Below, piece after piece: positions 1 to 64,000 of a stretch of 64,000 nucleotides of DNA. The stretch comes from Lacinutrix sp. C3R15 (GTDB taxonomy: Bacteria; Bacteroidota; Bacteroidia; Flavobacteriales; Flavobacteriaceae): contig NZ_JAHKPZ010000030.1 of assembly GCF_018860825.1 (NCBI RefSeq), positions 163,695 through 227,694 on the forward strand, read 5' to 3'. Positions within the stretch are counted from its first letter, which is position 1, and every line of letters starts with the position of its first letter. Under the pieces are notes generated by a model. The model searched no databases and was not told the origin of the DNA. It worked only from the letters and a program-made list of their open reading frames with translations. Made by a program: the position numbers and the translations under genes.

Positions 1-1731
1 AGATAGCTCTAAGTTTTTTTCTAGTTTATTACCATTATCATAAATAGTATAGGTACCATCACCATTATCTGTTACTGTGCCTGAATTTGATACTAAAGCT
101 GCACCTGGTCCTCCACTATACGAGACAATTAATTGTTCTAATCCTCCTTTACATTCACAATCTCCAGGAACTTCAACAGAAGAACAACCTTCAACTAAAT
201 CGGAACTATTACCTTCTGTATCTGTATAGTGAACTACTTGCATTCCACCAGAAAAAGTAACACCTAGAATATTTTGAGAACAAGAAGTATGAATTTCTGC
301 AGTTGTTGTTCCGTTAGATATATCTAAGTTGCTATCTAATTTTTCTCCATTATCGGTAATGGTATACGTCCCATCTCCATTATCTGTAATTATTCCAGAA
401 CTTGATGTTAAAATAGCTCCTGGTCCTCCACTGTAAGCAATGGTTATTTCTGTTAAACCACCTTTACATTCACATTCTTCCACATAAGGACATAAGGCTC
501 CTCCATTTCTACTAGCTCCTGAAATTATTTCGAAATCTCCAATTTCTAATCCAGGACCAACAGGTTGTGAACAACTAACATGTAAATCATTTACTTCTAC
601 TTCATTAATAAAGAAATAAATAGTATTAGTCATTCTATTTTCATCTCCATTACCTACAAATGTAAATTGATCAGTAGCAGAATGCACCCCTTGGTACAAT
701 ACTTCATCATCATTATTTAGCACCACAATGGTAGCATTTGACATACCATTGTATTGCATGGTTAATTCTACCAGTCCACCATCACATTCGTCGCAAGCGC
801 CTTCTGGAGGTGTAACAGGGTCACATGGTAAAGTCACTAAATCTTGTGTCCAGGTAACATAACCTTCGCCTTTAATTTCTTTTGCCACAAAAATACCATT
901 CATATTGGTTACCTCACCTCTTTCTCCTTTTACCTCAATTTTTTTATCTCTAACATAGATACGAGCGGTTAGGTTTGTACCCTCTTTAATTTTAACCTTA
1001 TCATCTGCATAGATTGTAACATTTCTATGTCTTGGATTAAAAGTATTATTTTCACCTAACTCCATTCCTTTTTGCAAATACACATTACCACATTTATTAA
1101 TAAAAATAATTGTTGCATTTTCTTCTGTTTTAATTTCTTCAATAAAAACATCAGGGCTTGTAAAAGATAAAGTACCCCCTTCTTTCACTTCAATTTTACC
1201 ATAAACATCTCCTGGCAACACAAGGTCTTCTCCTTCTTCAACTACAACATCTACGCTATCATCATTTGTTGTATTGTTAGTTATAAAAGGAGGTAAGGTT
1301 ATTACTGCTTGGGCAAAGATTGAAGCTCCTACAGAGCTATCTGCATCTACCTCAATTTCGGGAGATTTGACAAAACTATACACAATACTTTCGTCTTTTA
1401 TTTTGGCCCTTCCATTAGATTGAGTAACACCTAAAGCTCCAGAAACTACTAAGTTATTGTCTTTAAGTTCTATTTTTTCTTTTGCAATCAATACAAATGA
1501 TGCAATGTCATCTGCCGAACTAAATACATTATTGGCATTATCAGGACACTCGATACTTGGTGAATTTAACGAGCTTTGCTTTGTACTGGGTTTATTGTTT
1601 TTAGATTTATCTCCTGTTGGAGTGGTTTTAATAACTAAATCTAAATTAAGGTTCTTCTTTTTAAGGGTGGTTAAACCATTAGAAAAGACATTAGCTGTTA
1701 AGAAAAAAAATAGGATTGAAAATATTTTCAT
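1..1731 (-). CDS. Secreted Cys-rich repeat protein, N-terminal part (runs off left edge)
   Basis: The reading frame is open from the left edge to an ATG at 1731, about 577 residues, and its stop lies outside the window. The start at 1731 gives a clean Sec signal peptide (MKIFSILFFFLTANVFS); an upstream in-frame ATG at 1806 would add 25 residues in front of it and is less likely. After a low-complexity Ser/Lys/Asn stretch comes a beta-rich region, then at least three repeats beginning with a CxxCxGG-type motif (around 803, 476 and 155), two of them with a shared GGPGA and DNGDGTYTI core. This arrangement is typical of secreted flavobacterial surface proteins of unknown function. I cannot name a function; the C-terminus, which might show a type IX signal, is not visible. 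Confidence 0.75.
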   Translation of the reverse strand, partial: MKIFSILFFFLTANVFSNGLTTLKKKNLNLDLVIKTTPTGDKSKNNKPSTKQSSLNSPSIECPDNANNVFSSADDIASFVLIAKEKIELKDNNLVVSGALGVTQSNGRAKIKDESIVYSFVKSPEIEVDADSSVGASIFAQAVITLPPFITNNTTNDDSVDVVVEEGEDLVLPGDVYGKIEVKEGGTLSFTSPDVFIEEIKTEENATIIFINKCGNVYLQKGMELGENNTFNPRHRNVTIYADDKVKIKEGTNLTARIYVRDKKIEVKGERGEVTNMNGIFVAKEIKGEGYVTWTQDLVTLPCDPVTPPEGACDECDGGLVELTMQYNGMSNATIVVLNNDDEVLYQGVHSATDQFTFVGNGDENRMTNTIYFFINEVEVNDLHVSCSQPVGPGLEIGDFEIISGASRNGGALCPYVEECECKGGLTEITIAYSGGPGAILTSSSGIITDNGDGTYTITDNGEKLDSNLDISNGTTTAEIHTSCSQNILGVTFSGGMQVVHYTDTEGNSSDLVEGCSSVEVPGDCECKGGLEQLIVSYSGGPGAALVSNSGTVTDNGDGTYTIYDNGNKLEKNLELS

Positions 1732-1806
1732 CCTATTTAATCCTTTGTTTACTATAGACACATACTTGCCTATACTTGAAAAAAAATTCGAATTGATTGG
1801 TTTCAT

Positions 1807-2301
1807 GTTAAAAAGATTTAAATTAATAGCACATCTAACTTAAATGTAGAACTATTTAATTTATCATTTTAAAAAACTCGACATGCAGTAAAATAAAACG
1901 ATTAAAAGGAAAAACCAAAACAACATAAGTGACTAATAAACAGATGTTTACTAGTATTTTTTTTTAAAATTTTAAATATACTAGGTATACTAATAAAATT
2001 AAAAAAAGGGATGCTTTGACAGAAGCTAATAATATTGTTTTAAGTGTTTTTTTTGCAGAAACTATAAAACCTTCTAAAAAAAATCTATTAGAGTTGTAAA
2101 TGCAAATAGGTTGCATATTGCTATAGCCTATATTAAAACAATAATTACCTTTTAAGGTATTAATAAATTTTATTAATAGAAATGCCTCTGTACAAGATTA
2201 TACTAATTAACCTATTTTCTAGTTATTTTTATATTTTAAAACGTTTTAAATGTATTTATATACTAATGAAACATAAAAAGATGTTGATTTTTTAATAAAA
2301 C
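1807..2301. other. AT-rich intergenic stretch with no recognisable gene
   Basis: About 500 bp between the repeat-protein gene and the small helical protein. It is very AT-rich, has stops in all frames, and I saw no CRP/FNR-like palindrome, no strong terminator and no RNA gene. A weak -7-like TACATTTA lies upstream of the repeat-protein gene on the minus strand, but nothing supports it further. Confidence 0.5.
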
Positions 2302-2757
2302 CTATTTTGAGTCTCTATCTAACAAACGTATTTGTTTTTCGTTTTTTAAAATGTCTTTAAAAATTTGAAACAATTGTGTTTTAAGGTTTTTATATTCTAT
2401 AAAAAACTCACTAATTACTTTTACAAGTTCTTGGTGTTCTTTTTTATAACCTGCTTCTTCTTTTGGCTGTTTCATATTATCTACCAAAACCTCAAGATCA
2501 TTAGTATGTGTTTTCACAATATTTAAAAGTTCGTCATTTCTTTTTTGTGATCTATTTAAGGCATCTACAATTTCTGTATTGTCATTAAATTCTTTTGTAT
2601 TTATTAGTTGCATGGTATAGGTGGTTACTAAATCATCTAAAAACAACTGTTCGTCTTGTATAAAACTTAATTCGGAATACCATTTTTTTGAAGCTTGATG
2701 CATTTCTGTTGCATTCATTAATTCTAAGTATTTTTCTTGTGTTTTTGTAGTTATCAT
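2302..2757 (-). CDS. Small helical protein of the stress cluster, function unknown
   Basis: 151 residues, no signal peptide and no membrane segment, so probably cytoplasmic. The sequence is almost entirely charged and amphipathic helix, with heptad-like stretches (roughly residues 60-145) that suggest a coiled coil or four-helix bundle. It follows hsp20 on the same strand after a 66-bp gap that contains a hairpin (2779-2809), so it may be transcribed by read-through from the hsp20 promoter. I do not recognise a family. Its position at the end of a stress block suggests a stress-related role, but that is context only. Confidence 0.7.
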   Translation of the reverse strand: MITTKTQEKYLELMNATEMHQASKKWYSELSFIQDEQLFLDDLVTTYTMQLINTKEFNDNTEIVDALNRSQKRNDELLNIVKTHTNDLEVLVDNMKQPKEEAGYKKEHQELVKVISEFFIEYKNLKTQLFQIFKDILKNEKQIRLLDRDSK

Positions 2758-2778
2758 AGTATTTGTTTTAGAGTAAAA

Positions 2779-2809
2779 GCAGAATACAATCTGTACAATT
2801 ATATTCTGC
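2779..2809 (-). terminator. Hairpin between hsp20 and the next gene
   Basis: The arms GCAGAATA and TATTCTGC pair perfectly around a 15-base loop. On the minus strand the hairpin is followed by TTTTA. It lies just after the hsp20 stop, so it may act as a partial terminator that lowers expression of the downstream small protein gene. Confidence 0.5.
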
Positions 2810-2823
2810 CTTTATTATGTTTA

Positions 2824-3273
2824 CTAAAGAATTTCTATTTTCTTTTTTGCTCCTCCTTTTTCTGCTTCTTTTTTTAAAATATTAAGTTTTAATATTCCGT
2901 CATCATAGGTAGCTTTTACTTTTTCTTCTGTATTTACCGTTTTTGGCAATTGTAAAGATCTTTTAAAAGAACTATAACTAAACTCTTTACGTGTATAGTT
3001 TTCTTCTTTTTCTTCTTGTTTTGTGTTTTTTTCGGCACAAACATTAAGTACATCTCCATCAATGGTAACATCAAAATCTTTTTTATTAAATCCTGGTGCT
3101 GCAAATTCTATTTCAAAATCTTTGTCATGCTCTTTTACGTTCATTGCTGGCATAAGACTTTCATCATCTAAAAAATCATTATCAAAAAAATTTTCTGAGT
3201 TTAAAAATGATTTTAAATTATCATTATTCCATGGGAATAATCTGTTTCTGTTGTTAAATTTAATAAGTGACAT
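2824..3273 (-). CDS. Hsp20/alpha-crystallin small heat shock protein
   Basis: 149 residues. An N-terminal arm of about 40 residues rich in Asn, Phe and Asp is followed by the alpha-crystallin domain (about 42-140). That domain contains a typical EFAAPGFNKKDFDVTIDGDVL stretch and the closing DGILKLNILKK strand, as expected for this family of ATP-independent holdase chaperones that bind unfolded protein in the cytoplasm. It has its own promoter: a palindrome at 3344-3355 with a -7 box at 3313-3320 lies in the gap behind the metallo-beta-lactamase gene. Assignment to the family is clear; the precise clients are not known. Confidence 0.95.
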   Translation of the reverse strand: MSLIKFNNRNRLFPWNNDNLKSFLNSENFFDNDFLDDESLMPAMNVKEHDKDFEIEFAAPGFNKKDFDVTIDGDVLNVCAEKNTKQEEKEENYTRKEFSYSSFKRSLQLPKTVNTEEKVKATYDDGILKLNILKKEAEKGGAKKKIEIL

Positions 3274-3312
3274 AGTTTTATTTATTTATAAATTAAACAA
3301 TTAATTATACTA

Positions 3313-3355
3313 TGAAGGTACAAAACAACAAAAACACACAACATGATAAATATCA
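3313..3355 (-). promoter_or_regulatory. CRP/FNR-type site and -7 box of hsp20
   Basis: TGATAAATATCA at 3344-3355 is a perfect TGAT-N4-ATCA palindrome. The -7 box candidate TACCTTCA (3320-3313, minus) has its centre exactly 33 bp downstream. The same geometry recurs at seven other promoters of this block, which is why this weak -7 match is accepted. Confidence 0.65.
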
Positions 3356-3383
3356 GTTAGTTATGTTAAATATTTATTAAATT

Positions 3384-4757
3384 TTAAAGGCTATTATTTT
3401 CTACATCTAAAAGTTTAGGAATAGTTGCATTCCAATTAAAAGTATCTTTTATTTTTACTCTAAAAGCATCTAATGCTGTAAGTTCTCCATGAATTAAATA
3501 TACTTTTTCAGGTACATTTTTAATAGCACGCATCCAGTTTATCAGGTCGTTTTGGTCTGCATGGGCAGAAAGGCTATCTATATTTTTAATGGCTGCTTTT
3601 ACAGGATAATATTTTCCGAAGAATTTAATTTCATGTGCTCCTTCTTGCAATTGTCTTCCTCTGGTACCTTCGGCCTGATAGCCAACCAATAAAACGGTTG
3701 TAGAAGGCACATCTATTAATTGTTGCAAATAGGTTAAAACGCGTCCGCCTGTAACCATACCACTTCCTGCAATAACAATTTTGGAGCGCTTATCATCAAT
3801 GGTTTGCCAGGTTTCTTTGTAAGATTGAATAATATTTACATGGTTACACATAGCATTAAAATCTGAAGGAGATAGTTTGTGCCATTTAGGAAATCTATTA
3901 AAAACTTCTAATACATTATTTCCCATTGGGCTATCAACAAAAACTGGAATATTAGGTATTTTGTTTTCTTTGTAAAGTTTCCAGAGCATATACACAAGTG
4001 TTTGCAAGCGCTCTACCGCAAAACTTGGTATTATTAGGTTTCCTTTTTTATGTAAGGTTTGGTTTATTATGTCTGCTAATTTTTTTTCTACATCTTCTTC
4101 TGAATGCAATTTATTTCCGTAGGTACTTTCTATAAACAAAAAGTCTGCCCATTCTGGTTTTTTAGGATCATTGAGTAAATAATCATCTGTTCTACCAATA
4201 TCACCTGAAAAAACAAATCTTTTTCCGTGAATATCTAACTCAATAAAAGTAGCGCCAATAATATGACCATTGTACTGAAAGCGATAGGAAATATTTTGTG
4301 TAAATAAAATCCATTTATCTTGTACCTCTACTTGAAAATGCAGGATGGTTTTTTCTGCATCTTTAACAGTGTAAAAAGGAAGCGCTGGGTGGTGTTTAGA
4401 AAATTGTTCTTTATTAGCTTTTTCTGCTTCTTCTTCATGAATTTTTGCGCTATCTTTTAATATAATTTCTGCAATAGCTAAGGTTGGTGCTGTGCCAATT
4501 ATTTTTCCTTTAAAACCCTGTTGTATTAATCTAGGTAAATAACCAACATGATCTAGATGCCCATGAGTTAGCAAAACAATATCTATGTTTTCTACGGTAA
4601 CTGGCAGATTATCCCAATTGCGTTCACGCAGCTCTTTTACCCCTTGAAACATACCACAATCTATAAGGATATTTTTACCAAAAGCCTCTAATAAAAATTT
4701 AGAACCTGTAACGGTTCCTGCTGCTCCTAAGAATCTTACTTTAGCATAATCTGACAT
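3384..4757 (-). CDS. MBL-fold beta-CASP RNA-processing-type metallohydrolase
   Basis: 457 residues, no signal peptide. The metallo-beta-lactamase motif II THGHLDH is at residues 64-70, preceded by the DCGMFQG strand. The beta-CASP half carries the GSGMVTGGR segment and the C-terminal part holds LSAHADQ and LIHGE motifs. This architecture is that of the Ysh1/CPSF73-like family, which binds two zinc ions and cleaves RNA by endo- or exonuclease action. It is 12 bp downstream of the ATP-cone gene and belongs to the usp operon. An RNA-turnover role under stress is plausible; the substrate is unknown. Confidence 0.9.
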   Translation of the reverse strand: MSDYAKVRFLGAAGTVTGSKFLLEAFGKNILIDCGMFQGVKELRERNWDNLPVTVENIDIVLLTHGHLDHVGYLPRLIQQGFKGKIIGTAPTLAIAEIILKDSAKIHEEEAEKANKEQFSKHHPALPFYTVKDAEKTILHFQVEVQDKWILFTQNISYRFQYNGHIIGATFIELDIHGKRFVFSGDIGRTDDYLLNDPKKPEWADFLFIESTYGNKLHSEEDVEKKLADIINQTLHKKGNLIIPSFAVERLQTLVYMLWKLYKENKIPNIPVFVDSPMGNNVLEVFNRFPKWHKLSPSDFNAMCNHVNIIQSYKETWQTIDDKRSKIVIAGSGMVTGGRVLTYLQQLIDVPSTTVLLVGYQAEGTRGRQLQEGAHEIKFFGKYYPVKAAIKNIDSLSAHADQNDLINWMRAIKNVPEKVYLIHGELTALDAFRVKIKDTFNWNATIPKLLDVENNSL

Positions 4758-4769
4758 CCTTTTCTGGTT

Positions 4770-5612
4770 TTAATTATTACATAAGGCTTTTATCTCTTTT
4801 AAAATTTTCACTTTTCTTACTTCAGACACACCTAAATGATCTAAAAAGAAAACATCGTTTATTAAATCTCTGCACAACACAACATCACGACTTAGCAAAA
4901 ACTGTTTTTCTCTGTTTGTTAGCAAAGTAGACACTGTAACAGGATACAACCCTAAGCGATCTATTTTATCTTTTAAGGCTTCATTTTTTGGATAATCCCA
5001 ACTTAACAAATGTAATCCTACACAGGTACCAAACTGTATTGCATCTTCTGTAAAACGTGTATTGGTAACTACCCAACCAGTAGTGAGTTGGGTGGTATTA
5101 TTTTTATTTTTGTTCCAATGTGACTTAACATCTATGTATCTTGAATTTATATACAATGGCACTTTTACATTACATTTAAGTCCTTGCTCACCATGAAACT
5201 TGCACTCTACAATAGTGGTTGTATTATTTTTATGTGCTAACACATCTATTTCGTGTTTTACGCAATCGCCTTGCACAGTCTCTCCTATACTTGTTTTATA
5301 CCCAGAATATGTTAAAATAGCACCTATAAATTTTTCAAAAGGATATCCTGTTGGACCAAGTTCATATATTGCTTTTTTAAGTTTGTATTTAGAAGCAAAG
5401 TGACCATGTTCTTTTTTTAACAATGCAAATGCTCTGTTATAAATTTCTTTGGTAGATATACCTTGGTATAATTCATCTCTAACTACATTTAAAATCTTAT
5501 TTACCGAATTTTTACTTGCTCCTGTACGCTGTAAGGAGTTGCGTAATTTTTCTAAAGAGAACTTTACTTTTTCTCCCGAAGATTTTATAATATGTATATC
5601 TAAATCACCCAT
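4770..5612 (-). CDS. ATP-cone plus Mrr-like PD-(D/E)XK nuclease-fold protein
   Basis: 280 residues. Residues about 4-90 form an ATP-cone, the nucleotide-sensing module known from ribonucleotide reductases and NrdR. It is followed by a restriction-endonuclease-like domain with D123 and an E136-C-K138 pair, matching the D...ExK catalytic pattern of the Mrr-like PD-(D/E)XK superfamily. The last about 60 residues are helical. The gene sits between universal stress and MBL-fold genes with gaps of 14 and 12 bp. The combination suggests a nuclease whose activity depends on the ATP/dATP pool; that is inference. It has no adjacent methylase, so it is not a standard restriction system. Confidence 0.8.
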   Translation of the reverse strand: MGDLDIHIIKSSGEKVKFSLEKLRNSLQRTGASKNSVNKILNVVRDELYQGISTKEIYNRAFALLKKEHGHFASKYKLKKAIYELGPTGYPFEKFIGAILTYSGYKTSIGETVQGDCVKHEIDVLAHKNNTTTIVECKFHGEQGLKCNVKVPLYINSRYIDVKSHWNKNKNNTTQLTTGWVVTNTRFTEDAIQFGTCVGLHLLSWDYPKNEALKDKIDRLGLYPVTVSTLLTNREKQFLLSRDVVLCRDLINDVFFLDHLGVSEVRKVKILKEIKALCNN

Positions 5613-5626
5613 TGTATAGCTTTACA

Positions 5627-6457
5627 TTATTCTGGTATTACTAAAAACGGAATTATAGGGCTGAAACCAATTTTCTTTACAACAGGTTCATTAATAATAT
5701 TTTCAATAAAACTATGTTTATTATTTACCAGCACTAGAATATTAATTTCTAACTCTTTAATAAAGTCTACTATTACAGAAGTCTTTTGATCATAACCTGG
5801 CACCCAATGAAAACTGCAATCAAAACCTGATAAATCATTTTCTAACTTTTTAATGTTTGTGTTTTGTGTTTCAGATAATTCTTTTTCCTCTTCAATGTGT
5901 AATATTCTAATTTTAGAATGATACAACGCACTTAAAGCTTTTATAGGACTTAAAATTTTGTCTGTATATTGTTTGTTATAATCTGTTGGAAAAGCAATTT
6001 GACTAGGAGTAACAAAGCTATAACCATCTGGAACCGCTAAAACCGGACATGATTTAATTTTATTTAAGACATTTACGGTGTTGCTACCAAAAAATATTTC
6101 TTTAGTTTTTGAAGCTCCTTTTGTACCCATTACCACCATATCTATTTTATGAGTTGTGGTTACTGTATGAATAGCTTCTAATAAACTTTCTGAACTTAAA
6201 ATAGTTTCAAAGTTGTGTTTTTCATTAGCATCTACAATTCTAGCTTTTCTTTTTAATTCTTGCATATCTTTATTAGCAGACTCTTTCATTACACGCGATA
6301 ATTTGTTAGACAAACTAGACATAGATCCTGATCCTGACTTAAAAGAATTTATAAAATAAAAAGTACAGCTTTCATTTTCATAAAGTTTTAATGCATACGT
6401 AATTGCGCTCCATGCGTTATCTGAAAAATCTGTAGGAAGTAAAATATTTTTGCTCAT
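5627..6457 (-). CDS. Tandem UspA universal stress protein (fourth copy)
   Basis: 276 residues with two UspA-type domains (about 1-145 and 150-276). The first domain starts with the usual LLPTDFSDNAW strand-loop and has the ATP-binding pattern G-2x-G-9x-G-S-N at G111, G114 and G124. The second domain keeps the fold but has lost this motif, so only one nucleotide site is expected. It is cytoplasmic and is the last usp gene before the ATP-cone gene (14-bp gap). It is closest to the neighbouring copy at 6485-7318, sharing the C-terminal KIGxxPIIPFLVIPE ending, so the two look like a recent duplication. Confidence 0.92.
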   Translation of the reverse strand: MSKNILLPTDFSDNAWSAITYALKLYENESCTFYFINSFKSGSGSMSSLSNKLSRVMKESANKDMQELKRKARIVDANEKHNFETILSSESLLEAIHTVTTTHKIDMVVMGTKGASKTKEIFFGSNTVNVLNKIKSCPVLAVPDGYSFVTPSQIAFPTDYNKQYTDKILSPIKALSALYHSKIRILHIEEEKELSETQNTNIKKLENDLSGFDCSFHWVPGYDQKTSVIVDFIKELEINILVLVNNKHSFIENIINEPVVKKIGFSPIIPFLVIPE

Positions 6458-6484
6458 AGTTTTTTTTATTTATAAGATATGAAA

Positions 6485-7318
6485 TTATTCTGGTATTACT
6501 AAAAAAGGAATTATAGGATGATACCCTATTTTTTTAATTATTGGTTCTTTAATTATATTTTCTACAAAACTGTGTTTGTAATTTACAATTGCTAGTATAT
6601 TAATATCTAACTCTTTAATAAAATCGTTTATTACTGTTGTTTTTTTAGCATAATTAGGCATCCAATGAAAGCTGTGTTCAACCTCTTGCAGGTATACATC
6701 AAGCTTACTAATATTATATTGCTGCACCTCACTTAATTCTTTTTTTTCTTCAATATGAACCACTTTAATAGAAGAATTATACAACTCTGCCAAATCTCTT
6801 AGTACTTCAAGCTCTTTATCTTTGTAAAAACGATTGTAATCTGTAGGAAAAGCCACGTGCTTTGGTTCTACAAAATCAAACTCATCTGGCACAACTAAAA
6901 CAGGGCAAGAATGTATGTTTTTTAAAACAGATACGGTATTGCTACCAAAAAAAACATTATCTTTTTTAGAGTCTCCTCGTGTTCCCATTACTATAGTATG
7001 AACAGCAAATTCTGCAACACTTTTAGCTATAGCTTTGGTTAATTTTTCTGCACTAACAATTATTTCAAAATCATGATTAACATTAGCATTTGCCTCTAAA
7101 GCTTGTTCTTTTAAAGCTAGTAACTCTTTGGTTGCCTTGTTTTCTAGGTCTTCTAAAAAATGACCTGTAATATGTGTTCTTTTTTCTAATCTATTATTAT
7201 CTGTGCTATTCAGAAAATAAAATGTACAAGAAGCATTAGTATATAATTTTAAAGCATATACTATAGCACTCCAAGAATTATCAGAAAAATCTGTAGGTAA
7301 TAAAATGTTTAATTTCAT
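6485..7318 (-). CDS. Tandem UspA universal stress protein (third copy)
   Basis: 277 residues, two UspA domains. The first carries the ATP-binding glycines G112, G115 and G125 followed by SN; the second lacks them. The N-terminus LLPTDFSDNSW matches the other copies. It lies 27 bp upstream of the fourth copy and 11 bp downstream of the second. Members of this family help cells survive energy starvation, low oxygen and oxidative stress by mechanisms that are still poorly defined. Confidence 0.92.
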   Translation of the reverse strand: MKLNILLPTDFSDNSWSAIVYALKLYTNASCTFYFLNSTDNNRLEKRTHITGHFLEDLENKATKELLALKEQALEANANVNHDFEIIVSAEKLTKAIAKSVAEFAVHTIVMGTRGDSKKDNVFFGSNTVSVLKNIHSCPVLVVPDEFDFVEPKHVAFPTDYNRFYKDKELEVLRDLAELYNSSIKVVHIEEKKELSEVQQYNISKLDVYLQEVEHSFHWMPNYAKKTTVINDFIKELDINILAIVNYKHSFVENIIKEPIIKKIGYHPIIPFLVIPE

Positions 7319-7329
7319 TTATTTTTTAA

Positions 7330-8172
7330 TTATAATTTTGAAGGAATGACCAAAAAAGGAATATTTAAATGAAACCCAATCTGGTTAATTTTAGATTGAA
7401 AAAATAAGTTTTCAAAAAAGGAATGTTTATTATTAATCATCACCAATAGATTAACATTCGTTTTTTTCTGAAAATCATTTATTGCATCTACTACATTATT
7501 GTTTTTTATATCATGAAACAAATGAGAAACATGCTTAAAATACGTTTCTAACTTTTGTTTATTCTTTTGTTGCTTTTCTGAAAGTGTTTCACCATAATTA
7601 ACATGCAAAACATTTACACTTGCATGATAACTATCTGCTAATGCTACCAATGGCATTATTTGCTCATCTTGAAAATCTACCTCATAATCTGATGGAAATA
7701 AAATTTGATGTAGTGGTTCAAATTCAAATGCACTTGGTACTGCTAACACTGGCGATTTTACATTTTTAAATACATGTACTGTATTAGAACCAAACAATAC
7801 ACCTTGCACATTAGATGCTCCTTGGGTTCCCATAATTACCAGATCTATATTTTCTCGCTCTATAAGCGTTTTCATTTCTGGTATTAAATTATTAAAAACT
7901 GAAATAGTTTTAATAGTGTGCTTTGGGTTTGTAAACTTTTTATCAATAGTTTCTTTTACAGTAGATAGTCCTTTTAAAGAAATATCTTTTGCTGTATCTA
8001 ACAAACCAAACTGTGCTGTACTAAGTTGCAAATATTCTGCTTGATATATCACTGGAGTATATGTATTTAAAATATAAAATGTACACTCCTCTTTTTTAAA
8101 CAACCTTAATGCATATGTAATAGCATTCATTGCGTTCTCTGAAAAATCTGTGGGTAATAGTATTTTTTTCAT
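7330..8172 (-). CDS. Tandem UspA universal stress protein (second copy)
   Basis: 280 residues, two UspA domains. The ATP motif of domain one is at G115, G118 and G128-S-N. Domain two is degenerate at that site. The sequence is more diverged from copies three and four than those are from each other. It is separated from the first copy by 18 bp, so co-transcription is likely. Confidence 0.92.
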   Translation of the reverse strand: MKKILLPTDFSENAMNAITYALRLFKKEECTFYILNTYTPVIYQAEYLQLSTAQFGLLDTAKDISLKGLSTVKETIDKKFTNPKHTIKTISVFNNLIPEMKTLIERENIDLVIMGTQGASNVQGVLFGSNTVHVFKNVKSPVLAVPSAFEFEPLHQILFPSDYEVDFQDEQIMPLVALADSYHASVNVLHVNYGETLSEKQQKNKQKLETYFKHVSHLFHDIKNNNVVDAINDFQKKTNVNLLVMINNKHSFFENLFFQSKINQIGFHLNIPFLVIPSKL

Positions 8173-8190
8173 GCTATATATTTTTATTTA

Positions 8191-9036
8191 TTAACGTCTT
8201 AGATTTTGTAAAACCAATAATGGTATTGCTATTTTTAAACTAATTTTATCTATTGTAGATTGAAATATGATATTTTCTAAATAAGAGTGTTGTGTATTTA
8301 CCATGATAAGAAAATCTACCTTATTATCAACAACATAAGTATTAATTGCACTATCAATTTTCTTATTGTTTGTAGTATAAAAACTTAATTTATTTTTACA
8401 AACGGTTTCTTCTATAAAGGCTTTATTATCTTCTTGTCTAAAGGATAAAGAATTACTTTTAGACACATATAACATGTCTATTTTTGTTCGGTAAGGCGTA
8501 AGTAAATCACATACTAGTTTTAATTCTCTTCTTTTGTAAGGTATTAAGTAATTGGTAGGAAACAATGCATGTTTGGGCTGTTGGTACTTGTAATTTTCTG
8601 GAATAGCCAACACAGGGCATTGCACATATTTTAAAACTTGTAAGGTATTACTACCAAAGGTTAAATGACTACTATTAGATTTTCCTTTGGTTCCCATAAC
8701 CACAAGATCTATATTTTTACCATCTACTAATAAATCTGTTTCATCTAATAACGAGTTATATGCCGATACTGTAAAGTATTGAAAATTTGGATTTGGAGAA
8801 ATTGCTTTAACACTAACTAATAGGCTTTCTAAATTTTCTTCAGATTGCTTTTTAACACGTTCTACAATATGTTTAAAATCTTTTCTATTTAATAAATCTT
8901 CATGATTATACACTTCTGCTTCATAAGCATGCATGAAATAAATTTCTGCTCTTTGATATTTAAAAAACTCTAATGCATATTTAATTGCATTCATTGCATT
9001 ATCTGAAAAATCTGTTGGAATCAATATTTTAACCAT
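8191..9036 (-). CDS. Tandem UspA universal stress protein (first copy of the operon)
   Basis: 281 residues, two UspA domains with the ATP motif at G115, G118 and G128-S-N in the first only. It is the first gene of a tight minus-strand run (8191 down to 3384, gaps 11-27 bp) coding for four usp proteins, the ATP-cone protein and the MBL-fold protein. A CRP/FNR-type site and -7 box lie 50-95 bp upstream. The C-terminus ends LVLQNLRR rather than the LVIPE form of copies three and four, so this is the most divergent paralogue. Confidence 0.92.
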   Translation of the reverse strand: MVKILIPTDFSDNAMNAIKYALEFFKYQRAEIYFMHAYEAEVYNHEDLLNRKDFKHIVERVKKQSEENLESLLVSVKAISPNPNFQYFTVSAYNSLLDETDLLVDGKNIDLVVMGTKGKSNSSHLTFGSNTLQVLKYVQCPVLAIPENYKYQQPKHALFPTNYLIPYKRRELKLVCDLLTPYRTKIDMLYVSKSNSLSFRQEDNKAFIEETVCKNKLSFYTTNNKKIDSAINTYVVDNKVDFLIMVNTQHSYLENIIFQSTIDKISLKIAIPLLVLQNLRR

Positions 9037-9086
9037 AATTAAAGTTTTTATTTACATTTACACTAACTCACTTATTTTAAGCGAGT

Positions 9087-9129
9087 TAAAAATACAGCGG
9101 TTTCCTTTAAAAAAATATGACAAATATCA
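9087..9129 (-). promoter_or_regulatory. CRP/FNR-type site and -7 box of the usp operon
   Basis: TGACAAATATCA (9118-9129) has one mismatch to the symmetric TGAY-N4-RTCA arm pairing. The -7 box TATTTTTA (9094-9087, minus) is centred exactly 33 bp downstream of the palindrome centre. The start codon of the first usp gene follows 50 bp beyond. Confidence 0.7.
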
Positions 9130-9162
9130 TTAAAGCAAAAAACAGTATCTATTTTATGTATA

Positions 9163-9248
9163 AGAAAGCCAAACTTTCATTTGGCTTTCTATTGACTAAT
9201 AGCACGTAATTTAATTAATGCCTTTCAACATATACTCCTTAAATTACA
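9163..9248 (-). ncRNA. Candidate small RNA in the usp/terB divergent region
   Basis: A minus-strand promoter with the block's standard geometry (site 9283-9294, -7 box 9259-9252) would start transcription near 9248. About 60 bases later comes a perfect 11-bp hairpin (AGAAAGCCAAA, loop CTTTCA, TTTGGCTTTCT; 9163-9190). No gene ends here, so the hairpin is not explained by a neighbouring terminator. The transcript would include AAGGAG shortly before an ATG/TTG and a codon run of only about six residues. It may be a small RNA, or a leader of the usp mRNA with a structured 5' region. The hairpin lacks a good U-tract, so termination is uncertain. Confidence 0.4.
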
Positions 9249-9251
9249 TAA

Positions 9252-9294
9252 TAAATATACCTGATTACAAAAGCATTAACTATGACATTTGTCA
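9252..9294 (-). promoter_or_regulatory. Second minus-strand CRP/FNR-type promoter upstream of usp
   Basis: TGACATTTGTCA (9283-9294) is a perfect TGAC-N4-GTCA palindrome. The -7 box TATATTTA (9259-9252, minus) lies exactly 33 bp away centre to centre. It points towards the hairpin at 9163-9190 and the usp operon; no open reading frame of normal length follows directly. Confidence 0.6.
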
Positions 9295-9349
9295 GTTTTT
9301 ACTTATTAGCCCCAAAAACTTATTTTTTTTTAAACAAACATTTTAGAAC

Positions 9350-9392
9350 TGATTTTTATCATGATTTATTAAACAACAAATCATTAACTTGT
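9350..9392 (+). promoter_or_regulatory. CRP/FNR-type site and -7 box of the terB-like/exporter operon
   Basis: TGATTTTTATCA (9350-9361) is a perfect TGAT-N4-ATCA palindrome. The -7 candidate TAACTTGT (9385-9392) is centred 33 bp downstream, and the ATG at 9416 follows 24 bp later. Confidence 0.65.
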
Positions 9393-9415
9393 ACTAAATA
9401 AACTAGAATGCAATT

Positions 9416-9814
9416 ATGGAAAAGAATAAAAACTTTACTTCTTTATTTTTTAAAAACGTAGGAAGCCTATTTTATGCAATTGCTGCTGCTGATAAAAAAG
9501 TAGAAAAAAAGGAAATTCTAGTATTAAAAAATAGTATTAAATCACAATGGCAAGCGGTTTCCTTTTTAGATATAAATGCCTTACAAGAAATTATACTTAC
9601 TTTTAATAGGCTACACAAAGAAAACAACCAAGACCCAGAAGTACTGTATCAAGATTTTGTTCGCTACAAAAACAAAGAAGCACATTTATTTACCAGTACC
9701 ATTACAAACTTAATTTTACAAACAGCCAATGCTATTGCTAGTAGTTTTTCAGACAAAAACAAATCAGAATTAATTATGCTAGCAAAACTAGAAATAGAAT
9801 TAAAAAAAGCATGA
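9416..9814 (+). CDS. TerB-like small cytoplasmic protein
   Basis: 132 residues, no signal peptide. The segment LFYAIAAADKKVEKKEILVLK (about residues 17-37) has the pattern of the TerB-like helical fold, in which an acidic loop after an AxADG/AxADK motif can hold a metal ion. The rest is helical and ends in a Lys-rich tail. The stop overlaps the start of the HlyD gene by 4 bp, so it is translationally coupled to the exporter operon. Function is unknown beyond the family link to tellurite and general stress resistance. Confidence 0.75.
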   Translation: MEKNKNFTSLFFKNVGSLFYAIAAADKKVEKKEILVLKNSIKSQWQAVSFLDINALQEIILTFNRLHKENNQDPEVLYQDFVRYKNKEAHLFTSTITNLILQTANAIASSFSDKNKSELIMLAKLEIELKKA

Positions 9815-10890
9815 AAAAACACTATCTACTTATTCTTTTAACACTAGTCTTATCTTGTAATAAAACAAGTGACAAAATTTTACCTACCGAGCAAAACGTA
9901 ACCGAGTCTGTATATTCTTCTGTAACCATACAACCAGATAGTTTGTATCAAGCTTATGCTACTGTTGCAGGTATTTTAGAAAAAAACTTTACTGAAGAAG
10001 GTGATGTCATTAAAAAGAATCAAGCCATCTCACAAATTATAAACAACACACCCATTTTAAATACCCAAAATGCAAAACTTGCTTTAGATTTGGCTAAAGA
10101 AAACTACAATGGTAGTGCAGCTATTTTAGCTGGAATAAAAGACGAAATTGAAGCTGCTAATTTAAAATACAAAAACGATTCCATTCATTTTTTTAGACAA
10201 CAAAATCTTTGGAAACAAAACATAGGATCTAAAGCAGATTTTGACGCAAAAGAGTTAAACTACCAACTGTCACAAAACAATTTAACTTTACTTAAAAACA
10301 AATATAACCAAACAAAAAACCAATTAAAAACAAGCGTAAAACAAGCACAAAACAATTACCAAACCTCATTAATTAGCACTAAAGATTTTACAGTAAAAAG
10401 TGCTATAAATGGAAAAGTATATGCCCTTTACAAAGCATCTGGCGAGTTGGTTAACACCATGGAACCTGTTGCAGCTATTGGTAGCGCTTCTACTTTTATT
10501 ATTGAAATGCTGGTAGACGAAGTAGATATTGTAAAAATAACAAAAAATCAAGAAGTGTTAATAACTCTTGATGCATATACAGGCAAAGTGTTGCAAGGCA
10601 AAGTGTCTAAAATTTACCCTAAAAAAGATGAGCGTAATCAAACTTTTAAAGTAGAAGCTGTTTTTGTAAATCCTCCAGAAGTATTATATCCAGGACTTTC
10701 TGGTGAAGCTAACATTATTATATCTAAAAAGGAAAAGGTTTTAACCATTCCGAAAAGCTATCTTATAAACAATAATCAAGTAAAAACAGAAAACGGTATA
10801 GTAAGCATTACCACAGGATTAGAAAATATGGAGTTTATTGAAGTTTTAAGTGGCATTACTAAAGACACCTATATATACAAACCAGAATAA
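9811..10890 (+). CDS. HlyD-family efflux adaptor lipoprotein
   Basis: 359 residues. The start MKKHYLLILLTLVLSC is a lipoprotein signal with the lipid-modified Cys at 16. There follow a biotinyl-lipoyl-like half (about 50-85), a long helical hairpin (about 85-190), the second lipoyl half and a beta-barrel (about 200-330). This is the layout of periplasmic adaptor proteins such as MacA. It overlaps the permease gene by 1 bp and works with it and the ATPase as a MacAB-like exporter. No TolC-type outer-membrane channel gene is nearby. The substrate is unknown. Confidence 0.88.
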   Translation: MKKHYLLILLTLVLSCNKTSDKILPTEQNVTESVYSSVTIQPDSLYQAYATVAGILEKNFTEEGDVIKKNQAISQIINNTPILNTQNAKLALDLAKENYNGSAAILAGIKDEIEAANLKYKNDSIHFFRQQNLWKQNIGSKADFDAKELNYQLSQNNLTLLKNKYNQTKNQLKTSVKQAQNNYQTSLISTKDFTVKSAINGKVYALYKASGELVNTMEPVAAIGSASTFIIEMLVDEVDIVKITKNQEVLITLDAYTGKVLQGKVSKIYPKKDERNQTFKVEAVFVNPPEVLYPGLSGEANIIISKKEKVLTIPKSYLINNNQVKTENGIVSITTGLENMEFIEVLSGITKDTYIYKPE

Positions 10891-12152
10891 TGGTAAACTG
10901 GACCATCATATTAAACATTGCAAAAACACACTTGCTAACTAAATTTAAGCAAACAGCAATTGCTGCCTTAGGTGTTACTTTTGGTATTGGCGCCTACATT
11001 ACTTTGGTGAGTTTCATGACAGGGTTAAACGCCATGTTAGATGATTTAATTTTAAATCAAACACCACATATACATATCTACAATGAAATAGAACCTTCTA
11101 AACAACAACCCATTTCTCTATATGATGATTTTAAAAACAGTTTTAATGTAGTACATTCTATCAAACCAAAATTAAGCCAAAAAAAAATACATAACGCCTT
11201 ACCTATTATTCATTTTTTAAATAAAAAGGAAGAAGTAAAAGGCGCCATACCACAAATAAAAACACAAATTTTTTATATAGCAGGCTCCATTGAAATTGCA
11301 GGTAACTTAACAGGAATACAACCTATAGAAGAAGCCAGTTTATTTAACCTTAAAGATTATATAGTTGAAGGCTCTGCTGAGAAACTTAAAAATACAGAAA
11401 ACGGTATTTTATTAGGTTCTGGAATTGCAAAAAAAATGGCATTAACATTAGGAGACAGAATACAGATTAGCACCATAAAAGGAGATGTATTCCCTTTAAA
11501 AATTGTTGGTATTTATCAAAGTGGCGTAGCAGATATTGATGCTATTCAAAGTTTTGTAAACCTAAAAACAGTACAGCGTATTTTAGGAGAAGCCGATAAT
11601 TATATAACAGATATTAACGTTAAGCTTTTTAATATTGACAATGCATTCTTGTTATCTAAAAAAATAGAAAAACAATTTAATTTAACTGCTATAGATATTA
11701 ATACCGCAAATGCGCAATTTGAAACAGGAACAACCATTAGAAACCTTATTACTTACGCAGTTTCTATAACCTTGTTAATAGTTGCTGGTTTTGGTATTTA
11801 CAACATATTAAACATGCTTATTTATGAAAAAATGAATGACATAGCTATCTTAAAAGCCATCGGGTTTTCAGGCAAAGATGTACAATATATTTTTATGAGC
11901 CAAGCCATGATAATTGGTATAATTGGAGGTGTTCTAGGACTATTAATAGGATTAATTCTCACCAATATAATAAGCACAATTCCCTTTAAAACAGAAGCTT
12001 TACCAAACGTAGAAACCTACCCTATTAATTTTGATACCTGGTTTTATGTTATAGGAATTGTATTTGCCATAATCTCCACTTTTTTTGCTGGTTATTTACC
12101 ATCGCAAAAAGCTAAAAAAATAGATCCCGTAAAAATAATAAGAGGCCAATAA
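10890..12152 (+). CDS. ABC transporter permease, MacB/LolC-FtsX type
   Basis: 420 residues. One transmembrane helix near the N-terminus (about 20-45) is followed by a large periplasmic MacB-type core domain (about 50-275) and an FtsX domain with three helices (about 290-410). The cytoplasmic EKMNDIAILKAIGFSGKDV coupling motif is typical of this superfamily, which moves substrates out of the inner membrane by a mechanotransmission mechanism. The gene overlaps its neighbours by a single base on each side. Confidence 0.9.
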   Translation: MVNWTIILNIAKTHLLTKFKQTAIAALGVTFGIGAYITLVSFMTGLNAMLDDLILNQTPHIHIYNEIEPSKQQPISLYDDFKNSFNVVHSIKPKLSQKKIHNALPIIHFLNKKEEVKGAIPQIKTQIFYIAGSIEIAGNLTGIQPIEEASLFNLKDYIVEGSAEKLKNTENGILLGSGIAKKMALTLGDRIQISTIKGDVFPLKIVGIYQSGVADIDAIQSFVNLKTVQRILGEADNYITDINVKLFNIDNAFLLSKKIEKQFNLTAIDINTANAQFETGTTIRNLITYAVSITLLIVAGFGIYNILNMLIYEKMNDIAILKAIGFSGKDVQYIFMSQAMIIGIIGGVLGLLIGLILTNIISTIPFKTEALPNVETYPINFDTWFYVIGIVFAIISTFFAGYLPSQKAKKIDPVKIIRGQ

Positions 12153-12826
12153 TGGAAATTGTTTTAGAAGCAAAAAATATAAACAAATACTTTAAAAAAC
12201 CTGTACTTTTTCATGTACTTAAGGATATTAATTTTAAAATTAATAAAGGCGAATTTGTCTCTATAATGGGGAAATCTGGCTGTGGAAAATCTACACTCTT
12301 GTATATTTTATCAACCATGGATACAGACTATAAAGGCAATTTGTATTTAAATAACCAATTACTTTCTGGTGATAGCAGAGAAAAATTATCCTATACCCGA
12401 AACAAGCATATTGGCTTTGTATTTCAGTTTCATTATTTACTATCTGAATTTAGTGTTTTAGAAAACGTGATGCTTCCTGCTAAAAAATTAGGAGAAAAAA
12501 GCTTAAAAGAAATTGAAGAAAATGCACTTCAAAAACTTAAAATATTAAACATAGAACAGCTAGCACAAAAAAAAGCCTCACAAATTTCTGGTGGCGAAAA
12601 ACAACGTGTTGCAATTGCTAGAGCACTAATAAATAACCCATCTATAATTATGGGTGATGAACCTACAGGAAATTTAGATAGCCATAACGCAGACAATGTC
12701 TTTAATATTTTTAAAAAACTAAGTGTAGAACAAAATTTATCCTTACTCATTGTAACACACGATGAAGATTTTGCAAAACGTACAGACCGAATTATCACCA
12801 TGGAAGACGGCAGAATAATCAACTAA
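12152..12826 (+). CDS. ABC transporter ATP-binding protein, LolD/MacB type
   Basis: 224 residues. Walker A GKSGCGKS (about 40-47), signature ISGGEKQR, Walker B IIMGDEPTGNLD and the switch His in IVTHD are all intact. The length and the TGNLD ending are typical of LolD/MacB-type ATPases. It is the last gene of the exporter operon, overlapping the permease by 1 bp. Confidence 0.93.
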   Translation: MEIVLEAKNINKYFKKPVLFHVLKDINFKINKGEFVSIMGKSGCGKSTLLYILSTMDTDYKGNLYLNNQLLSGDSREKLSYTRNKHIGFVFQFHYLLSEFSVLENVMLPAKKLGEKSLKEIEENALQKLKILNIEQLAQKKASQISGGEKQRVAIARALINNPSIIMGDEPTGNLDSHNADNVFNIFKKLSVEQNLSLLIVTHDEDFAKRTDRIITMEDGRIIN

Positions 12827-12844
12827 CAATTAACCACTTAAAAC

Positions 12845-12887
12845 TAACATTTATCATATCATTCCTGTATTTTTATTTGTAAATTTA
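12845..12887 (+). promoter_or_regulatory. Degenerate CRP/FNR-type site and -7 box of the cbpA operon
   Basis: TAACATTTATCA (12845-12856) has a one-base departure in the left TGAY half. The -7 box TAAATTTA (12880-12887) is again exactly 33 bp downstream, centre to centre, and the ATG at 12910 follows. The fixed spacing is the main reason to accept this imperfect site. Confidence 0.6.
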
Positions 12888-12909
12888 TAGATAACAAAAA
12901 AATTAAAGC

Positions 12910-13122
12910 ATGAAAACAACGCAAGAGTTACTCACGCAAATTACGCAGCTAACTAGTAATATAGAAACAAATTATCCTGAACTATATACTTTTTTACAAG
13001 AAGAGCCCATAACTATTCCTTCTAAAAAACATCCTGAAATAAACCTTGCTGTTTTACAAGATTATTTAGAAACTTTAAAACAAGAATTACAGCATCATAT
13101 AAAAACACATAAATCAAAATAA
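12910..13122 (+). CDS. Small conserved-looking protein upstream of CbpA
   Basis: 70 residues, cytoplasmic, two predicted helical segments separated by a Pro-rich turn (EEPITIPSKKHPEI). The stop is immediately followed by the cbpA start codon, so it is the first gene of the chaperone operon. I do not recognise a family. Codon use resembles its neighbours and the promoter lies directly upstream, so I take it as real. Confidence 0.7.
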   Translation: MKTTQELLTQITQLTSNIETNYPELYTFLQEEPITIPSKKHPEINLAVLQDYLETLKQELQHHIKTHKSK

Positions 13123-14010
13123 ATGGCTTTTATAGATTATTATAAAGTGTTAGGCATTGCCAAAACGGCTTCAGAAAAAGACATTAAAAAGGCGTACAGA
13201 AAATTAGCGCGAAAGTACCATCCAGACTTAAACCCAAATGATAAAGTAGCCGAAAAAAAATTTAAAGAAATCAACGAGGCGAATGAGGTTTTAAGCAATG
13301 CTGAAAATCGTAAAAAATACGACACGTATGGAGAGCATTGGCAAAATTCCGAAGCTTACGAACAAGCAAAACACCAACAACAGCAACAACAAAGAACCTA
13401 TCAAGGACAATCTGGAACCTATAGTGAAAAAGATTTTGAAGATATATTTGGAAACATGTTTGGTGGTCAAGATTTTAGTCGTGGCCAAAGAAGTGCAAGG
13501 TTTAAAGGACAGGATTTTAATGCAGAGCTACAACTAGAATTAAAAGATGTGTATGAAGACCATAAACGCACACTTACTGTTAATAATAAAAACATACGTA
13601 TTACTATTCCTGCAGGCGTAGAAAACGGACAAACCATTAAAATTAAAGGCCATGGAGGAAAAGGCGTTAATGGTGGCCCAAATGGTGACCTGTACATACA
13701 GTTTGCTATTAAAAACCACTCTAAGTTTAAAAGAGACAAAGACAACTTGTATACCAATGTAGATTTAGATTTGTATACAGCAATGCTTGGTGGTGACTTA
13801 ATGGTAGATACTTTTAATGGCAAAGTAAAACTAACTATTAAACCAGAAACACAAAACGGAACAAAAGTAAAGCTAAAAGGAAAAGGATTTCCTAAATATA
13901 AAAAAGAAGGCCAATTTGGCGATTTATACATAACCTATCAAATAAAAACACCTACAAAGCTTACAGATAAAGAGAAAGAATTATTTACGCAACTTCAAAA
14001 ACTAAGATAA
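13123..14010 (+). CDS. cbpA: CbpA-type DnaJ co-chaperone
   Basis: 295 residues. The J domain is at about 4-70 with the HPD motif at 33-35 needed to stimulate DnaK ATPase. A Gln-rich linker follows (about 82-95), then the two C-terminal substrate-binding beta domains (about 125-290). The Cys-rich zinc finger of DnaJ is absent, which places it in the CbpA group. The gene starts right after the small protein and is 2 bp upstream of cbpM, its usual inhibitor partner. Confidence 0.93.
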
Positions 14011-14012
14011 TC

Positions 14013-14309
14013 ATGGAAGTAACAGATTTAATTTCTATAAAAACTTTTTGTACTCATTACAACGTACCACCAACTTTTATTAATGAATTACAAGAGTACG
14101 AATTAATAGAAATTGTGGTTTCTAATAATGTAAATTATATAAAAACAACACAAATTACCGAAGTAGAAAAAATGATACGACTGCATTTTGATTTAAATAT
14201 AAATTTAGAAGGTTTAGATGCTGTATATAATTTATTACAACGTGTTGAAAACCTGCAAAACGAAATAACAACACTTCATAATAAATTAAGGCTTTATGAA
14301 GATTTATAA
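14013..14309 (+). CDS. cbpM: CbpM-like chaperone modulator
   Basis: 98 residues with a MerR-like winged helix-turn-helix start (LISIKTFCTHYNVPPTFINELQEYELIEI) and a C-terminal helical segment. This is the layout of CbpM, which binds the J domain of CbpA and blocks its interaction with DnaK. It lies directly after cbpA, the standard gene order. Confidence 0.88.
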   Translation: MEVTDLISIKTFCTHYNVPPTFINELQEYELIEIVVSNNVNYIKTTQITEVEKMIRLHFDLNINLEGLDAVYNLLQRVENLQNEITTLHNKLRLYEDL

Positions 14310-14319
14310 ATAAACAATA

Positions 14320-15228
14320 ATGGACAAAATACTACAATGGCTTCAAGAATATCCGCTGATACAAAGTATTATTAAATACCTTGTTATAGTAGTTTTTATA
14401 TTGTTATGTCTTCAGTTTATTAGAAAATTTTTAAAACGAAAAATAAACAATACTTCCATAAGATATAAGTCGCAAAAAGGAATTGAAATACTAGGCTATT
14501 TTACTATTGCAGCTATCACTATTTTGTATTTTACAGGTAGCATTAAAGACTTTACAATAACACTTGGCTTACTTTCTGCAGGATTAGCATTTACACTACA
14601 AGAGTTAATTTTAAGTATTGCTGGCTCTGTATATATTTTTATTGTTAAAGTCTATGAACCAGGAGACAGAATAGAAATTAACGGAATAAAAGGAGATGTT
14701 ATTGATGTAGATAGTATTTACACCACCATGATGGAGATTGGTCAATGGGTAGAAACCGACAATTATACTGGTAGAATTGTAAAGCTTAGTAATGCATTTG
14801 TTTTTAAAGGCCCTGTTTACAATTACTCACAAGATTTCCCGTTTATTTGGGATGAGTTTAATTTACCAATAAGATATGGCTCAGACATAGAACTTGCCAA
14901 ATCCATAATTATAAATGCTGCTAAAAATACGCTTGCAGATTACACTAAAAATTCTAAAGAGCAATGGGAATCTGTGGTAAATAAATATTATATTGAAGAC
15001 GCAATAGTAGATCCTACCTTAGCAACCACACTAACCGATAATTGGATTAAATTTAATTTAAGATATATAGTAGATTATAAAAAAAGACGATATACTAAAC
15101 ACATATTAAACGATTTAATTAGAAAAGAAATTGAAGCTACAAATGGCAAAGTTATTTTAGCTTCTGAAACCATAGAGCTAATAAAAATACCTGAAATACA
15201 GATAAATACAAAAAACAAGACCACATAA
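14320..15228 (+). CDS. MscS-type mechanosensitive ion channel
   Basis: 302 residues. Two transmembrane helices (about 18-36 and 50-70) precede the pore-lining helix (about 78-110, rich in Gly/Ala/Leu), followed by the MscS beta domain (about 112-175, VYEPGDRIEINGIKGDVIDVD) and a cytoplasmic alpha/beta domain. It resembles plain MscS in length, releasing solutes on hypo-osmotic shock. It is the last gene of the cbpA operon, 10 bp after cbpM. Confidence 0.9.
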   Translation: MDKILQWLQEYPLIQSIIKYLVIVVFILLCLQFIRKFLKRKINNTSIRYKSQKGIEILGYFTIAAITILYFTGSIKDFTITLGLLSAGLAFTLQELILSIAGSVYIFIVKVYEPGDRIEINGIKGDVIDVDSIYTTMMEIGQWVETDNYTGRIVKLSNAFVFKGPVYNYSQDFPFIWDEFNLPIRYGSDIELAKSIIINAAKNTLADYTKNSKEQWESVVNKYYIEDAIVDPTLATTLTDNWIKFNLRYIVDYKKRRYTKHILNDLIRKEIEATNGKVILASETIELIKIPEIQINTKNKTT

Positions 15229-15233
15229 TTAGT

Positions 15234-15276
15234 TGATAATTATCATTGTTTTAATCATTAATTAGTACTACTTTAA
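15234..15276 (+). promoter_or_regulatory. CRP/FNR-type promoter in front of a gene remnant
   Basis: TGATAATTATCA (15234-15245) is a perfect palindrome, with a -7 candidate TACTTTAA (15269-15276) centred 33 bp downstream. The first sequence after it is the truncated PepSY-like remnant, and the PNPOx-like gene starts 260 bp further on, so the promoter may now serve that gene. Confidence 0.6.
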
Positions 15277-15303
15277 TATAAGTTATAAAGAAAGCTATTT
15301 TAA

Positions 15304-15498
15304 TTTAAAGATATTGATTTACCAAAAGCTGTTGTAGATGCAGTTTCAAAAAAAATTCTGCAATGGAGTATTACAAAAGATTTATATTTAGTAAATTATC
15401 ATGAAAGTGGAAACAGCACAAAAAAGCACAAACGTATCTTAACCAATGGAGACAAGTGTATTAAAGTGAGTTTAGATGATGCTGGTAATTTTTTATAA
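15304..15498 (+). pseudogene. C-terminal remnant of a PepSY-like (BLIP-like) protein
   Basis: A 64-codon open stretch ends in TAA at 15496-15498 and reads DLPKAVVDAVSKKI...YLVNYHE...KRILTNGDKCIKVSLDDAGNFL. This pattern resembles the repeat of the PepSY-like/putative beta-lactamase-inhibitor-like periplasmic family. There is no start codon: an in-frame TAA directly precedes it and no signal peptide can be found. It is therefore probably a 5'-truncated gene. Family assignment is by pattern only. Confidence 0.5.
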
Positions 15499-15537
15499 AA
15501 TAAGAATAAACCCAACTAATAATTAACACAAAAGGCT

Positions 15538-16002
15538 ATGTTTAAAAATTTAGAAAAAAAAGAAATCGATTACATTTTAGAGAATAACTACATAGGGCAA
15601 CTTGGTTATATCTTTAACAACAAGCCTTTTGTAGTACCTATTACGTATTTTTTTGACAAAGAATCTAACACTATAATATGCTATTCTGGAGATGGACATA
15701 AAATGAATGCCATGCGCAAAAACCCAACTATTTCTTTACTTGTTTCTGATGTAGATAGTGTTACCAATTGGAAATCTATTTTAGTTCATGGTACTTTTGA
15801 ACAACATTTTGCTAGTAATGCTAAAGCATACTTACATAAATTTTCTTTAGGTATTAAAGATATTATTATGGAGAAAGAGCAAAACAAAGCTAATTTTATA
15901 AGTGATTTTTCTAGTAAAATATATAAAGATGATATACCTGCTGTTTTTGTTATAAAAATTGAAGAAATAACAGGTAAAAAGCGATTAGATTTCAAAGCTT
16001 AA
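15538..16002 (+). CDS. Pyridoxamine 5'-phosphate oxidase-like flavin-binding protein
   Basis: 154 residues, cytoplasmic. It shows the split-barrel layout of the PNPOx-like superfamily: a short N-terminal helix, then strands GQLGYIFNNKPFVVPITYFF and TIICYSGDGHKMNAMRKNPTISLLV, which form the FMN pocket in this group. Such proteins (NimA-like) bind FMN or heme and are often linked to redox stress. The precise reaction is unknown. It is followed by a strong bidirectional terminator. Confidence 0.85.
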   Translation: MFKNLEKKEIDYILENNYIGQLGYIFNNKPFVVPITYFFDKESNTIICYSGDGHKMNAMRKNPTISLLVSDVDSVTNWKSILVHGTFEQHFASNAKAYLHKFSLGIKDIIMEKEQNKANFISDFSSKIYKDDIPAVFVIKIEEITGKKRLDFKA

Positions 16003-16014
16003 AAACAAAAAAAA

Positions 16015-16039
16015 GAGCTAAACCATTAGCTCCTTTTTT
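16015..16039. terminator. Bidirectional terminator between convergent genes
   Basis: GAGCTAA (16015-16021), loop ACCA, TTAGCTC (16026-16032), followed by a T run (16034-16039) and preceded by an A run. It can end both the PNPOx-like gene and the convergent sigma-like gene. Confidence 0.85.
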
Positions 16040-16058
16040 ATTTTACTATCTCAATATG

Positions 16059-16826
16059 TTAATTGAGGTATCTATTAAACAAACTAACCTGTAAGGCTTG
16101 TTTTGCATCATGCAATAACTCTTTAACTTCTGTTAGTGAATATTTTTTAATGAATGCTATTTCTTGTAAAGACAAATGTTCATTAGTAAATAACTCAAAA
16201 ACATGACGCATAGCGTAAGGTAAATTATGAAGCACTAATGCGGTATGTTTATTTACTATTTCTTGATTTAAGTTTTTATCTATAGCATTTATAAATGCTA
16301 CTTCGTTATCTTCAATAAATACAGCATTTAAATCATAGTCGTTATGATTATAAGAAATATCATCTAATTCTTCTATTAACATTAAATCACCATCTCCATC
16401 TGTACTATACTTTTCTTGCATTTCATCCCATTCTGGTTTCGAATAAGCATCTATATTCTTAAAAAAGAAATCGTTAAATTCTTCTTCTACTTGAATATCA
16501 TCCATTAATGCATCTATTTTTAAATATAACCAAGCATAAAATGCATCTGCTTTTTCTACCTCTTCAATGTGGTCAAAAATTTCAATAAAAAGCTGATCTA
16601 TAATATCATCTGCTTTATACTTTCCTTTAGAAAAATTCCCTTTACTAATAAAAACACGTAAACCTCTATTTATGTAATTTCTTAAGGTTGGTAATATTTT
16701 TAAAACTAAATCATTAAAGGCTTTTTTATCTCCTTCATTTTTAAGTTTAATTAAACTGGAGTAAGATTGCTTTACTAATAAGCGATACTCATTTTTGTTT
16801 TGATAAAAGTTAATATCTGTTTTCAT
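16059..16826 (-). CDS. Divergent sigma-70-like regulator
   Basis: 255 residues. The N-terminal half (LKNEGDKKAFNDLVLKILPTLRNYI...KADDIIDQLFIEIFDHI) resembles region 2 of ECF sigma factors. After an acidic insert of about 60 residues, the C-terminus (LPYAMRHVFELFTNEHLSLQEIAFIKKYSLTEVKELLHDAKQAL) resembles the region 4 helix-turn-helix. The long acidic spacer is unusual for an ECF factor. No anti-sigma gene is adjacent. It has a perfect CRP/FNR-type site upstream, so it may be a second-tier regulator within the stress regulon. Confidence 0.75.
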   Translation of the reverse strand: MKTDINFYQNKNEYRLLVKQSYSSLIKLKNEGDKKAFNDLVLKILPTLRNYINRGLRVFISKGNFSKGKYKADDIIDQLFIEIFDHIEEVEKADAFYAWLYLKIDALMDDIQVEEEFNDFFFKNIDAYSKPEWDEMQEKYSTDGDGDLMLIEELDDISYNHNDYDLNAVFIEDNEVAFINAIDKNLNQEIVNKHTALVLHNLPYAMRHVFELFTNEHLSLQEIAFIKKYSLTEVKELLHDAKQALQVSLFNRYLN

Positions 16827-16843
16827 GATTTTTATATTTGCAT

Positions 16844-16886
16844 TAAAATTAACAAACAGATATCACAATAAAAATGACATAAGTCA
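16844..16886 (-). promoter_or_regulatory. CRP/FNR-type site and -7 box of the sigma-like gene
   Basis: TGACATAAGTCA (16875-16886) is a TGAC-N4-GTCA palindrome, and TAATTTTA (16851-16844, minus) is the -7 candidate centred 33 bp downstream. The start codon at 16826 follows closely. Confidence 0.7.
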
Positions 16887-16924
16887 TATTAAAACACTAA
16901 TTATCAGTTTTTAACCTTCGTTTT

Positions 16925-17896
16925 TTATTTCTTTTTTTCTTGACGTTCTAATTTCCTGAAATACCCTCGCGTTAAAAAATTATGTTTTAATGCTTCCATA
17001 TTTTGATTAAACTTATCTGTACCTTGATTTATATTTTTAATAGATTCTTTCAAACTTTCTACAAGCTCTTCATCTTTGGTTATATAATTTAATGCGCCTT
17101 CTCCTTCTTTAAAACCAGTTATTGTTTCGTTTAAATTATTTACAACCTTTTTTATATCTTCACTTGACTGATTTAAATTAGCAATCATTTCTGTTACTTT
17201 TTGAGCCTGAATAGAATCGTTAAGCAAAACACCTGCAACACTATTTTCTACATCTAAAGCACCAACAATACTGTTAATTTCCTGCATGGTTTTATTGGCT
17301 TCTAAACTTGTTAATTTTAAATAATGTATGGTTTGTTTTAACTCGTTAGAAGCAATAGTATCATTAATAAGCATACCCAATGTACCTTTACCACTTGTTA
17401 TAGCATTGGTTATATTTAACAACTTAGAGGTAAGTAATGCTGCATTTTCATTAGTTGTACTTAAGGTATTCAGCATTTCATTAGTTCCTATTTTAGAGTA
17501 AGATTTAATAGTATCTCCTGAAGAAACAACAGCTGCATTGCCTGCTCCTGGAGTAATATTCACTATCATATTACCTACCAATCCATCAGATCCTATGGTT
17601 GCAATAGCATTCTTTTTTATATGACTCATCATTTTTTCTTCAATAAGCATACTTACATTTATGGTAGAATCATTAATCATTGAAATAGATTTAACTGTAC
17701 CTACATTAATACCAGAATAACGCACGTTATTACCTTGCATTAAACCATTTACATTATTAAAGTCTGAATTAATAGTAAAGGTTTTTGCAAATAGATTTTT
17801 GCGTTCACCAATAAAATAAATGGCAGCAATAAAAAGCAGAGACCCTAGAATAACAAAGATTCCTAATCTTAATTTTTGATTTTTTGTTTTATCCAT
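16925..17896 (-). CDS. mlaD: MlaD-type MCE-domain lipid transport protein
   Basis: 323 residues. An N-terminal membrane anchor (about 11-27) is followed by the MCE domain (about 38-115, with VNGLMQGNNVRYSGINVGTV) and a long helical tail. In the Mla system the MCE protein binds phospholipid in the periplasm between the MlaFE complex and the outer membrane. The gene follows mlaF by 17 bp. There is no MlaB or MlaC here, as is usual in Bacteroidota. Confidence 0.9.
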   Translation of the reverse strand: MDKTKNQKLRLGIFVILGSLLFIAAIYFIGERKNLFAKTFTINSDFNNVNGLMQGNNVRYSGINVGTVKSISMINDSTINVSMLIEEKMMSHIKKNAIATIGSDGLVGNMIVNITPGAGNAAVVSSGDTIKSYSKIGTNEMLNTLSTTNENAALLTSKLLNITNAITSGKGTLGMLINDTIASNELKQTIHYLKLTSLEANKTMQEINSIVGALDVENSVAGVLLNDSIQAQKVTEMIANLNQSSEDIKKVVNNLNETITGFKEGEGALNYITKDEELVESLKESIKNINQGTDKFNQNMEALKHNFLTRGYFRKLERQEKKK

Positions 17897-17913
17897 AATA
17901 TGCTACATTTAAA

Positions 17914-18693
17914 CTACTTAAAAAATGCTTTTACTTGTGCATCTTTTGATGTTGCTAATTCATTAAAGGTACCTTCGGCATAATTAATACCATCTACTAA
18001 CAATATAATACGTTCTGAAACTACACGAGCGCAATCTACATCATGCGTAATAATTAACGAAGAGGTTTTGTATTGTTTTTGTACGTTTCGCATAAGCTCA
18101 ATAATTTCTTTAGAGGTAATAGGATCTAAACCACTTGTTGGCTCATCATATAAAATTATTTTTGGTTTTAGTATTAAGGTTCTTGCTAATGCAATACGTC
18201 TTTTCATGCCGCCAGAAAGTTCTGCTGGCATTAGGTCTATGGCGTGTAACAAACCTACATTTTCTAGTGCCTCCTTTATTAACTCATCTATATTTGCTGC
18301 ATTGCCTAATTTGCTTTTATGTCTTCGTAAAGGGAATTCTAAATTTTCTCTAACAGTCATAGAATCATACAAAGCACTACCTTGAAATAAAAAACCTATT
18401 TCTGTTCTTAGAGTATCTAAATCGGTTTGATTTAAAGTATTAATCTCATGATCCATTATTTTAATCGTTCCTGAGTCTGCTTGTAGTAAGCCTACCAAAC
18501 ATTTTATCATCACCGATTTACCAGAACCTGATTTACCCATAATCACCAGATTTTCTCCTTCAAACAATTCTAAATTAAATCCATTTAAAACATGATTATC
18601 TCCAAAGCTTTTTCTTAAGTCCTTAATTTCTAAGATTACCGACTTCTTGTTACTGGTACCCGAAAGTGTTTGTATGTTTTGTTTTGTGTGCAT
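17914..18693 (-). CDS. mlaF: MlaF-type ABC ATPase
   Basis: 259 residues. Walker A GKSGSGKS, signature LSGGMKRRIALAR and Walker B IILYDEPTSGLDP are intact. The GGMKRR signature and the GLDP Walker B ending are typical of the Mla/Ttg2A group. The gap to mlaE is only 3 bp. It powers phospholipid trafficking that maintains outer-membrane lipid asymmetry. Confidence 0.93.
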   Translation of the reverse strand: MHTKQNIQTLSGTSNKKSVILEIKDLRKSFGDNHVLNGFNLELFEGENLVIMGKSGSGKSVMIKCLVGLLQADSGTIKIMDHEINTLNQTDLDTLRTEIGFLFQGSALYDSMTVRENLEFPLRRHKSKLGNAANIDELIKEALENVGLLHAIDLMPAELSGGMKRRIALARTLILKPKIILYDEPTSGLDPITSKEIIELMRNVQKQYKTSSLIITHDVDCARVVSERIILLVDGINYAEGTFNELATSKDAQVKAFFK

Positions 18694-18696
18694 AAC

Positions 18697-19467
18697 TTAA
18701 AGATCAAAAAATATATCGGTTACAAAAACTGCTATAAAATCTATTACAAACAATAACATAGAAGAAAACACCACTGCAGAATTAGCAGCAGCTCCTACGC
18801 CAACCGTTCCTTTTTTACAGGTATAGCCTTTAAAACAACCAACTAATGCAATTGCAAATCCGAAAAAAAAGGTTTTAATAGTTGCAGGTAAAAGATCACT
18901 AAACTCTAAAACTTTAATCACTTTATTAAAATAAAGCACAAAGGAAACTTCTCCTTTAATATTTTCTACAATATAAGAACCTAAAAGAGCAATAGCATCG
19001 CCAAGAAGTACTAAAAGTGGCAGCATAAGAGTGGCAGCAACAATTCTAGTAACTACTAAAAACTTAAACGGATTTGTACCAGAAACTTCCATAGCATCAA
19101 TTTGCTCTGTTACACGCATAGAGCCTAGTTCTGCACCAATGCCTGAAGCGATTCTGCCTGCAAAAGTTAAAGCAATAATTACTGGTCCTATTTCTCTTAT
19201 AATAGAAAGACTTACCATAGAAGGCATCCATGATTCTGCACCAAAACCTTCTAAGGTTGGTCTGGTTTGTATAGTCATTACTAAACCAATAATAAACCCT
19301 GTAACTGCAACTAACAAAATAGAACGATTACCTATATGATAACATTGCTTCAGGAGTTCTTTTACTTCAAAAGGTCTGGAAAATACTTCTTTAAAAAATC
19401 GGCTTGCAAATAGCGTGAGTTCTCCAATTTCTACAAAAAAAGACTTTAAACCACTTGAACTACTCAT
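18697..19467 (-). CDS. mlaE: MlaE-type permease
   Basis: 256 residues with about five or six transmembrane segments and the family hallmark EIGPVIIALTFAGRIASGIGAELGSMRVTEQIDAMEV in the middle. It forms the inner-membrane core of the Mla complex with MlaF. First gene of the mlaEFD operon, with its own CRP/FNR-type promoter upstream. Confidence 0.93.
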   Translation of the reverse strand: MSSSSGLKSFFVEIGELTLFASRFFKEVFSRPFEVKELLKQCYHIGNRSILLVAVTGFIIGLVMTIQTRPTLEGFGAESWMPSMVSLSIIREIGPVIIALTFAGRIASGIGAELGSMRVTEQIDAMEVSGTNPFKFLVVTRIVAATLMLPLLVLLGDAIALLGSYIVENIKGEVSFVLYFNKVIKVLEFSDLLPATIKTFFFGFAIALVGCFKGYTCKKGTVGVGAAANSAVVFSSMLLFVIDFIAVFVTDIFFDL

Positions 19468-19484
19468 TATTAAATATTTAAATC

Positions 19485-19527
19485 TAAATATAGTAAGAAA
19501 ATAGCACTTTAATAATGATTTAAATCA
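19485..19527 (-). promoter_or_regulatory. CRP/FNR-type site and -7 box of mlaEFD
   Basis: TGATTTAAATCA (19516-19527) is a perfect palindrome and TATATTTA (19492-19485, minus) is the -7 box, centred 33 bp away. The mlaE start is at 19467. Confidence 0.7.
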
Positions 19528-19888
19528 TAGAATATTTTTTTATACAAAGATAATAAGGGAAGGAAGCATGATTTACTTGTAGATTTAAACACCTTAAATA
19601 AAGAGTTTTAAAACATAGCTTTTATCATACGTTCTTTTATTAGATACGTTATAAAAATCATCATTAAAAAGGATGCTTTTTGCATTTTTTAAACTTTTAA
19701 AAATTGGTTTAGAAAAGTTCATTTATTTCACAGTTTATTTTTTAAATTACATCCTAATTATTAAACAATAAAACTTTTGTTAAATAGATGTATTTACAAA
19801 GAAAACAATAGGGTCTTTAAAGAATTTATCTTCAACAAAATCATTATAAAACTAGCATAAGATTACAACTAATTATATTTAAAATAAA
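19528..19888. other. Intergenic stretch before the FGE gene
   Basis: About 360 bp, AT-rich, with no frame open for more than a few dozen codons. A short A-run/ATGC/T-run/GCAT/T-run element near 19670-19695 could be a weak terminator. I found no convincing promoter for the FGE gene, although one must lie here. Confidence 0.45.
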
Positions 19889-20992
19889 ATGTATTATCAA
19901 AACATAAAAAAAAATTTAGCTTATTTCTCACTCGCTTTGGTACTGTTTTCATCAGTTTCTAGCTGTAAAAAGGAAGAACATAAAAAAGCACCTGAAGCTA
20001 AAGCGGATCTAACGTCAAAAATCGAAACCCCAGAAGGCATGGTTTGGGTAGAGGAGAAAACTTTTTTACAAGGCGCTAAAGAATCTGATAATTATGCCAT
20101 GTCAAGAGAAAAGCCTGCACATTGGGTTACTGTGGATGGTTTTTTTATGGATATAACAGAAGTTACCAACAAACAATTCAAAGCATTTGTTGAAGCTACA
20201 AACTATATAACCATAGCAGAACGTGAGATTGATTGGGAAGAAATGAAAAAAGAATTACCTCCCAATACACCAAAACCTCATGATTCTATTTTACAACCTG
20301 GCAGTTTAATTTTCAATAAAAGTGTTAATGCTGTTGTAAACATGGAAAACTATGGCCAATGGTGGACATGGAGAACTGGTGCAGACTGGAAACACCCTGA
20401 AGGACCAGAATCTTCTATTGAAGGAAAAGACAATTACCCAGTAGTTCATGTGGCATATCAAGATGCTTTAGCATATTGTGAATGGGCTAATAGACGTTTA
20501 CCAACTGAAGCAGAATGGGAATCTGCAGCCCAAGGTAAAAACACAAATACCATCTTTACTTGGGGCAATGATGCTGCAAAACTAGATGCGCATGCTAATA
20601 CTTGGCAAGGGGTGTTTCCTACAAGAAATGAGCCTCAAGACGGTTTTGAATTTATTTCTCCGGTAAAATCCTATCCTGCAAATAGTATTGGTTTATACGA
20701 TATGGCTGGAAATGTATGGGAAATCACTAGTGATTTCTTTAATGTAAAACATTATAGTGAATTAGACTCCTCTAAACCTATTGTAAATCCTAAAGGAGCT
20801 GAAACTCATTTTAACCCTAATAATCCGTATCAAGTAGAACACGTGATGAAAGGTGGTTCGTTTTTATGTCATGCGTCTTATTGTGCTAGTTTTAGAATTT
20901 CGGCAAAAATGGGTGTTTCTGTAGATTCAGGATCCGATCATATGGGCTTTAGAACAGTGGCTACACCACAAATGTTAGCTTCTAATGAATAA
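19889..20992 (+). CDS. Formylglycine-generating sulfatase-modifying enzyme, lipoprotein
   Basis: 367 residues. A lipoprotein signal ends at SSVSSC (lipid-modified Cys at 26). The SUMF1/FGE fold fills about 47-358 (GMVWVEEKTFLQGA, LPTEAEWESAAQG, GNVWEITSDFF, MGFRTV). The copper-binding cysteine pair of true FGE is present at C327 and C332 in GGSFLCHASYC, followed by the DSGSDHMGFR segment. It should therefore oxidise the active-site Cys of S1 sulfatases to formylglycine using O2, outside the cytoplasm. It stands at the edge of a locus with 12 such sulfatases and ends in a strong terminator. Confidence 0.93.
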   Translation: MYYQNIKKNLAYFSLALVLFSSVSSCKKEEHKKAPEAKADLTSKIETPEGMVWVEEKTFLQGAKESDNYAMSREKPAHWVTVDGFFMDITEVTNKQFKAFVEATNYITIAEREIDWEEMKKELPPNTPKPHDSILQPGSLIFNKSVNAVVNMENYGQWWTWRTGADWKHPEGPESSIEGKDNYPVVHVAYQDALAYCEWANRRLPTEAEWESAAQGKNTNTIFTWGNDAAKLDAHANTWQGVFPTRNEPQDGFEFISPVKSYPANSIGLYDMAGNVWEITSDFFNVKHYSELDSSKPIVNPKGAETHFNPNNPYQVEHVMKGGSFLCHASYCASFRISAKMGVSVDSGSDHMGFRTVATPQMLASNE

Positions 20993-21021
20993 CTAGTTTA
21001 TTTCTTATACATAACTAAAAA

Positions 21022-21055
21022 AGCAGCAATATTTATTAAATATTGCTGCTTTTTT
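21022..21055. terminator. Strong terminator after the FGE gene
   Basis: AGCAGCAATATTTA and TAAATATTGCTGCT form a near-perfect 13-14 bp hairpin flanked by an A run and a T run, so it can work in both directions. It separates the FGE gene from the convergent minus-strand operon. Confidence 0.9.
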
Positions 21056-21147
21056 ATATGGAACAATCGACAAATGCCCTTGCGTGAAATTATATTGTAA
21101 ATGAAAAATTTGGCACTAGTATATGGTCAAAATTCAGGTCGTTTTAA

Positions 21148-22335
21148 TTAGTTGTTAGCCAAATTAAATTGAGTTTCCAATGGCACACCGTCAATGGATT
21201 CCAAGTCTTTAACCTTTTGTTTGTAGAATTCTGTTGGCGGTGGAAAATTGAAGGTCTTCCAAAAAATCGAGTTGTATTCCACTTTAATATCTTCTATGTT
21301 TTTTTGGTAAACGTTAGAACTTTTAGTCTTAATTTTATTTTTATCAGTTTCTATACCTAAAACGACAACTTCATTTCTCACAGATATTTTAAATTTGTCA
21401 TCTGTTGTTTTTAAAATTGACTGTTGCGCTTTGTTTAGTTCGTGATACTGTCTTGTAAAGTAATTATGATAGCTTAAATACATTTTTCCGTCCTTGTTCT
21501 TTTTATACAGATACACAAGTGTAGCAGATTCGTTGGTCGTTTTATATACCTTATAAGTATCCATCCCAATGTATAAAATTGGATCTTGGTAAGGGCGTCG
21601 TTTATTGCTATCCTTTTGGCCTTGAATGATAATAATATCTTCACCATCGTACGATGTGTCTCCTATTTTAGACCATTTATAATTTTTATAAGGAATACCA
21701 TTTCTTAGTGGGTCCATTTGGGTCATAAGATGAATAGGATACGTGCGTTTTAATTTGACATTAGGAAAATACCTGTAATCTACCGATTTTCTTCCTTCTA
21801 CAATTTCTATACGATTAACATCACCACTACTTGGACCTTTATCTTTCACTTTTATGTAATGCTCAATAAGAAATTTAGCCTTTTCTTTTTCAACAGTAAA
21901 AAAACGATTTAAAACCTTTAGTTCGTGCGTTGCGCTTACGGTATTATTTTTTAAGTTTTTAAAGGCCAACTGCACATAATGAGATGGGTTCATTATGTTA
22001 ACTCCATCAAGCGATACAATATCTTCTTTTAAGGTTATTACTTTTTCGTTTAATGCCAAAAAGTCTTCAACTAAAATTTTAGAGGTTATATAACCTATGC
22101 TTGAAACCTCTAGAGTATCTAATAAGTTTTTTTTTGAGAGTTCTAATAAAAACTCCCCATCTTCATTACTTGACGTTCCAATCCATTTAGATGGAATACC
22201 TATGGCAGCATAGGAAACTCCAAGACTAGTTTCATCTAAAACAACACCTTCTATTTTCAATATGTCTTGCGAATAGAGTGTAGTTACAGATAAAGTTATA
22301 ATGAACAATAAAATAGTTTTTTTTAATAAATACAT
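21148..22335 (-). CDS. Exported carboxypeptidase-regulatory-like domain protein
   Basis: 395 residues. Signal peptide (1-22, ending TTLYSQ) and a CarboxypepD_reg-like beta-sandwich (about 27-100, IEGVVLDETSLGVSYAAIGIPSKWIGTSSNEDGEFLLEL) are clear. The remaining about 290 residues are mostly beta structure with many Lys and Tyr and resemble the periplasmic or outer-membrane part of similar flavobacterial proteins. The role is unknown. It is last in the leftward operon, 81 bp after the sulfatase, and may not belong to the sugar pathway. Confidence 0.75.
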   Translation of the reverse strand: MYLLKKTILLFIITLSVTTLYSQDILKIEGVVLDETSLGVSYAAIGIPSKWIGTSSNEDGEFLLELSKKNLLDTLEVSSIGYITSKILVEDFLALNEKVITLKEDIVSLDGVNIMNPSHYVQLAFKNLKNNTVSATHELKVLNRFFTVEKEKAKFLIEHYIKVKDKGPSSGDVNRIEIVEGRKSVDYRYFPNVKLKRTYPIHLMTQMDPLRNGIPYKNYKWSKIGDTSYDGEDIIIIQGQKDSNKRRPYQDPILYIGMDTYKVYKTTNESATLVYLYKKNKDGKMYLSYHNYFTRQYHELNKAQQSILKTTDDKFKISVRNEVVVLGIETDKNKIKTKSSNVYQKNIEDIKVEYNSIFWKTFNFPPPTEFYKQKVKDLESIDGVPLETQFNLANN

Positions 22336-22416
22336 ATAATGTTTTTTTTTAATTCATATCCATTTTCAAAAATCAAAAAAGGATAAAATCAAGTATTTTT
22401 TCAATCTCTAAGCTTA

Positions 22417-24258
22417 TTAATCTATTAAAGAGAACTCCTTAGATATTCGAGTCACTCTAATATAAAAAGCGCCCCAATCTTCATTTTCATCAGTTGTGAA
22501 CCAAGCACTCATATCCGTTTTTCCTTTGGTGAAATTACCTTTAAAGCTTATTACTTTTGCGTCCTTTTCTACAGCTTTAGTTTGTTCCCAAGCTCCAATT
22601 TTTACACCACCAGATTTAAAATTCATTGTTCTACCTTCTGTAATAGCTTCCGTAGAAATGGTGCCTTCTTTTCCGGCAACAGCTGCATTTATTGCTAAAT
22701 CAGCTTCAAAAGGCCATCTGCTCAATTCAATCGTATACGTTCCAGATTGTTCAAAGGCTACGGTAAATTCACCTCCAACCGGATTCTTTTGCGCTTCCCT
22801 AATATAATTCTGGTTCCATGGAATTTTAGAATCATGCACATGTGTATCATGACAGGTTAATTCTATTGGATTTTGTTGATCTGATCCTAAAACAATAATT
22901 GGAAACTGATTAAATTCCGTAGAAACAGAACTCCACCATTCGTTATAATAGCCTCGCATTTGTTCTACTTTTTCAGGAAACTGTGCTGCTAAGTCATGCT
23001 CTTGTCCTGGATCTTTAGAAATATCATACAATTCTGTACCATTAACCAATCGCATTTTGTCTGACATCACGGCACTTTTTCTCCATTTTATAGGACTTTG
23101 TACACGCTGAGAATCGGTAATGAGATAATCTCTACCTATGGTGTTTTCCGTTCCTAAAAGAAGGGTAGAAATATCGGAACCATCCATTTCCTTTTGTCTT
23201 TCTGGTAATTCTAATCCGCATAAAGTAGCTAAGGTTGGTAAAATATCTAAGTGTGCAGTTAAATCGGTAACATCTCTACCTCCTTCAATATTCTTATCTG
23301 GATACGATATAAAAAATGGTACTCTATGTCCACCTTCATATTCGCTATTTTTTGTTCCTTTCATTCCTGCATTAAATCCGTATAATTTACCACCTACTGT
23401 TTTATAACCCGAAGCAGTGCCGTTATCTGTCATAAAAATAACAATCGTATTCTCTGCTATATTTAAATCTTGCAATTTCTTTTGAAGTTTCGCAAAGTTG
23501 TCATCGACATTGGTAATCATTCCATAAAATATTTTTTGAAACTCCGGAATGTCTAAATCTTTATATTGATTATAATAGGCTTCTGGCACATTAAATGGAA
23601 GGTGTGGCGCATTAGCAGAAATATAAGCGAAAAATGGTGCATCCTTTTTATCTTCAATGTATTTTATGGCTTCATCAAACCAAACATCGGTACAATATCC
23701 TTCAAACTTTGTAGGTACACCATTTTTAAAATAGGTATCATCAAAATAATCATTATCCCAATAATCTGGTGTTTGTCCTACACCACCACCACCATGAGCA
23801 ATCGTGTATTTAAAACCTTTATCCTGAGGTCTAGAGGGATACGTATCTCCTAAATGCCATTTACCAAACATTGCAGTTTCATAACCATTTTCTTTAAAAA
23901 CATCGGCCATTGTTACCTCATCATTTCTTAAAATGGAAACACCACCTATGGTATGCCAAACCCCAACTCTATTGGCATATCTACCTGTCATTAAACCAGA
24001 TCTTGAAGGTGCACAAGTTGGACCAACATGAAAGTCTGTTAATCGAACAGATTCGTCATGAAATTTATCTAAAGCAGGTGTTTTAACCAATGTATTTCCG
24101 TGAGCACCTAAATCGCCATACCCTTGATCATCTGTAATAATGACAATGACATTAGGTTGCTTTTCTTTGGAAGCTTTTGTTGTTGTTTTCTTAGCCTGAG
24201 AAGTACATGAAAATGTAATTCCGACAAGAACAATTAGTAATGCTATTTTTTTATTCAT
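22417..24258 (-). CDS. S1 sulfatase, lipoprotein, with C-terminal beta domain
   Basis: 613 residues. Lipoprotein signal ending TFSC (Cys 18). Metal-binding D43-D44 in ITDDQGYGD and the formylglycine site C82 in TCAPSRSGLMTGR are intact, as are KWHLGD and the MTDNGT strand. About 130 extra C-terminal residues (from about 480) form a beta domain ending in YIRVTRI, absent from the shorter copies here. It shares an FCTD/YCTDVxFDxA segment with the sulfatase at 40381-41874, suggesting the same subfamily. It hydrolyses sulfate esters on a carbohydrate; the position attacked cannot be told. Confidence 0.93.
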   Translation of the reverse strand: MNKKIALLIVLVGITFSCTSQAKKTTTKASKEKQPNVIVIITDDQGYGDLGAHGNTLVKTPALDKFHDESVRLTDFHVGPTCAPSRSGLMTGRYANRVGVWHTIGGVSILRNDEVTMADVFKENGYETAMFGKWHLGDTYPSRPQDKGFKYTIAHGGGGVGQTPDYWDNDYFDDTYFKNGVPTKFEGYCTDVWFDEAIKYIEDKKDAPFFAYISANAPHLPFNVPEAYYNQYKDLDIPEFQKIFYGMITNVDDNFAKLQKKLQDLNIAENTIVIFMTDNGTASGYKTVGGKLYGFNAGMKGTKNSEYEGGHRVPFFISYPDKNIEGGRDVTDLTAHLDILPTLATLCGLELPERQKEMDGSDISTLLLGTENTIGRDYLITDSQRVQSPIKWRKSAVMSDKMRLVNGTELYDISKDPGQEHDLAAQFPEKVEQMRGYYNEWWSSVSTEFNQFPIIVLGSDQQNPIELTCHDTHVHDSKIPWNQNYIREAQKNPVGGEFTVAFEQSGTYTIELSRWPFEADLAINAAVAGKEGTISTEAITEGRTMNFKSGGVKIGAWEQTKAVEKDAKVISFKGNFTKGKTDMSAWFTTDENEDWGAFYIRVTRISKEFSLID

Positions 24259-24317
24259 TTTGATTCTATTTTTAAAAGTAAATAATGCGTCTTTGTTTTT
24301 ACTGAAAAATTTTCAAT

Positions 24318-25706
24318 CTATTTAGGCAAGTCTTTTTTCCAGTCTTTCCACAAGCTTTTAAGTTCATGAACTATTACCTTGTTATTTTCTGCTAGGTTAT
24401 TTTTCTCAAACGGATCGTTAGAAATATCATATAATTCTTCTTTATTAATATCTTCATTAAATAAGAGTTTCCAATCTCCTTTTCTAACAGCACCTTGCGC
24501 CCAATGATTTGTATGCTCTTTTGGAAAACGCCATTCCCAAAATAAAGGTTTTGCTCTATTAAAACTAGTATTCTCTAAAATAGAACTAATATTTTCACCA
24601 TCAATGGCATAATCTTTTGGTAATTCTGTGTCTGCTAAACTTGCAAATGTTGGTAATAAATCAACAGTAGAAAGTACACTTGTAGAGTCTACTTTGTTTT
24701 CTTGTACGTGATTTTTCCATTTTACAATGAAAGGTACCACGACGCCTCCTTGAAGAATATCCACTTTTCTACCTCTTAAACCTGCTGTAGAACCCGCTTC
24801 TTTTGAAGGTCCCCATCCTGCAGGACCATTATCACTTGAAAAAATAATTAGGGTATTTTCATCTAATCCCATTTCGGATATCGATGCTAATAATCTTCCT
24901 ATATGATAATCGGCATCTTTTAAAACCGCATAATAAGTTTCTTTACTAGGCGATAAACCTTTAAAGGATTTGCGTTGTTCTTCGGAAGGCCATAAAGGGG
25001 TATGTGGATCTTTTAACCAAAGGTTTACAAACATGGGTTGTTTGCCTTTATTTCTTTTGATAAAATCGATTGTTTCATCAACCGCAATTTTACTAGAACT
25101 TTGTACCCATAAGGTATCTTTATCCATAAATCGTGTGGTTGGCCATTTTTGATCGCCTTTCCAAGTTGGTCCATTTCCGTTCCAAACTCTAGTCTCATCA
25201 TAACCATATGTTTTAGGTTCGGGAGCAGAAGGATCGCCATGCGGTTTACCACCACCTCCTAAATGCCATTTTCCAAAATGTGCTGTTTTATAGCCTGCTT
25301 TTTGCATGGTTTGTGGTAGATAAACAGGCAAGGAATCATTCAAATAATTTGGCATATTACGTCTAGCATTTACTTCATTTCCTGCAAAATGACCATGCAC
25401 TTGATGTCTTGCTGGAAAATGACCTGTTAAGACCGAAGATCTACTAGGAGAACAAACACCACTTGTAACATGAAACTGTGTAAACCTGGTACCTTCAGAA
25501 GCCATTTTATCTAAGTTTGGTGTAGATACTTCGGTGTTTCCATAAACACCTAAATCTCCATATCCCCAATCATCAGCAAAAACAAAAATGATGTTTGGCC
25601 TAGTATCTTCTTTTACGGTTACAACTTCTTTTTTAGTGTTATTACAAGAAATCATAGTAATTAAAACTAATGCTAATGGCATATTCTTTAATAAACGTAT
25701 TCTCAT
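24318..25706 (-). CDS. S1 sulfatase, lipoprotein
   Basis: 462 residues. Lipoprotein signal ending MISC (Cys 21). Metal ligands D45-D46 in FADDWGYGDLG, formylglycine site C85 in GVCSPSRSSVLTGH, FGKWHLGGGG and FSSDNGPAGWG are intact. The general look is that of the N-acetylgalactosamine-6-sulfatase-like group. It is 8 bp downstream of the preceding sulfatase gene and in the same leftward operon. Confidence 0.93.
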   Translation of the reverse strand: MRIRLLKNMPLALVLITMISCNNTKKEVVTVKEDTRPNIIFVFADDWGYGDLGVYGNTEVSTPNLDKMASEGTRFTQFHVTSGVCSPSRSSVLTGHFPARHQVHGHFAGNEVNARRNMPNYLNDSLPVYLPQTMQKAGYKTAHFGKWHLGGGGKPHGDPSAPEPKTYGYDETRVWNGNGPTWKGDQKWPTTRFMDKDTLWVQSSSKIAVDETIDFIKRNKGKQPMFVNLWLKDPHTPLWPSEEQRKSFKGLSPSKETYYAVLKDADYHIGRLLASISEMGLDENTLIIFSSDNGPAGWGPSKEAGSTAGLRGRKVDILQGGVVVPFIVKWKNHVQENKVDSTSVLSTVDLLPTFASLADTELPKDYAIDGENISSILENTSFNRAKPLFWEWRFPKEHTNHWAQGAVRKGDWKLLFNEDINKEELYDISNDPFEKNNLAENNKVIVHELKSLWKDWKKDLPK

Positions 25707-25713
25707 TTTCGAA

Positions 25714-27264
25714 TTAATTTTTAAACGTTTCTGTTTTTTGTTCCTGAACTAATGCTGCTGCTAATTCACTCACCTTCTCTGGAAATTTACTGGCTAAATT
25801 AATCGTTTGTCCAATATCTTCTTTCAAGTTAAAGAGTTGTACACTATCTGTAGCCTTTTCAAAACGTTGTCCTTCTTCAAACCATTTTGGAATTCTAGCA
25901 TGATAGCCATCTTTATTATTTATATACAACCAATCCCCTTTTCTAACGGCATATTTGGATGTAAATGTATTATGAATCATATTTTCTCTAACAACCTCAT
26001 TGTTTTCTGTTAACCACAATTCTGAAAAATTATAACTATCGTGTTGAAAACCTTTTGGTAAATCACTATTGGTAATAGTAGCAAGCGTATTTAGAATATC
26101 TATTTGACTAAATAACTGATGACTTGTAGTTCCTGCTTTTATTTTATTTGGCCATTTTACAATAAAAGGCACATGGTGTCCACCTTCGTAAACATCTCTT
26201 TTCACACCTCTAAACGGATGCGAACTATCGTGATTGTAGTTTTTAATACGATCATAAGCATAACGCTCTGATCCGTTATCTGAAGTAAAAATTACAATGG
26301 TATTTTCGTCTGCACCAATCGATTGTAAAGCGATTAAAACTTGCCCCACAGCAGCATCTGTTTGATACACCCAATCGCCATAAGCGCCTGCTTCGCTTTT
26401 TCCTCTAAATGCTTTGTTAGGAATTATTGGTGCATGTGGAGAAGGAAAAGGAAGGTATAAAAAGAAAGGCTTTACTGCCTTTTCTTGATTTTTTATAAAA
26501 GTTACTGCAGTACTTGTAACCGTTGGTAAAACATTATAAAAATCCCAATCTTTAACTGCTGGACCAGGTCTTAATTCCCAATTACCTTCTAGAGGAAAAT
26601 CGTTTCTTGGAAGTTGTAAGGTTATGGTTGGAGCTTCGGTAACCTTATCATTTTTAATCCAAGTATACGGTGGAAAATTAATAGTTCCATCTCCATAATA
26701 GGAATCAAAGCCGATAGATAACGGACCATTAGGAATACTTTTATTCCAGTCATACGCTTGTGCTGGCCAAATTTCCAATTCCTTTTTTCCGCGAATAACG
26801 GTTTCTTTTTGTGTAAAATCTTTCTTGCGGATGGCTTCCCAATTCCAACCTAAATGCCATTTACCAATTGCTGCTGTATGATACCCGTTTGCTTTAAGAA
26901 TTTTAGGTAGAGTCACCTGGTTTTCTTTAAAAACAGATTCTCCCATGGCATGCACAATATCATTAAAGTCTCTCCAATGATAACGACCAGATAACAACGC
27001 ATATCGACTTGGTGTACAAACACCAGAAGAACTGTGAGCATCTGTCATTAGCAGACCTTCTTCAGCTAGTTGATCTAAATTAGGTGTTGGTATTTTAGAT
27101 TGCGGATTTTGAATTGCCAAATCGCCATAGCCCATATCATCGGCGTAAAAGATGATAATATTAGGTTTACTATCTGGTTGTGTTTTTTTTGTTGGTTTTG
27201 TTTGTTGTTGACAAGATGTGAAACACGCCAGCATGAAAACATAAAAGTAGGCACTTATTTTCAT
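25714..27264 (-). CDS. S1 sulfatase, lipoprotein
   Basis: 516 residues from the ATG at 27264. A longer frame begins with TTG at 27303, but only the ATG start gives a proper lipoprotein signal (MKISAYFYVFMLACFTSC, Cys 18). Formylglycine site C83 in GVCTPSRYALLSGRYHWR, the ADDMGYGDL metal loop and the TSDNGSERY strand are intact. The CTPSRY...SGRY...WR form resembles the copies at 43254, 44878 and 47991, so these four probably form one subfamily. The start lies 22 bp after the stop of the upstream gene. Confidence 0.93.
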   Translation of the reverse strand: MKISAYFYVFMLACFTSCQQQTKPTKKTQPDSKPNIIIFYADDMGYGDLAIQNPQSKIPTPNLDQLAEEGLLMTDAHSSSGVCTPSRYALLSGRYHWRDFNDIVHAMGESVFKENQVTLPKILKANGYHTAAIGKWHLGWNWEAIRKKDFTQKETVIRGKKELEIWPAQAYDWNKSIPNGPLSIGFDSYYGDGTINFPPYTWIKNDKVTEAPTITLQLPRNDFPLEGNWELRPGPAVKDWDFYNVLPTVTSTAVTFIKNQEKAVKPFFLYLPFPSPHAPIIPNKAFRGKSEAGAYGDWVYQTDAAVGQVLIALQSIGADENTIVIFTSDNGSERYAYDRIKNYNHDSSHPFRGVKRDVYEGGHHVPFIVKWPNKIKAGTTSHQLFSQIDILNTLATITNSDLPKGFQHDSYNFSELWLTENNEVVRENMIHNTFTSKYAVRKGDWLYINNKDGYHARIPKWFEEGQRFEKATDSVQLFNLKEDIGQTINLASKFPEKVSELAAALVQEQKTETFKN

Positions 27265-27286
27265 GGTTTTTGTTTTCTTTTTTGTT

Positions 27287-28435
27287 TTAATTTTTCCAGT
27301 CAATGGTTGCTTTCTTATTTTCTAAATCGACCCAAATACTTGCATGCTCATAATTTCTGGTTAAAATCCAATCCTTAACTTGCATCTCGTCTAAAGGTTT
27401 TCCTAAAGGTCTATCCAACTCTGGATACCATAAAAGCGACCCCATACTTAATCGATATCCCCAATTGTAAATTAGATACGAATGTTTTTGTGCACCAGCT
27501 AAAAAAGAAGCCAAAGCAAAAGTTATATGTTCTTTAGAAATTTCCTCCTTTTCTTTTTCCGATTTAGCCATAAACTTTTTGTTTACCCATGCATTTTCTG
27601 GCCAAGTCTTAAATACTACAATCTTACCAGACTTACCTGCCTGTTCCATTTCTTGAATATCTGCTAGCATACTTTCTTTCGTTTTGCTATTAAAATATCC
27701 AAAATGCTCAATCATGATGGCATCTGTATTTTCAGGAAAATTGTTTCCTACATTTCTAATTGGTGTAGAACGAATACCGTTATAAACGATTAATTTATCG
27801 TCACCAATTTTATCTCTAGTTTCTTTAATTAAATCTTTTAATCCTTGCTGAATGGCATCAAACTTTTCGGTTCCCCATAATCTTTTATTTCCGGGATTGG
27901 TTACCTGTACTAATGCATCAAAGAAAACACCATCGATATTTTCATTCTTTAGATTTTCTAAAGCAATATTAGACCACCAATCTCTAAGCTCTGGGTTCGA
28001 TAAATCATAGCGTTTTAGTTTACCATCTTTTAAATCTAATTCTCCATTTTTTGTTTTAAGCCACCAATGGGATTTTGTTTGATAATCTTCATGCGCTTTA
28101 TACATACTATAATCTAAAAAAGCATTCCAATAAAAAACCACTTTCATGTCTGGATTTAAATCTTTTAACAGTTTAGCATCTGCAGCAATAGCATCTTCTG
28201 AATATTTATATTTTGGAAAACCATGTGCTTTTTCTAAAACCGTAAAGTTGGAATGCGAAGCAACAAATTTGGCTTCCTTTTTGGTTAAAAGGCCTCCTTT
28301 TTTTCCGAAGTGAAAAGCTACAGGAACTTTATCCCAACTAAATTCTGGAAAATGTGCATCACTTTGAGAAAATGCCGTTTGACTTAAAAGCAAACCGACT
28401 AAAAATAAAGAGGTATGTAGAAAAGGGAACTTCAT
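27287..28435 (-). CDS. Putative secreted glycosidase (GHL15-like TIM barrel), copy A
   Basis: 382 residues with a Sec signal peptide (1-23, ending TAFSQ). The sequence looks like an alpha/beta barrel: MKVVFYWNAFLDY, a strand GVFFDALVQV with D173, KLIVYNGIR, and AIMIEHFGYF with E243. The latter two acidic residues sit where retaining or inverting barrel glycosidases carry theirs. The pattern resembles the hypothetical GHL15 group of putative glycosidases; no reaction is proven. It is 11 bp downstream of the GH29 gene. A paralogue lies at 35291-36475. Confidence 0.65.
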   Translation of the reverse strand: MKFPFLHTSLFLVGLLLSQTAFSQSDAHFPEFSWDKVPVAFHFGKKGGLLTKKEAKFVASHSNFTVLEKAHGFPKYKYSEDAIAADAKLLKDLNPDMKVVFYWNAFLDYSMYKAHEDYQTKSHWWLKTKNGELDLKDGKLKRYDLSNPELRDWWSNIALENLKNENIDGVFFDALVQVTNPGNKRLWGTEKFDAIQQGLKDLIKETRDKIGDDKLIVYNGIRSTPIRNVGNNFPENTDAIMIEHFGYFNSKTKESMLADIQEMEQAGKSGKIVVFKTWPENAWVNKKFMAKSEKEKEEISKEHITFALASFLAGAQKHSYLIYNWGYRLSMGSLLWYPELDRPLGKPLDEMQVKDWILTRNYEHASIWVDLENKKATIDWKN

Positions 28436-28446
28436 TATGCTTTTAT

Positions 28447-30237
28447 TTATTTTATTGGTGAAATTTTAATCGATTTTAAGCTAGATGTTTTTACATCACC
28501 TTCTACCAAGCCTGCTTTAATAACGTGGTTTCCTGCAGTTTTAAACTCTAGGATACCCATTCTACGAAATGCATACTTATCGGTTGCAGCTTGTTGGTTT
28601 TGAACTTTAACACCTTCATCGGTAGTTGTATTCCAAACCAATCTTCCTTCACCCTTGTATTCTAAATCTAAATAATAATATCCTGGTTTTTGCACATTCA
28701 CTTCCCAAGTAACCGTACCACCTTCTTGCCAATCGCTAACTTGATTTGCATGTTTCCATTCCCCAAATTTTTCCATCCAACGCACGTTTTTTTGCTCTGC
28801 GCCTTCAGCAACTCCAAACTCGGTTAATAATCTGGTAGGTACATTTGGATAGATTCCTAAGTTGGTTTCTACCTTTGCTTCTGCATCTTCTAGTTCTACT
28901 TGAATTACAGAAATTAATTCTTCTGGTGCTTTGTAAGGAACATCAATAATTAACCAATCGTTCTCTTTAGAAAATTGTAACGCGCTACTTTCTGCTCCAT
29001 TTAAAAGTGAAATACTTTTCACTTGCGATTTTAAACCAGGAACGTATAACTTACCATCTGTTGGCCATTGTCCTACCGATAAATAAAGAGAGTTATTGTT
29101 TGTTGTAATATCACCCCAAGGTAATGCGTAACCCCAAGGAGAACTACCTGCGTCATAAACTACTTGTGGATATTTTTGTATCCAACGCCCAGATTCTTGT
29201 AAAAATTCTATTCCAATGTTTGGAATAGCACCAGTACTATCTGGACCTACATTAAATAAATAAGTACCTCCTCTAGCTACGGTTTCTATTACTCTTCCTA
29301 AAATTTTCTTAGGACTTTTAAAGTTGTTATCATACCAAGCATAAGACCAAGAATCATTATTGGTATCACAAGTTTCCCATAATCCTTCTACATTTCTAGT
29401 TGGCACTTCCATATCACCAATACTAGCATAATCTCCCATACCATAACCAACTCTACTACACATCATAGCATTTGGTTGTAATTCTCTAACCATATCTGCT
29501 AATTCTACCACATATTCTTCTGGCATATCACCTGGTGTATCAAACCAAACGAAATCTATTTGACCGTAATTAGTACAAATTTCTTTAACCTGAGGTTTAC
29601 ATTTATTATAGAAGTAATCTTTAAAATCTGCTTTATTTCCTTTTTCATCCACTTCTGGACCTCTAGTTCCTCCTGGAGCAGTCCAATCTTGATTATGCGA
29701 ATAATAGAATCCGAAACCAAGACCTAATTCTTTACAAGCAGCAGATAACTCGTGCATTGGATCTCTACCAAAAGGTGTAGCATCTACAATATTAAAGTCA
29801 CTAGCTTCCGAATCGAACATTGCAAAACCTTCATGATGTTTACTAGTAATGATAATATATTTCATACCAGCATCTTTTGCTAATTGTGCAATCAGTTTTG
29901 CATCAAATGCAGTAGGATTGAATGTTTTTGCGGTTTCCATATACTCTTTTGGAGCAATGTTGGCAACACGTTTACTCATTAACCATTCCCCAATTCCGTA
30001 ATAGGTTTTATCTTCCCATACGCCACCAAGATTTGAAAATAAGCCCCAATGAATAAACATTCCGTAGTTTCCTTCATCAAACAACTTTGCTTTTCCACTT
30101 TTTAAGGCGTCTCCAGAAACTGTGGTTTCTCCCCACATTTCTTCCATCCCCTTTTTATCTTTCTCTTGTGCATCCAGGTTTGCAACACCCAAAAGGATTG
30201 CTAAAACGGAAAACATTAAACATCTTTTGCTAAACAT
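28447..30237 (-). CDS. GH29-type alpha-L-fucosidase with C-terminal beta domain
   Basis: 596 residues with a signal peptide (1-23). The GH29 barrel covers about 45-350: GMFIHWGLFS, ITSKHHEGFAMFDS and the nucleophile region IDFVWFDTPGD with D233 as likely nucleophile. A beta domain follows, then an extra C-terminal module (about 480-596, GGTVTWEVNVQKPGYYYLDLEYKGEG) that may bind sugar. It removes alpha-linked fucose from oligosaccharides, probably in the periplasm. First enzyme gene after the TonB receptor, separated from it by a 142-bp gap that holds a large hairpin. Confidence 0.92.
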   Translation of the reverse strand: MFSKRCLMFSVLAILLGVANLDAQEKDKKGMEEMWGETTVSGDALKSGKAKLFDEGNYGMFIHWGLFSNLGGVWEDKTYYGIGEWLMSKRVANIAPKEYMETAKTFNPTAFDAKLIAQLAKDAGMKYIIITSKHHEGFAMFDSEASDFNIVDATPFGRDPMHELSAACKELGLGFGFYYSHNQDWTAPGGTRGPEVDEKGNKADFKDYFYNKCKPQVKEICTNYGQIDFVWFDTPGDMPEEYVVELADMVRELQPNAMMCSRVGYGMGDYASIGDMEVPTRNVEGLWETCDTNNDSWSYAWYDNNFKSPKKILGRVIETVARGGTYLFNVGPDSTGAIPNIGIEFLQESGRWIQKYPQVVYDAGSSPWGYALPWGDITTNNNSLYLSVGQWPTDGKLYVPGLKSQVKSISLLNGAESSALQFSKENDWLIIDVPYKAPEELISVIQVELEDAEAKVETNLGIYPNVPTRLLTEFGVAEGAEQKNVRWMEKFGEWKHANQVSDWQEGGTVTWEVNVQKPGYYYLDLEYKGEGRLVWNTTTDEGVKVQNQQAATDKYAFRRMGILEFKTAGNHVIKAGLVEGDVKTSSLKSIKISPIK

Positions 30238-30309
30238 ATGTGTACTATTATTAAATTTATTTTTCTTTTAAAATTCGGACAAAAAGCATCTACTTTTTCA
30301 TCCGTTATA

Positions 30310-30359
30310 ATTCTCTGGAGAGGCATCACCTAATTTGATTTAATACCTCTCCAGAAAAT
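30310..30359 (-). promoter_or_regulatory. Large intercistronic hairpin between TonB receptor and GH29
   Basis: TCTGGAGAGG (30314-30323) and CCTCTCCAGA (30346-30355) pair perfectly, with AATT flanks extending the stem; the loop is 22 bases. It is unusually GC-rich for this genome and has no T run, so it looks like an mRNA stability or partial-attenuation element separating a highly expressed receptor from its enzymes. Confidence 0.6.
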
Positions 30360-30379
30360 TATAGTATTCGTATTGTATA

Positions 30380-33300
30380 TTATAATCTATATCTTAAACC
30401 AACTTTCCAGGTAGGAGTTCTTTGGTAATAAGAAGTTAAGTTTTGCGTATCGTCTCCAATATATCTGCGCGTATCTTCACCGGTAAGGTTACTTACTCCA
30501 GCACTTGCTTGTAAACTTTTTGTAACCTTGTATTTTAAATTGATACCAAGCAAAGTAGTTCCTTCGGTATAATGCGCTTCGTCTGCACGTGTAGATCCAA
30601 TACCCCCTAAATTACTAAGGTAATTACTTCTGTAGGCAGCTGTGAATCTAAAAGAGAAACCGTATTTCTCATAGTACATCACCGAATTAAAGTTATGTTT
30701 AGACGTACCAGGGAAACCATTCGTTGCATCACCAACAGCACCATCAAAATTACTTTCCACAAAAGAATAATTTGCACGTAAACCAAATCCGCTTGCAAAA
30801 CCTGGTAAGAATGTAAAGTGTTGGTTAAAACCGATTTCAAATCCGTAAAGTTGTGCGTTGGTTATATTAATAGGTGTCGAAATATCAAATAATAAATCTT
30901 CCTGACCTGCAGGTAATGCTACACCTAACTCTTCTACACCTGGATATGCTTGATCATTTAATGTTTGTCTTCCTATATAATTCTTAATGTCTTTATAAAA
31001 AACACTACCAACAATAGCACCACCATTTCTACTGTAAAATTCTAGGGTAGTATCATACATCCATGCGGAATACGGCTTTAACTTTGGATTTCCAGATTGG
31101 ATTGTTCCTCTATATAAACTAGTCCCTAAATTTGGTTCATAATCTGGTGAACTCGGATTGAATATTTCGGAGGTAGGATCTAAATATTCCACCTCATTAC
31201 TTGGCATCATATCTCTATACTTTGGTCTTGATGTTCCTTTAGCAGCACTAAATCTCCAGTTGAAATTTCTTTTAATTTTAAAATTAGCATTAAAACTAGG
31301 TAATATATCCCATCTAGAATTTTCTACTTCATGATATATAGCCTCACTTACAACAGTACTAGTTTCTGCAATTGGATCAAATTGTTCTACTCCTGTAAAT
31401 CCTCTAGACTCATTCACAGTATTAATAGCTCTCACTCCAAAGTTTAAAATCAATGGGATACCAAATACTTTTGTTTTCGCATCTACTTGCCCATAGGAAG
31501 AAAAACTTCTTTCTAATGCACCATAAGATTTTGCTGGATTAAATTGTAGATTATCATCTAAAGATATCAATTCATCTATTGGTGTATTAAAATTAAAAAC
31601 ACCACCACCATCTAAATCATTAAATCCTGGTGTTAAATCTAACACGGCATTTCCCGGCATATTAATCCATTGATCTAAACCTGTTTCACCGTATAGAAAC
31701 TCCCCTGGGGTATAATAATTGTTATAAGATATAAGATCTGTAAATTCCTGTAATTGCGAGTCCGTATAATCGCCATAAATATCGTCTGCATTTGCCTGAG
31801 CTTCTCTTGCTTCAAAATCTGTTACTGCTGATCTTGCTCCAACAGTAAACATGATGTCTTTATTTAATTCATACTCTAAATCTAATCTAGAAGCATAATT
31901 ATATCCCTTCGTTCTAATATGTCTTTTTGTTGAAGAAACTAATCCAAATGCAGTTGGATCCAATATTTCATCTGGTAATCCATATTGAGGAAGATTTCCT
32001 CTCAAATCCAAACTAAAAACACTATTATCATAATCTTGTCCTTTTAATCTAGAGGTAATTTGTGTTAAGTTTTGGAAAAAATCTAAATCAGAATACGATA
32101 AATCAAAACTAATATTAAACTTATCGGATTGCGTAAATTTTGTATTTAACCCAACAATATTATTAGTGGTATTATTATTATAAAATTGATTTTTATTTTG
32201 AATATTTACTCTGGATTGGTTAGCTCCAGCAGCGTCGATGTAAGCTAAATTATTTCCATTAAAGACTAGACTCTCTGGTGTAAAAAAGTTATCAGCACCT
32301 AACAATCCATTATTGTCTCCACCGGAAGCCATTGACATTTGTAACTGTTGTCTGTCTGAAGCAGCTCGTAATCTAGTTAAAGTATAATCTAATACAAACT
32401 CTAACTTCTCTACTGGTTTATATTGAATTGCCGCCGATACTGCTAGTTGTTCTCTATCATCTTTTCTTATTACGTTATTTATAGTTGCTGGCACTAAAAT
32501 GTTTTCATACGCATTTTCTCCATCTTCATAAGAGCCATTGCTATTGGTATCTTCATAAAAATTTACATTTCTATACCCACGCATTCCCACTTCCTCACGT
32601 CGATTATAATCATCGGCATAAACTATAGAAATTGCAGCTCCTAGTTTTTCATGTATTTTACCACCAAATACTCCTGACATTCTTGGACTAAAATCTATAT
32701 CTTCAAAATAAGAATCACTATCTCCTCTTAGATTAACACTAGCAAAATAATTTTTCTTCTTTTTGTATCTTTTATCTAATGGTCTTAAAGTTTGAAAATC
32801 TACAGTTCCACCAATAGCTGTTGAAACCTCTTTTGCTTGTGTTGTTTTATGGATTCTTGCACCATTAATAATTTCGGTAGGAATCACATTTAAGTTAAAT
32901 TTTCGGTAATCTGATTTCCCTTCATTTCCTGCAGAAATTGGTGAACGACCATTCATAGTTACTTGAACAAACTGTGGCCCAATTCCTCTAATAGAAACTC
33001 TATCTCCAGAAACACCATCATCATTTCTCTCAATTTGAACTCCAGCAACTCTTTGTAAAGCATCGGTAACATTACTATCCGAAAAACTTCCAATATCTTC
33101 TGGTGTTATAGACTCTATAACCGTAGTAGCTTCTCGCTTTTCTTTAACAGATCGCAATTGCGAACTTCTAATTCCTGTTGTTACAACTACTTCATCTAAA
33201 GATTCTGGATCCACGTCCATGTGAACATTAATAATACTCTTTCCTGTAGCAAACTTTTCTACAGTCTTAAAACCTACATAAGAAAACACCAATACAGCAT

Positions 33301-33505
33301 CTGCATTCTTTAACTTTAAAGTATAATCTCCATCCATATTTGACATTGTACCATTACTAGTTCCTTTTTCAATAATACTAGCCCCTGGTAACGGAGCTTT
33401 TTCTATATCAATAATTTTACCAGTAACAACTTGTTCTTGAGCAAAACCAATAAAGCATTGTAGCAATGCCAAAAACAGTAAACTTTTAGAAATATTTTTT
33501 TTCAT
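30380..33505 (-). CDS. TonB-dependent receptor, Xanthomonas/Caulobacter-like type
   Basis: 1041 residues from the ATG at 33505; a TTG at 33535 is a less likely start. Signal peptide (ending GFAQ), a CarboxypepD_reg-like domain (about 24-100), the plug (DALQRVAGVQIERNDDGVSGDRVSIRGIGPQFVQVTMNGR) and a 22-strand-type barrel ending in VGLRYRL. The plug pattern is that of the TonB receptors of the Xanthomonas/Caulobacter group (TIGR01782), not the SusC group, and no SusD gene is present. It should import oligosaccharides across the outer membrane. First gene of the leftward operon. Confidence 0.92.
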   Translation of the reverse strand: MKKNISKSLLFLALLQCFIGFAQEQVVTGKIIDIEKAPLPGASIIEKGTSNGTMSNMDGDYTLKLKNADAVLVFSYVGFKTVEKFATGKSIINVHMDVDPESLDEVVVTTGIRSSQLRSVKEKREATTVIESITPEDIGSFSDSNVTDALQRVAGVQIERNDDGVSGDRVSIRGIGPQFVQVTMNGRSPISAGNEGKSDYRKFNLNVIPTEIINGARIHKTTQAKEVSTAIGGTVDFQTLRPLDKRYKKKKNYFASVNLRGDSDSYFEDIDFSPRMSGVFGGKIHEKLGAAISIVYADDYNRREEVGMRGYRNVNFYEDTNSNGSYEDGENAYENILVPATINNVIRKDDREQLAVSAAIQYKPVEKLEFVLDYTLTRLRAASDRQQLQMSMASGGDNNGLLGADNFFTPESLVFNGNNLAYIDAAGANQSRVNIQNKNQFYNNNTTNNIVGLNTKFTQSDKFNISFDLSYSDLDFFQNLTQITSRLKGQDYDNSVFSLDLRGNLPQYGLPDEILDPTAFGLVSSTKRHIRTKGYNYASRLDLEYELNKDIMFTVGARSAVTDFEAREAQANADDIYGDYTDSQLQEFTDLISYNNYYTPGEFLYGETGLDQWINMPGNAVLDLTPGFNDLDGGGVFNFNTPIDELISLDDNLQFNPAKSYGALERSFSSYGQVDAKTKVFGIPLILNFGVRAINTVNESRGFTGVEQFDPIAETSTVVSEAIYHEVENSRWDILPSFNANFKIKRNFNWRFSAAKGTSRPKYRDMMPSNEVEYLDPTSEIFNPSSPDYEPNLGTSLYRGTIQSGNPKLKPYSAWMYDTTLEFYSRNGGAIVGSVFYKDIKNYIGRQTLNDQAYPGVEELGVALPAGQEDLLFDISTPINITNAQLYGFEIGFNQHFTFLPGFASGFGLRANYSFVESNFDGAVGDATNGFPGTSKHNFNSVMYYEKYGFSFRFTAAYRSNYLSNLGGIGSTRADEAHYTEGTTLLGINLKYKVTKSLQASAGVSNLTGEDTRRYIGDDTQNLTSYYQRTPTWKVGLRYRL

Positions 33506-33532
33506 GACTTGATGAGTTGGTTTGTTAGAATA

Positions 33533-33572
33533 CAAATATGTGACAAATAAGAGAATTGAACTTGCTCAATTC
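33533..33572 (-). promoter_or_regulatory. Putative operator and promoter of the TonB receptor operon
   Basis: GAATTGA-N6-TCAATTC (33553-33572) is a perfect 7-bp inverted repeat. CATATTTG (33540-33533, minus) matches the TAnnTTTG -7 box at seven of eight positions, so the repeat would lie over the -33 region. No regulator gene is in the locus. Confidence 0.5.
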
Positions 33573-33689
33573 CTTTTAAAGTTTTCTCATTTCACCCAAA
33601 ACCCCCGATAGCTTAGCGTTATCAGTGCTTTTGAATTTTTACAGCAAGAAAATGACGGAATAGAGAATCGTTTCTTAAGAAGTAAATGG

Positions 33690-33697
33690 TTAATTTG
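33690..33697 (+). promoter_or_regulatory. Putative -7 box of the rightward operon
   Basis: TTAATTTG matches TAnnTTTG at seven of eight positions and lies 24 bp upstream of the GH29 start codon at 33722. Only suggestive. Confidence 0.35.
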
Positions 33698-33721
33698 TGT
33701 ACCCCATAAAACATAAAGAAT

Positions 33722-35245
33722 ATGACCCTAAAGAAACGCACTGCAATCTTTTTATTACTATTCAGCACTTGCTTTGTTTTTAGTCAAACGAAGTTGTCCG
33801 AAAAAACAATAGCACCTAACTGGGAATCCATGGCGAAAAACTACCAGGTTCCAGAATGGTTTCAAGATGGTAAAATTGGGGTATGGATGCATTGGGGTAT
33901 TCCTTCTTCTATTGATGAAAATAGAGTAGATGATGGATCGCATTATGGGAGAAGAATGTATGGCGATATAGATTATGATGCTAGAAACGAACCAGACAGA
34001 ATGCGAACGGTTAGATTAACGAAATGGCACACGGAGAGATATGGTGCTCCTTCAGAATTTGGTTATGAAAAATTCATACCTAACTTTAAAGCAGAAAAAT
34101 TTGATGCCGATGCTATTGTTCAGTTTGTAAAGGCATCTGGGGCACGCTTTATCATGCCAGTAGCAACACATCACGATAATTTTGACATGTATGATTCCTT
34201 CTTTCCATGGAATGCCGTAAAAATGGGTCCGAAAAAAGATATTCTTAGAGAATGGAAAGACGCTGCATACAAACACGATTTAAAATTTGGCGTATCTACA
34301 CACTTATATTGGTCTCCTCGCTTTTTTAGAACGGCTAGAAAATTTCAAAAAGAAGACACTCCGGAATGGGAATTCTTCAACATGGATTATGATACCAAAG
34401 AATTTGCTAGCCAAGATAGTTGGAACGAACATTGGTACAAACGCTCTTGGGATTTAATAGAAAAATACGATCCTGATATGTTTAATAACGACTCGCCTTA
34501 TCCGTCTATAAAAACAGGGAAAGGATTGGGTGTGAAACTATTCTCCGATTATTTAAATAGAGATTTAAAAGAGAATAACGGAAAACAAACCACTGTTTTA
34601 TCGTTTAAAAACGCAAAAGAGAATAAAGCGGCATTTACCTACAACTTAGAAAGAGGGATGTTTGGCGAACAACAAGCGCATCCATGGATTTGGGCAACCG
34701 ATTTATCTGGAAGCTGGTTTTATAGAAAAGATTCTTTTACCAAAATGTCTTTAGATGTTTTAATTGGTAATGCTATTGATGCCATTAGTAAAAACGGGGT
34801 AGTAATGATTAACATTGCTTTAAAAGGGGATGGTACTATTCCTGAGAATCAAGTTAAAATGCTTAGCGATTTTGGTGCTTTTGTAAAAACCAATCAAGAT
34901 GGTATTTATAAAACCAGACCTTGGAAAACCTTTGGGGAAGGTCCTTTAGAAATCGTAACCAAAAGAGCTGGTGAAAACCTAAAAGAGTTCTCTGAAAAAG
35001 ATATTCGTTTCACCACAAAAGACGGAAACATTTACGCTTTTCTTTTAGCACCACCTACAGAGGATATTTTGATTAAAACACTTAAAAAAGATGGTCTTTT
35101 ACAAAAAAACATCCAAGAAATACAGTTGTTAGGTAGTGATGAAAAAATCAACTGGAGCCAAAGTAAAGATGGTTTGGCTATTGAACATGATTTTAAAGAC
35201 ATCCCAAATCCATCGGCAATTTGTTTTAAAATTATTACAGAATAG
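33722..35245 (+). CDS. GH29-type alpha-L-fucosidase-like enzyme
   Basis: 507 residues with a signal peptide (1-21). GH29 features: GKIGVWMHWGIPS, RFIMPVATHHDNFDMYDS, and LIEKYDPDMFNNDSPYPS with D257 in the nucleophile position; the usual WFD is NND here. It is more diverged than the copy at 28447 and is shorter because it lacks the C-terminal module. It is the first gene of the rightward operon, opposite the TonB receptor. It should act on alpha-linked fucose or a close analogue. Confidence 0.88.
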   Translation: MTLKKRTAIFLLLFSTCFVFSQTKLSEKTIAPNWESMAKNYQVPEWFQDGKIGVWMHWGIPSSIDENRVDDGSHYGRRMYGDIDYDARNEPDRMRTVRLTKWHTERYGAPSEFGYEKFIPNFKAEKFDADAIVQFVKASGARFIMPVATHHDNFDMYDSFFPWNAVKMGPKKDILREWKDAAYKHDLKFGVSTHLYWSPRFFRTARKFQKEDTPEWEFFNMDYDTKEFASQDSWNEHWYKRSWDLIEKYDPDMFNNDSPYPSIKTGKGLGVKLFSDYLNRDLKENNGKQTTVLSFKNAKENKAAFTYNLERGMFGEQQAHPWIWATDLSGSWFYRKDSFTKMSLDVLIGNAIDAISKNGVVMINIALKGDGTIPENQVKMLSDFGAFVKTNQDGIYKTRPWKTFGEGPLEIVTKRAGENLKEFSEKDIRFTTKDGNIYAFLLAPPTEDILIKTLKKDGLLQKNIQEIQLLGSDEKINWSQSKDGLAIEHDFKDIPNPSAICFKIITE

Positions 35246-35290
35246 TCAAAGTCACAAAAAATATAATAATCAACTTAACAAGAGATAATA

Positions 35291-36475
35291 ATGCATTTTA
35301 AACCTTCCTTTTTACTCGTTTTATTAGCAGTCTCTTTAAGTGCATGTGTCACGCAAAAGGTAGAAACTGCTGCAGTAAAACATAAATTACCAGAATTTTC
35401 TTGGGATAAAATGCCGTTGTATATGCATTTGCGTAAATCTACCGCGTTTACAAAGAAAGAGGTAGAATACATTGCCAAGCACCCTTTAATAACCTTCGAA
35501 AAAACAACAGGAAGCAAAACCTATGGATCCACAGAAAAAGGAACTATAAAAGCTGCCGAAGCAGTAAAAAAAATTAACCCGAATGCCACCATCTTATACT
35601 ATAAAAATGTGGTTATCAATTGGGGAGGTTATGCTGAAGATGAAGCATTTTTAGATAAACATCCAGAGGCTTTATTAGTGGACGCTAAAGGAAACAAAGC
35701 AGTAATGCCGAATCGCAAAACAGGATTCTTTGATATTTCACAAGATTACGTTCGAAAGTATTGGTTAAATCACGTAAAAGAAGTTACCGAAAGCCCTGTT
35801 ATTGATGGTGTATTTTTAGATGCTAACATTAAAGTTTTAGTGCCTACTTTCTTTAACAGTCGTGTTGGAAAAGAAAAACAAGAAGCTATTAAAACGGGCT
35901 ACTTATCGATGATGGCAGATTTAGAATCGCAAATAGGAACCGATAACTTGCTCCTTGCAAATATCCTTCGTGTGCGTCCAGAGTTTGAAGATTCGGGTAG
36001 AGAATACTTGAAATTTTTTGATGGTTCTTACCTGGAAGGTTTTGAACGCGGAAATTCTGGCATGACTTATGAAGACTACCTAGTAAAAGGCATTGAGGCT
36101 GTTCAAAAATCAGCAAGAGAAGGCAACGTAATAGCTATGTCTCTAGGCATTGGAAAAGGACTAAAAAACGCAGAAGAAGGCATCGATGACGCTAGAAAAA
36201 AAATAAACATAAATGAAGATTTCACAGAACGCTTAGATTATCTCTTAGCTATTTTTTTAGTTTGTGCTGAAAAATACAGCTACGTATACCCACATGATGG
36301 TTATGCTGTTGGAAGTTCTGCCGTTTGGCTTAAAACGTTTCCTCAGTATGAGAAAAAACTGGGAGCACCAAAAGGTTATGCCAAACGTGAAGGATACATT
36401 TATACAAGATCTTTTGAACATCTAGATGTTTGGCTAGATATAGAAAACCAAACCGCCCAATTACATTGGAAATAA
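35291..36475 (+). CDS. Putative glycosidase lipoprotein (GHL15-like), copy B
   Basis: 394 residues. A lipoprotein signal ends LSAC (Cys 19), unlike copy A, which has a Sec signal peptide. It shares the FSWDKMP start, the FDISQDYVRKYW strand, the IDGVFLDANIKV strand with D177, and YLEGFERG with E249, corresponding to D173 and E243 in copy A. The overall fold is a barrel glycosidase. Gap to the GH29 gene 45 bp and to the following sulfatase 33 bp. Reaction unknown. Confidence 0.65.
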   Translation: MHFKPSFLLVLLAVSLSACVTQKVETAAVKHKLPEFSWDKMPLYMHLRKSTAFTKKEVEYIAKHPLITFEKTTGSKTYGSTEKGTIKAAEAVKKINPNATILYYKNVVINWGGYAEDEAFLDKHPEALLVDAKGNKAVMPNRKTGFFDISQDYVRKYWLNHVKEVTESPVIDGVFLDANIKVLVPTFFNSRVGKEKQEAIKTGYLSMMADLESQIGTDNLLLANILRVRPEFEDSGREYLKFFDGSYLEGFERGNSGMTYEDYLVKGIEAVQKSAREGNVIAMSLGIGKGLKNAEEGIDDARKKININEDFTERLDYLLAIFLVCAEKYSYVYPHDGYAVGSSAVWLKTFPQYEKKLGAPKGYAKREGYIYTRSFEHLDVWLDIENQTAQLHWK

Positions 36476-36508
36476 ACAAACCCGTAATTATTTATACATC
36501 AAAAAAAA

Positions 36509-38401
36509 ATGAAATCACTTTTAACAACGCTGACCATTTTATTGTTCTTTGCTAATGACGCTATTAGCCAAGAAAAGAAAGATTTAGTTAAACCAAATAT
36601 TGTTGTCTTTTATGTAGATGATTTAGGTTGGCAAGACACAGAACTCAATGATTTAGATGAGCCCACACCTTGGGAGACTCCAAATATAATCGCACTTGCT
36701 AAAGAAGGTATCAATTTCACCAATGGTTATTCTCCTGCTCCAACTTGCGCGCCATCTAGAGCAGCACTGCTTTCTGGTTTACATCCTACTAAAACGGGTG
36801 TAACACATGTAAGCGGAGGAACTTTACCTAATACCTCTAAAAAATCTAATTATGTAACTCCATTTTATCCTGTAGGATTAATGCCTGAAAACTTTACAAT
36901 AGCAGAAGCATTAAAAATGAATGGTTACAGAACAGGACATGTTGGAAAATGGCACGTAGGAGCGCTAGATATTCAAAAATCAACCAATCAAGGTTTCGAT
37001 TTTGCTTACGAATCTAGAGGTGCACACCAAGGACCTAAACGAGAAAAAAACCGTATCAACAATTTTGCAACTCATGATAAAGGAGATGCTTACCGTTTAA
37101 GTGATGAAAAATATCCTCCGTTTACAAAATCATCTCCAAACGGTATTTCGTATCCGAAAGATATGGTTACCGAAAAAGCATTAGAGTTTATTACATCTAG
37201 TAAAGACGAGCCGTTCTTTTTATATTTAGCACATTGGTTAGTGCATGCACCTATTCACACTAAGAATAAGGAGTTATTACAATACTACAGTGATAAATTA
37301 GGAGTAAAAATGCCTACCAAAGATATTCCAATTAAAACAGGCGGACAAACCAACCCTTTTTACGGTGCTATGGTAACTACCTTAGATTGGAGCTTAGGAC
37401 GTGTGGTAGATTTATTAAAATCAACAGACGACCCAAGAAATCCAGGTAAAAAATTAATTGAAACTACTTATATTATTTTCTCTTCCGATAACGGAGGAGT
37501 AGAAAAAGCAAATGGTGATATCGTTACAGATAATTTCCCATTAGATCAAGGTAAAAAGTATGCACAAGAAGGCGGTATTAGAGTACCTATGGTGATTACT
37601 GGCCCTCATATTCCAAAAGGAGAAACAAAAGATGTATTAATTAATCAGTTAGACTTTTTTCCAACAATATTAAACCTTACAAATAGTACTGTACCTAAAG
37701 AGTATAGTTCAAATTTAGACGGCTTAGATATTACTGGAGTGTTATTAAATAAGGATAAGACTGTTAAAGATAAAACAGGAAATGAAAGAGAAGATTTATG
37801 GTGGCATTTTCCTCACAATACAGATTCTCAAATGCAATCTGCACTTAGACATGGCGATTACAAATTATACAAAAATTTAATTCCTGATACTTATGAATTA
37901 TACCGTTTGTATAATGATGGAAAACGTGAAGATTTAGAAGAAAAGCATAATATTGCTGCTCAAAACCCAGAAATTGTTAAGGACTTATCTGCAATATTAG
38001 AAAAATATTTAGAAGAATATAATGCGCAAATGCCTTATAAAGATCCTTCTAAATTCAAAAAAGATGGAACTAATAAAAATGTAGCTTCTATTCCAGTTAT
38101 TTCTAGTGACTCTTTTGATACTGAATCACGTAACGTATCTATTAGCTTAGAGAAAGGGAAAAACAATGTCGTAGAAGCTTATGCTCTAGTAAGAATTGCA
38201 AACAAATCGATATTAAAAAAGAAGGGTAAAAAAGGAAAATACGGAAAACACGATACTACCTTTATTAAAATACCTTTAGATACAGAAAATAACAATTTAA
38301 ACTACACCTTTACTGTTCCTGAAGGAGTTATAGAATATGGAGTTATTTTAATCGACGAAAACCGATTTATGGTACAAGGTGAATTTCATAACATCAACTA
38401 A
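36509..38401 (+). CDS. S1 sulfatase with C-terminal beta domain (tandem copy 1)
   Basis: 630 residues with a signal peptide (1-20). VDDLGWQDTELNDLD metal loop, formylglycine site C80 in PTCAPSRAALLSG, GKWHVG and FSSDNGG are intact. A C-terminal beta domain (about 530-630) with a Lys-rich loop ends YGVILIDENRFMVQGEFHN. It is closely similar along the whole length to the next gene, clearly a tandem duplication. The ELNDLD insertion after the metal loop and the long C-terminus set these two apart from other sulfatases here. Confidence 0.94.
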   Translation: MKSLLTTLTILLFFANDAISQEKKDLVKPNIVVFYVDDLGWQDTELNDLDEPTPWETPNIIALAKEGINFTNGYSPAPTCAPSRAALLSGLHPTKTGVTHVSGGTLPNTSKKSNYVTPFYPVGLMPENFTIAEALKMNGYRTGHVGKWHVGALDIQKSTNQGFDFAYESRGAHQGPKREKNRINNFATHDKGDAYRLSDEKYPPFTKSSPNGISYPKDMVTEKALEFITSSKDEPFFLYLAHWLVHAPIHTKNKELLQYYSDKLGVKMPTKDIPIKTGGQTNPFYGAMVTTLDWSLGRVVDLLKSTDDPRNPGKKLIETTYIIFSSDNGGVEKANGDIVTDNFPLDQGKKYAQEGGIRVPMVITGPHIPKGETKDVLINQLDFFPTILNLTNSTVPKEYSSNLDGLDITGVLLNKDKTVKDKTGNEREDLWWHFPHNTDSQMQSALRHGDYKLYKNLIPDTYELYRLYNDGKREDLEEKHNIAAQNPEIVKDLSAILEKYLEEYNAQMPYKDPSKFKKDGTNKNVASIPVISSDSFDTESRNVSISLEKGKNNVVEAYALVRIANKSILKKKGKKGKYGKHDTTFIKIPLDTENNNLNYTFTVPEGVIEYGVILIDENRFMVQGEFHNIN

Positions 38402-38417
38402 AAAAAGCTTTTAATGG

Positions 38418-38446
38418 GATACTGCTTATCTTAAAAGAACAGTATC
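38418..38446 (+). repeat. Hairpin between the two tandem sulfatases
   Basis: GATACTG (38418-38424) and CAGTATC (38440-38446) are inverted repeats around 15 bases. No T run follows, so it is more likely an mRNA processing or stability feature than a terminator. Confidence 0.35.
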
Positions 38447-38469
38447 TCGTTTGCTTAATATATAATACA

Positions 38470-40353
38470 ATGAAAAATAACAAAACATTCATAGCCCTAG
38501 TATTACTAGCTTTTTTTTCTTCAAACTATATAACTAGTCAAGAAAAAAACAACTTAATAAAACCTAATGTTATTATATTTTATGCCGATGATTTAGGTTG
38601 GCAAGACGTAGAATTAAACGATTTGGACGCGCCTTGTGCTTGGGATACACCAAACATTGCCGAATTAGCAAAAGATGCTATCAATTTCACCAATGCATAT
38701 TCTCCTGCACCTACATGTGCGCCTTCTCGTTCTGCACTTTTAAGCGGATTGCATCCTGCTAAAACAGGGATAACCAATGTTAGTGGCGGAGGAATTCCTA
38801 AGGCTCAGAGATCTGAAAAATATATGAGTCCGTATTTCCCTGAAGGATTAATGCCTGAAAACTTCACGATTGCAGAAGCTTTAAAAATGAATGGCTACAG
38901 AACTGGACACGTTGGAAAATGGCATGCAGGAGCACTTCAGATTCAAAAATCAACCAATCAAGGTTTTGATTTTGCACATGAATCTAGAGGAGCACATCAA
39001 GGACCGAAAGGAGATAAAAATCGCTTAAATGCTTTTGCAACACATGATAAAAATGATGCGTATCGTTTAAGTGAAGAAAAATACTTTCCTTTCACAAAGG
39101 AAAACCCTAACGGCATTTCATATCCAACAGATGCCGTTACTGAAAACGCACTAGAATTCATAGAAAACAACAAAGAAGAACCTTTCTTTTTATATTTAGC
39201 ACATTGGATGGTGCACTATCCTATTCACTCTAAAAACCGTGAATTATTAGACTATTATTGTGATAAATTAGGAGTAGAACTTCCAGAAGTAGATACAGAA
39301 TGGACTAAAGAAGGTCAGAATAATCCTTATTTTGGCGCTATGGTAACTACCTTAGATTGGAGTTTAGGTCGTGTTGTAGATTTACTAAAGAAGACAGATG
39401 ACCCCAGAAATCCTGGTAAAAAATTATACGAAACTACATACATCATCTTTTCATCTGATAATGGTGGAGCGGAAACTCGTAGAGCAGAAGTAATGTCTGA
39501 TAATGCTCCTTTAGATAAGGGTAAAAAATATTCGGAAGAAGGCGGTATTAGAGTACCAATGCTTATTTCGGGACCAAACATACCTAAAGAAAAAACAAAA
39601 GATGTTTTAATCAATCAGTTAGATTATTTTCCAACAATCTTGAACCTTACCAATAGTAAAATACCGGAAAAGTATAGTGCAAACCTAGACGGATTAGATA
39701 TTTCGAATGTCTTATTAAAAAATGAAAAGGAAGTCTTAAATAAAGACGGAAAACCTAGAGAAGATTTATGGTGGCACTACCCTTATGGTGACGAGACTAA
39801 AAACCAATCTGCTATACGATCTGGAGACTATAAATTATATAAAAACTTTATCACTGGTAACTACGTATTGCATCGTTTATATAAGGATGGAAAACGCTAT
39901 GATTTAGAAGAACAGAATGATATTGCCAATGAAGCACCAGAAATCACTCAAGCCTTAGCTTCCAAATTGGAAAAATATCTAAAAGATTACGATGCTAAAT
40001 TGCCTTATAAAGATCCTTCAAAATTTAAAAGTGATAAAGAGGCAACTGCTATCCCTGTAATTGTAACTGATGTTTTAGATGCTACATCACGTAAAGTTGC
40101 TATTCAATTAGAAAAAGGAAAATCTAATGTAGTTGAAAGTTATGCGCTTGTAAAAATATCTGACAAGGCGAAGGCCAAGAAAAAAGGTAAGAAAAGCAAA
40201 GTGAAATCCACGTATATCAGAATACCTGTAGACGCTGGGAAAAACAATTTAGAATACTCGTTTACGGTTCCTAAAGAAGCCATAGAATACGGTATCATTT
40301 TAATTGATGAAAACCGATTTATGGTAAAAGGTGCATTTCATAAAATCAAGTAA
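38470..40353 (+). CDS. S1 sulfatase with C-terminal beta domain (tandem copy 2)
   Basis: 627 residues with a signal peptide (1-23). ADDLGWQDVELNDLD, formylglycine site C83 in PTCAPSRSALLSG, GKWHAG and FSSDNGGAETR are present. It matches the preceding gene across its full length including the C-terminal beta domain ending IDENRFMVKGAFHK. The differences cluster in loops near residues 255-270 and at the C-terminal Lys-rich loop, so the pair may have specialised for different substituted sugars. Confidence 0.94.
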   Translation: MKNNKTFIALVLLAFFSSNYITSQEKNNLIKPNVIIFYADDLGWQDVELNDLDAPCAWDTPNIAELAKDAINFTNAYSPAPTCAPSRSALLSGLHPAKTGITNVSGGGIPKAQRSEKYMSPYFPEGLMPENFTIAEALKMNGYRTGHVGKWHAGALQIQKSTNQGFDFAHESRGAHQGPKGDKNRLNAFATHDKNDAYRLSEEKYFPFTKENPNGISYPTDAVTENALEFIENNKEEPFFLYLAHWMVHYPIHSKNRELLDYYCDKLGVELPEVDTEWTKEGQNNPYFGAMVTTLDWSLGRVVDLLKKTDDPRNPGKKLYETTYIIFSSDNGGAETRRAEVMSDNAPLDKGKKYSEEGGIRVPMLISGPNIPKEKTKDVLINQLDYFPTILNLTNSKIPEKYSANLDGLDISNVLLKNEKEVLNKDGKPREDLWWHYPYGDETKNQSAIRSGDYKLYKNFITGNYVLHRLYKDGKRYDLEEQNDIANEAPEITQALASKLEKYLKDYDAKLPYKDPSKFKSDKEATAIPVIVTDVLDATSRKVAIQLEKGKSNVVESYALVKISDKAKAKKKGKKSKVKSTYIRIPVDAGKNNLEYSFTVPKEAIEYGIILIDENRFMVKGAFHKIK

Positions 40354-40380
40354 TTAAACGTTGAATATAAAATAGGAATC

Positions 40381-41874
40381 ATGAAAAATACAGTTGTCAC
40401 CTATTTCTTGTGCTTCCTATTTATTATACAAATTGGTTATGCTCAAGAAAATGCTAAAGCATTAAAAAATAGCAGACCTAACATCATCTTTGTAATGACT
40501 GATGATCAAGGTATGGGAGATTTTTCTTGTATGGGAAACGAGGTTGTAAAAACGCCAAATATAGATGCGTTTTATCAAAAATCAACTCGTTTTACAGAAT
40601 ACCATGTAAGTCCGACTTGTGCACCAACGCGAGCGGCTATACTAAGTGGTCGTCATGAATTTAGAGCTGGTGTGACACATACTATTTTAGAGCGTGAACG
40701 CATGGCTTTAGATGTGTACACACTTCCACAAGCGTTGCAATCTGCAGGATACCAAACCGGACTTTTTGGTAAATGGCACCTGGGAGATGCAGAGGAATAC
40801 CTACCACAAAACAGAGGTTTCCATGAAGTACTGATGCATGGTGGTGGTGGCATTGGTCAAGTCAGTTTAGGCGATTTCCCTCCTAATAAAGAGAACGTCT
40901 ATTTTGATAATGTTTTACTACACAATGAAACCATTGTAAAAACAAAAGGCTTTTGTACGGATGTGTTTTTCGATGCAGCTTTAGCCTGGACAAAAGAACA
41001 GATTACAACAGAAACACCGTACTTCACCTATCTATCTCTTAACGCACCTCATGCACCACTAGTTGCACCTGAAGCATACAAAAAACGTTTTTTAGCTTTA
41101 GGCTATGATGAAGGTACTGCAAGTAGATATGGCATGATTGAAAACATCGATGACAATTTTGGAAGATTAATGCGTCAACTTGAAGCATGGGATGCCTTAG
41201 ACAATACTTTGGTTATTTTCACCACAGATAATGGCGCAACGCATTTAGGCGGAACGTTAAATGGCGAGAAAATAAGACATTTTAATGCCGGTTTAAAAGG
41301 TGGTAAAAATTCACCTTATGAAGGTGGAAATCATGTACCACTGTTCTTGTATTGGAAAGGTGTTTTAACGGAAGGAAAAGACATTAATCAACTTACTGCA
41401 CACCTCGATTTATATCCAACTTTTGCCGAATTAACAGGTGCTAAACTTCCTGAAACCATGCAACCATTAGAAGGTTTATCCTTATTACCTCTTTTAGAAA
41501 ACACAGCGACAAATTGGGAAGATCGTTTGCTATTTGTGCATTGCGGACGTTGGAAAACAGGAATGGTAGACGAAGCCAAATACAAGAAAATGGCTATTAG
41601 AAGTCAGCAATGGCGTTTTGTAAATAATGAGGAATTATATGATGTAATGAACGATCCTGGTGAGCGTGAAAATGTAGCTTTAGAAAACCCTGAAGTGGTT
41701 GCCAAACTTCAACAGCCTTATAATGAATGGTGGTCTGCCTCTATTCCATTAATGGTAAACGAAAATAGAAAGCGAATAAAAGAGCAACCACTACATATCA
41801 AGTATTATGAGCAACTAGATGTCGAAGGTATTCCATATTGGAGTCCAAAGGATGAAATTATAGAAAAAAACTAA
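40381..41874 (+). CDS. S1 sulfatase
   Basis: 497 residues with a signal peptide (1-22). Metal loop MTDDQGMGDFS and formylglycine site C80 in PTCAPTRAAILSGRHEFR are intact, with KWHLGD and FTTDNGATH following. The FCTDVFFDAALAWT segment and the GGGGIGQ loop match the sulfatase at 22417-24258, so the two probably share a subfamily on opposite arms of the locus. It lacks that enzyme's C-terminal domain. Confidence 0.93.
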   Translation: MKNTVVTYFLCFLFIIQIGYAQENAKALKNSRPNIIFVMTDDQGMGDFSCMGNEVVKTPNIDAFYQKSTRFTEYHVSPTCAPTRAAILSGRHEFRAGVTHTILERERMALDVYTLPQALQSAGYQTGLFGKWHLGDAEEYLPQNRGFHEVLMHGGGGIGQVSLGDFPPNKENVYFDNVLLHNETIVKTKGFCTDVFFDAALAWTKEQITTETPYFTYLSLNAPHAPLVAPEAYKKRFLALGYDEGTASRYGMIENIDDNFGRLMRQLEAWDALDNTLVIFTTDNGATHLGGTLNGEKIRHFNAGLKGGKNSPYEGGNHVPLFLYWKGVLTEGKDINQLTAHLDLYPTFAELTGAKLPETMQPLEGLSLLPLLENTATNWEDRLLFVHCGRWKTGMVDEAKYKKMAIRSQQWRFVNNEELYDVMNDPGERENVALENPEVVAKLQQPYNEWWSASIPLMVNENRKRIKEQPLHIKYYEQLDVEGIPYWSPKDEIIEKN

Positions 41875-42066
41875 AAAGGAAAACACAATAATTTCGAATT
41901 CGTATCAAGCCACACAAATTATTTAAATAAGACATTTCTTAGGTTGAATTAGATATAACATTATCCTAAAAGAAAATGCAAATTAGTAACCTTAAAAACT
42001 ATTATTTCGTAATAAAACGATTTGTATTTATTAAGAATTTATCCATTACACTACTATCTCATAACT

Positions 42067-43251
42067 ATGACTGATACCATCAAAAAAGAAAACAGTTTTA
42101 TAAAAGACCTCAACTTTCTAAAAAAACATACAGATATTATTGTTTTGCAAGAAGGAAATAGTGCATTGGCTATAGCACCACAATATCAAGGTCGAGTCAT
42201 GACGAGTACAACAAATTTAGCTGGAGGTTCAGGTTTTGGTTGGATTAATAAAAAAGTAATTGAAACAGGTTTCTTAACGGAAGAAGAACGTAAAGGACGC
42301 TTAGAAAATCAAATTTATGTTTTTGGAGGTGAGGAGCGTTTTTGGTTAGGCCCAGAAGGTGGTCAGTTTTCTCTCTTTTTTAAAGAAGGAGATAATTTTG
42401 ATTTTTCTAATTGGAAAACTCCTGCAGTTATAGATACAGATGCTTTTACATTAATTTCTAAAACAGAAAACGCAGCTAAGTTTGAACATAGTTGTGAGCT
42501 GATCAATAAGAGTGGTACTGTTTTTAAAATGGGTATTGGTCGTTCTGTAACTATTTTAAATAAAAACGCAATAAAAAAAATCATTAAAAAAGATATTTCT
42601 ACAAAAATTGAATTTGTAGGTTACGAAACGAATAATCAAATCACAAATATTGGAGAGGCTGCATGGATTCCAGAAACTGGATTACCATCTATCTGGATGC
42701 TAGGAATGTACAACCCTTCACCAAAAACAACTGTAGTTATTCCTTTTAAAGAAGGAAGTGAAATTGAATTGGGAGAAAAGGTAAATGACGCATATTTTGG
42801 TAAGGTACCTAAGGACTATTTAGAAGTAAAAGAAGAAGTTTTGTTTTTTAAGGGAGATGGCACAAAACGCAGTAAGATTGGCATAAACTCAAAACGCACA
42901 AAAGGTATTGCAGGAAGCTATGATGCCCTAGGAAAAGTTTTGACTTTGGTAACTTATAATACACAAGAAGCACCTCATGGATATGTAAATTCAGCATGGG
43001 AGCACCAAGAAAAACCTTATGCGGGAGATGTCATAAATGCCTATAACGATGGTTCTCCAGAAGCAGGAGTACCACCAATGGGACCCTTTTATGAGTTAGA
43101 GACCTCATCACCAGCCGCAGCCCTAAATCCAAAGGAAACTATGGTTCATATTCAAACCACCATTCATTTACAAGGAAATGAAAATGAATTAAATGAAATT
43201 GCAATTGAAAATTTAGGTGTTGGTTTAGAAGAAATTATAAAGGCTCTATAA
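42067..43251 (+). CDS. DUF6786-like protein, apparently not exported
   Basis: 394 residues from the ATG at 42067; a longer TTG-initiated frame at 42022 would not give a signal peptide either. The sequence (LNFLKKHTDIIVLQEG, APQYQGRVMTSTT, GFGWIN, EERFWLGPEGGQFSLFF, ENLGVGLEEI) matches a family seen beside glycoside hydrolases in Bacteroidota and has the feel of an aldose-epimerase-like beta fold. Related proteins that I recall usually carry a lipoprotein signal; none is seen here. Reaction unknown. A 192-bp gap precedes it, so it may have its own promoter. Confidence 0.65.
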   Translation: MTDTIKKENSFIKDLNFLKKHTDIIVLQEGNSALAIAPQYQGRVMTSTTNLAGGSGFGWINKKVIETGFLTEEERKGRLENQIYVFGGEERFWLGPEGGQFSLFFKEGDNFDFSNWKTPAVIDTDAFTLISKTENAAKFEHSCELINKSGTVFKMGIGRSVTILNKNAIKKIIKKDISTKIEFVGYETNNQITNIGEAAWIPETGLPSIWMLGMYNPSPKTTVVIPFKEGSEIELGEKVNDAYFGKVPKDYLEVKEEVLFFKGDGTKRSKIGINSKRTKGIAGSYDALGKVLTLVTYNTQEAPHGYVNSAWEHQEKPYAGDVINAYNDGSPEAGVPPMGPFYELETSSPAAALNPKETMVHIQTTIHLQGNENELNEIAIENLGVGLEEIIKAL

Positions 43252-43253
43252 GC

Positions 43254-44849
43254 ATGGTGCGATTCAAAAATAAATTTATAAAACATTTGATATTTGTATC
43301 TTATCTAGGTTTGATATGCCTATCAACAGCATGTTCCCAGCAATCTAATAGACCCAATATTATTGTAATCTACACGGATGATCAAGGATACGGAGATGTA
43401 AGTGCATTAAACGAAAATGCTAAATTTAAAACGCCAAATATAGACCGTTTAGCAAAAGAAGGGATTGTCTTTACCAATGGGCACAGTGCTTCTTCAGTAT
43501 GTACACCGTCTAGATATTCCTTGTTAACAGGACGTTATAGTTGGAGAACAACACTTAAAAATGGTGTGATGCAATCGGAAGCTACCTGTTTGATAGAAGA
43601 CGGAAGGGAAACATTGGCATCTCTTTTAAAAAAACAAGAATACCATACAGCAATGGTTGGTAAGTGGCATTTAGGAATGGATTTCCCAGGAACGCCACAA
43701 AATAGAGATTGGTCACAGCCTGTAAAAGATATGCCTTTAGACAAAGGCTTTGATTATTTTTATGGCGTACCAGCTTCCTTAAATTTTGGTATTCTTGCAT
43801 GGTTTGAAGGAAGATTTGCTAAAGTCCCTCCAACACTTTTTACCAATAAAAAGAAAAATGATAGACATGTCGATTACCGAATCCTGCCTCCTTATGAAAC
43901 AACTTCTCAGGAAACAAAAGAAAAATTAGGAAAACCTGGTTTTGAAGTTGCTCCAGATTTTGTAGACAATCAATGTTTAACGCGCTTTACAGAAAAAGCT
44001 ATCGATTGGATGAAGACCGTGGAAAGTGATGCTAAGAACGACAAGCCTTTTTTCTTGTATTTACCGTATACCTCTCCACATTATCCAGTTGCTCCTCTAC
44101 CAGAATTTCATGGAAAAGGAAACGCTGGTGCTTATGGTGAGTTTATGATTGAGACCGATTATCATATCGGGCAAATATTAAATTACCTTAAAGAATCTGG
44201 ATTAAAAGACAATACGATGGTCGTTTTCACTAGTGATAATGGTCCTGAAAAATCTTGGGATAAACGTATCGAAGAATTTAATCATGACAGTAGAGGCGGA
44301 TTTAAAGAAGGAAAACGTTCGGTGTATGAAGGAGGACATCGCGTACCATTTTTGGTGCGTTGGCCAAAGGGCATTAAAGAATCTGGTCGTACATGGAATA
44401 AACCTGTTGGACAAGTTGACTTATTAGCTACTTTTGCTGATCTATTAGGAGTTAATCTATCCGAAAATGCAGGAGAAGATAGTCAGAGTTTTGCTTCCGT
44501 TTTAACCACAACGAATAGTACCTATAACCGATTGCCTCTTATAAACAGAGGAGATAAAGGAAGAATTGGTAGATATGCGATTACCGAAGGAAATTGGAAA
44601 TTGCTTTTACCTTCTAAAATAAAATCGGAAGGAATAGAATTATATGACTTAGATACAGATCCTTCGGAAGCAAAAAATGTAGCGACGCTATTTCCAGAAA
44701 AGGTAAAAGATCTAAAAACTAAAATCAATACAATTATCGCTAGCGGAAGCACTACTAAAGGAGCTAATCTAAATAATGATACTGGGTATTGGGAGGATTT
44801 AACTTGGATGACTGTAGAAGAATATAACACCATAGCTGCAGGGAATTAG
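43254..44849 (+). CDS. S1 sulfatase, lipoprotein
   Basis: 531 residues. Lipoprotein signal ending LSTAC (Cys 27). Metal loop YTDDQGYGDVS, formylglycine site C83 in SVCTPSRYSLLTGRYSWR, GKWHLGMD and TSDNGPEKSW are intact. It begins 2 bp after the preceding stop and is therefore translationally coupled. It belongs to the CTPSRY/CTPTRY group with the copies at 25714, 44878 and 47991. Confidence 0.94.
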   Translation: MVRFKNKFIKHLIFVSYLGLICLSTACSQQSNRPNIIVIYTDDQGYGDVSALNENAKFKTPNIDRLAKEGIVFTNGHSASSVCTPSRYSLLTGRYSWRTTLKNGVMQSEATCLIEDGRETLASLLKKQEYHTAMVGKWHLGMDFPGTPQNRDWSQPVKDMPLDKGFDYFYGVPASLNFGILAWFEGRFAKVPPTLFTNKKKNDRHVDYRILPPYETTSQETKEKLGKPGFEVAPDFVDNQCLTRFTEKAIDWMKTVESDAKNDKPFFLYLPYTSPHYPVAPLPEFHGKGNAGAYGEFMIETDYHIGQILNYLKESGLKDNTMVVFTSDNGPEKSWDKRIEEFNHDSRGGFKEGKRSVYEGGHRVPFLVRWPKGIKESGRTWNKPVGQVDLLATFADLLGVNLSENAGEDSQSFASVLTTTNSTYNRLPLINRGDKGRIGRYAITEGNWKLLLPSKIKSEGIELYDLDTDPSEAKNVATLFPEKVKDLKTKINTIIASGSTTKGANLNNDTGYWEDLTWMTVEEYNTIAAGN

Positions 44850-44877
44850 AAAGAAGAATACAACAACAAAATTTAAG

Positions 44878-46464
44878 ATGAAAACGAAACTAAGAATTAT
44901 TTGTTTACTAATTGTACCCTTTTTTGCACAGAATGGATGTGCGCAAGAGAGAGAGCAAGATCAAAGAAAACCAAACATTATTTACATTTTAGCAGATGAT
45001 CTGGGTATTGGCGATTTAAGCATCTATAATGAAAATAGCAAAATTCAGACCCCGCATTTAGATCAAATGGGTAAAGAAGGTATGATGTTCACAGACGCGC
45101 ATACTTCTTCTGCGGTTTGTACGCCTACACGATACGGTATTTTAACCGGAAGATACAATTGGCGAACCCCTTTAAAAGAATTTGTGACTTGGGGAAATTC
45201 TCCTAGTTTAATTCAAAAAGGTAGATTAACGGTTGCGCAAATGCTAAAAGATAAGGGCTATACAACAGCAAGTATTGGAAAATGGCATTTGGGTTTAAAT
45301 TGGACCATGAAAAACAATAGTACGGAGTTTGATCATTTCTCAAACAAATCCGATCGGTTGAATTTCAAGGATATCGATTATAGCCAACCTTTAAAATTCG
45401 GACCTAATGATATGGGATTCGATTATTCGTATTTGATTGCAGCATCCTTAAATATGCCACCTTTTGTATATATCGAAAATAATAAAGCAACCATGGTACC
45501 AACAGGTATTTCCGCACAAACTAAAAAACAATCCCCTTATGCCACTTGGATAAGAGGTGACATTGCTGCAGATTTTAAACACGAGGAAGTACTACCAAAC
45601 GTTGTAAATAAATCGATTTCATTTATTAAAGAGAATGCCAATAAAGAGAAACCTTTTTTTATGTACATCCCCTTACCTTCTCCGCATAATCCTGTTTTAC
45701 CAATTGCACCATGGAAAGGGCAAAGCGAAATTGGCAGTCCTTATGCAGATTTTGTAATCATGATTGATGATTTAATGGGTACTATTTTTGAAACATTAAA
45801 AGAACAGGGTATCGACGACAACACCATAGTCGTTTTTACAAGTGATAATGGATTCGCTACTACAAACGATTTAAAAACATTAAAAAAAGAAAAACACAGT
45901 CCAAGTTATATTTACAGCGGTTATAAAGGAAGTTATTTAGAAGGCGGACATAGAGTACCTTTTCTAGTAAAATGGCCTGGGACAATTAAACCAAATTCCG
46001 TTTCAAACGCAACCATTTGTACAACAGATTTTATGGCAACTTGCGCAGAAATCATTAATTATGATTTTAAGGATAATGAAGCTGAAGATAGCTTTAGCAT
46101 GATGCCTTTACTAACCAATGAAGGAGATTACTTAAGAGACGCAACCATTCATCATGATAAGTATGGTGTTTTTGCTATTAGAAAAGGAGATTGGAAATTA
46201 ATTGTATCTCCTAATTCTGGTATTATGGCATCTGGAGCAACAAAAAAACATAAAGATGTTACTGCGGAAGAGATTCTATACCATTTAAAAAAGGACGTGA
46301 AAGAGCGAAATAATGTTGCAGATCAATTCCCTGAAAAGGTTAAGGAATTGAAAGACATATTAAGCCAACAAATAAGGGATGGTAGAAGTACACCAGGGAA
46401 AACGCAAGAAAACGATGCTATAATGGGAGAGTGGCCACAAGCAAATTTTGCGTTTAAAGAATAA
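44878..46464 (+). CDS. S1 sulfatase
   Basis: 528 residues. N-terminal signal; a Cys at 21 after FAQNG could be lipidated but the box is weak. Metal loop LADDLGIGDLS, formylglycine site C81 in AVCTPTRYGILTGRYNWR, GKWHLGLN and TSDNGFATT are intact. It closely resembles the sulfatase at 47991 (same PTRYG motif and C-terminal RSTPGKTQENDA-type ending). The start follows the preceding stop by 28 bp. Confidence 0.93.
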   Translation: MKTKLRIICLLIVPFFAQNGCAQEREQDQRKPNIIYILADDLGIGDLSIYNENSKIQTPHLDQMGKEGMMFTDAHTSSAVCTPTRYGILTGRYNWRTPLKEFVTWGNSPSLIQKGRLTVAQMLKDKGYTTASIGKWHLGLNWTMKNNSTEFDHFSNKSDRLNFKDIDYSQPLKFGPNDMGFDYSYLIAASLNMPPFVYIENNKATMVPTGISAQTKKQSPYATWIRGDIAADFKHEEVLPNVVNKSISFIKENANKEKPFFMYIPLPSPHNPVLPIAPWKGQSEIGSPYADFVIMIDDLMGTIFETLKEQGIDDNTIVVFTSDNGFATTNDLKTLKKEKHSPSYIYSGYKGSYLEGGHRVPFLVKWPGTIKPNSVSNATICTTDFMATCAEIINYDFKDNEAEDSFSMMPLLTNEGDYLRDATIHHDKYGVFAIRKGDWKLIVSPNSGIMASGATKKHKDVTAEEILYHLKKDVKERNNVADQFPEKVKELKDILSQQIRDGRSTPGKTQENDAIMGEWPQANFAFKE

Positions 46465-46481
46465 TTATTCCAATAACAATT

Positions 46482-46762
46482 GAATTAAAAACACCAATTC
46501 GAGAAGCGGTTGTGCATCATTCACTTTACGGCATGTTTTCCATTAGAAAAGGCAAGTGGAAATTCACTCCAGAATTAGGTTCCGGTGGTTTTACAAAGCA
46601 AAAAATATAGAACCAAAACCTAACGAAGCTCCAGCAACTTTATATGATATGATTAATGATCCTACGGAAAAGAACAATTTGTATAACGAACATCCAGAAG
46701 TTGTTGAAGAATTAAACAACCTTTTAGAGACTTATAAAAGTCAAGGATATAGTAATAAATAA
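46482..46762 (+). pseudogene. C-terminal remnant of a thirteenth sulfatase, frameshifted
   Basis: The reading TPIREAVVHHSLYGMFSIRKGKWK runs into a TAG at 46608-46610. The continuation IEPKPNEAPATLYDMINDPTEKNNLYNEHPEVVEELNNLL resumes in the next frame, consistent with a one-base loss in the A run at 46600-46605. Both parts match the last about 90 residues of sulfatases in this locus (compare HHSISGHFAYRLGKWK at 47991). The catalytic part is missing. It is a leftover of a lost gene copy or of recombination between neighbours. Confidence 0.85.
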
Positions 46763-46795
46763 TTAAAATAAAAAGGGATAACTCTTAACCGAATT

Positions 46796-47929
46796 ATGAC
46801 AGCATCAAAATTAAACACCTTATTAGTAATACTATGTATTACATTTCCTTTTTTAAATGGATTTGCACAAACCGAAGATCAATCCAACGGAGCGTATCGT
46901 GACCTATACCTTCAAAAATCTTGGCAAAAATTAGATAAAAATAAAGACGGGAAATTTCTTGAAAAAGAAAATAGCAGAAGTTGGAAACATTTAAAACAAC
47001 TAGATCTTAACAAAGACAATGCTGTGAGTGAAGAAGAATTCTCAGCAACTAAAATTCCTTATTTAGATCAAGGCGGAGAAAGAAAATTGAATGTATTATA
47101 TAAAGAAACTAAAGAAGAAAATTTATATCTCGATATCTATTATCCGAAAAACAGAATTGCAGGAGAAAAACTACCGGTAGTTATTTACACACATGGAGGT
47201 GGCTGGGCAAATGGTAGCAGACATGGAGCTGCAAATGCTTCTTTTAAAACCGTGCATACAGCACTTTTAGAAAAAGGGTTTTGTGTGGTATCTGTAAGTT
47301 ATAGACTTTGGAAAAATGGAGGCGATACCAGCATGAGAGATTGCGTAATAGATAGTAAAGATGCTTTACGGTATTTATCTAAACATAACGAAGCTCTAGG
47401 CATTGATGCTAATCGGTTTTTCTCTTTTGGAGATTCTGCTGGTGGTCATATTTCCCAAATGTTATTATTAAGTGCGCCAGAAACTTTAAAAGGTGATCCT
47501 GATTTGGCTTCTTATAGGTATAATATGGTCGCTGGAGTATCTTGGTATGGTCCTTGCGATTTTGAGAATATAAGTTTATTCAATCATGATGACAACCCAA
47601 ACTTTAAAGATCGGTTTAGTGCAAGAATAACAAAACCAGATACCAAACCGAAAGACAAATTATTACTGTATAAGGAAATGAGTCCGATTAATTATTTAGA
47701 TAAAAACAGTGCTCCGTTATTAATGATCCAAGGAGACAAGGACACTACCATCCCAGTAAAACACGCTTATTATATGGCAGAAAAAGCGAATAAAGTTGGC
47801 GCACCTGTAACCACATTAATTGTAAAAAACGCAGGACATAATTGGAGAAAAGTAGGTGCAGCTATTAATCCAACACGAGAATCAATAATAGTAACAACAA
47901 TAAATTACTTTGCTTCTCATTTAGAATAA
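46796..47929 (+). CDS. Secreted alpha/beta-hydrolase esterase with EF-hand-like pair
   Basis: 377 residues with a signal peptide (1-25). Residues 47-58 (DKNKDGKFLEKE) and 70-81 (DLNKDNAVSEEE) are EF-hand-like calcium loops. The esterase domain follows: oxyanion HGGGW (133-137), nucleophile S214 in GDSAGGH, D314 or D316 in IQGDKDTT and H348 in AGHNW. It is likely a carbohydrate esterase removing acetyl or similar groups, as the HGGGW and GDSAGG pattern of the lipase/acetylxylan-esterase-like group suggests. Substrate not known. Confidence 0.88.
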   Translation: MTASKLNTLLVILCITFPFLNGFAQTEDQSNGAYRDLYLQKSWQKLDKNKDGKFLEKENSRSWKHLKQLDLNKDNAVSEEEFSATKIPYLDQGGERKLNVLYKETKEENLYLDIYYPKNRIAGEKLPVVIYTHGGGWANGSRHGAANASFKTVHTALLEKGFCVVSVSYRLWKNGGDTSMRDCVIDSKDALRYLSKHNEALGIDANRFFSFGDSAGGHISQMLLLSAPETLKGDPDLASYRYNMVAGVSWYGPCDFENISLFNHDDNPNFKDRFSARITKPDTKPKDKLLLYKEMSPINYLDKNSAPLLMIQGDKDTTIPVKHAYYMAEKANKVGAPVTTLIVKNAGHNWRKVGAAINPTRESIIVTTINYFASHLE

Positions 47930-47990
47930 ATCGATTACTATTTAAAAACAATGCAATAAAAAAAGAGTACTAACAAATTAATAAAATATA

Positions 47991-49496
47991 ATGAAGCTAA
48001 AAGTCAATACAATCCCCTTAATCCTAATCCTATTAAGCTTTTTCTCTTGGACTGCTAACGCGCAAGAAAATTCTAAAAAACCCAATATTGTTTTTATTGT
48101 ATGTGATGATTTAGGCTACGGAGAAATTCAAAGTTTAGCACCAGAAACCAGTAAAATAAAAACACCTTTTACCGATCAATTAACAAAAGAAGGCATGGTC
48201 TTTACAGACGCGCATTCTGGTTCAGCGGTTTGTACACCTACGCGTTATGGCATTATGACTGGACGTTATAGCTGGAGAACAAAACTGCAAAGCGGTGTTG
48301 TTCAAGGCTTTGCGCCTAATCTAGTTAAAGAAGACCGACCAACCATTGCAAACTTCCTTAAAGATCAAGGATATCATACTGCTATTATTGGTAAGTGGCA
48401 TCTTAATTTTCAGTATCTCGACCCAGATACTAAAAAACCAATCGAAAAAATTGCAAAAAAACAGTTACCTCCTGTTGGCGCTATTATTCCAGATGGACCT
48501 GTAAATCGTGGATTTGATTATTATCACGGATTTCATCATGCTCGAGATATGAAAGCAGTAATTGAAAATGATAAAGTAATCCTTTATGATGACGAAATTA
48601 ACATGCTACCGCGATTGACAACTAAATCTGTAGAATACATTACACAACAAGCACAAAATAAAGATGGAAAACCATTTTTCTTATATGTGCCTTTAGGTTC
48701 ACCGCATACACCAATTGTGCCTTCCAAAGAATGGCAAGGTAAAAGTGGCATGGGAGATTATGCAGATTTTGTGATGCAAACAGATGCCACTGTGGGAGCT
48801 ATTACAGAAGCGCTTAAAGCAAATGGATTAACAGAAAACACATTGGTGATATTTACAAGCGACAACGGTACGTCTAAAGCAGCGGATATTGAAGGACTTG
48901 CGGCACAAGGGCATATGGTAAGCGCAGGATATCGTGGTTCTAAATCCGATTTATGGGATGGTGGACATCGTGTTCCTTTTATTGTAAAATGGCCAAATAA
49001 CGTAAAACCGAACTCTACAAGTGATGCCTTAATTTGCTTAACCGATATTATGGCTACCTTTTCTGAGATCACAAATGTTGCTGCTCCAAGTAAAAGTGGT
49101 GAAGATAGTGTGAGTTTTTTACCTGCATTACACGGAGAAGAAATAAATAGCACTAGAGCTGGCATAATACACCATTCTATTAGTGGTCATTTTGCCTACA
49201 GATTAGGAAAATGGAAACTGTTATTAGCCAAAGGATCTGGAGGATGGTCTTCCCCAAGAGAAAGAGAAGCAGCAGATACGCCAATTGCACAATTATATGA
49301 TATAGAAAAGGATCCAGCAGAAATAAATAATCTATATGAAACACGTCCAGAAATTGCTAAAAAACTTTTAAAGCAATTGGAACTAGACATAAATACAGGG
49401 AGAAGCACCAAAGGAGAATTCGCTGAAAATGATGTAGATAAAATCATTTTATGGAAATCGGAAAAGAATAAGAATAAGAATAAGTCTCATCATTAA
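47991..49496 (+). CDS. S1 sulfatase
   Basis: 501 residues with a signal peptide (1-24). Metal loop VCDDLGYGEIQ, formylglycine site C81 in AVCTPTRYGIMTGRYSWR, GKWHLNF and TSDNGTSKA are intact. The C-terminus (RSTKGEFAENDVD) parallels the 44878 copy. It lies downstream of the EF-hand esterase and 8 bp upstream of the second esterase, so desulfation and deacylation genes alternate here. Confidence 0.93.
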   Translation: MKLKVNTIPLILILLSFFSWTANAQENSKKPNIVFIVCDDLGYGEIQSLAPETSKIKTPFTDQLTKEGMVFTDAHSGSAVCTPTRYGIMTGRYSWRTKLQSGVVQGFAPNLVKEDRPTIANFLKDQGYHTAIIGKWHLNFQYLDPDTKKPIEKIAKKQLPPVGAIIPDGPVNRGFDYYHGFHHARDMKAVIENDKVILYDDEINMLPRLTTKSVEYITQQAQNKDGKPFFLYVPLGSPHTPIVPSKEWQGKSGMGDYADFVMQTDATVGAITEALKANGLTENTLVIFTSDNGTSKAADIEGLAAQGHMVSAGYRGSKSDLWDGGHRVPFIVKWPNNVKPNSTSDALICLTDIMATFSEITNVAAPSKSGEDSVSFLPALHGEEINSTRAGIIHHSISGHFAYRLGKWKLLLAKGSGGWSSPREREAADTPIAQLYDIEKDPAEINNLYETRPEIAKKLLKQLELDINTGRSTKGEFAENDVDKIILWKSEKNKNKNKSHH

Positions 49497-49504
49497 TTAG
49501 GAGT

Positions 49505-50368
49505 ATGAAAACTACTAAAATATGTCTAACGTTATTATTAATCGCTTTTTCAATTGTAGCAAAAGGACAAGTTAATTTTGTTCCAGACTCTACTTTAACT
49601 TACAAGTCCACACAGGAAGGTGACTTAAAAATGGATGTTTTTAAACCTTCAAATTATAAAGCTTCCAACAAAAGACCAGTTATTATATTTTTTTTTGGAG
49701 GCGGTTGGGTTGCAGGGCATCCAAAACAATTCTATCAGCAAGCAAGATATTTTTCTGATAAGGGGTATGTAGCAATTTCGGCAGAATACCGAGTACATGG
49801 CAAACATAAAACCACTCCTTTTGAATCTGTAACCGATGGTAAATCTGCCATACGTTGGCTAAGAGAACATGCCGAGGAATTGGACATTGACCCCAATAAA
49901 ATTATAGCTTCTGGCGCATCTGCTGGCGGACACGTAGCAGCTTGTACAGGAGTTATAAAAGGTTTTGAGGAAGATGAACAAAATCTAGATATTAGTTCGC
50001 TTCCTAATGCAATGATTCTTTTTAATCCGGTAATAGACACTACCGAAAAAGGCTATGGTTTGGAAAAAGTAGGCGAAAGTAGAAAAACAGAAATATCACC
50101 ATGTGACCATGTAATTCCTGGCATCCCTCCTACCTTAATATTTCATGGAACTGCGGATAAAACCGTTCCTTTTGAAAATGTAGAACGCTTTACCAAACAA
50201 ATGCATGCCGTAGGAAACATTTGTGAATTAGTTCCTTTTGAAGGGAAAGGCCATGGCTATTTTAATGGTTCTTTTTTTCGTAACAAAAAGACGGATGAAA
50301 TTTTCAATAGTACCATGAATTTATCCATAGCATTTCTTAAAAAGCATCATTTTAACGCAATAGAATAG
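49505..50368 (+). CDS. Secreted alpha/beta-hydrolase esterase
   Basis: 287 residues with a signal peptide (1-21). Oxyanion strand FFFGGGW, nucleophile S139 in GASAGGH, D218 in HGTADKTVP and H250 in GKGHGYF make a complete triad. It is of the BD-FAE/acetylesterase-like type and probably removes acetyl groups from the polysaccharide. It is more compact than the EF-hand esterase upstream. Confidence 0.88.
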   Translation: MKTTKICLTLLLIAFSIVAKGQVNFVPDSTLTYKSTQEGDLKMDVFKPSNYKASNKRPVIIFFFGGGWVAGHPKQFYQQARYFSDKGYVAISAEYRVHGKHKTTPFESVTDGKSAIRWLREHAEELDIDPNKIIASGASAGGHVAACTGVIKGFEEDEQNLDISSLPNAMILFNPVIDTTEKGYGLEKVGESRKTEISPCDHVIPGIPPTLIFHGTADKTVPFENVERFTKQMHAVGNICELVPFEGKGHGYFNGSFFRNKKTDEIFNSTMNLSIAFLKKHHFNAIE

Positions 50369-50422
50369 ACAATGCCCATATTCAGCAATTATTTGAACGA
50401 TTAGAGAAAACACCATATAAAC

Positions 50423-50450
50423 TAATATTATACCTTTACATATAATATTA
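50423..50450 (+). promoter_or_regulatory. Inverted repeat around a possible internal -7 box
   Basis: TAATATTATA (50423-50432) and TATAATATTA (50441-50450) are perfect 10-bp inverted repeats around 8 bases. TACCTTTA (50431-50438), a seven-of-eight match to the -7 box, starts within the left arm. The GH95-like gene starts 27 bp downstream. Confidence 0.4.
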
Positions 50451-50477
50451 TACACCTTACTAATAATCCTAGATAGA

Positions 50478-52850
50478 ATGAAAAAAACAACGGTATCGTA
50501 TTTATTATTTATATTTTGCTTTTCGCAGGTAATCAAAGCACAAAATGTCGATTTTAAAGTAGATTACGAATCTTTTTTATCGAAACACGATATGCTTTGG
50601 GATATTGTTCCAGACAAATGGCAAACCGCGCCTTATTCAGGAAATGGTAATGTGGGGTTTTTATTATATCAAGGTACCGAAGAAAAAGACAATGTAATCT
50701 CCCTTCATATAGGAAGACACGATTATTACGATCATAGAGAAGCCGAGACAAAGGCGGATGAAATGCTTTGGATTAAGCGAAGCCGTTTACCATTAGGTCA
50801 TTTTAAACTGAAATCTAAAGGTAAGATTACTGGTGTGGATATGCGTTTAGATTTATGGAATGCTGAATTAACAGGTACCATAAAAACGTCTAAAGGAAGT
50901 TATACCATTAAAGGCTTTACCCATAGCACCACTGATATTATTTATTTTAAAACTGAGGCAAAAGATGAAAACATAGAGATTACTTGGCATGCCGAAGATC
51001 CTATCCCTCCTGTTTATGAAGTTTTAAAAAGTGGTGGTGGTCCAAAAGGTGGTACTTGGGATAAAATGAGGGCTGTTACTTTAGAAATGGCGCCTAAACC
51101 GACGTTTAGTGAGAAAGATGGTTATAATTTTTGTTACCAACCATTATTCGATAACAGAGGAGAAACTACTACAGGATATAAAATAACAGGCAATCCTTCC
51201 GGAAAACAACAATTAATAGCGAGTGTGCATCATTGTTTTCCAGATCATAACTCTCTAGAAATTGTTAGTGAAAATTTAAAAACTGCGGAAGCACTTTTAA
51301 AAGAAAACAACTTTATATCTACCCATAAAAAATGGTGGCATGACTATTATCCATTAAGTTTCTTAACCATTAATGATGCCGAAAAAGAGTCCTTCTATTG
51401 GATTCAAATGTATAAACTAGGCGCTGCTTCTAGAGGAAACGGCCCCATTTTAGATTTAATGGGACCTTGGTACAACAGAACGTTTTGGCCAATGGTTTGG
51501 GGCGATTTAAATGTGCAACTCATCTATTGGACGCATTTAACAGCCAATAGAATGTCTATTGGAGAATCGCTACCAAACAACATGGACAAATATGCTAAAA
51601 ACCTAGAAAACAATGTACCTGCAAGTTGGAAAAATAGTGCTGCCGTTGCTGCTTTAATGCCGCAAGACCTCATCGCTTTCAACGGAGCAAAAGTGCCAGA
51701 TATGCTAGCATGGATGTTAAACGATTATTGGTTGCATTGCCAATTTGCAGGCGATGATATTCGTATGCGAGACAAACTATTTCCTATCTTGAAAAAAACG
51801 GTAAATAGTTATTTAAATTATATAGAAGACAATCCTGTAGAAGCCGAAGATGGCAAAATTCATATTAAATACAGTTGGTCACCAGAATACAAACCAGGTC
51901 GTGGGCAAGATATTAATTTTACGTTGGCCTTAATTCGTTGGAGCTGTCAAACCCTAATCGATATTGATGAAAAGCATCAAATAAACGACCCGCTTAAAAA
52001 AGAATGGCAACATTTATTAGATAATTTAGTGGATTTTCAAATCGATGAAAATGGTCTTATGGTTGGAAAAGACAGACCTTTTGCAAATCCGCATAGACAT
52101 TATTCCCATTTACTAGCTTTTTATCCTTTAATGGTAATTACACCAGAAAACGAGGAAGATAAAAAATTGTTACGTACATCTTTGGATCATTGGTTAGATG
52201 TTACTTTTAATAGCGGAAAGAAAATTAAAGCCATGCCAGTTACAGGTTATACAGCAACTGGAGCTTCTTCTATGTATGCCAATTTAGGCGATGCTGAAAA
52301 AGCGTATTATTATTTAGATTTTCTAATTAAGCATAAAAACATTTCATCTACTACGATGTATTCCGAAGGAAAAATTAATCCGGTTATTGAAAGTCCGCTG
52401 TCTTTTGCCACAAGTTTACACGATATGATGTTGCAAAGTTGGGGCGGAAAAATACGCGTATTTCCTGCAAGTCCGAAAAAATGGAAAGATGTTGCGTTTC
52501 ATGATTTAAGAACACAAGGTGCCTTTTTAGTCAGTGCTAAAAAAGTAGAAGGAGTTACCGAATTTGTATCCATAAAAAGTTTAAAAGGAAATGCATGTGT
52601 CGTTCATGTAGATTTTGAAAATCCGCAATTTTATATCAACGGAAAATCAATCGCTATAAATAAAGCAGCAGATGATTCTTATAAAATCAATTTAAAGAAA
52701 GATGAAACCGTTATCATTACTTCCAAAGAAATAAATAAAACAGATTTAAGTATTCAAGAATTACCAAAATCGGAAGCAGAGCAAAATCTATTCGGTTATG
52801 GTGAAAAAACAAAACGACTACCAGGTCATGACTATTACAGTTCTTATTAA
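50478..52850 (+). CDS. GH95-like six-hairpin glycosidase
   Basis: 790 residues with a signal peptide (1-21). An N-terminal beta-sandwich (about 30-270) is followed by an (alpha/alpha)6 barrel (about 285-660) and a C-terminal beta domain (LQSWGGKIRVFPASPKKWKDVAFHDLRTQGAFLVSAKK), the GH95 layout. The active-site strand reads MVWGDLNVQLIYW; GH95 fucosidases have N-I-N in this place, here D343-L-N345. Members act on alpha-linked L-fucose or L-galactose, so a related but different sugar is possible. Gap to the next sulfatase is 10 bp. Confidence 0.78.
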   Translation: MKKTTVSYLLFIFCFSQVIKAQNVDFKVDYESFLSKHDMLWDIVPDKWQTAPYSGNGNVGFLLYQGTEEKDNVISLHIGRHDYYDHREAETKADEMLWIKRSRLPLGHFKLKSKGKITGVDMRLDLWNAELTGTIKTSKGSYTIKGFTHSTTDIIYFKTEAKDENIEITWHAEDPIPPVYEVLKSGGGPKGGTWDKMRAVTLEMAPKPTFSEKDGYNFCYQPLFDNRGETTTGYKITGNPSGKQQLIASVHHCFPDHNSLEIVSENLKTAEALLKENNFISTHKKWWHDYYPLSFLTINDAEKESFYWIQMYKLGAASRGNGPILDLMGPWYNRTFWPMVWGDLNVQLIYWTHLTANRMSIGESLPNNMDKYAKNLENNVPASWKNSAAVAALMPQDLIAFNGAKVPDMLAWMLNDYWLHCQFAGDDIRMRDKLFPILKKTVNSYLNYIEDNPVEAEDGKIHIKYSWSPEYKPGRGQDINFTLALIRWSCQTLIDIDEKHQINDPLKKEWQHLLDNLVDFQIDENGLMVGKDRPFANPHRHYSHLLAFYPLMVITPENEEDKKLLRTSLDHWLDVTFNSGKKIKAMPVTGYTATGASSMYANLGDAEKAYYYLDFLIKHKNISSTTMYSEGKINPVIESPLSFATSLHDMMLQSWGGKIRVFPASPKKWKDVAFHDLRTQGAFLVSAKKVEGVTEFVSIKSLKGNACVVHVDFENPQFYINGKSIAINKAADDSYKINLKKDETVIITSKEINKTDLSIQELPKSEAEQNLFGYGEKTKRLPGHDYYSSY

Positions 52851-52860
52851 ATATAAACAC

Positions 52861-54384
52861 ATGAAAAAAACGATTCTATACAGCATCTTTATATGCGCTT
52901 CTTTTATATCCTGCAAAGCACAAGAACAACAAAAAAAACCGAATGTCATTTTTATTTTTTCGGATGATCAAAGGTTTCATTCTCTGAGCATGACAGGCGA
53001 CCCAATAGCGGAAACACCAAATATCGATGCGTTAGCAAAAGAAGGTGTCTTTTTTAACAACGCCTATATTACAAGTCCTATTTGCGGTCCAAGTAGAGCC
53101 AACATCTTTACGGCACAATGGGAACGAAAAAACAAAATTGGTTTTACCAATATTTCAAAACATGTGATTTCTGAAAAAACATACCAAGACAGTTGGCAAG
53201 CACAATTAAAGAATGCTGGATATTCCACTGCTTTTATTGGAAAACACCACACTAAAATTGGAGATAGAAAAGATACACCTTTAGTAGAAAACACCGATTT
53301 TAGTTATTTTGGAAATGGCCATTTAGGATTCTATCCAGAAAAAAAACACAAACAATTCAGCAATCTAAAAAACAAAACCCAAGTGGAAGGTTTATTAGAA
53401 GCTACAAAAGCCTACTTAACACAAGGTGATGATTATAAGTATTTTTACGAAAATGCAGACCCTTCCATTAAAAATCAACTTCAAAAAAGAGATCCTAACA
53501 AACCCTTTTCGGCATGGATTAATTTAAATCTTCCGCATGCCTCTAGTATTGGTGGTATGGGTTCCCGCGATACAGATCCTGAATATTACAAAACAAAGTA
53601 TGACGATGTAAAGCATAAAATGGAATTTCCGGATAACTATCCTCAAGATATTAGCTTACCTGAAAATGTGTATGCAACATCCGATTTAATGAAATATTAT
53701 GTTACTGCTAATAAAGGCAAATTATTAAATGAAAAGCTAAAAATGGATCGCGCTAATTATGCTATCGATTTGATGGTAGGTAATTTACGCACCTTTTTAA
53801 AGGAAATTGGAGAAGCGGATAATACCATTATTGTGTTTTGTTCTGACAATGGTTTATTTTTAGGCGAACACGGATTAGGAGGGAAAACCATTTTATATGA
53901 TGAATCGGTGCATGTTCCTATGATTGTGTATTCGCCATTTTTCAAGGATAAAACAAAAGGAAAAGTGATTGAGGAATTGGTAGTCGGACAAGATATTCCT
54001 GCAACGATACTAGAAATGTGTGGTGTACAAACGCCGCAATCCTATCAAGGAAAAAGTATGCTTCCATTAATAGATGGTAAAAATGAAAACTGGAGAGAAG
54101 ATATCTTTTTAGAAAACTTATTTACAGATCAAGGCTACCCAAGACAAGAAGGAGTACGCAGTAAACAGTTTAAATACATTCGTTCTTTTAGTAAAGCAAA
54201 CGACCGAAATAAATATGTTCCTAATCAATCTACGGAAACGAATGAAGCTCCAATTTACGAAGAATTATTCGATATCATAAACGACCCAAAAGAGCAGAAC
54301 AACTTAGTTGGAAACAAAGATTATATCGACGTTTTAAATGCATACAGAGAAAGATGTAAAACCCTTGTTTCCGAATTGAATTAA
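52861..54384 (+). CDS. S1 sulfatase, lipoprotein, CGPSR type
   Basis: 507 residues from the ATG at 52861; an upstream in-frame ATG at 52798 overlaps the preceding gene and would bury the lipoprotein signal (SFISC, Cys 18). Metal loop FSDDQRFHS, formylglycine site C75 in PICGPSRANIFTAQ and the loop FLGEHGLGGKTILYDESVHVPMIVYS are present. The GEHG/ESVHVP pattern is typical of the iduronate-sulfatase and choline-sulfatase-like branch, so it differs from the other sulfatases here. Confidence 0.93.
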   Translation: MKKTILYSIFICASFISCKAQEQQKKPNVIFIFSDDQRFHSLSMTGDPIAETPNIDALAKEGVFFNNAYITSPICGPSRANIFTAQWERKNKIGFTNISKHVISEKTYQDSWQAQLKNAGYSTAFIGKHHTKIGDRKDTPLVENTDFSYFGNGHLGFYPEKKHKQFSNLKNKTQVEGLLEATKAYLTQGDDYKYFYENADPSIKNQLQKRDPNKPFSAWINLNLPHASSIGGMGSRDTDPEYYKTKYDDVKHKMEFPDNYPQDISLPENVYATSDLMKYYVTANKGKLLNEKLKMDRANYAIDLMVGNLRTFLKEIGEADNTIIVFCSDNGLFLGEHGLGGKTILYDESVHVPMIVYSPFFKDKTKGKVIEELVVGQDIPATILEMCGVQTPQSYQGKSMLPLIDGKNENWREDIFLENLFTDQGYPRQEGVRSKQFKYIRSFSKANDRNKYVPNQSTETNEAPIYEELFDIINDPKEQNNLVGNKDYIDVLNAYRERCKTLVSELN

Positions 54385-54410
54385 CCTTAGAATTAAGGAG
54401 TTCACATTAT

Positions 54411-54454
54411 AAAAGAAGCACTATAACGTTAAAACCTATAGCGCTTCTTTTGTT
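54411..54454 (+). terminator. Terminator-like hairpin after the CGPSR sulfatase
   Basis: GAAGCACTATA and TATAGCGCTTC form a stem with one mismatch, with an A run before it and TTTT after it. It probably ends the main rightward transcript. Confidence 0.75.
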
Positions 54455-54564
54455 TTAAATAGTAACCAATTGATTAACTACATATACTCTAGAGATAATA
54501 AAAACACCAATGACCGATTTAAAAACTTTGTCTTCAATGAAAGCATAAAGAATTAATTTAAGAA

Positions 54565-54744
54565 CCCAGTGCATCTCTTTTATCCGGACATGGAAGCAGC
54601 GGAAAAGCAGTTTTAAGAATGCTTACCAATGACCCCTTAAATGGTTTTCCACAAATTACAAATACAGGTATTTGGATGGTAGAACAACAAGAGGATGGTT
54701 CGTTTCAATTAAAGATGTTTAATGATGTTCCTTTATCGGAATAA
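54565..54744 (+). pseudogene. Remnant possibly of a histidine-phosphatase-family C-terminus
   Basis: A 59-codon open stretch ending TAA reads PSASLLSGHGSSGKAVLRMLTNDP...NTGIWMVEQQEDGSFQLKMFNDVPLSE. A His after a hydrophobic strand, then a helix and a T/N-G-I/W strand is the pattern of the end of phosphoglycerate-mutase-like proteins. There is no start codon or upstream half. The next about 250 bp are stop-rich. The assignment is tentative. Confidence 0.35.
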
Positions 54745-55015
54745 GAAATTATAGTTATGGAGTTAGCAGGCTAAATTTAAATGACAAATGTTTACTGTTT
54801 TTGTGCTTAGATTCTTTTTATTAATAACTGGAATAGCCCAAGATTAAACTTTCAAGATATTGGACCAACTAAAGATTATAACCATAACTTAATGCCCTAT
54901 TTAACGCCTAAACCATACTAATGCAAAAAAAGAGCAAGCATTTGATGGAATAAAGAAATGTTTTTTCGCCTAAGTTCAAGATATTTGATGAAATATTAAT
55001 ACTAAATTAAACTTT
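54745..55015. other. Degenerate-looking intergenic stretch
   Basis: Stops occur in all frames and short open pieces cannot be matched to any family. It ends with GATATTTG (54980-54987), a seven-of-eight -7 box match about 28 bp before the surface lipoprotein start, which suggests that gene has its own promoter. Confidence 0.4.
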
Positions 55016-56695
55016 ATGAAAACCGTCAAGTATATTTCCGTGATTTTATTATTGTTAAGTATATCCTGTTCAAATGATATTGAATTGGATCCTGTAGTGA
55101 TACCAGAAGGCTCCATTGAAAGCACATTTGGTATGAACGAATATGGTACAATAGATTTCAAAACCGTAGAAGGTATAGAAATAGGAGTAGATACTTCTGT
55201 AGAATTAGAAGCATTACACGGAGAACCTGAAGAAATAACTCAAGCAGTAGATGGTATCGTAAGATGGCAATATTTATCTGAGGGAATAGGGTTTGGCGTA
55301 AACACAACAACAGACATTATTGATAAAATATATTTATATTCTGACTTATACGAAGATTATACTACTAGTTATCCACGCGCACTGGAGGAAAATTTACAAT
55401 ATGCATTTGGCGTATTAAAAGCGAAACATCCTACCCTTAGAATTACAGATACTAATGGAAATAACTGGCCTTACGAAGCAGAAACGCTGATAGCAGCAAC
55501 TAATGGTGCAGTAAACGGAGTTTATTCTTATAATTTTGAAAACCTTGGAAGGTTCATCTTTATTTCTGATAGTATAGATAATATGGAAGGATTTGTAGTA
55601 CAAATTATCTTAGAATCTGTTGAAGGTACAGGTGGTGGAACTGGTAGTGATAACCCAGAAATATCATTTGATGACGCAGGAGAAGATAGTCAAACATTTA
55701 ATGTAGGACAGGAAGATGAAGATGATCTTAATCAGGATATTATTACCGTGGGAGGTACAGGTATACTTGTAGAAAACAATGGTTTTATAGGTGTTAGTAC
55801 TGAAGATGCTAGTGATGATGGTGCTACTGCAGTTTTTACTTTTGACGTAACTACAAATGCAACTACTGCATTTGATGCTACTTTAAATTTAGAGTTAGCA
55901 AAAAGAGCAAAAGGTAGCGTTACCGGAATAGTTTCTGTAACAGGTTATCCAGATACACCTTTTTCTTATGCAGCTACTTCAACAGAGAATGGTGGTAGTG
56001 CTCCAGCTATCGATTTTGAATTCCCATCAACGATTTCATTGGTTTCAGGCTCACCGCTTACTGTGACTATTACACTAGATGAGATGTTAACGGAAGGTAA
56101 TACAACAAATCCGATATTTAGATTATCAAAAGTAACTGTAGTGAAAGATGGTAATACACCTCAACCTACACAAAATACTTGGCTTGATATAGACAATTCC
56201 ATTTCTAATGTAACATTATCAACTACTTGTACGGACTGTTCTATAGCAACAGTAGCAAATCCTGATGCTGCAGATGCAGAAGCTACGAATGTAACAAAAT
56301 GGACTGTAGGTTCTACTTCTGGTAGTGGAAATAAAAGCCTTAGTTTTGATTTCAACCCAGGAGAGGGTGTTACACTTGCTGATTATGCTAATTTAACAGT
56401 AACCGTACGTATGTACTGGCCTAGCTTCAATGATATTACTAATTTTGATGCTAATAAACGTATTAGAATCTATTTAAGTGATGGAAATGCTGCACAACAA
56501 GTACAAGGTAATTTTGAGGAATCGAACGAAGCGAATTGGCATACTATGGTATTTGATTTTACAGGAACACCATCAGGTGCTGAACTAACATCAGATGTAA
56601 TTAGTGGAGAAATTAGATTAATAGGTAATAACTTTACAAATATTGATAATGGTCTTGAATTTTATATTGACACGATCACTTATGATATAAATTAA
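55016..56695 (+). CDS. Surface lipoprotein with beta-sandwich domains (possible glycan-binding protein)
   Basis: 559 residues. Lipoprotein signal ending LSISC (Cys 18) followed by SNDIE; the acidic residues after the Cys resemble flavobacterial surface export. There is an N-terminal alpha/beta part (about 35-205), an acidic linker (TGGGTGSDNPE, near 210), a middle beta domain (about 225-375) and a C-terminal beta sandwich (about 385-559) ending in GLEFYIDTITYDIN. It has no SusD features. The last domain shares its layout with the N-terminal module of the next gene, so binding of the polysaccharide at the cell surface is a reasonable guess. Confidence 0.6.
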   Translation: MKTVKYISVILLLLSISCSNDIELDPVVIPEGSIESTFGMNEYGTIDFKTVEGIEIGVDTSVELEALHGEPEEITQAVDGIVRWQYLSEGIGFGVNTTTDIIDKIYLYSDLYEDYTTSYPRALEENLQYAFGVLKAKHPTLRITDTNGNNWPYEAETLIAATNGAVNGVYSYNFENLGRFIFISDSIDNMEGFVVQIILESVEGTGGGTGSDNPEISFDDAGEDSQTFNVGQEDEDDLNQDIITVGGTGILVENNGFIGVSTEDASDDGATAVFTFDVTTNATTAFDATLNLELAKRAKGSVTGIVSVTGYPDTPFSYAATSTENGGSAPAIDFEFPSTISLVSGSPLTVTITLDEMLTEGNTTNPIFRLSKVTVVKDGNTPQPTQNTWLDIDNSISNVTLSTTCTDCSIATVANPDAADAEATNVTKWTVGSTSGSGNKSLSFDFNPGEGVTLADYANLTVTVRMYWPSFNDITNFDANKRIRIYLSDGNAAQQVQGNFEESNEANWHTMVFDFTGTPSGAELTSDVISGEIRLIGNNFTNIDNGLEFYIDTITYDIN

Positions 56696-57086
56696 GAGTA
56701 ATTAGAACGTAAGGTTTTAAAATTATGATCTAAAATAGAGAATAGAACAAAAAAGACTTTACGCTTTATTAAAAAAGAATAGATTATTCGTTTAATTAGA
56801 ATACATGACAATAAAAAGTCCTTAGATACATTTTTAACTAAGGGCTTTTTTATTTGTATAAAACAAATATCCCCACAGTTTACAATTACCACTTTATCGT
56901 ATTGTTCATAAAAGCCACACTTAAGAATTAAATAATTTCAGGCAACAATACAAAGTATCCATAAAAAAGAGGAAATAATCACTTGCTCTTTTTAAAAGAA
57001 TAATGAATTTCTTTTAGTTAATTACCAATGATGTTTTAGAGCAAGTATTTGACTATTTTCAGAAACGCGATTCCCTATTCACAATA
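56696..57086. other. Intergenic stretch between lipoprotein and T9SS enzyme
   Basis: About 390 bp, AT-rich, no open frame worth calling. It contains the terminator hairpin described separately and leads into the -7 box at 57087. Confidence 0.5.
56815..56852 (+). terminator. Terminator after the surface lipoprotein
   Basis: AAGTCCTTAG and CTAAGGGCTT pair with one G-T pair, with an A run before and TTTTTT after. A good intrinsic terminator. Confidence 0.8.
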
Positions 57087-57094
57087 TATCTTTG
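57087..57094 (+). promoter_or_regulatory. -7 box of the T9SS enzyme gene
   Basis: TATCTTTG matches the TAnnTTTG consensus in all eight positions and lies 30 bp upstream of the ATG. No clear -33 TTTG is seen at the usual distance. Confidence 0.55.
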
Positions 57095-57124
57095 ATTTAA
57101 TAATTAAACGTTAACTTATTAATA

Positions 57125-59089
57125 ATGAATAAATTTCTACCAGCTTTCTTTTTTTCACTGTTTTTCGTTCAATTAACTAATGCCCAATTTTTATGGTACG
57201 AAAATGAAACAAATACCTTTAAAATTGAACAAGAAAGTACAAGTTCAGGCACATTTCTTAGAGATATCCCTAATCCAGATATTACCGGAATAAATACAAA
57301 TAATTCCGTTTCTAAATTTAATAGAGCAGCTGGTCAAGAGGCTTTTTTACAATTCGATGTATATAATGCTGTAACCGATTTCTCAGGATATTCCGTAACA
57401 TTTAAGGCTTATATCGATATTCCTACAGCTGCATTAACAGCAAATAACTCAAAAATAAGTGTACACTTTTCCAATGCAACTGTTAGTACAGAAAGTGCTA
57501 TAGAACGCAACTTTACCGTTGGGCAACAATGGGAAACGTTCACCTTTAATTTTAATGGTACTTCAATTCCTAACGCGGTTATCAATGCCAATGGCTATCA
57601 ACGTATTGCTTTAGGATTTGCTAATGGCACAGCAACAGTTCCTACAACCACCTATTATATAGATTCCATTAGTGGTTCAACAGATCAAGTAGTAGATGTC
57701 GCTTCACACCAAGCCTCATGGCTATCTGGTTCTTGGGGAATTACCTTTCCTGTTTATGGAGGTGAGCGTTTAGATACTGAAGTTGCAGGCGGTTATGATC
57801 TTCCTGATGGTGCTCAAGAAGTGGTAGATGAATTGCCTGCTGTAGGTCACGTGATTACAAACTTGTCTTATTTTGCCCATTCCCATTATTTCGCACTTAG
57901 ACAGAATAGCAATGTAGATGTCGCTACTGAAATTCATGAAGCATTAGTACCTAGCGTAGCCAATCAAAACATCCTTTTTGAGGTCATGCAAAAGTTTAAA
58001 GATGATGGCAAAAAAATTATTTTGTACATCTCTACCAATTATTTAGATAGAGCTATTGATGATGGCGCAGATATTGAAGCGGCTTGGATTAATTACTACA
58101 CGAACAATTTTGCTGGTGACGAATATGCAGCATACAAGGATTTAATTGAAGGTTTTGTACTAGAAGTTAAAGAGTATGCCGATGGTTATTGGTTAGATAC
58201 TACTGCACAGCTTCATAATGATGGAAATTTAGAGGATTTTGTTCAAATGATTAGAAATGCAGATCCAGGTGCTATCATATCTGCGCAACCCAATGGTGCC
58301 TACTTGCAAGATGAAAATGGCAATAATATTTTAGTAGATTCTGATGGATTGGATGACGAGGATGATACCAATTATAAAATAGTAAGTTTTGAAGGCGTAA
58401 ATACCTATCAAGATTTTACAAGTGGTCATGTCACACCTCTAGGACAAGGAGCGCCTCCTAATTCATGGGCTTATGAAGAATTCACCATACCTGCAATGGT
58501 TGCAAACCCTTGGTCTATGTATAATGGGAATACGGTATTAAAACACGCATGGTTTCCGGTAAGAGCAAGATGGCATGTTTCTTCACAACCATTAATCTTT
58601 GGCATAGAAGATGGATATAGATTTACTAAACGCTTGGTTCAAGCCAATGCTGGAGTGACATTTGCTACAACCATAGATGATGTAAACAATAAAGGGTTTA
58701 TGATGGCAGATGAAATGCTTATTATGAAAACAATTAACGATAGATTATTATCTAACCCTGTTCCTGCTTGTGTGCCTTACGTAAGACCTGAAGGCGCTTA
58801 TTTAGTAGGTGAAGAGCCTTTATCTGTAGATTCCTTTAACACATCTTCGGAGGTTAAGTTTTACCCAAATCCTGTAGCAGATAGGTTAACCATAAAAAGA
58901 ACATCTACCGCTATAAATCACATAACCGTAATAAACGTTTTAGGAACTAAAGTACTACATAAGTTATGGGATAATGGATCTACATCAACACAAGTAGATG
59001 TATCTTCTTTACCTTCCGGAATTTATTTTATAAAACTGTCGAATGGTAGTAAACATAGCATCACTCGAAAAATAATAGTCTCTAAATAA
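57125..59089 (+). CDS. Type IX-secreted multidomain enzyme, unassigned barrel glycosidase
   Basis: 654 residues: signal peptide (1-20), an N-terminal CBM-like beta sandwich (about 22-182, closing TYYIDSISG), a central alpha/beta region (about 195-560) and a type IX C-terminal sorting domain (about 575-654, VKFYPNPVADRLTI ... SGIYFIKL). The central region has barrel strands KKIILYIST and the strand EVKEYADGYWLDTTAQ with D358 where clan GH-R enzymes (GH29, GH107) carry their nucleophile. It is the only type IX cargo in the window and so a candidate endo-enzyme for the first cut outside the cell. The family is not recognised with certainty. Confidence 0.7.
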   Translation: MNKFLPAFFFSLFFVQLTNAQFLWYENETNTFKIEQESTSSGTFLRDIPNPDITGINTNNSVSKFNRAAGQEAFLQFDVYNAVTDFSGYSVTFKAYIDIPTAALTANNSKISVHFSNATVSTESAIERNFTVGQQWETFTFNFNGTSIPNAVINANGYQRIALGFANGTATVPTTTYYIDSISGSTDQVVDVASHQASWLSGSWGITFPVYGGERLDTEVAGGYDLPDGAQEVVDELPAVGHVITNLSYFAHSHYFALRQNSNVDVATEIHEALVPSVANQNILFEVMQKFKDDGKKIILYISTNYLDRAIDDGADIEAAWINYYTNNFAGDEYAAYKDLIEGFVLEVKEYADGYWLDTTAQLHNDGNLEDFVQMIRNADPGAIISAQPNGAYLQDENGNNILVDSDGLDDEDDTNYKIVSFEGVNTYQDFTSGHVTPLGQGAPPNSWAYEEFTIPAMVANPWSMYNGNTVLKHAWFPVRARWHVSSQPLIFGIEDGYRFTKRLVQANAGVTFATTIDDVNNKGFMMADEMLIMKTINDRLLSNPVPACVPYVRPEGAYLVGEEPLSVDSFNTSSEVKFYPNPVADRLTIKRTSTAINHITVINVLGTKVLHKLWDNGSTSTQVDVSSLPSGIYFIKLSNGSKHSITRKIIVSK

Positions 59090-59185
59090 ATAAGAATCCA
59101 TTCAGTAAGAAATATATACAAACAGAAAATTGTTTCAAATTAGACCATTTTTAACTGTTCAAAAATCGATTATATAAGTAAAATT

Positions 59186-60613
59186 ATGAATAATATTAGA
59201 ATTACATTAGCAATTACCGCCTTATTTGTATGTATATCCTCCTTTTCACAGGAAGCCAAAAAGCCAAATATTATTTTAATTATGGCCGATGATGTCAGTT
59301 GGAACTGTTTTGGAACTTACGGCGCAGAAGATTATGAAACACCTAATATTGATGCCTTAGCTTCTAAAGGCATAAAGTTTAATCATTGTTATTCTACACC
59401 AATTTGCACGCCTTCTAGGGTAAAAATAATGACTGGGCAATATAATTTCAGGAATTATACCCATTTTGGATACCTAAATCCTAAAGACAAAACATTTGGA
59501 AACTTAATGAAAGATGCTGGTTACAAAACAGCTATTGCCGGGAAATGGCAATTAAACGGATTGTACCATAATGCGGAAGGTAGTTTAGACCCAAATAGAC
59601 CACAAAAAGCTGGTTTTGACGAATCTTATTTATGGCAAGTAACATCACAAAAAAAAGGAATGAATGGCGGAGGAGAACGTTTTTGGAGTCCACCTTTAGA
59701 ACGCAATGGGAAAATGATTAGTGTAGAAGATAATAATGGCAAATATGGACCTGATATTATGTCTGATTTTGTCTGTGATTTTATTGAGAAGAATAAAAAC
59801 GAACCATTTTTTGTGTACTACCCAACGGTTTTGGTGCATAGTCCTTTTGTACCTACCCCAGAAACAATTGGTAACCGATCTAAGGGGCAAGAAGCAAACA
59901 GAGCTCCAAGAGATAGAGACTTAAAAAAAGCCAATTATGTGGCTATGGTAAATTATTTAGATAAAATAGTTGGTAAAATCGTAAAGAAAGTGGAAGATGA
60001 AGGGCTCCTTGAAAACACGATTATTTTATTTACATCTGATAATGGGACAGAATCTATAACCTCTAGTTGGAATGGACAAGATATTAAAGGTGCTAAAGGA
60101 AAAACAGTAGACATGGGAACACATGTGCCATTTATTGCATATTGGAAAGGACATACGCCAAAGGGCATGGAAAGTGAAGACTTAATAGACTTCACCGATT
60201 TCTATACCACCTTTGCTGAAGCTGCTTCATTAAAAATGACCGACAAAGACCCAATTGACGGACGTAGTTTTTTACCACAATTACAAGGCGAAGTAGGAAA
60301 ACCAAGAGATTGGGTATTTTGGCACTATCAACCTTACTGGGGAAAACCGGGCAAGTATAAAGGTGCTCAATTCGTCAGAAACCAAGAGTATAAACTGTAT
60401 AGTGATGGTGGAATGTATCATGTACCTAGTGATATTCATGAAAAGAAGAATCTGTTATTAGAAGCACATAATACTTCGGTTAAAAACACAAAAGAAAATC
60501 TTCAACAGGTTTTGGATCAAGCCCCTCCTGCTCCTTCTGTGGATGAAAATAGAGAATCAAAAGAAAGACCTGTATATCCTACTTGGAAGAATATGGTGAA
60601 CCCAAATGATTAA
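59186..60613 (+). CDS. S1 sulfatase
   Basis: 475 residues with a signal peptide (1-21). Metal loop MADDVSWNCFG, formylglycine site C74 in PICTPSRVKIMTGQYNFR and TSDNGTESI are intact; the KWQLNG segment has Gln where KWHLG is usual. The His of KWH is a substrate-pocket residue in many sulfatases, so its replacement may alter substrate choice. The gene is separated by about 100 bp from the T9SS enzyme. Confidence 0.92.
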   Translation: MNNIRITLAITALFVCISSFSQEAKKPNIILIMADDVSWNCFGTYGAEDYETPNIDALASKGIKFNHCYSTPICTPSRVKIMTGQYNFRNYTHFGYLNPKDKTFGNLMKDAGYKTAIAGKWQLNGLYHNAEGSLDPNRPQKAGFDESYLWQVTSQKKGMNGGGERFWSPPLERNGKMISVEDNNGKYGPDIMSDFVCDFIEKNKNEPFFVYYPTVLVHSPFVPTPETIGNRSKGQEANRAPRDRDLKKANYVAMVNYLDKIVGKIVKKVEDEGLLENTIILFTSDNGTESITSSWNGQDIKGAKGKTVDMGTHVPFIAYWKGHTPKGMESEDLIDFTDFYTTFAEAASLKMTDKDPIDGRSFLPQLQGEVGKPRDWVFWHYQPYWGKPGKYKGAQFVRNQEYKLYSDGGMYHVPSDIHEKKNLLLEAHNTSVKNTKENLQQVLDQAPPAPSVDENRESKERPVYPTWKNMVNPND

Positions 60614-60741
60614 AGGAAATATAATGATTTATAGTAGTTTCATTTATAATTAACCTTAGACAAGACAATAAACAATAGCCTATTAATAAACGGCCTATAA
60701 ATGAATACAGAAAGATTAATATTTAAATTAAGAATTAAATA

Positions 60742-62205
60742 ATGAGAAAGAATACCTTTTTATTACTTGTTACTACATTGCTGTTTTTTAATAGCTATAG
60801 TCAAACTAAACAAAAGCAAAACAGCAAAAAGCCCAATGTAGTAATCATTTTTATAGACGATGAAGGTTATGGTGATGTAGGAAGTTATGGCGCAACTGGC
60901 TTCCAAACACCTAATTTAGACCATGTGGCAAGTCAAGGAATGAGGTTTACAAATTATTATGCGGCTCAGCCTGTATGTAGTGCCTCACGTGCTGGTATTT
61001 TAACAGGTTCTTATCCCAATAGAATAGGTATTGCAGCGGCTTTAACGCCACTCCATAAAAAAGGAATTAATAGCAATGAACTAACAATTGCCGAAATGTT
61101 TAAAGAACAAGGATATAAAACGGCTTGTTTTGGTAAATGGCATTTAGGATGGCAAAAAGAATTTTTACCATTACAACATGGTTTTGATGAGTATGTAGGT
61201 TTACCATATTCAAATGATATGTGGCCTCGTGACAACACAACTGGAGAAAAAGTACCCACAACACATAAACGTTCCAGATTTCCAGAACTTCCTTTGATGG
61301 AAGGGAACGAAATTAAAAAACATATAACATCGTTAAAAGATCAAGACGAGTTAACAACACTTTACACAGATAAGGCTGTTGATTTTATCAATAAAAATGC
61401 AAAAGAGCCATTCTTTTTATATGTGCCACATTCTATGGGCCATGTTCCTTTGGGCGTCTCTAAAAAATTTAGAGGTAAGAGTGAGCAAGGATTGTATGGT
61501 GATGTTATGATGGAAATTGATTGGTCGGTAGGTGAGATTAGCAAAGCATTAGAAAAAAATAAAATTGCAGACAATACCATATTTATTTTTACCTCAGACA
61601 ATGGACCTTGGTTAAGTTATGGAAATCATGCGGGTTCTTCAGGAGGATTGAGAGAAGGTAAGTTAACGAGTTGGGAAGGAGGGCAACGTGTACCTTTTAT
61701 CATTCGTTGGCCAGGAAATGTACCCAAAGGAACAGTTTGTAATAAATTAGCCTGTGCTATAGATTTACTACCTACCCTTGCGGCGATTACAGACGGAAAA
61801 CTATCTGAAAATAAAATTGACGGAGTAGATATATCATCACTTTGGAGAGGAGATTTTGAGTCAACACCTCGAGAGACGATTCTTTATTACTATGGAAAAA
61901 ATAATTTAAACGCTGTTAGAAAAGGAAACTGGAAATTGGTTTTACCACATAAGTATAAATTTCAAAATACACTAGCAGGAAAAGATGGTGCTCCAGGAAG
62001 AAAAGATAGAATGAATATTGAAAAACCTGAGCTTTACAATATGTCTAGAGATCCAGGAGAGCGATACAATGTAATTGCTTCTCATCCAGAAAAAGTAAAA
62101 GAACTAATGGTTGTTGTAGAAAAGTACCGAAAAGAACTAGGAGATTTAAATGTAGGAATTGCAACAGGAAGTGAAAACAGAGAAATAGGTCAGTTAGAAA
62201 GATAA
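60742..62205 (+). CDS. S1 sulfatase, CSASR type
   Basis: 487 residues with a signal peptide (1-20). Metal loop FIDDEGYGDVGSYG, formylglycine site C79 in PVCSASRAGILTGSYPNR (Ala replaces the common Pro, still within the accepted CxP/AxR pattern), GKWHLGWQ and TSDNGPWLSYG are intact. It has the look of arylsulfatase A-like enzymes. It lies 128 bp after the preceding sulfatase. Confidence 0.93.
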   Translation: MRKNTFLLLVTTLLFFNSYSQTKQKQNSKKPNVVIIFIDDEGYGDVGSYGATGFQTPNLDHVASQGMRFTNYYAAQPVCSASRAGILTGSYPNRIGIAAALTPLHKKGINSNELTIAEMFKEQGYKTACFGKWHLGWQKEFLPLQHGFDEYVGLPYSNDMWPRDNTTGEKVPTTHKRSRFPELPLMEGNEIKKHITSLKDQDELTTLYTDKAVDFINKNAKEPFFLYVPHSMGHVPLGVSKKFRGKSEQGLYGDVMMEIDWSVGEISKALEKNKIADNTIFIFTSDNGPWLSYGNHAGSSGGLREGKLTSWEGGQRVPFIIRWPGNVPKGTVCNKLACAIDLLPTLAAITDGKLSENKIDGVDISSLWRGDFESTPRETILYYYGKNNLNAVRKGNWKLVLPHKYKFQNTLAGKDGAPGRKDRMNIEKPELYNMSRDPGERYNVIASHPEKVKELMVVVEKYRKELGDLNVGIATGSENREIGQLER

Positions 62206-62529
62206 ATTTAAGATCACATCGTTGGTAACAAAGTAGCTTTTTAGCAAAAAACTACGAAAACGGAATAACGTATTTATATAAATAGGGATTGAGCTGCTGA
62301 ATCAAAATATAAAGAATTGAACAATAAATAGAGCAAGTAAATGATAGATTAAAGAAACTTTAAAAACAAACTTAACCCTAATTTTGGGTTGTACTCTTGA
62401 AAAGATCAAGATACTTAAAACCTATTGGAGAAAGAAATGTTAAATAGAAGTACTTGTCTTAGAGAGAAGAACCTAATGAAGCCAGAATTATTCATTTAAA
62501 AAAATACTAAAAAATTAAAAAACATATTT
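62206..62529. other. Intergenic stretch before the DUF1080-type gene
   Basis: About 320 bp, stop-rich in all frames. No terminator hairpin, palindrome or convincing -7 box was seen. Nothing else can be supported here. Confidence 0.5.
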
Positions 62530-63297
62530 ATGAACAAACATATTCTTTATTTTTTCGTTTTAATGCTCATCAATTCTTGTGGGACACAAAAAGACATTGA
62601 AAAATCAAGCCAAACTGCGCAACAGATTCAAACGCTACCATTTACGAATCTTGATTTGAAAGATCTTTCAGATTTTAAACCTACTTCAAAAAACTGGCAA
62701 ATTGTAAGTGAAGCAATAGTAGACACTTCCAAAAAAAGAAGCATTTCAGCGATGGATGGCATTGGTGTATTATTAAACACTCCAAAAAAAGGAAGCAGAA
62801 AAAATATTTTCACAAACTTTGAACATGGAGATATTGAGCTAGAGTTGGAAGTAATGATGCCCATAGCATCTAATTCTGGCATTTACCTACAAGGAAGATA
62901 TGAAATTCAACTTTATGACAGTTGGAATGTAAAAGAGCCTACATATGCGGATATGGGTGCTATTTACCAACGCTGGAACAAAACAGCAGAAAAAGGAAAA
63001 CAAGGTTACGAAGGGCATCCACCTGCTATAAACGCGGCCAAAGCTCCTGGTTTGTGGCAACATATTAAAATAAAATTTACCGCACCTACTTTTGACAATG
63101 CAGGAAATAAAACTAAAAACGCAAAATTTGATGAAGTTTGGTTAAACGGTACATTGTTACATAAAAATATTGAAGTTACTGGACCAACTAGAGCCGCTGC
63201 TTTTGAAACCGAAACTCCTTTGGCTCCAATTATGATTCAAGGAGATCATGGTCCTGTTGCGTTTAAAAATATGAAATACAAATTACACACAAAATAA
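62530..63297 (+). CDS. DUF1080 (3-keto-disaccharide hydrolase-like) lipoprotein
   Basis: 255 residues. Lipoprotein signal ending INSC (Cys 17). The laminin-G/concanavalin-like beta fold of the DUF1080 family fills about 40-255 (FEHGDIELELEVMMPIASNSGIYLQGRYEIQLYDSW, GLWQHIKIKFTAPTFD, PIMIQGDHGPVAFKNMKY). Some members hydrolyse 3-keto-glucosides; others are only sugar-binding. It ends the polysaccharide locus; whether it belongs functionally is uncertain. Confidence 0.85.
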   Translation: MNKHILYFFVLMLINSCGTQKDIEKSSQTAQQIQTLPFTNLDLKDLSDFKPTSKNWQIVSEAIVDTSKKRSISAMDGIGVLLNTPKKGSRKNIFTNFEHGDIELELEVMMPIASNSGIYLQGRYEIQLYDSWNVKEPTYADMGAIYQRWNKTAEKGKQGYEGHPPAINAAKAPGLWQHIKIKFTAPTFDNAGNKTKNAKFDEVWLNGTLLHKNIEVTGPTRAAAFETETPLAPIMIQGDHGPVAFKNMKYKLHTK

Positions 63298-63392
63298 AAG
63301 ATTTAGAAATTCGGTTTTGGTTGTTTTTTCTTTAAAAAAGATAGCTAACCAAAGTAAAGCATCGATTTATTAAAAAGGTTAAAATTTGCAAA

Positions 63393-64000
63393 GTGAAAGT
63401 CAGAAGAAATTTATATAGAAACGTTATACTGTTAATTACTGTTTTTACAACAGTAAATTTATATGCAGATAAGTTTACATATAATGAGAAAAAGCTTGGT
63501 GGAGATTTTAAACTGATTTTTTATACTTCAGAAAAAGACAAGGCCGATTTAATTGCTAACCAGACCTATTTATTAGTTGATTCTTTAAACGAAATTTTCA
63601 GTAATTATTTAAAAAACAGCGAAATAAGTGTACTGAATAAAAACGGAAAACTTAAAAATGCTTCATTCCAATTAGCAACACTTTTAAAACTGTCACAACA
63701 TGCCCATCTAAAAACAAATGGTTATTTTGATGTTTCGGTAAAACCACTAATTGAATTTTGGAATAAAGCCGAAAAAAGAAATAAGTTTCCTTCGGAGAAA
63801 TCTTTAATAAATCAACAGAAATTTATTGGATTAAATTCCGTTTTAACCATTAAAAATTCTGACGATATTTACTTAAAAAGAAAGAGTGAATTAGACTTAG
63901 GAGGCATCGCCAAAGGATATATCATTGATGAAGTTTATGCATTTCTAAAGAAAAAAAATATCACTTCTTTTTTAATTGAGGCTGCAGGTGACATTAGAGT
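63393..64000 (+). CDS. ApbE-type FAD:protein FMN transferase, N-terminal part (runs off right edge)
   Basis: About 202 residues visible from a GTG start at 63393; no ATG is available in this frame after the stop at 63342-63344. A signal-like N-terminus (VILLITVFTTVNLYA) is followed by the ApbE fold: LVDSLNEIFSNYLKNSEIS, YFDVSVKPLIEFW and the hallmark LDLGGIAKGYIIDE. The enzyme attaches FMN to Thr residues of exported flavoproteins such as Nqr/Rnf subunits. The C-terminal half is outside the window. It is probably unrelated to the sugar locus. Confidence 0.88.
   Translation, partial: MKVRRNLYRNVILLITVFTTVNLYADKFTYNEKKLGGDFKLIFYTSEKDKADLIANQTYLLVDSLNEIFSNYLKNSEISVLNKNGKLKNASFQLATLLKLSQHAHLKTNGYFDVSVKPLIEFWNKAEKRNKFPSEKSLINQQKFIGLNSVLTIKNSDDIYLKRKSELDLGGIAKGYIIDEVYAFLKKKNITSFLIEAAGDIR

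Follow-up and report, generated by a model that had tools for sequence, protein, structure and literature searches.

A GH107-family protein with an N-terminal carbohydrate-binding-type module and a type IX sorting tail in a fucan locus of Lacinutrix sp. C3R15

The gene at positions 57125-59089 on the plus strand of the window, by which we mean the whole 64,000-nucleotide stretch of Lacinutrix sp. C3R15 DNA that was analysed, encodes a member of the known family GH107 and not of a new family. With a probability of about 0.9 the protein is an endo-alpha-L-fucanase (fucoidanase) of the Mef2-like branch of that family, and, judged by its characterised relatives, it would very probably act on fucoidan by cutting in mid-chain. 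Fucoidan, a polysaccharide of seaweeds that is broken down slowly, matters for the storage of carbon in the sea, and there is a demand for well-defined fucanases as tools. The family, the fold, the catalytic residues, the sorting tail, the tree position and the locus were all computed in this analysis, and it is from these that we infer the activity, the linkage and the binding by the accessory module. The preliminary description of this DNA had proposed a new extracellular endo-fucanase; that functional guess is backed by the sequence comparisons, the tree and the predicted structure, while its claim of novelty is wrong, the GH107 family being known; the protein is a new member of it with a distinct arrangement of modules.

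A single open reading frame occupies exactly this interval, beginning with ATG and specifying 654 amino acids. The protein begins with what, judged by eye, is probably a signal peptide, MNKFLPAFFFSLFFVQLTNAQ (57125-57187, plus strand), and continues with an N-terminal beta-sandwich of approximately residues 21-186 (57185-57682, plus strand), a candidate carbohydrate-binding module (CBM) apparent in the AlphaFold2 (AF2) models and in a match to the structure 8QX6. This is followed by the GH107 catalytic D1 (beta/alpha)8 barrel of residues 197-564 (57713-58816, plus strand), recognised by both sequence and AF2 fold matches. The C-terminal part, residues 580-652 (58862-59080, plus strand), is a type IX secretion system (T9SS) sorting domain of type A, which matches PF18962 (E 3e-16) and TIGR04183 (E 1e-13) above the cut-offs. 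Both the CBM-like module and the type IX secretion previously ascribed to the protein are thus borne out.

The sorting tail is, at the same time, the only part recognised in this way, since the barrel has no match whatever in Pfam or NCBIfam, a circumstance which explains why the preliminary description left the family unassigned and which could be taken to favour its proposal of a new family in clan GH-R. However, the GH107 D1 catalytic domain was noted as absent from domain prediction programs (PMC9147238), so that a missing Pfam match is uninformative on the family. When residues 180-564 were compared with the PDB by phmmer, the GH107 enzymes P5AFcnA (6M8N) and Mef1 (8BPD) were matched at E 8e-102 and E 2e-95, respectively, and in the alignment the barrel is 52.4% identical to that of Mef2, 47.6% to that of P5AFcnA and 46.7% to that of Mef1. 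This whole-barrel identity of 46-52% to three characterised GH107 enzymes, together with the structural similarity to the family, rules out a new clan GH-R family, for which we are left with practically no probability at all.

The AF2 model, built from 45 sequences, has a mean pLDDT of 81.8, the blocks of the barrel lying mostly between 75 and 97, and it possesses the clan GH-R type of barrel that had been anticipated from the sequence. On alignment with VIA-align the nearest structures are those of GH107, with Z values of 52.1 (6M8N), 48.6 (8BPD) and 31.1 (6DLH, MfFcnA), and the TM-score between the predicted model and 6M8N, by target length, is 0.95. GH29 fucosidases come next, at Z 18-22, and this fold relationship is what might suggest an exo-acting GH29-type alpha-L-fucosidase. 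Yet the identity in the structural alignments is 46% to the two nearest GH107 structures as against approximately 10% to GH29, the protein has neither a GH29 Pfam match nor a GH29 PDB chain at E<=10, and the proteins of the locus that do carry the GH29 Pfam domain are encoded by other genes. The sequence and the large gap in Z hence rule out a GH29 exo-fucosidase, and we regard this alternative as very improbable. Comparison with GH168 and GH174, which the preliminary description had also suggested, was made by sequence against the solved chains 8YA6, 9JOC, 9JOM and 8JD7 (the last of which we take to be GH174), all of them in the database, and matched no chain at E<=10. MfFcnA, the founding GH107 enzyme, has the same fold and catalytic pair as the Lacinutrix protein at only 14% identity; sequence search with a Mef/P5A-branch profile failed to find it, and the two are linked by structure only.

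The assignment to GH107 extends to the catalytic residues. By alignment, Asp358 (58196-58198) is the nucleophile, equivalent to Mef1 Asp187 and Mef2 Asp182, and His435 (58427-58429) the acid/base, equivalent to Mef1 His270 and Mef2 His260; both are invariant in 45 aligned sequences, as are Tyr301 (58025-58027; Mef1 Tyr128) and Trp483 (58571-58573; Mef1 Trp318) of the -1 subsite and Pro478, which is aligned with Mef1 Pro313 (all codons on the plus strand). For Mef1, Asp187 is reported as nucleophile and His270 as acid/base, and the residues surrounding the -1 subsite are given as Tyr128, Asn215, Trp318 and Pro313 (PMC10619423). The YWLD strand with Asp358, which had been singled out for its resemblance to the nucleophile strand of clan GH-R, is indeed found at residues 355-358, where the aspartate ends a beta-strand of the barrel predicted by the AF2 model at 354-358. 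Likewise, the GH107 motifs DxxxxD, with the Asp nucleophile, and DxxxGH, with the His acid/base (PMC9147238), are present as D353-D358 and D430..G434-H435.

One position in the -1 subsite departs from this picture. The Asn conserved in the characterised GH107 members (Mef1 Asn215, Mef2 Asn207), a residue which is accessory and not family-defining, is seemingly replaced by Gln388 (58286-58288, plus strand), the register being uncertain because the column adjoins an indel. Of 45 rows, 31 have N in this column, 7 have Q and 5 have S, the Q and S being concentrated in the sub-clade of the Lacinutrix protein. A Gln at this point means that the substrate preference may differ from that of Mef2. The fourth -1 subsite residue, Ser303, matches Ser129 at the same variable position of Mef2.

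For a GH107 endo-fucanase the following course of events can be envisaged. The type IX system would export the enzyme, probably to the cell surface, where the N-terminal beta-sandwich would probably hold it on fucoidan, while the barrel would cut alpha-L-fucosyl bonds inside the chain in a retaining reaction, Asp358 serving as nucleophile and His435 as acid/base. Uptake of the released oligosaccharides would follow, and the sulfatases, the GH29 and GH95 enzymes and the fucose pathway, all of this locus, would trim them.

In a tree of 49 rows the protein falls together with Mef2 in a 23-row clade (support 100/99), and by both barrel identity and tree the nearest CHARACTERISED enzyme is Mef2, although the Mef2 branch is long (0.89). 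AU tests, for which the groups were picked after the tree had been seen, reject joining the clade of the Lacinutrix protein to that of P5AFcnA and Mef1 (p 0.005) and likewise joining Mef2 to the latter (p 0.011). The sequence used as Mef2 was identified indirectly: genome G414 has a gene whose product agrees with Mef1 in every letter of the stretch compared (L096), and it also encodes the Mef2 motifs EVLKDYADGYWLDTV and VASNGVSITGETSPKVGYN as printed in the papers (L094), and since the published motifs and Mef1 occur in the same genome we take the latter gene to be Mef2.

How far this position foretells the linkage is a separate matter. Mef2, from Muricauda eckloniae, is an endo-alpha(1,3)-fucoidanase specific for alpha-1,3 bonds (PMC9147238), P5AFcnA is reported to act on alpha-1,3 (PMC12786026) and Mef1 on alpha-1,4 (PMC10619423). 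Linkage preference in GH107 does not track phylogeny well, Mef1 being alpha-1,4 as against Mef2 and P5AFcnA (PMC10619423, PMC12786026), and caution against reading linkage from a tree has been expressed (PMC10619423). Since the clade-mate and closest characterised enzyme, Mef2, is alpha-1,3, this linkage is the better guess for the Lacinutrix enzyme and is, by such analogy, somewhat favoured. A GH107 enzyme cutting alpha-1,4 bonds as does Mef1, or acting on some other fucan pattern, for example one that differs in sulfation, acetylation or branching, appears a less probable, though real, alternative. It would accord with the Gln or Ser in the -1 Asn column of the sub-clade, with the alpha-1,4 activity of Mef1 in the wider group (an activity not shared by P5AFcnA) and with the presence in the genome of GH168 genes, belonging to a family with reported endo-1,3-fucanases. 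It is at odds with the alpha-1,3 activity of Mef2, with two features common to the Lacinutrix protein and Mef2, namely Ser303 and a shortened loop following the YIS strand, and with the fact that the grouping with Mef1 belongs not to this protein but to its paralogue.

Like the Lacinutrix protein, Mef2 has the same nucleophile and acid/base and, as reported, a T9SS tail. In Mef2 (1067 aa), however, the barrel comes first and is followed by long C-terminal Ig/F5-8/CBM6-like domains, whereas the Lacinutrix protein has one N-terminal module, the tail as its sole C-terminal extension, and Gln in place of the Asn. P5AFcnA and Mef1 have the same barrel and catalytic pair, but are single-domain enzymes with neither an accessory module nor a T9SS tail, and have a longer loop after the VILY strand.

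The paralogue is a second GH107 gene (L010:529-2454; G000:C4:245555-247405), situated approximately 24 kb downstream and beyond the window. It has the same architecture, with 46-48% identity over the aligned full length and 50% in the barrel, and in the tree it is this gene that groups with the P5AFcnA/Mef1 clade. Since one protein groups with Mef2 and the other with Mef1, both branches of GH107 occur in one organism, which by analogy may cut two fucan linkages. The pairing in one locus of a Mef2-type and a Mef1-type GH107 with two GH168 genes allows the linkage coverage of a single organism to be examined. Among the results listed by a literature search there was no paper on Lacinutrix with GH107.

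GH107 genes of this type are rare, occurring in two of seven genomes of the genus and, as strong cases, in eight of 397 genomes of the taxonomic family, and the barrel is 98% identical to that of the counterpart in Lacinutrix himadriensis. In Winogradskyella and Flavicella there are lipoprotein-anchored GH107 enzymes (L018:7878-9119; L019:7860-9086) with SSCSK- and FACSK-type starts, approximately 70% identical to the protein described here and thus having the same barrel on a different anchor. In two Muricauda-type genomes (G235, G414) the intact GH107 genes have beside them a broken GH107 fragment that is interrupted by several in-frame stops (L091/L099).

The most novel part of the protein is the N-terminal module, an unclassified module of sugar-binding type. 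Folded alone with AF2 from 18 sequences, it gives a confident beta-sandwich (pLDDT 88.6, pTM 0.86), which has no significant Pfam match. Its best structural match is 8QX6, entitled 'Novel laminarin-binding CBM X584' (Z 14.0 over 144 residues, 22% identity). In the VIA and Foldseek lists numerous CBM families score Z 10-13, but 8QX6 is also the sole PDB match of the module profile (E 8e-6), and because it matches by sequence too we take it alone as a relative, the sequence similarity being weak. The ligand would nevertheless probably differ from the laminarin of X584, since the branch to which the module belongs sits in fucan loci.

A profile search found four copies of the module in the genome, all within 27 kb of the locus, carried by the GH107 protein itself, by its paralogue, by a T9SS protein (L009:14762-16147, minus strand) and by the lipoprotein encoded immediately upstream at 55016-56695, which has a divergent copy towards its C-terminus (56171-56680). 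Strong copies occur in six of the 397 family genomes, namely in five of the eight with this GH107 type and in one of the 389 others, a co-occurrence for which the Fisher p of 4e-9 is inflated because the profile was made from GH107-attached copies and the related genomes are not independent. In genome G179 two T9SS proteins, encoded separately and nearby, carry the module, one of them together with an esterase domain, and in G388, which has the module but not this GH107 type, it is near an L-fucose isomerase and a gene matching the endo-1,3-fucanase 8JD7 with 1100 bits. These two neighbourhoods make a fucan-binding role plausible, and the balance tilts slightly towards the module being a CBM that binds the substrate of the enzyme. 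There is about an even chance that it founds an unclassified CBM family for sulfated fucans, distributed over GH107 enzymes, T9SS module proteins and a surface lipoprotein. It offers a specific candidate for a CBM that binds fucan and also a marker of fucan loci in other genomes. More generally, the CBM-like beta-sandwich recurs in fucan loci (including L112:8865-10223, minus strand, and L113), where its carriers are GH107 enzymes, an esterase, T9SS module proteins and a lipoprotein.

The surroundings are those of a fucosidase/sulfatase locus, as originally described. The window contains two GH29 genes, one GH95, many sulfatases, a sulfatase-modifying enzyme and a SusC-type receptor. Upstream of the GH107 gene, on the same plus strand, lie genes for a GH95-type protein (50478-52850) and a sulfatase (52798-54384) and, directly adjacent, the 559-aa lipoprotein (55016-56695), which has a lipoprotein-type signal (SISC) and is a candidate surface glycan-binding protein; downstream follow two sulfatases (59186-60613, directly adjacent, and 60742-62205, both plus strand). 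The order GH95-sulfatase-lipoprotein-GH107 is kept in Winogradskyella, Lacinutrix himadriensis and Algibacter, the lipoprotein lying directly upstream of GH107 also in Winogradskyella and Algibacter. Beyond the window the cluster continues with more sulfatases, the second GH107 and genes for L-fucose isomerase, FGGY kinase and class II aldolase.

The protein had been put forward for depolymerisation by elimination, as the only type IX cargo and the only obvious extracellular endo-enzyme of the locus. The elimination fails, because the locus contains two GH168 genes in addition to the second GH107. Of the two endo-fucanase candidates in the window, which are 28% identical to each other, one has a signal peptide, read by eye (27287-28435, minus strand), and is closest among solved structures to 9NHF and Fun168E (9JOM), and the other is a lipoprotein (SLSAC, by eye; 35291-36475, plus strand) closest to the endo-1,3-fucanase Fun168D (9JOC/9JOF). 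Both match PF14885 (GHL15) and were assigned to GH168 by the PDB codes in PMC11943901, which lists Fun168E and Fun168D among the GH168 endo-fucanases, a family including reported endo-1,3-fucanases. A third PF14885 gene is present elsewhere in the genome (C1:236699-237514).

The claim concerning type IX cargo holds in part. Of the 85 T9SS tails in the whole genome, the GH107 gene has the only one in the fucan cluster of the window, whereas four further cargoes, the second GH107 among them, lie within approximately 25 kb downstream, so that the claim is true of the fucosidase/sulfatase genes of the window and not of the whole cluster. An open reading frame truncated by the left edge of the window (1-1806, minus strand), outside these genes, is the N-terminal part of another T9SS cargo. 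In the continuation of the locus there is also a sulfatase with a T9SS tail (L009:8250-10823), the sulfatases of the window being without one. A DUF6786 protein (E 8e-158) is encoded at 42022-43251 within the fucosidase/sulfatase cluster.
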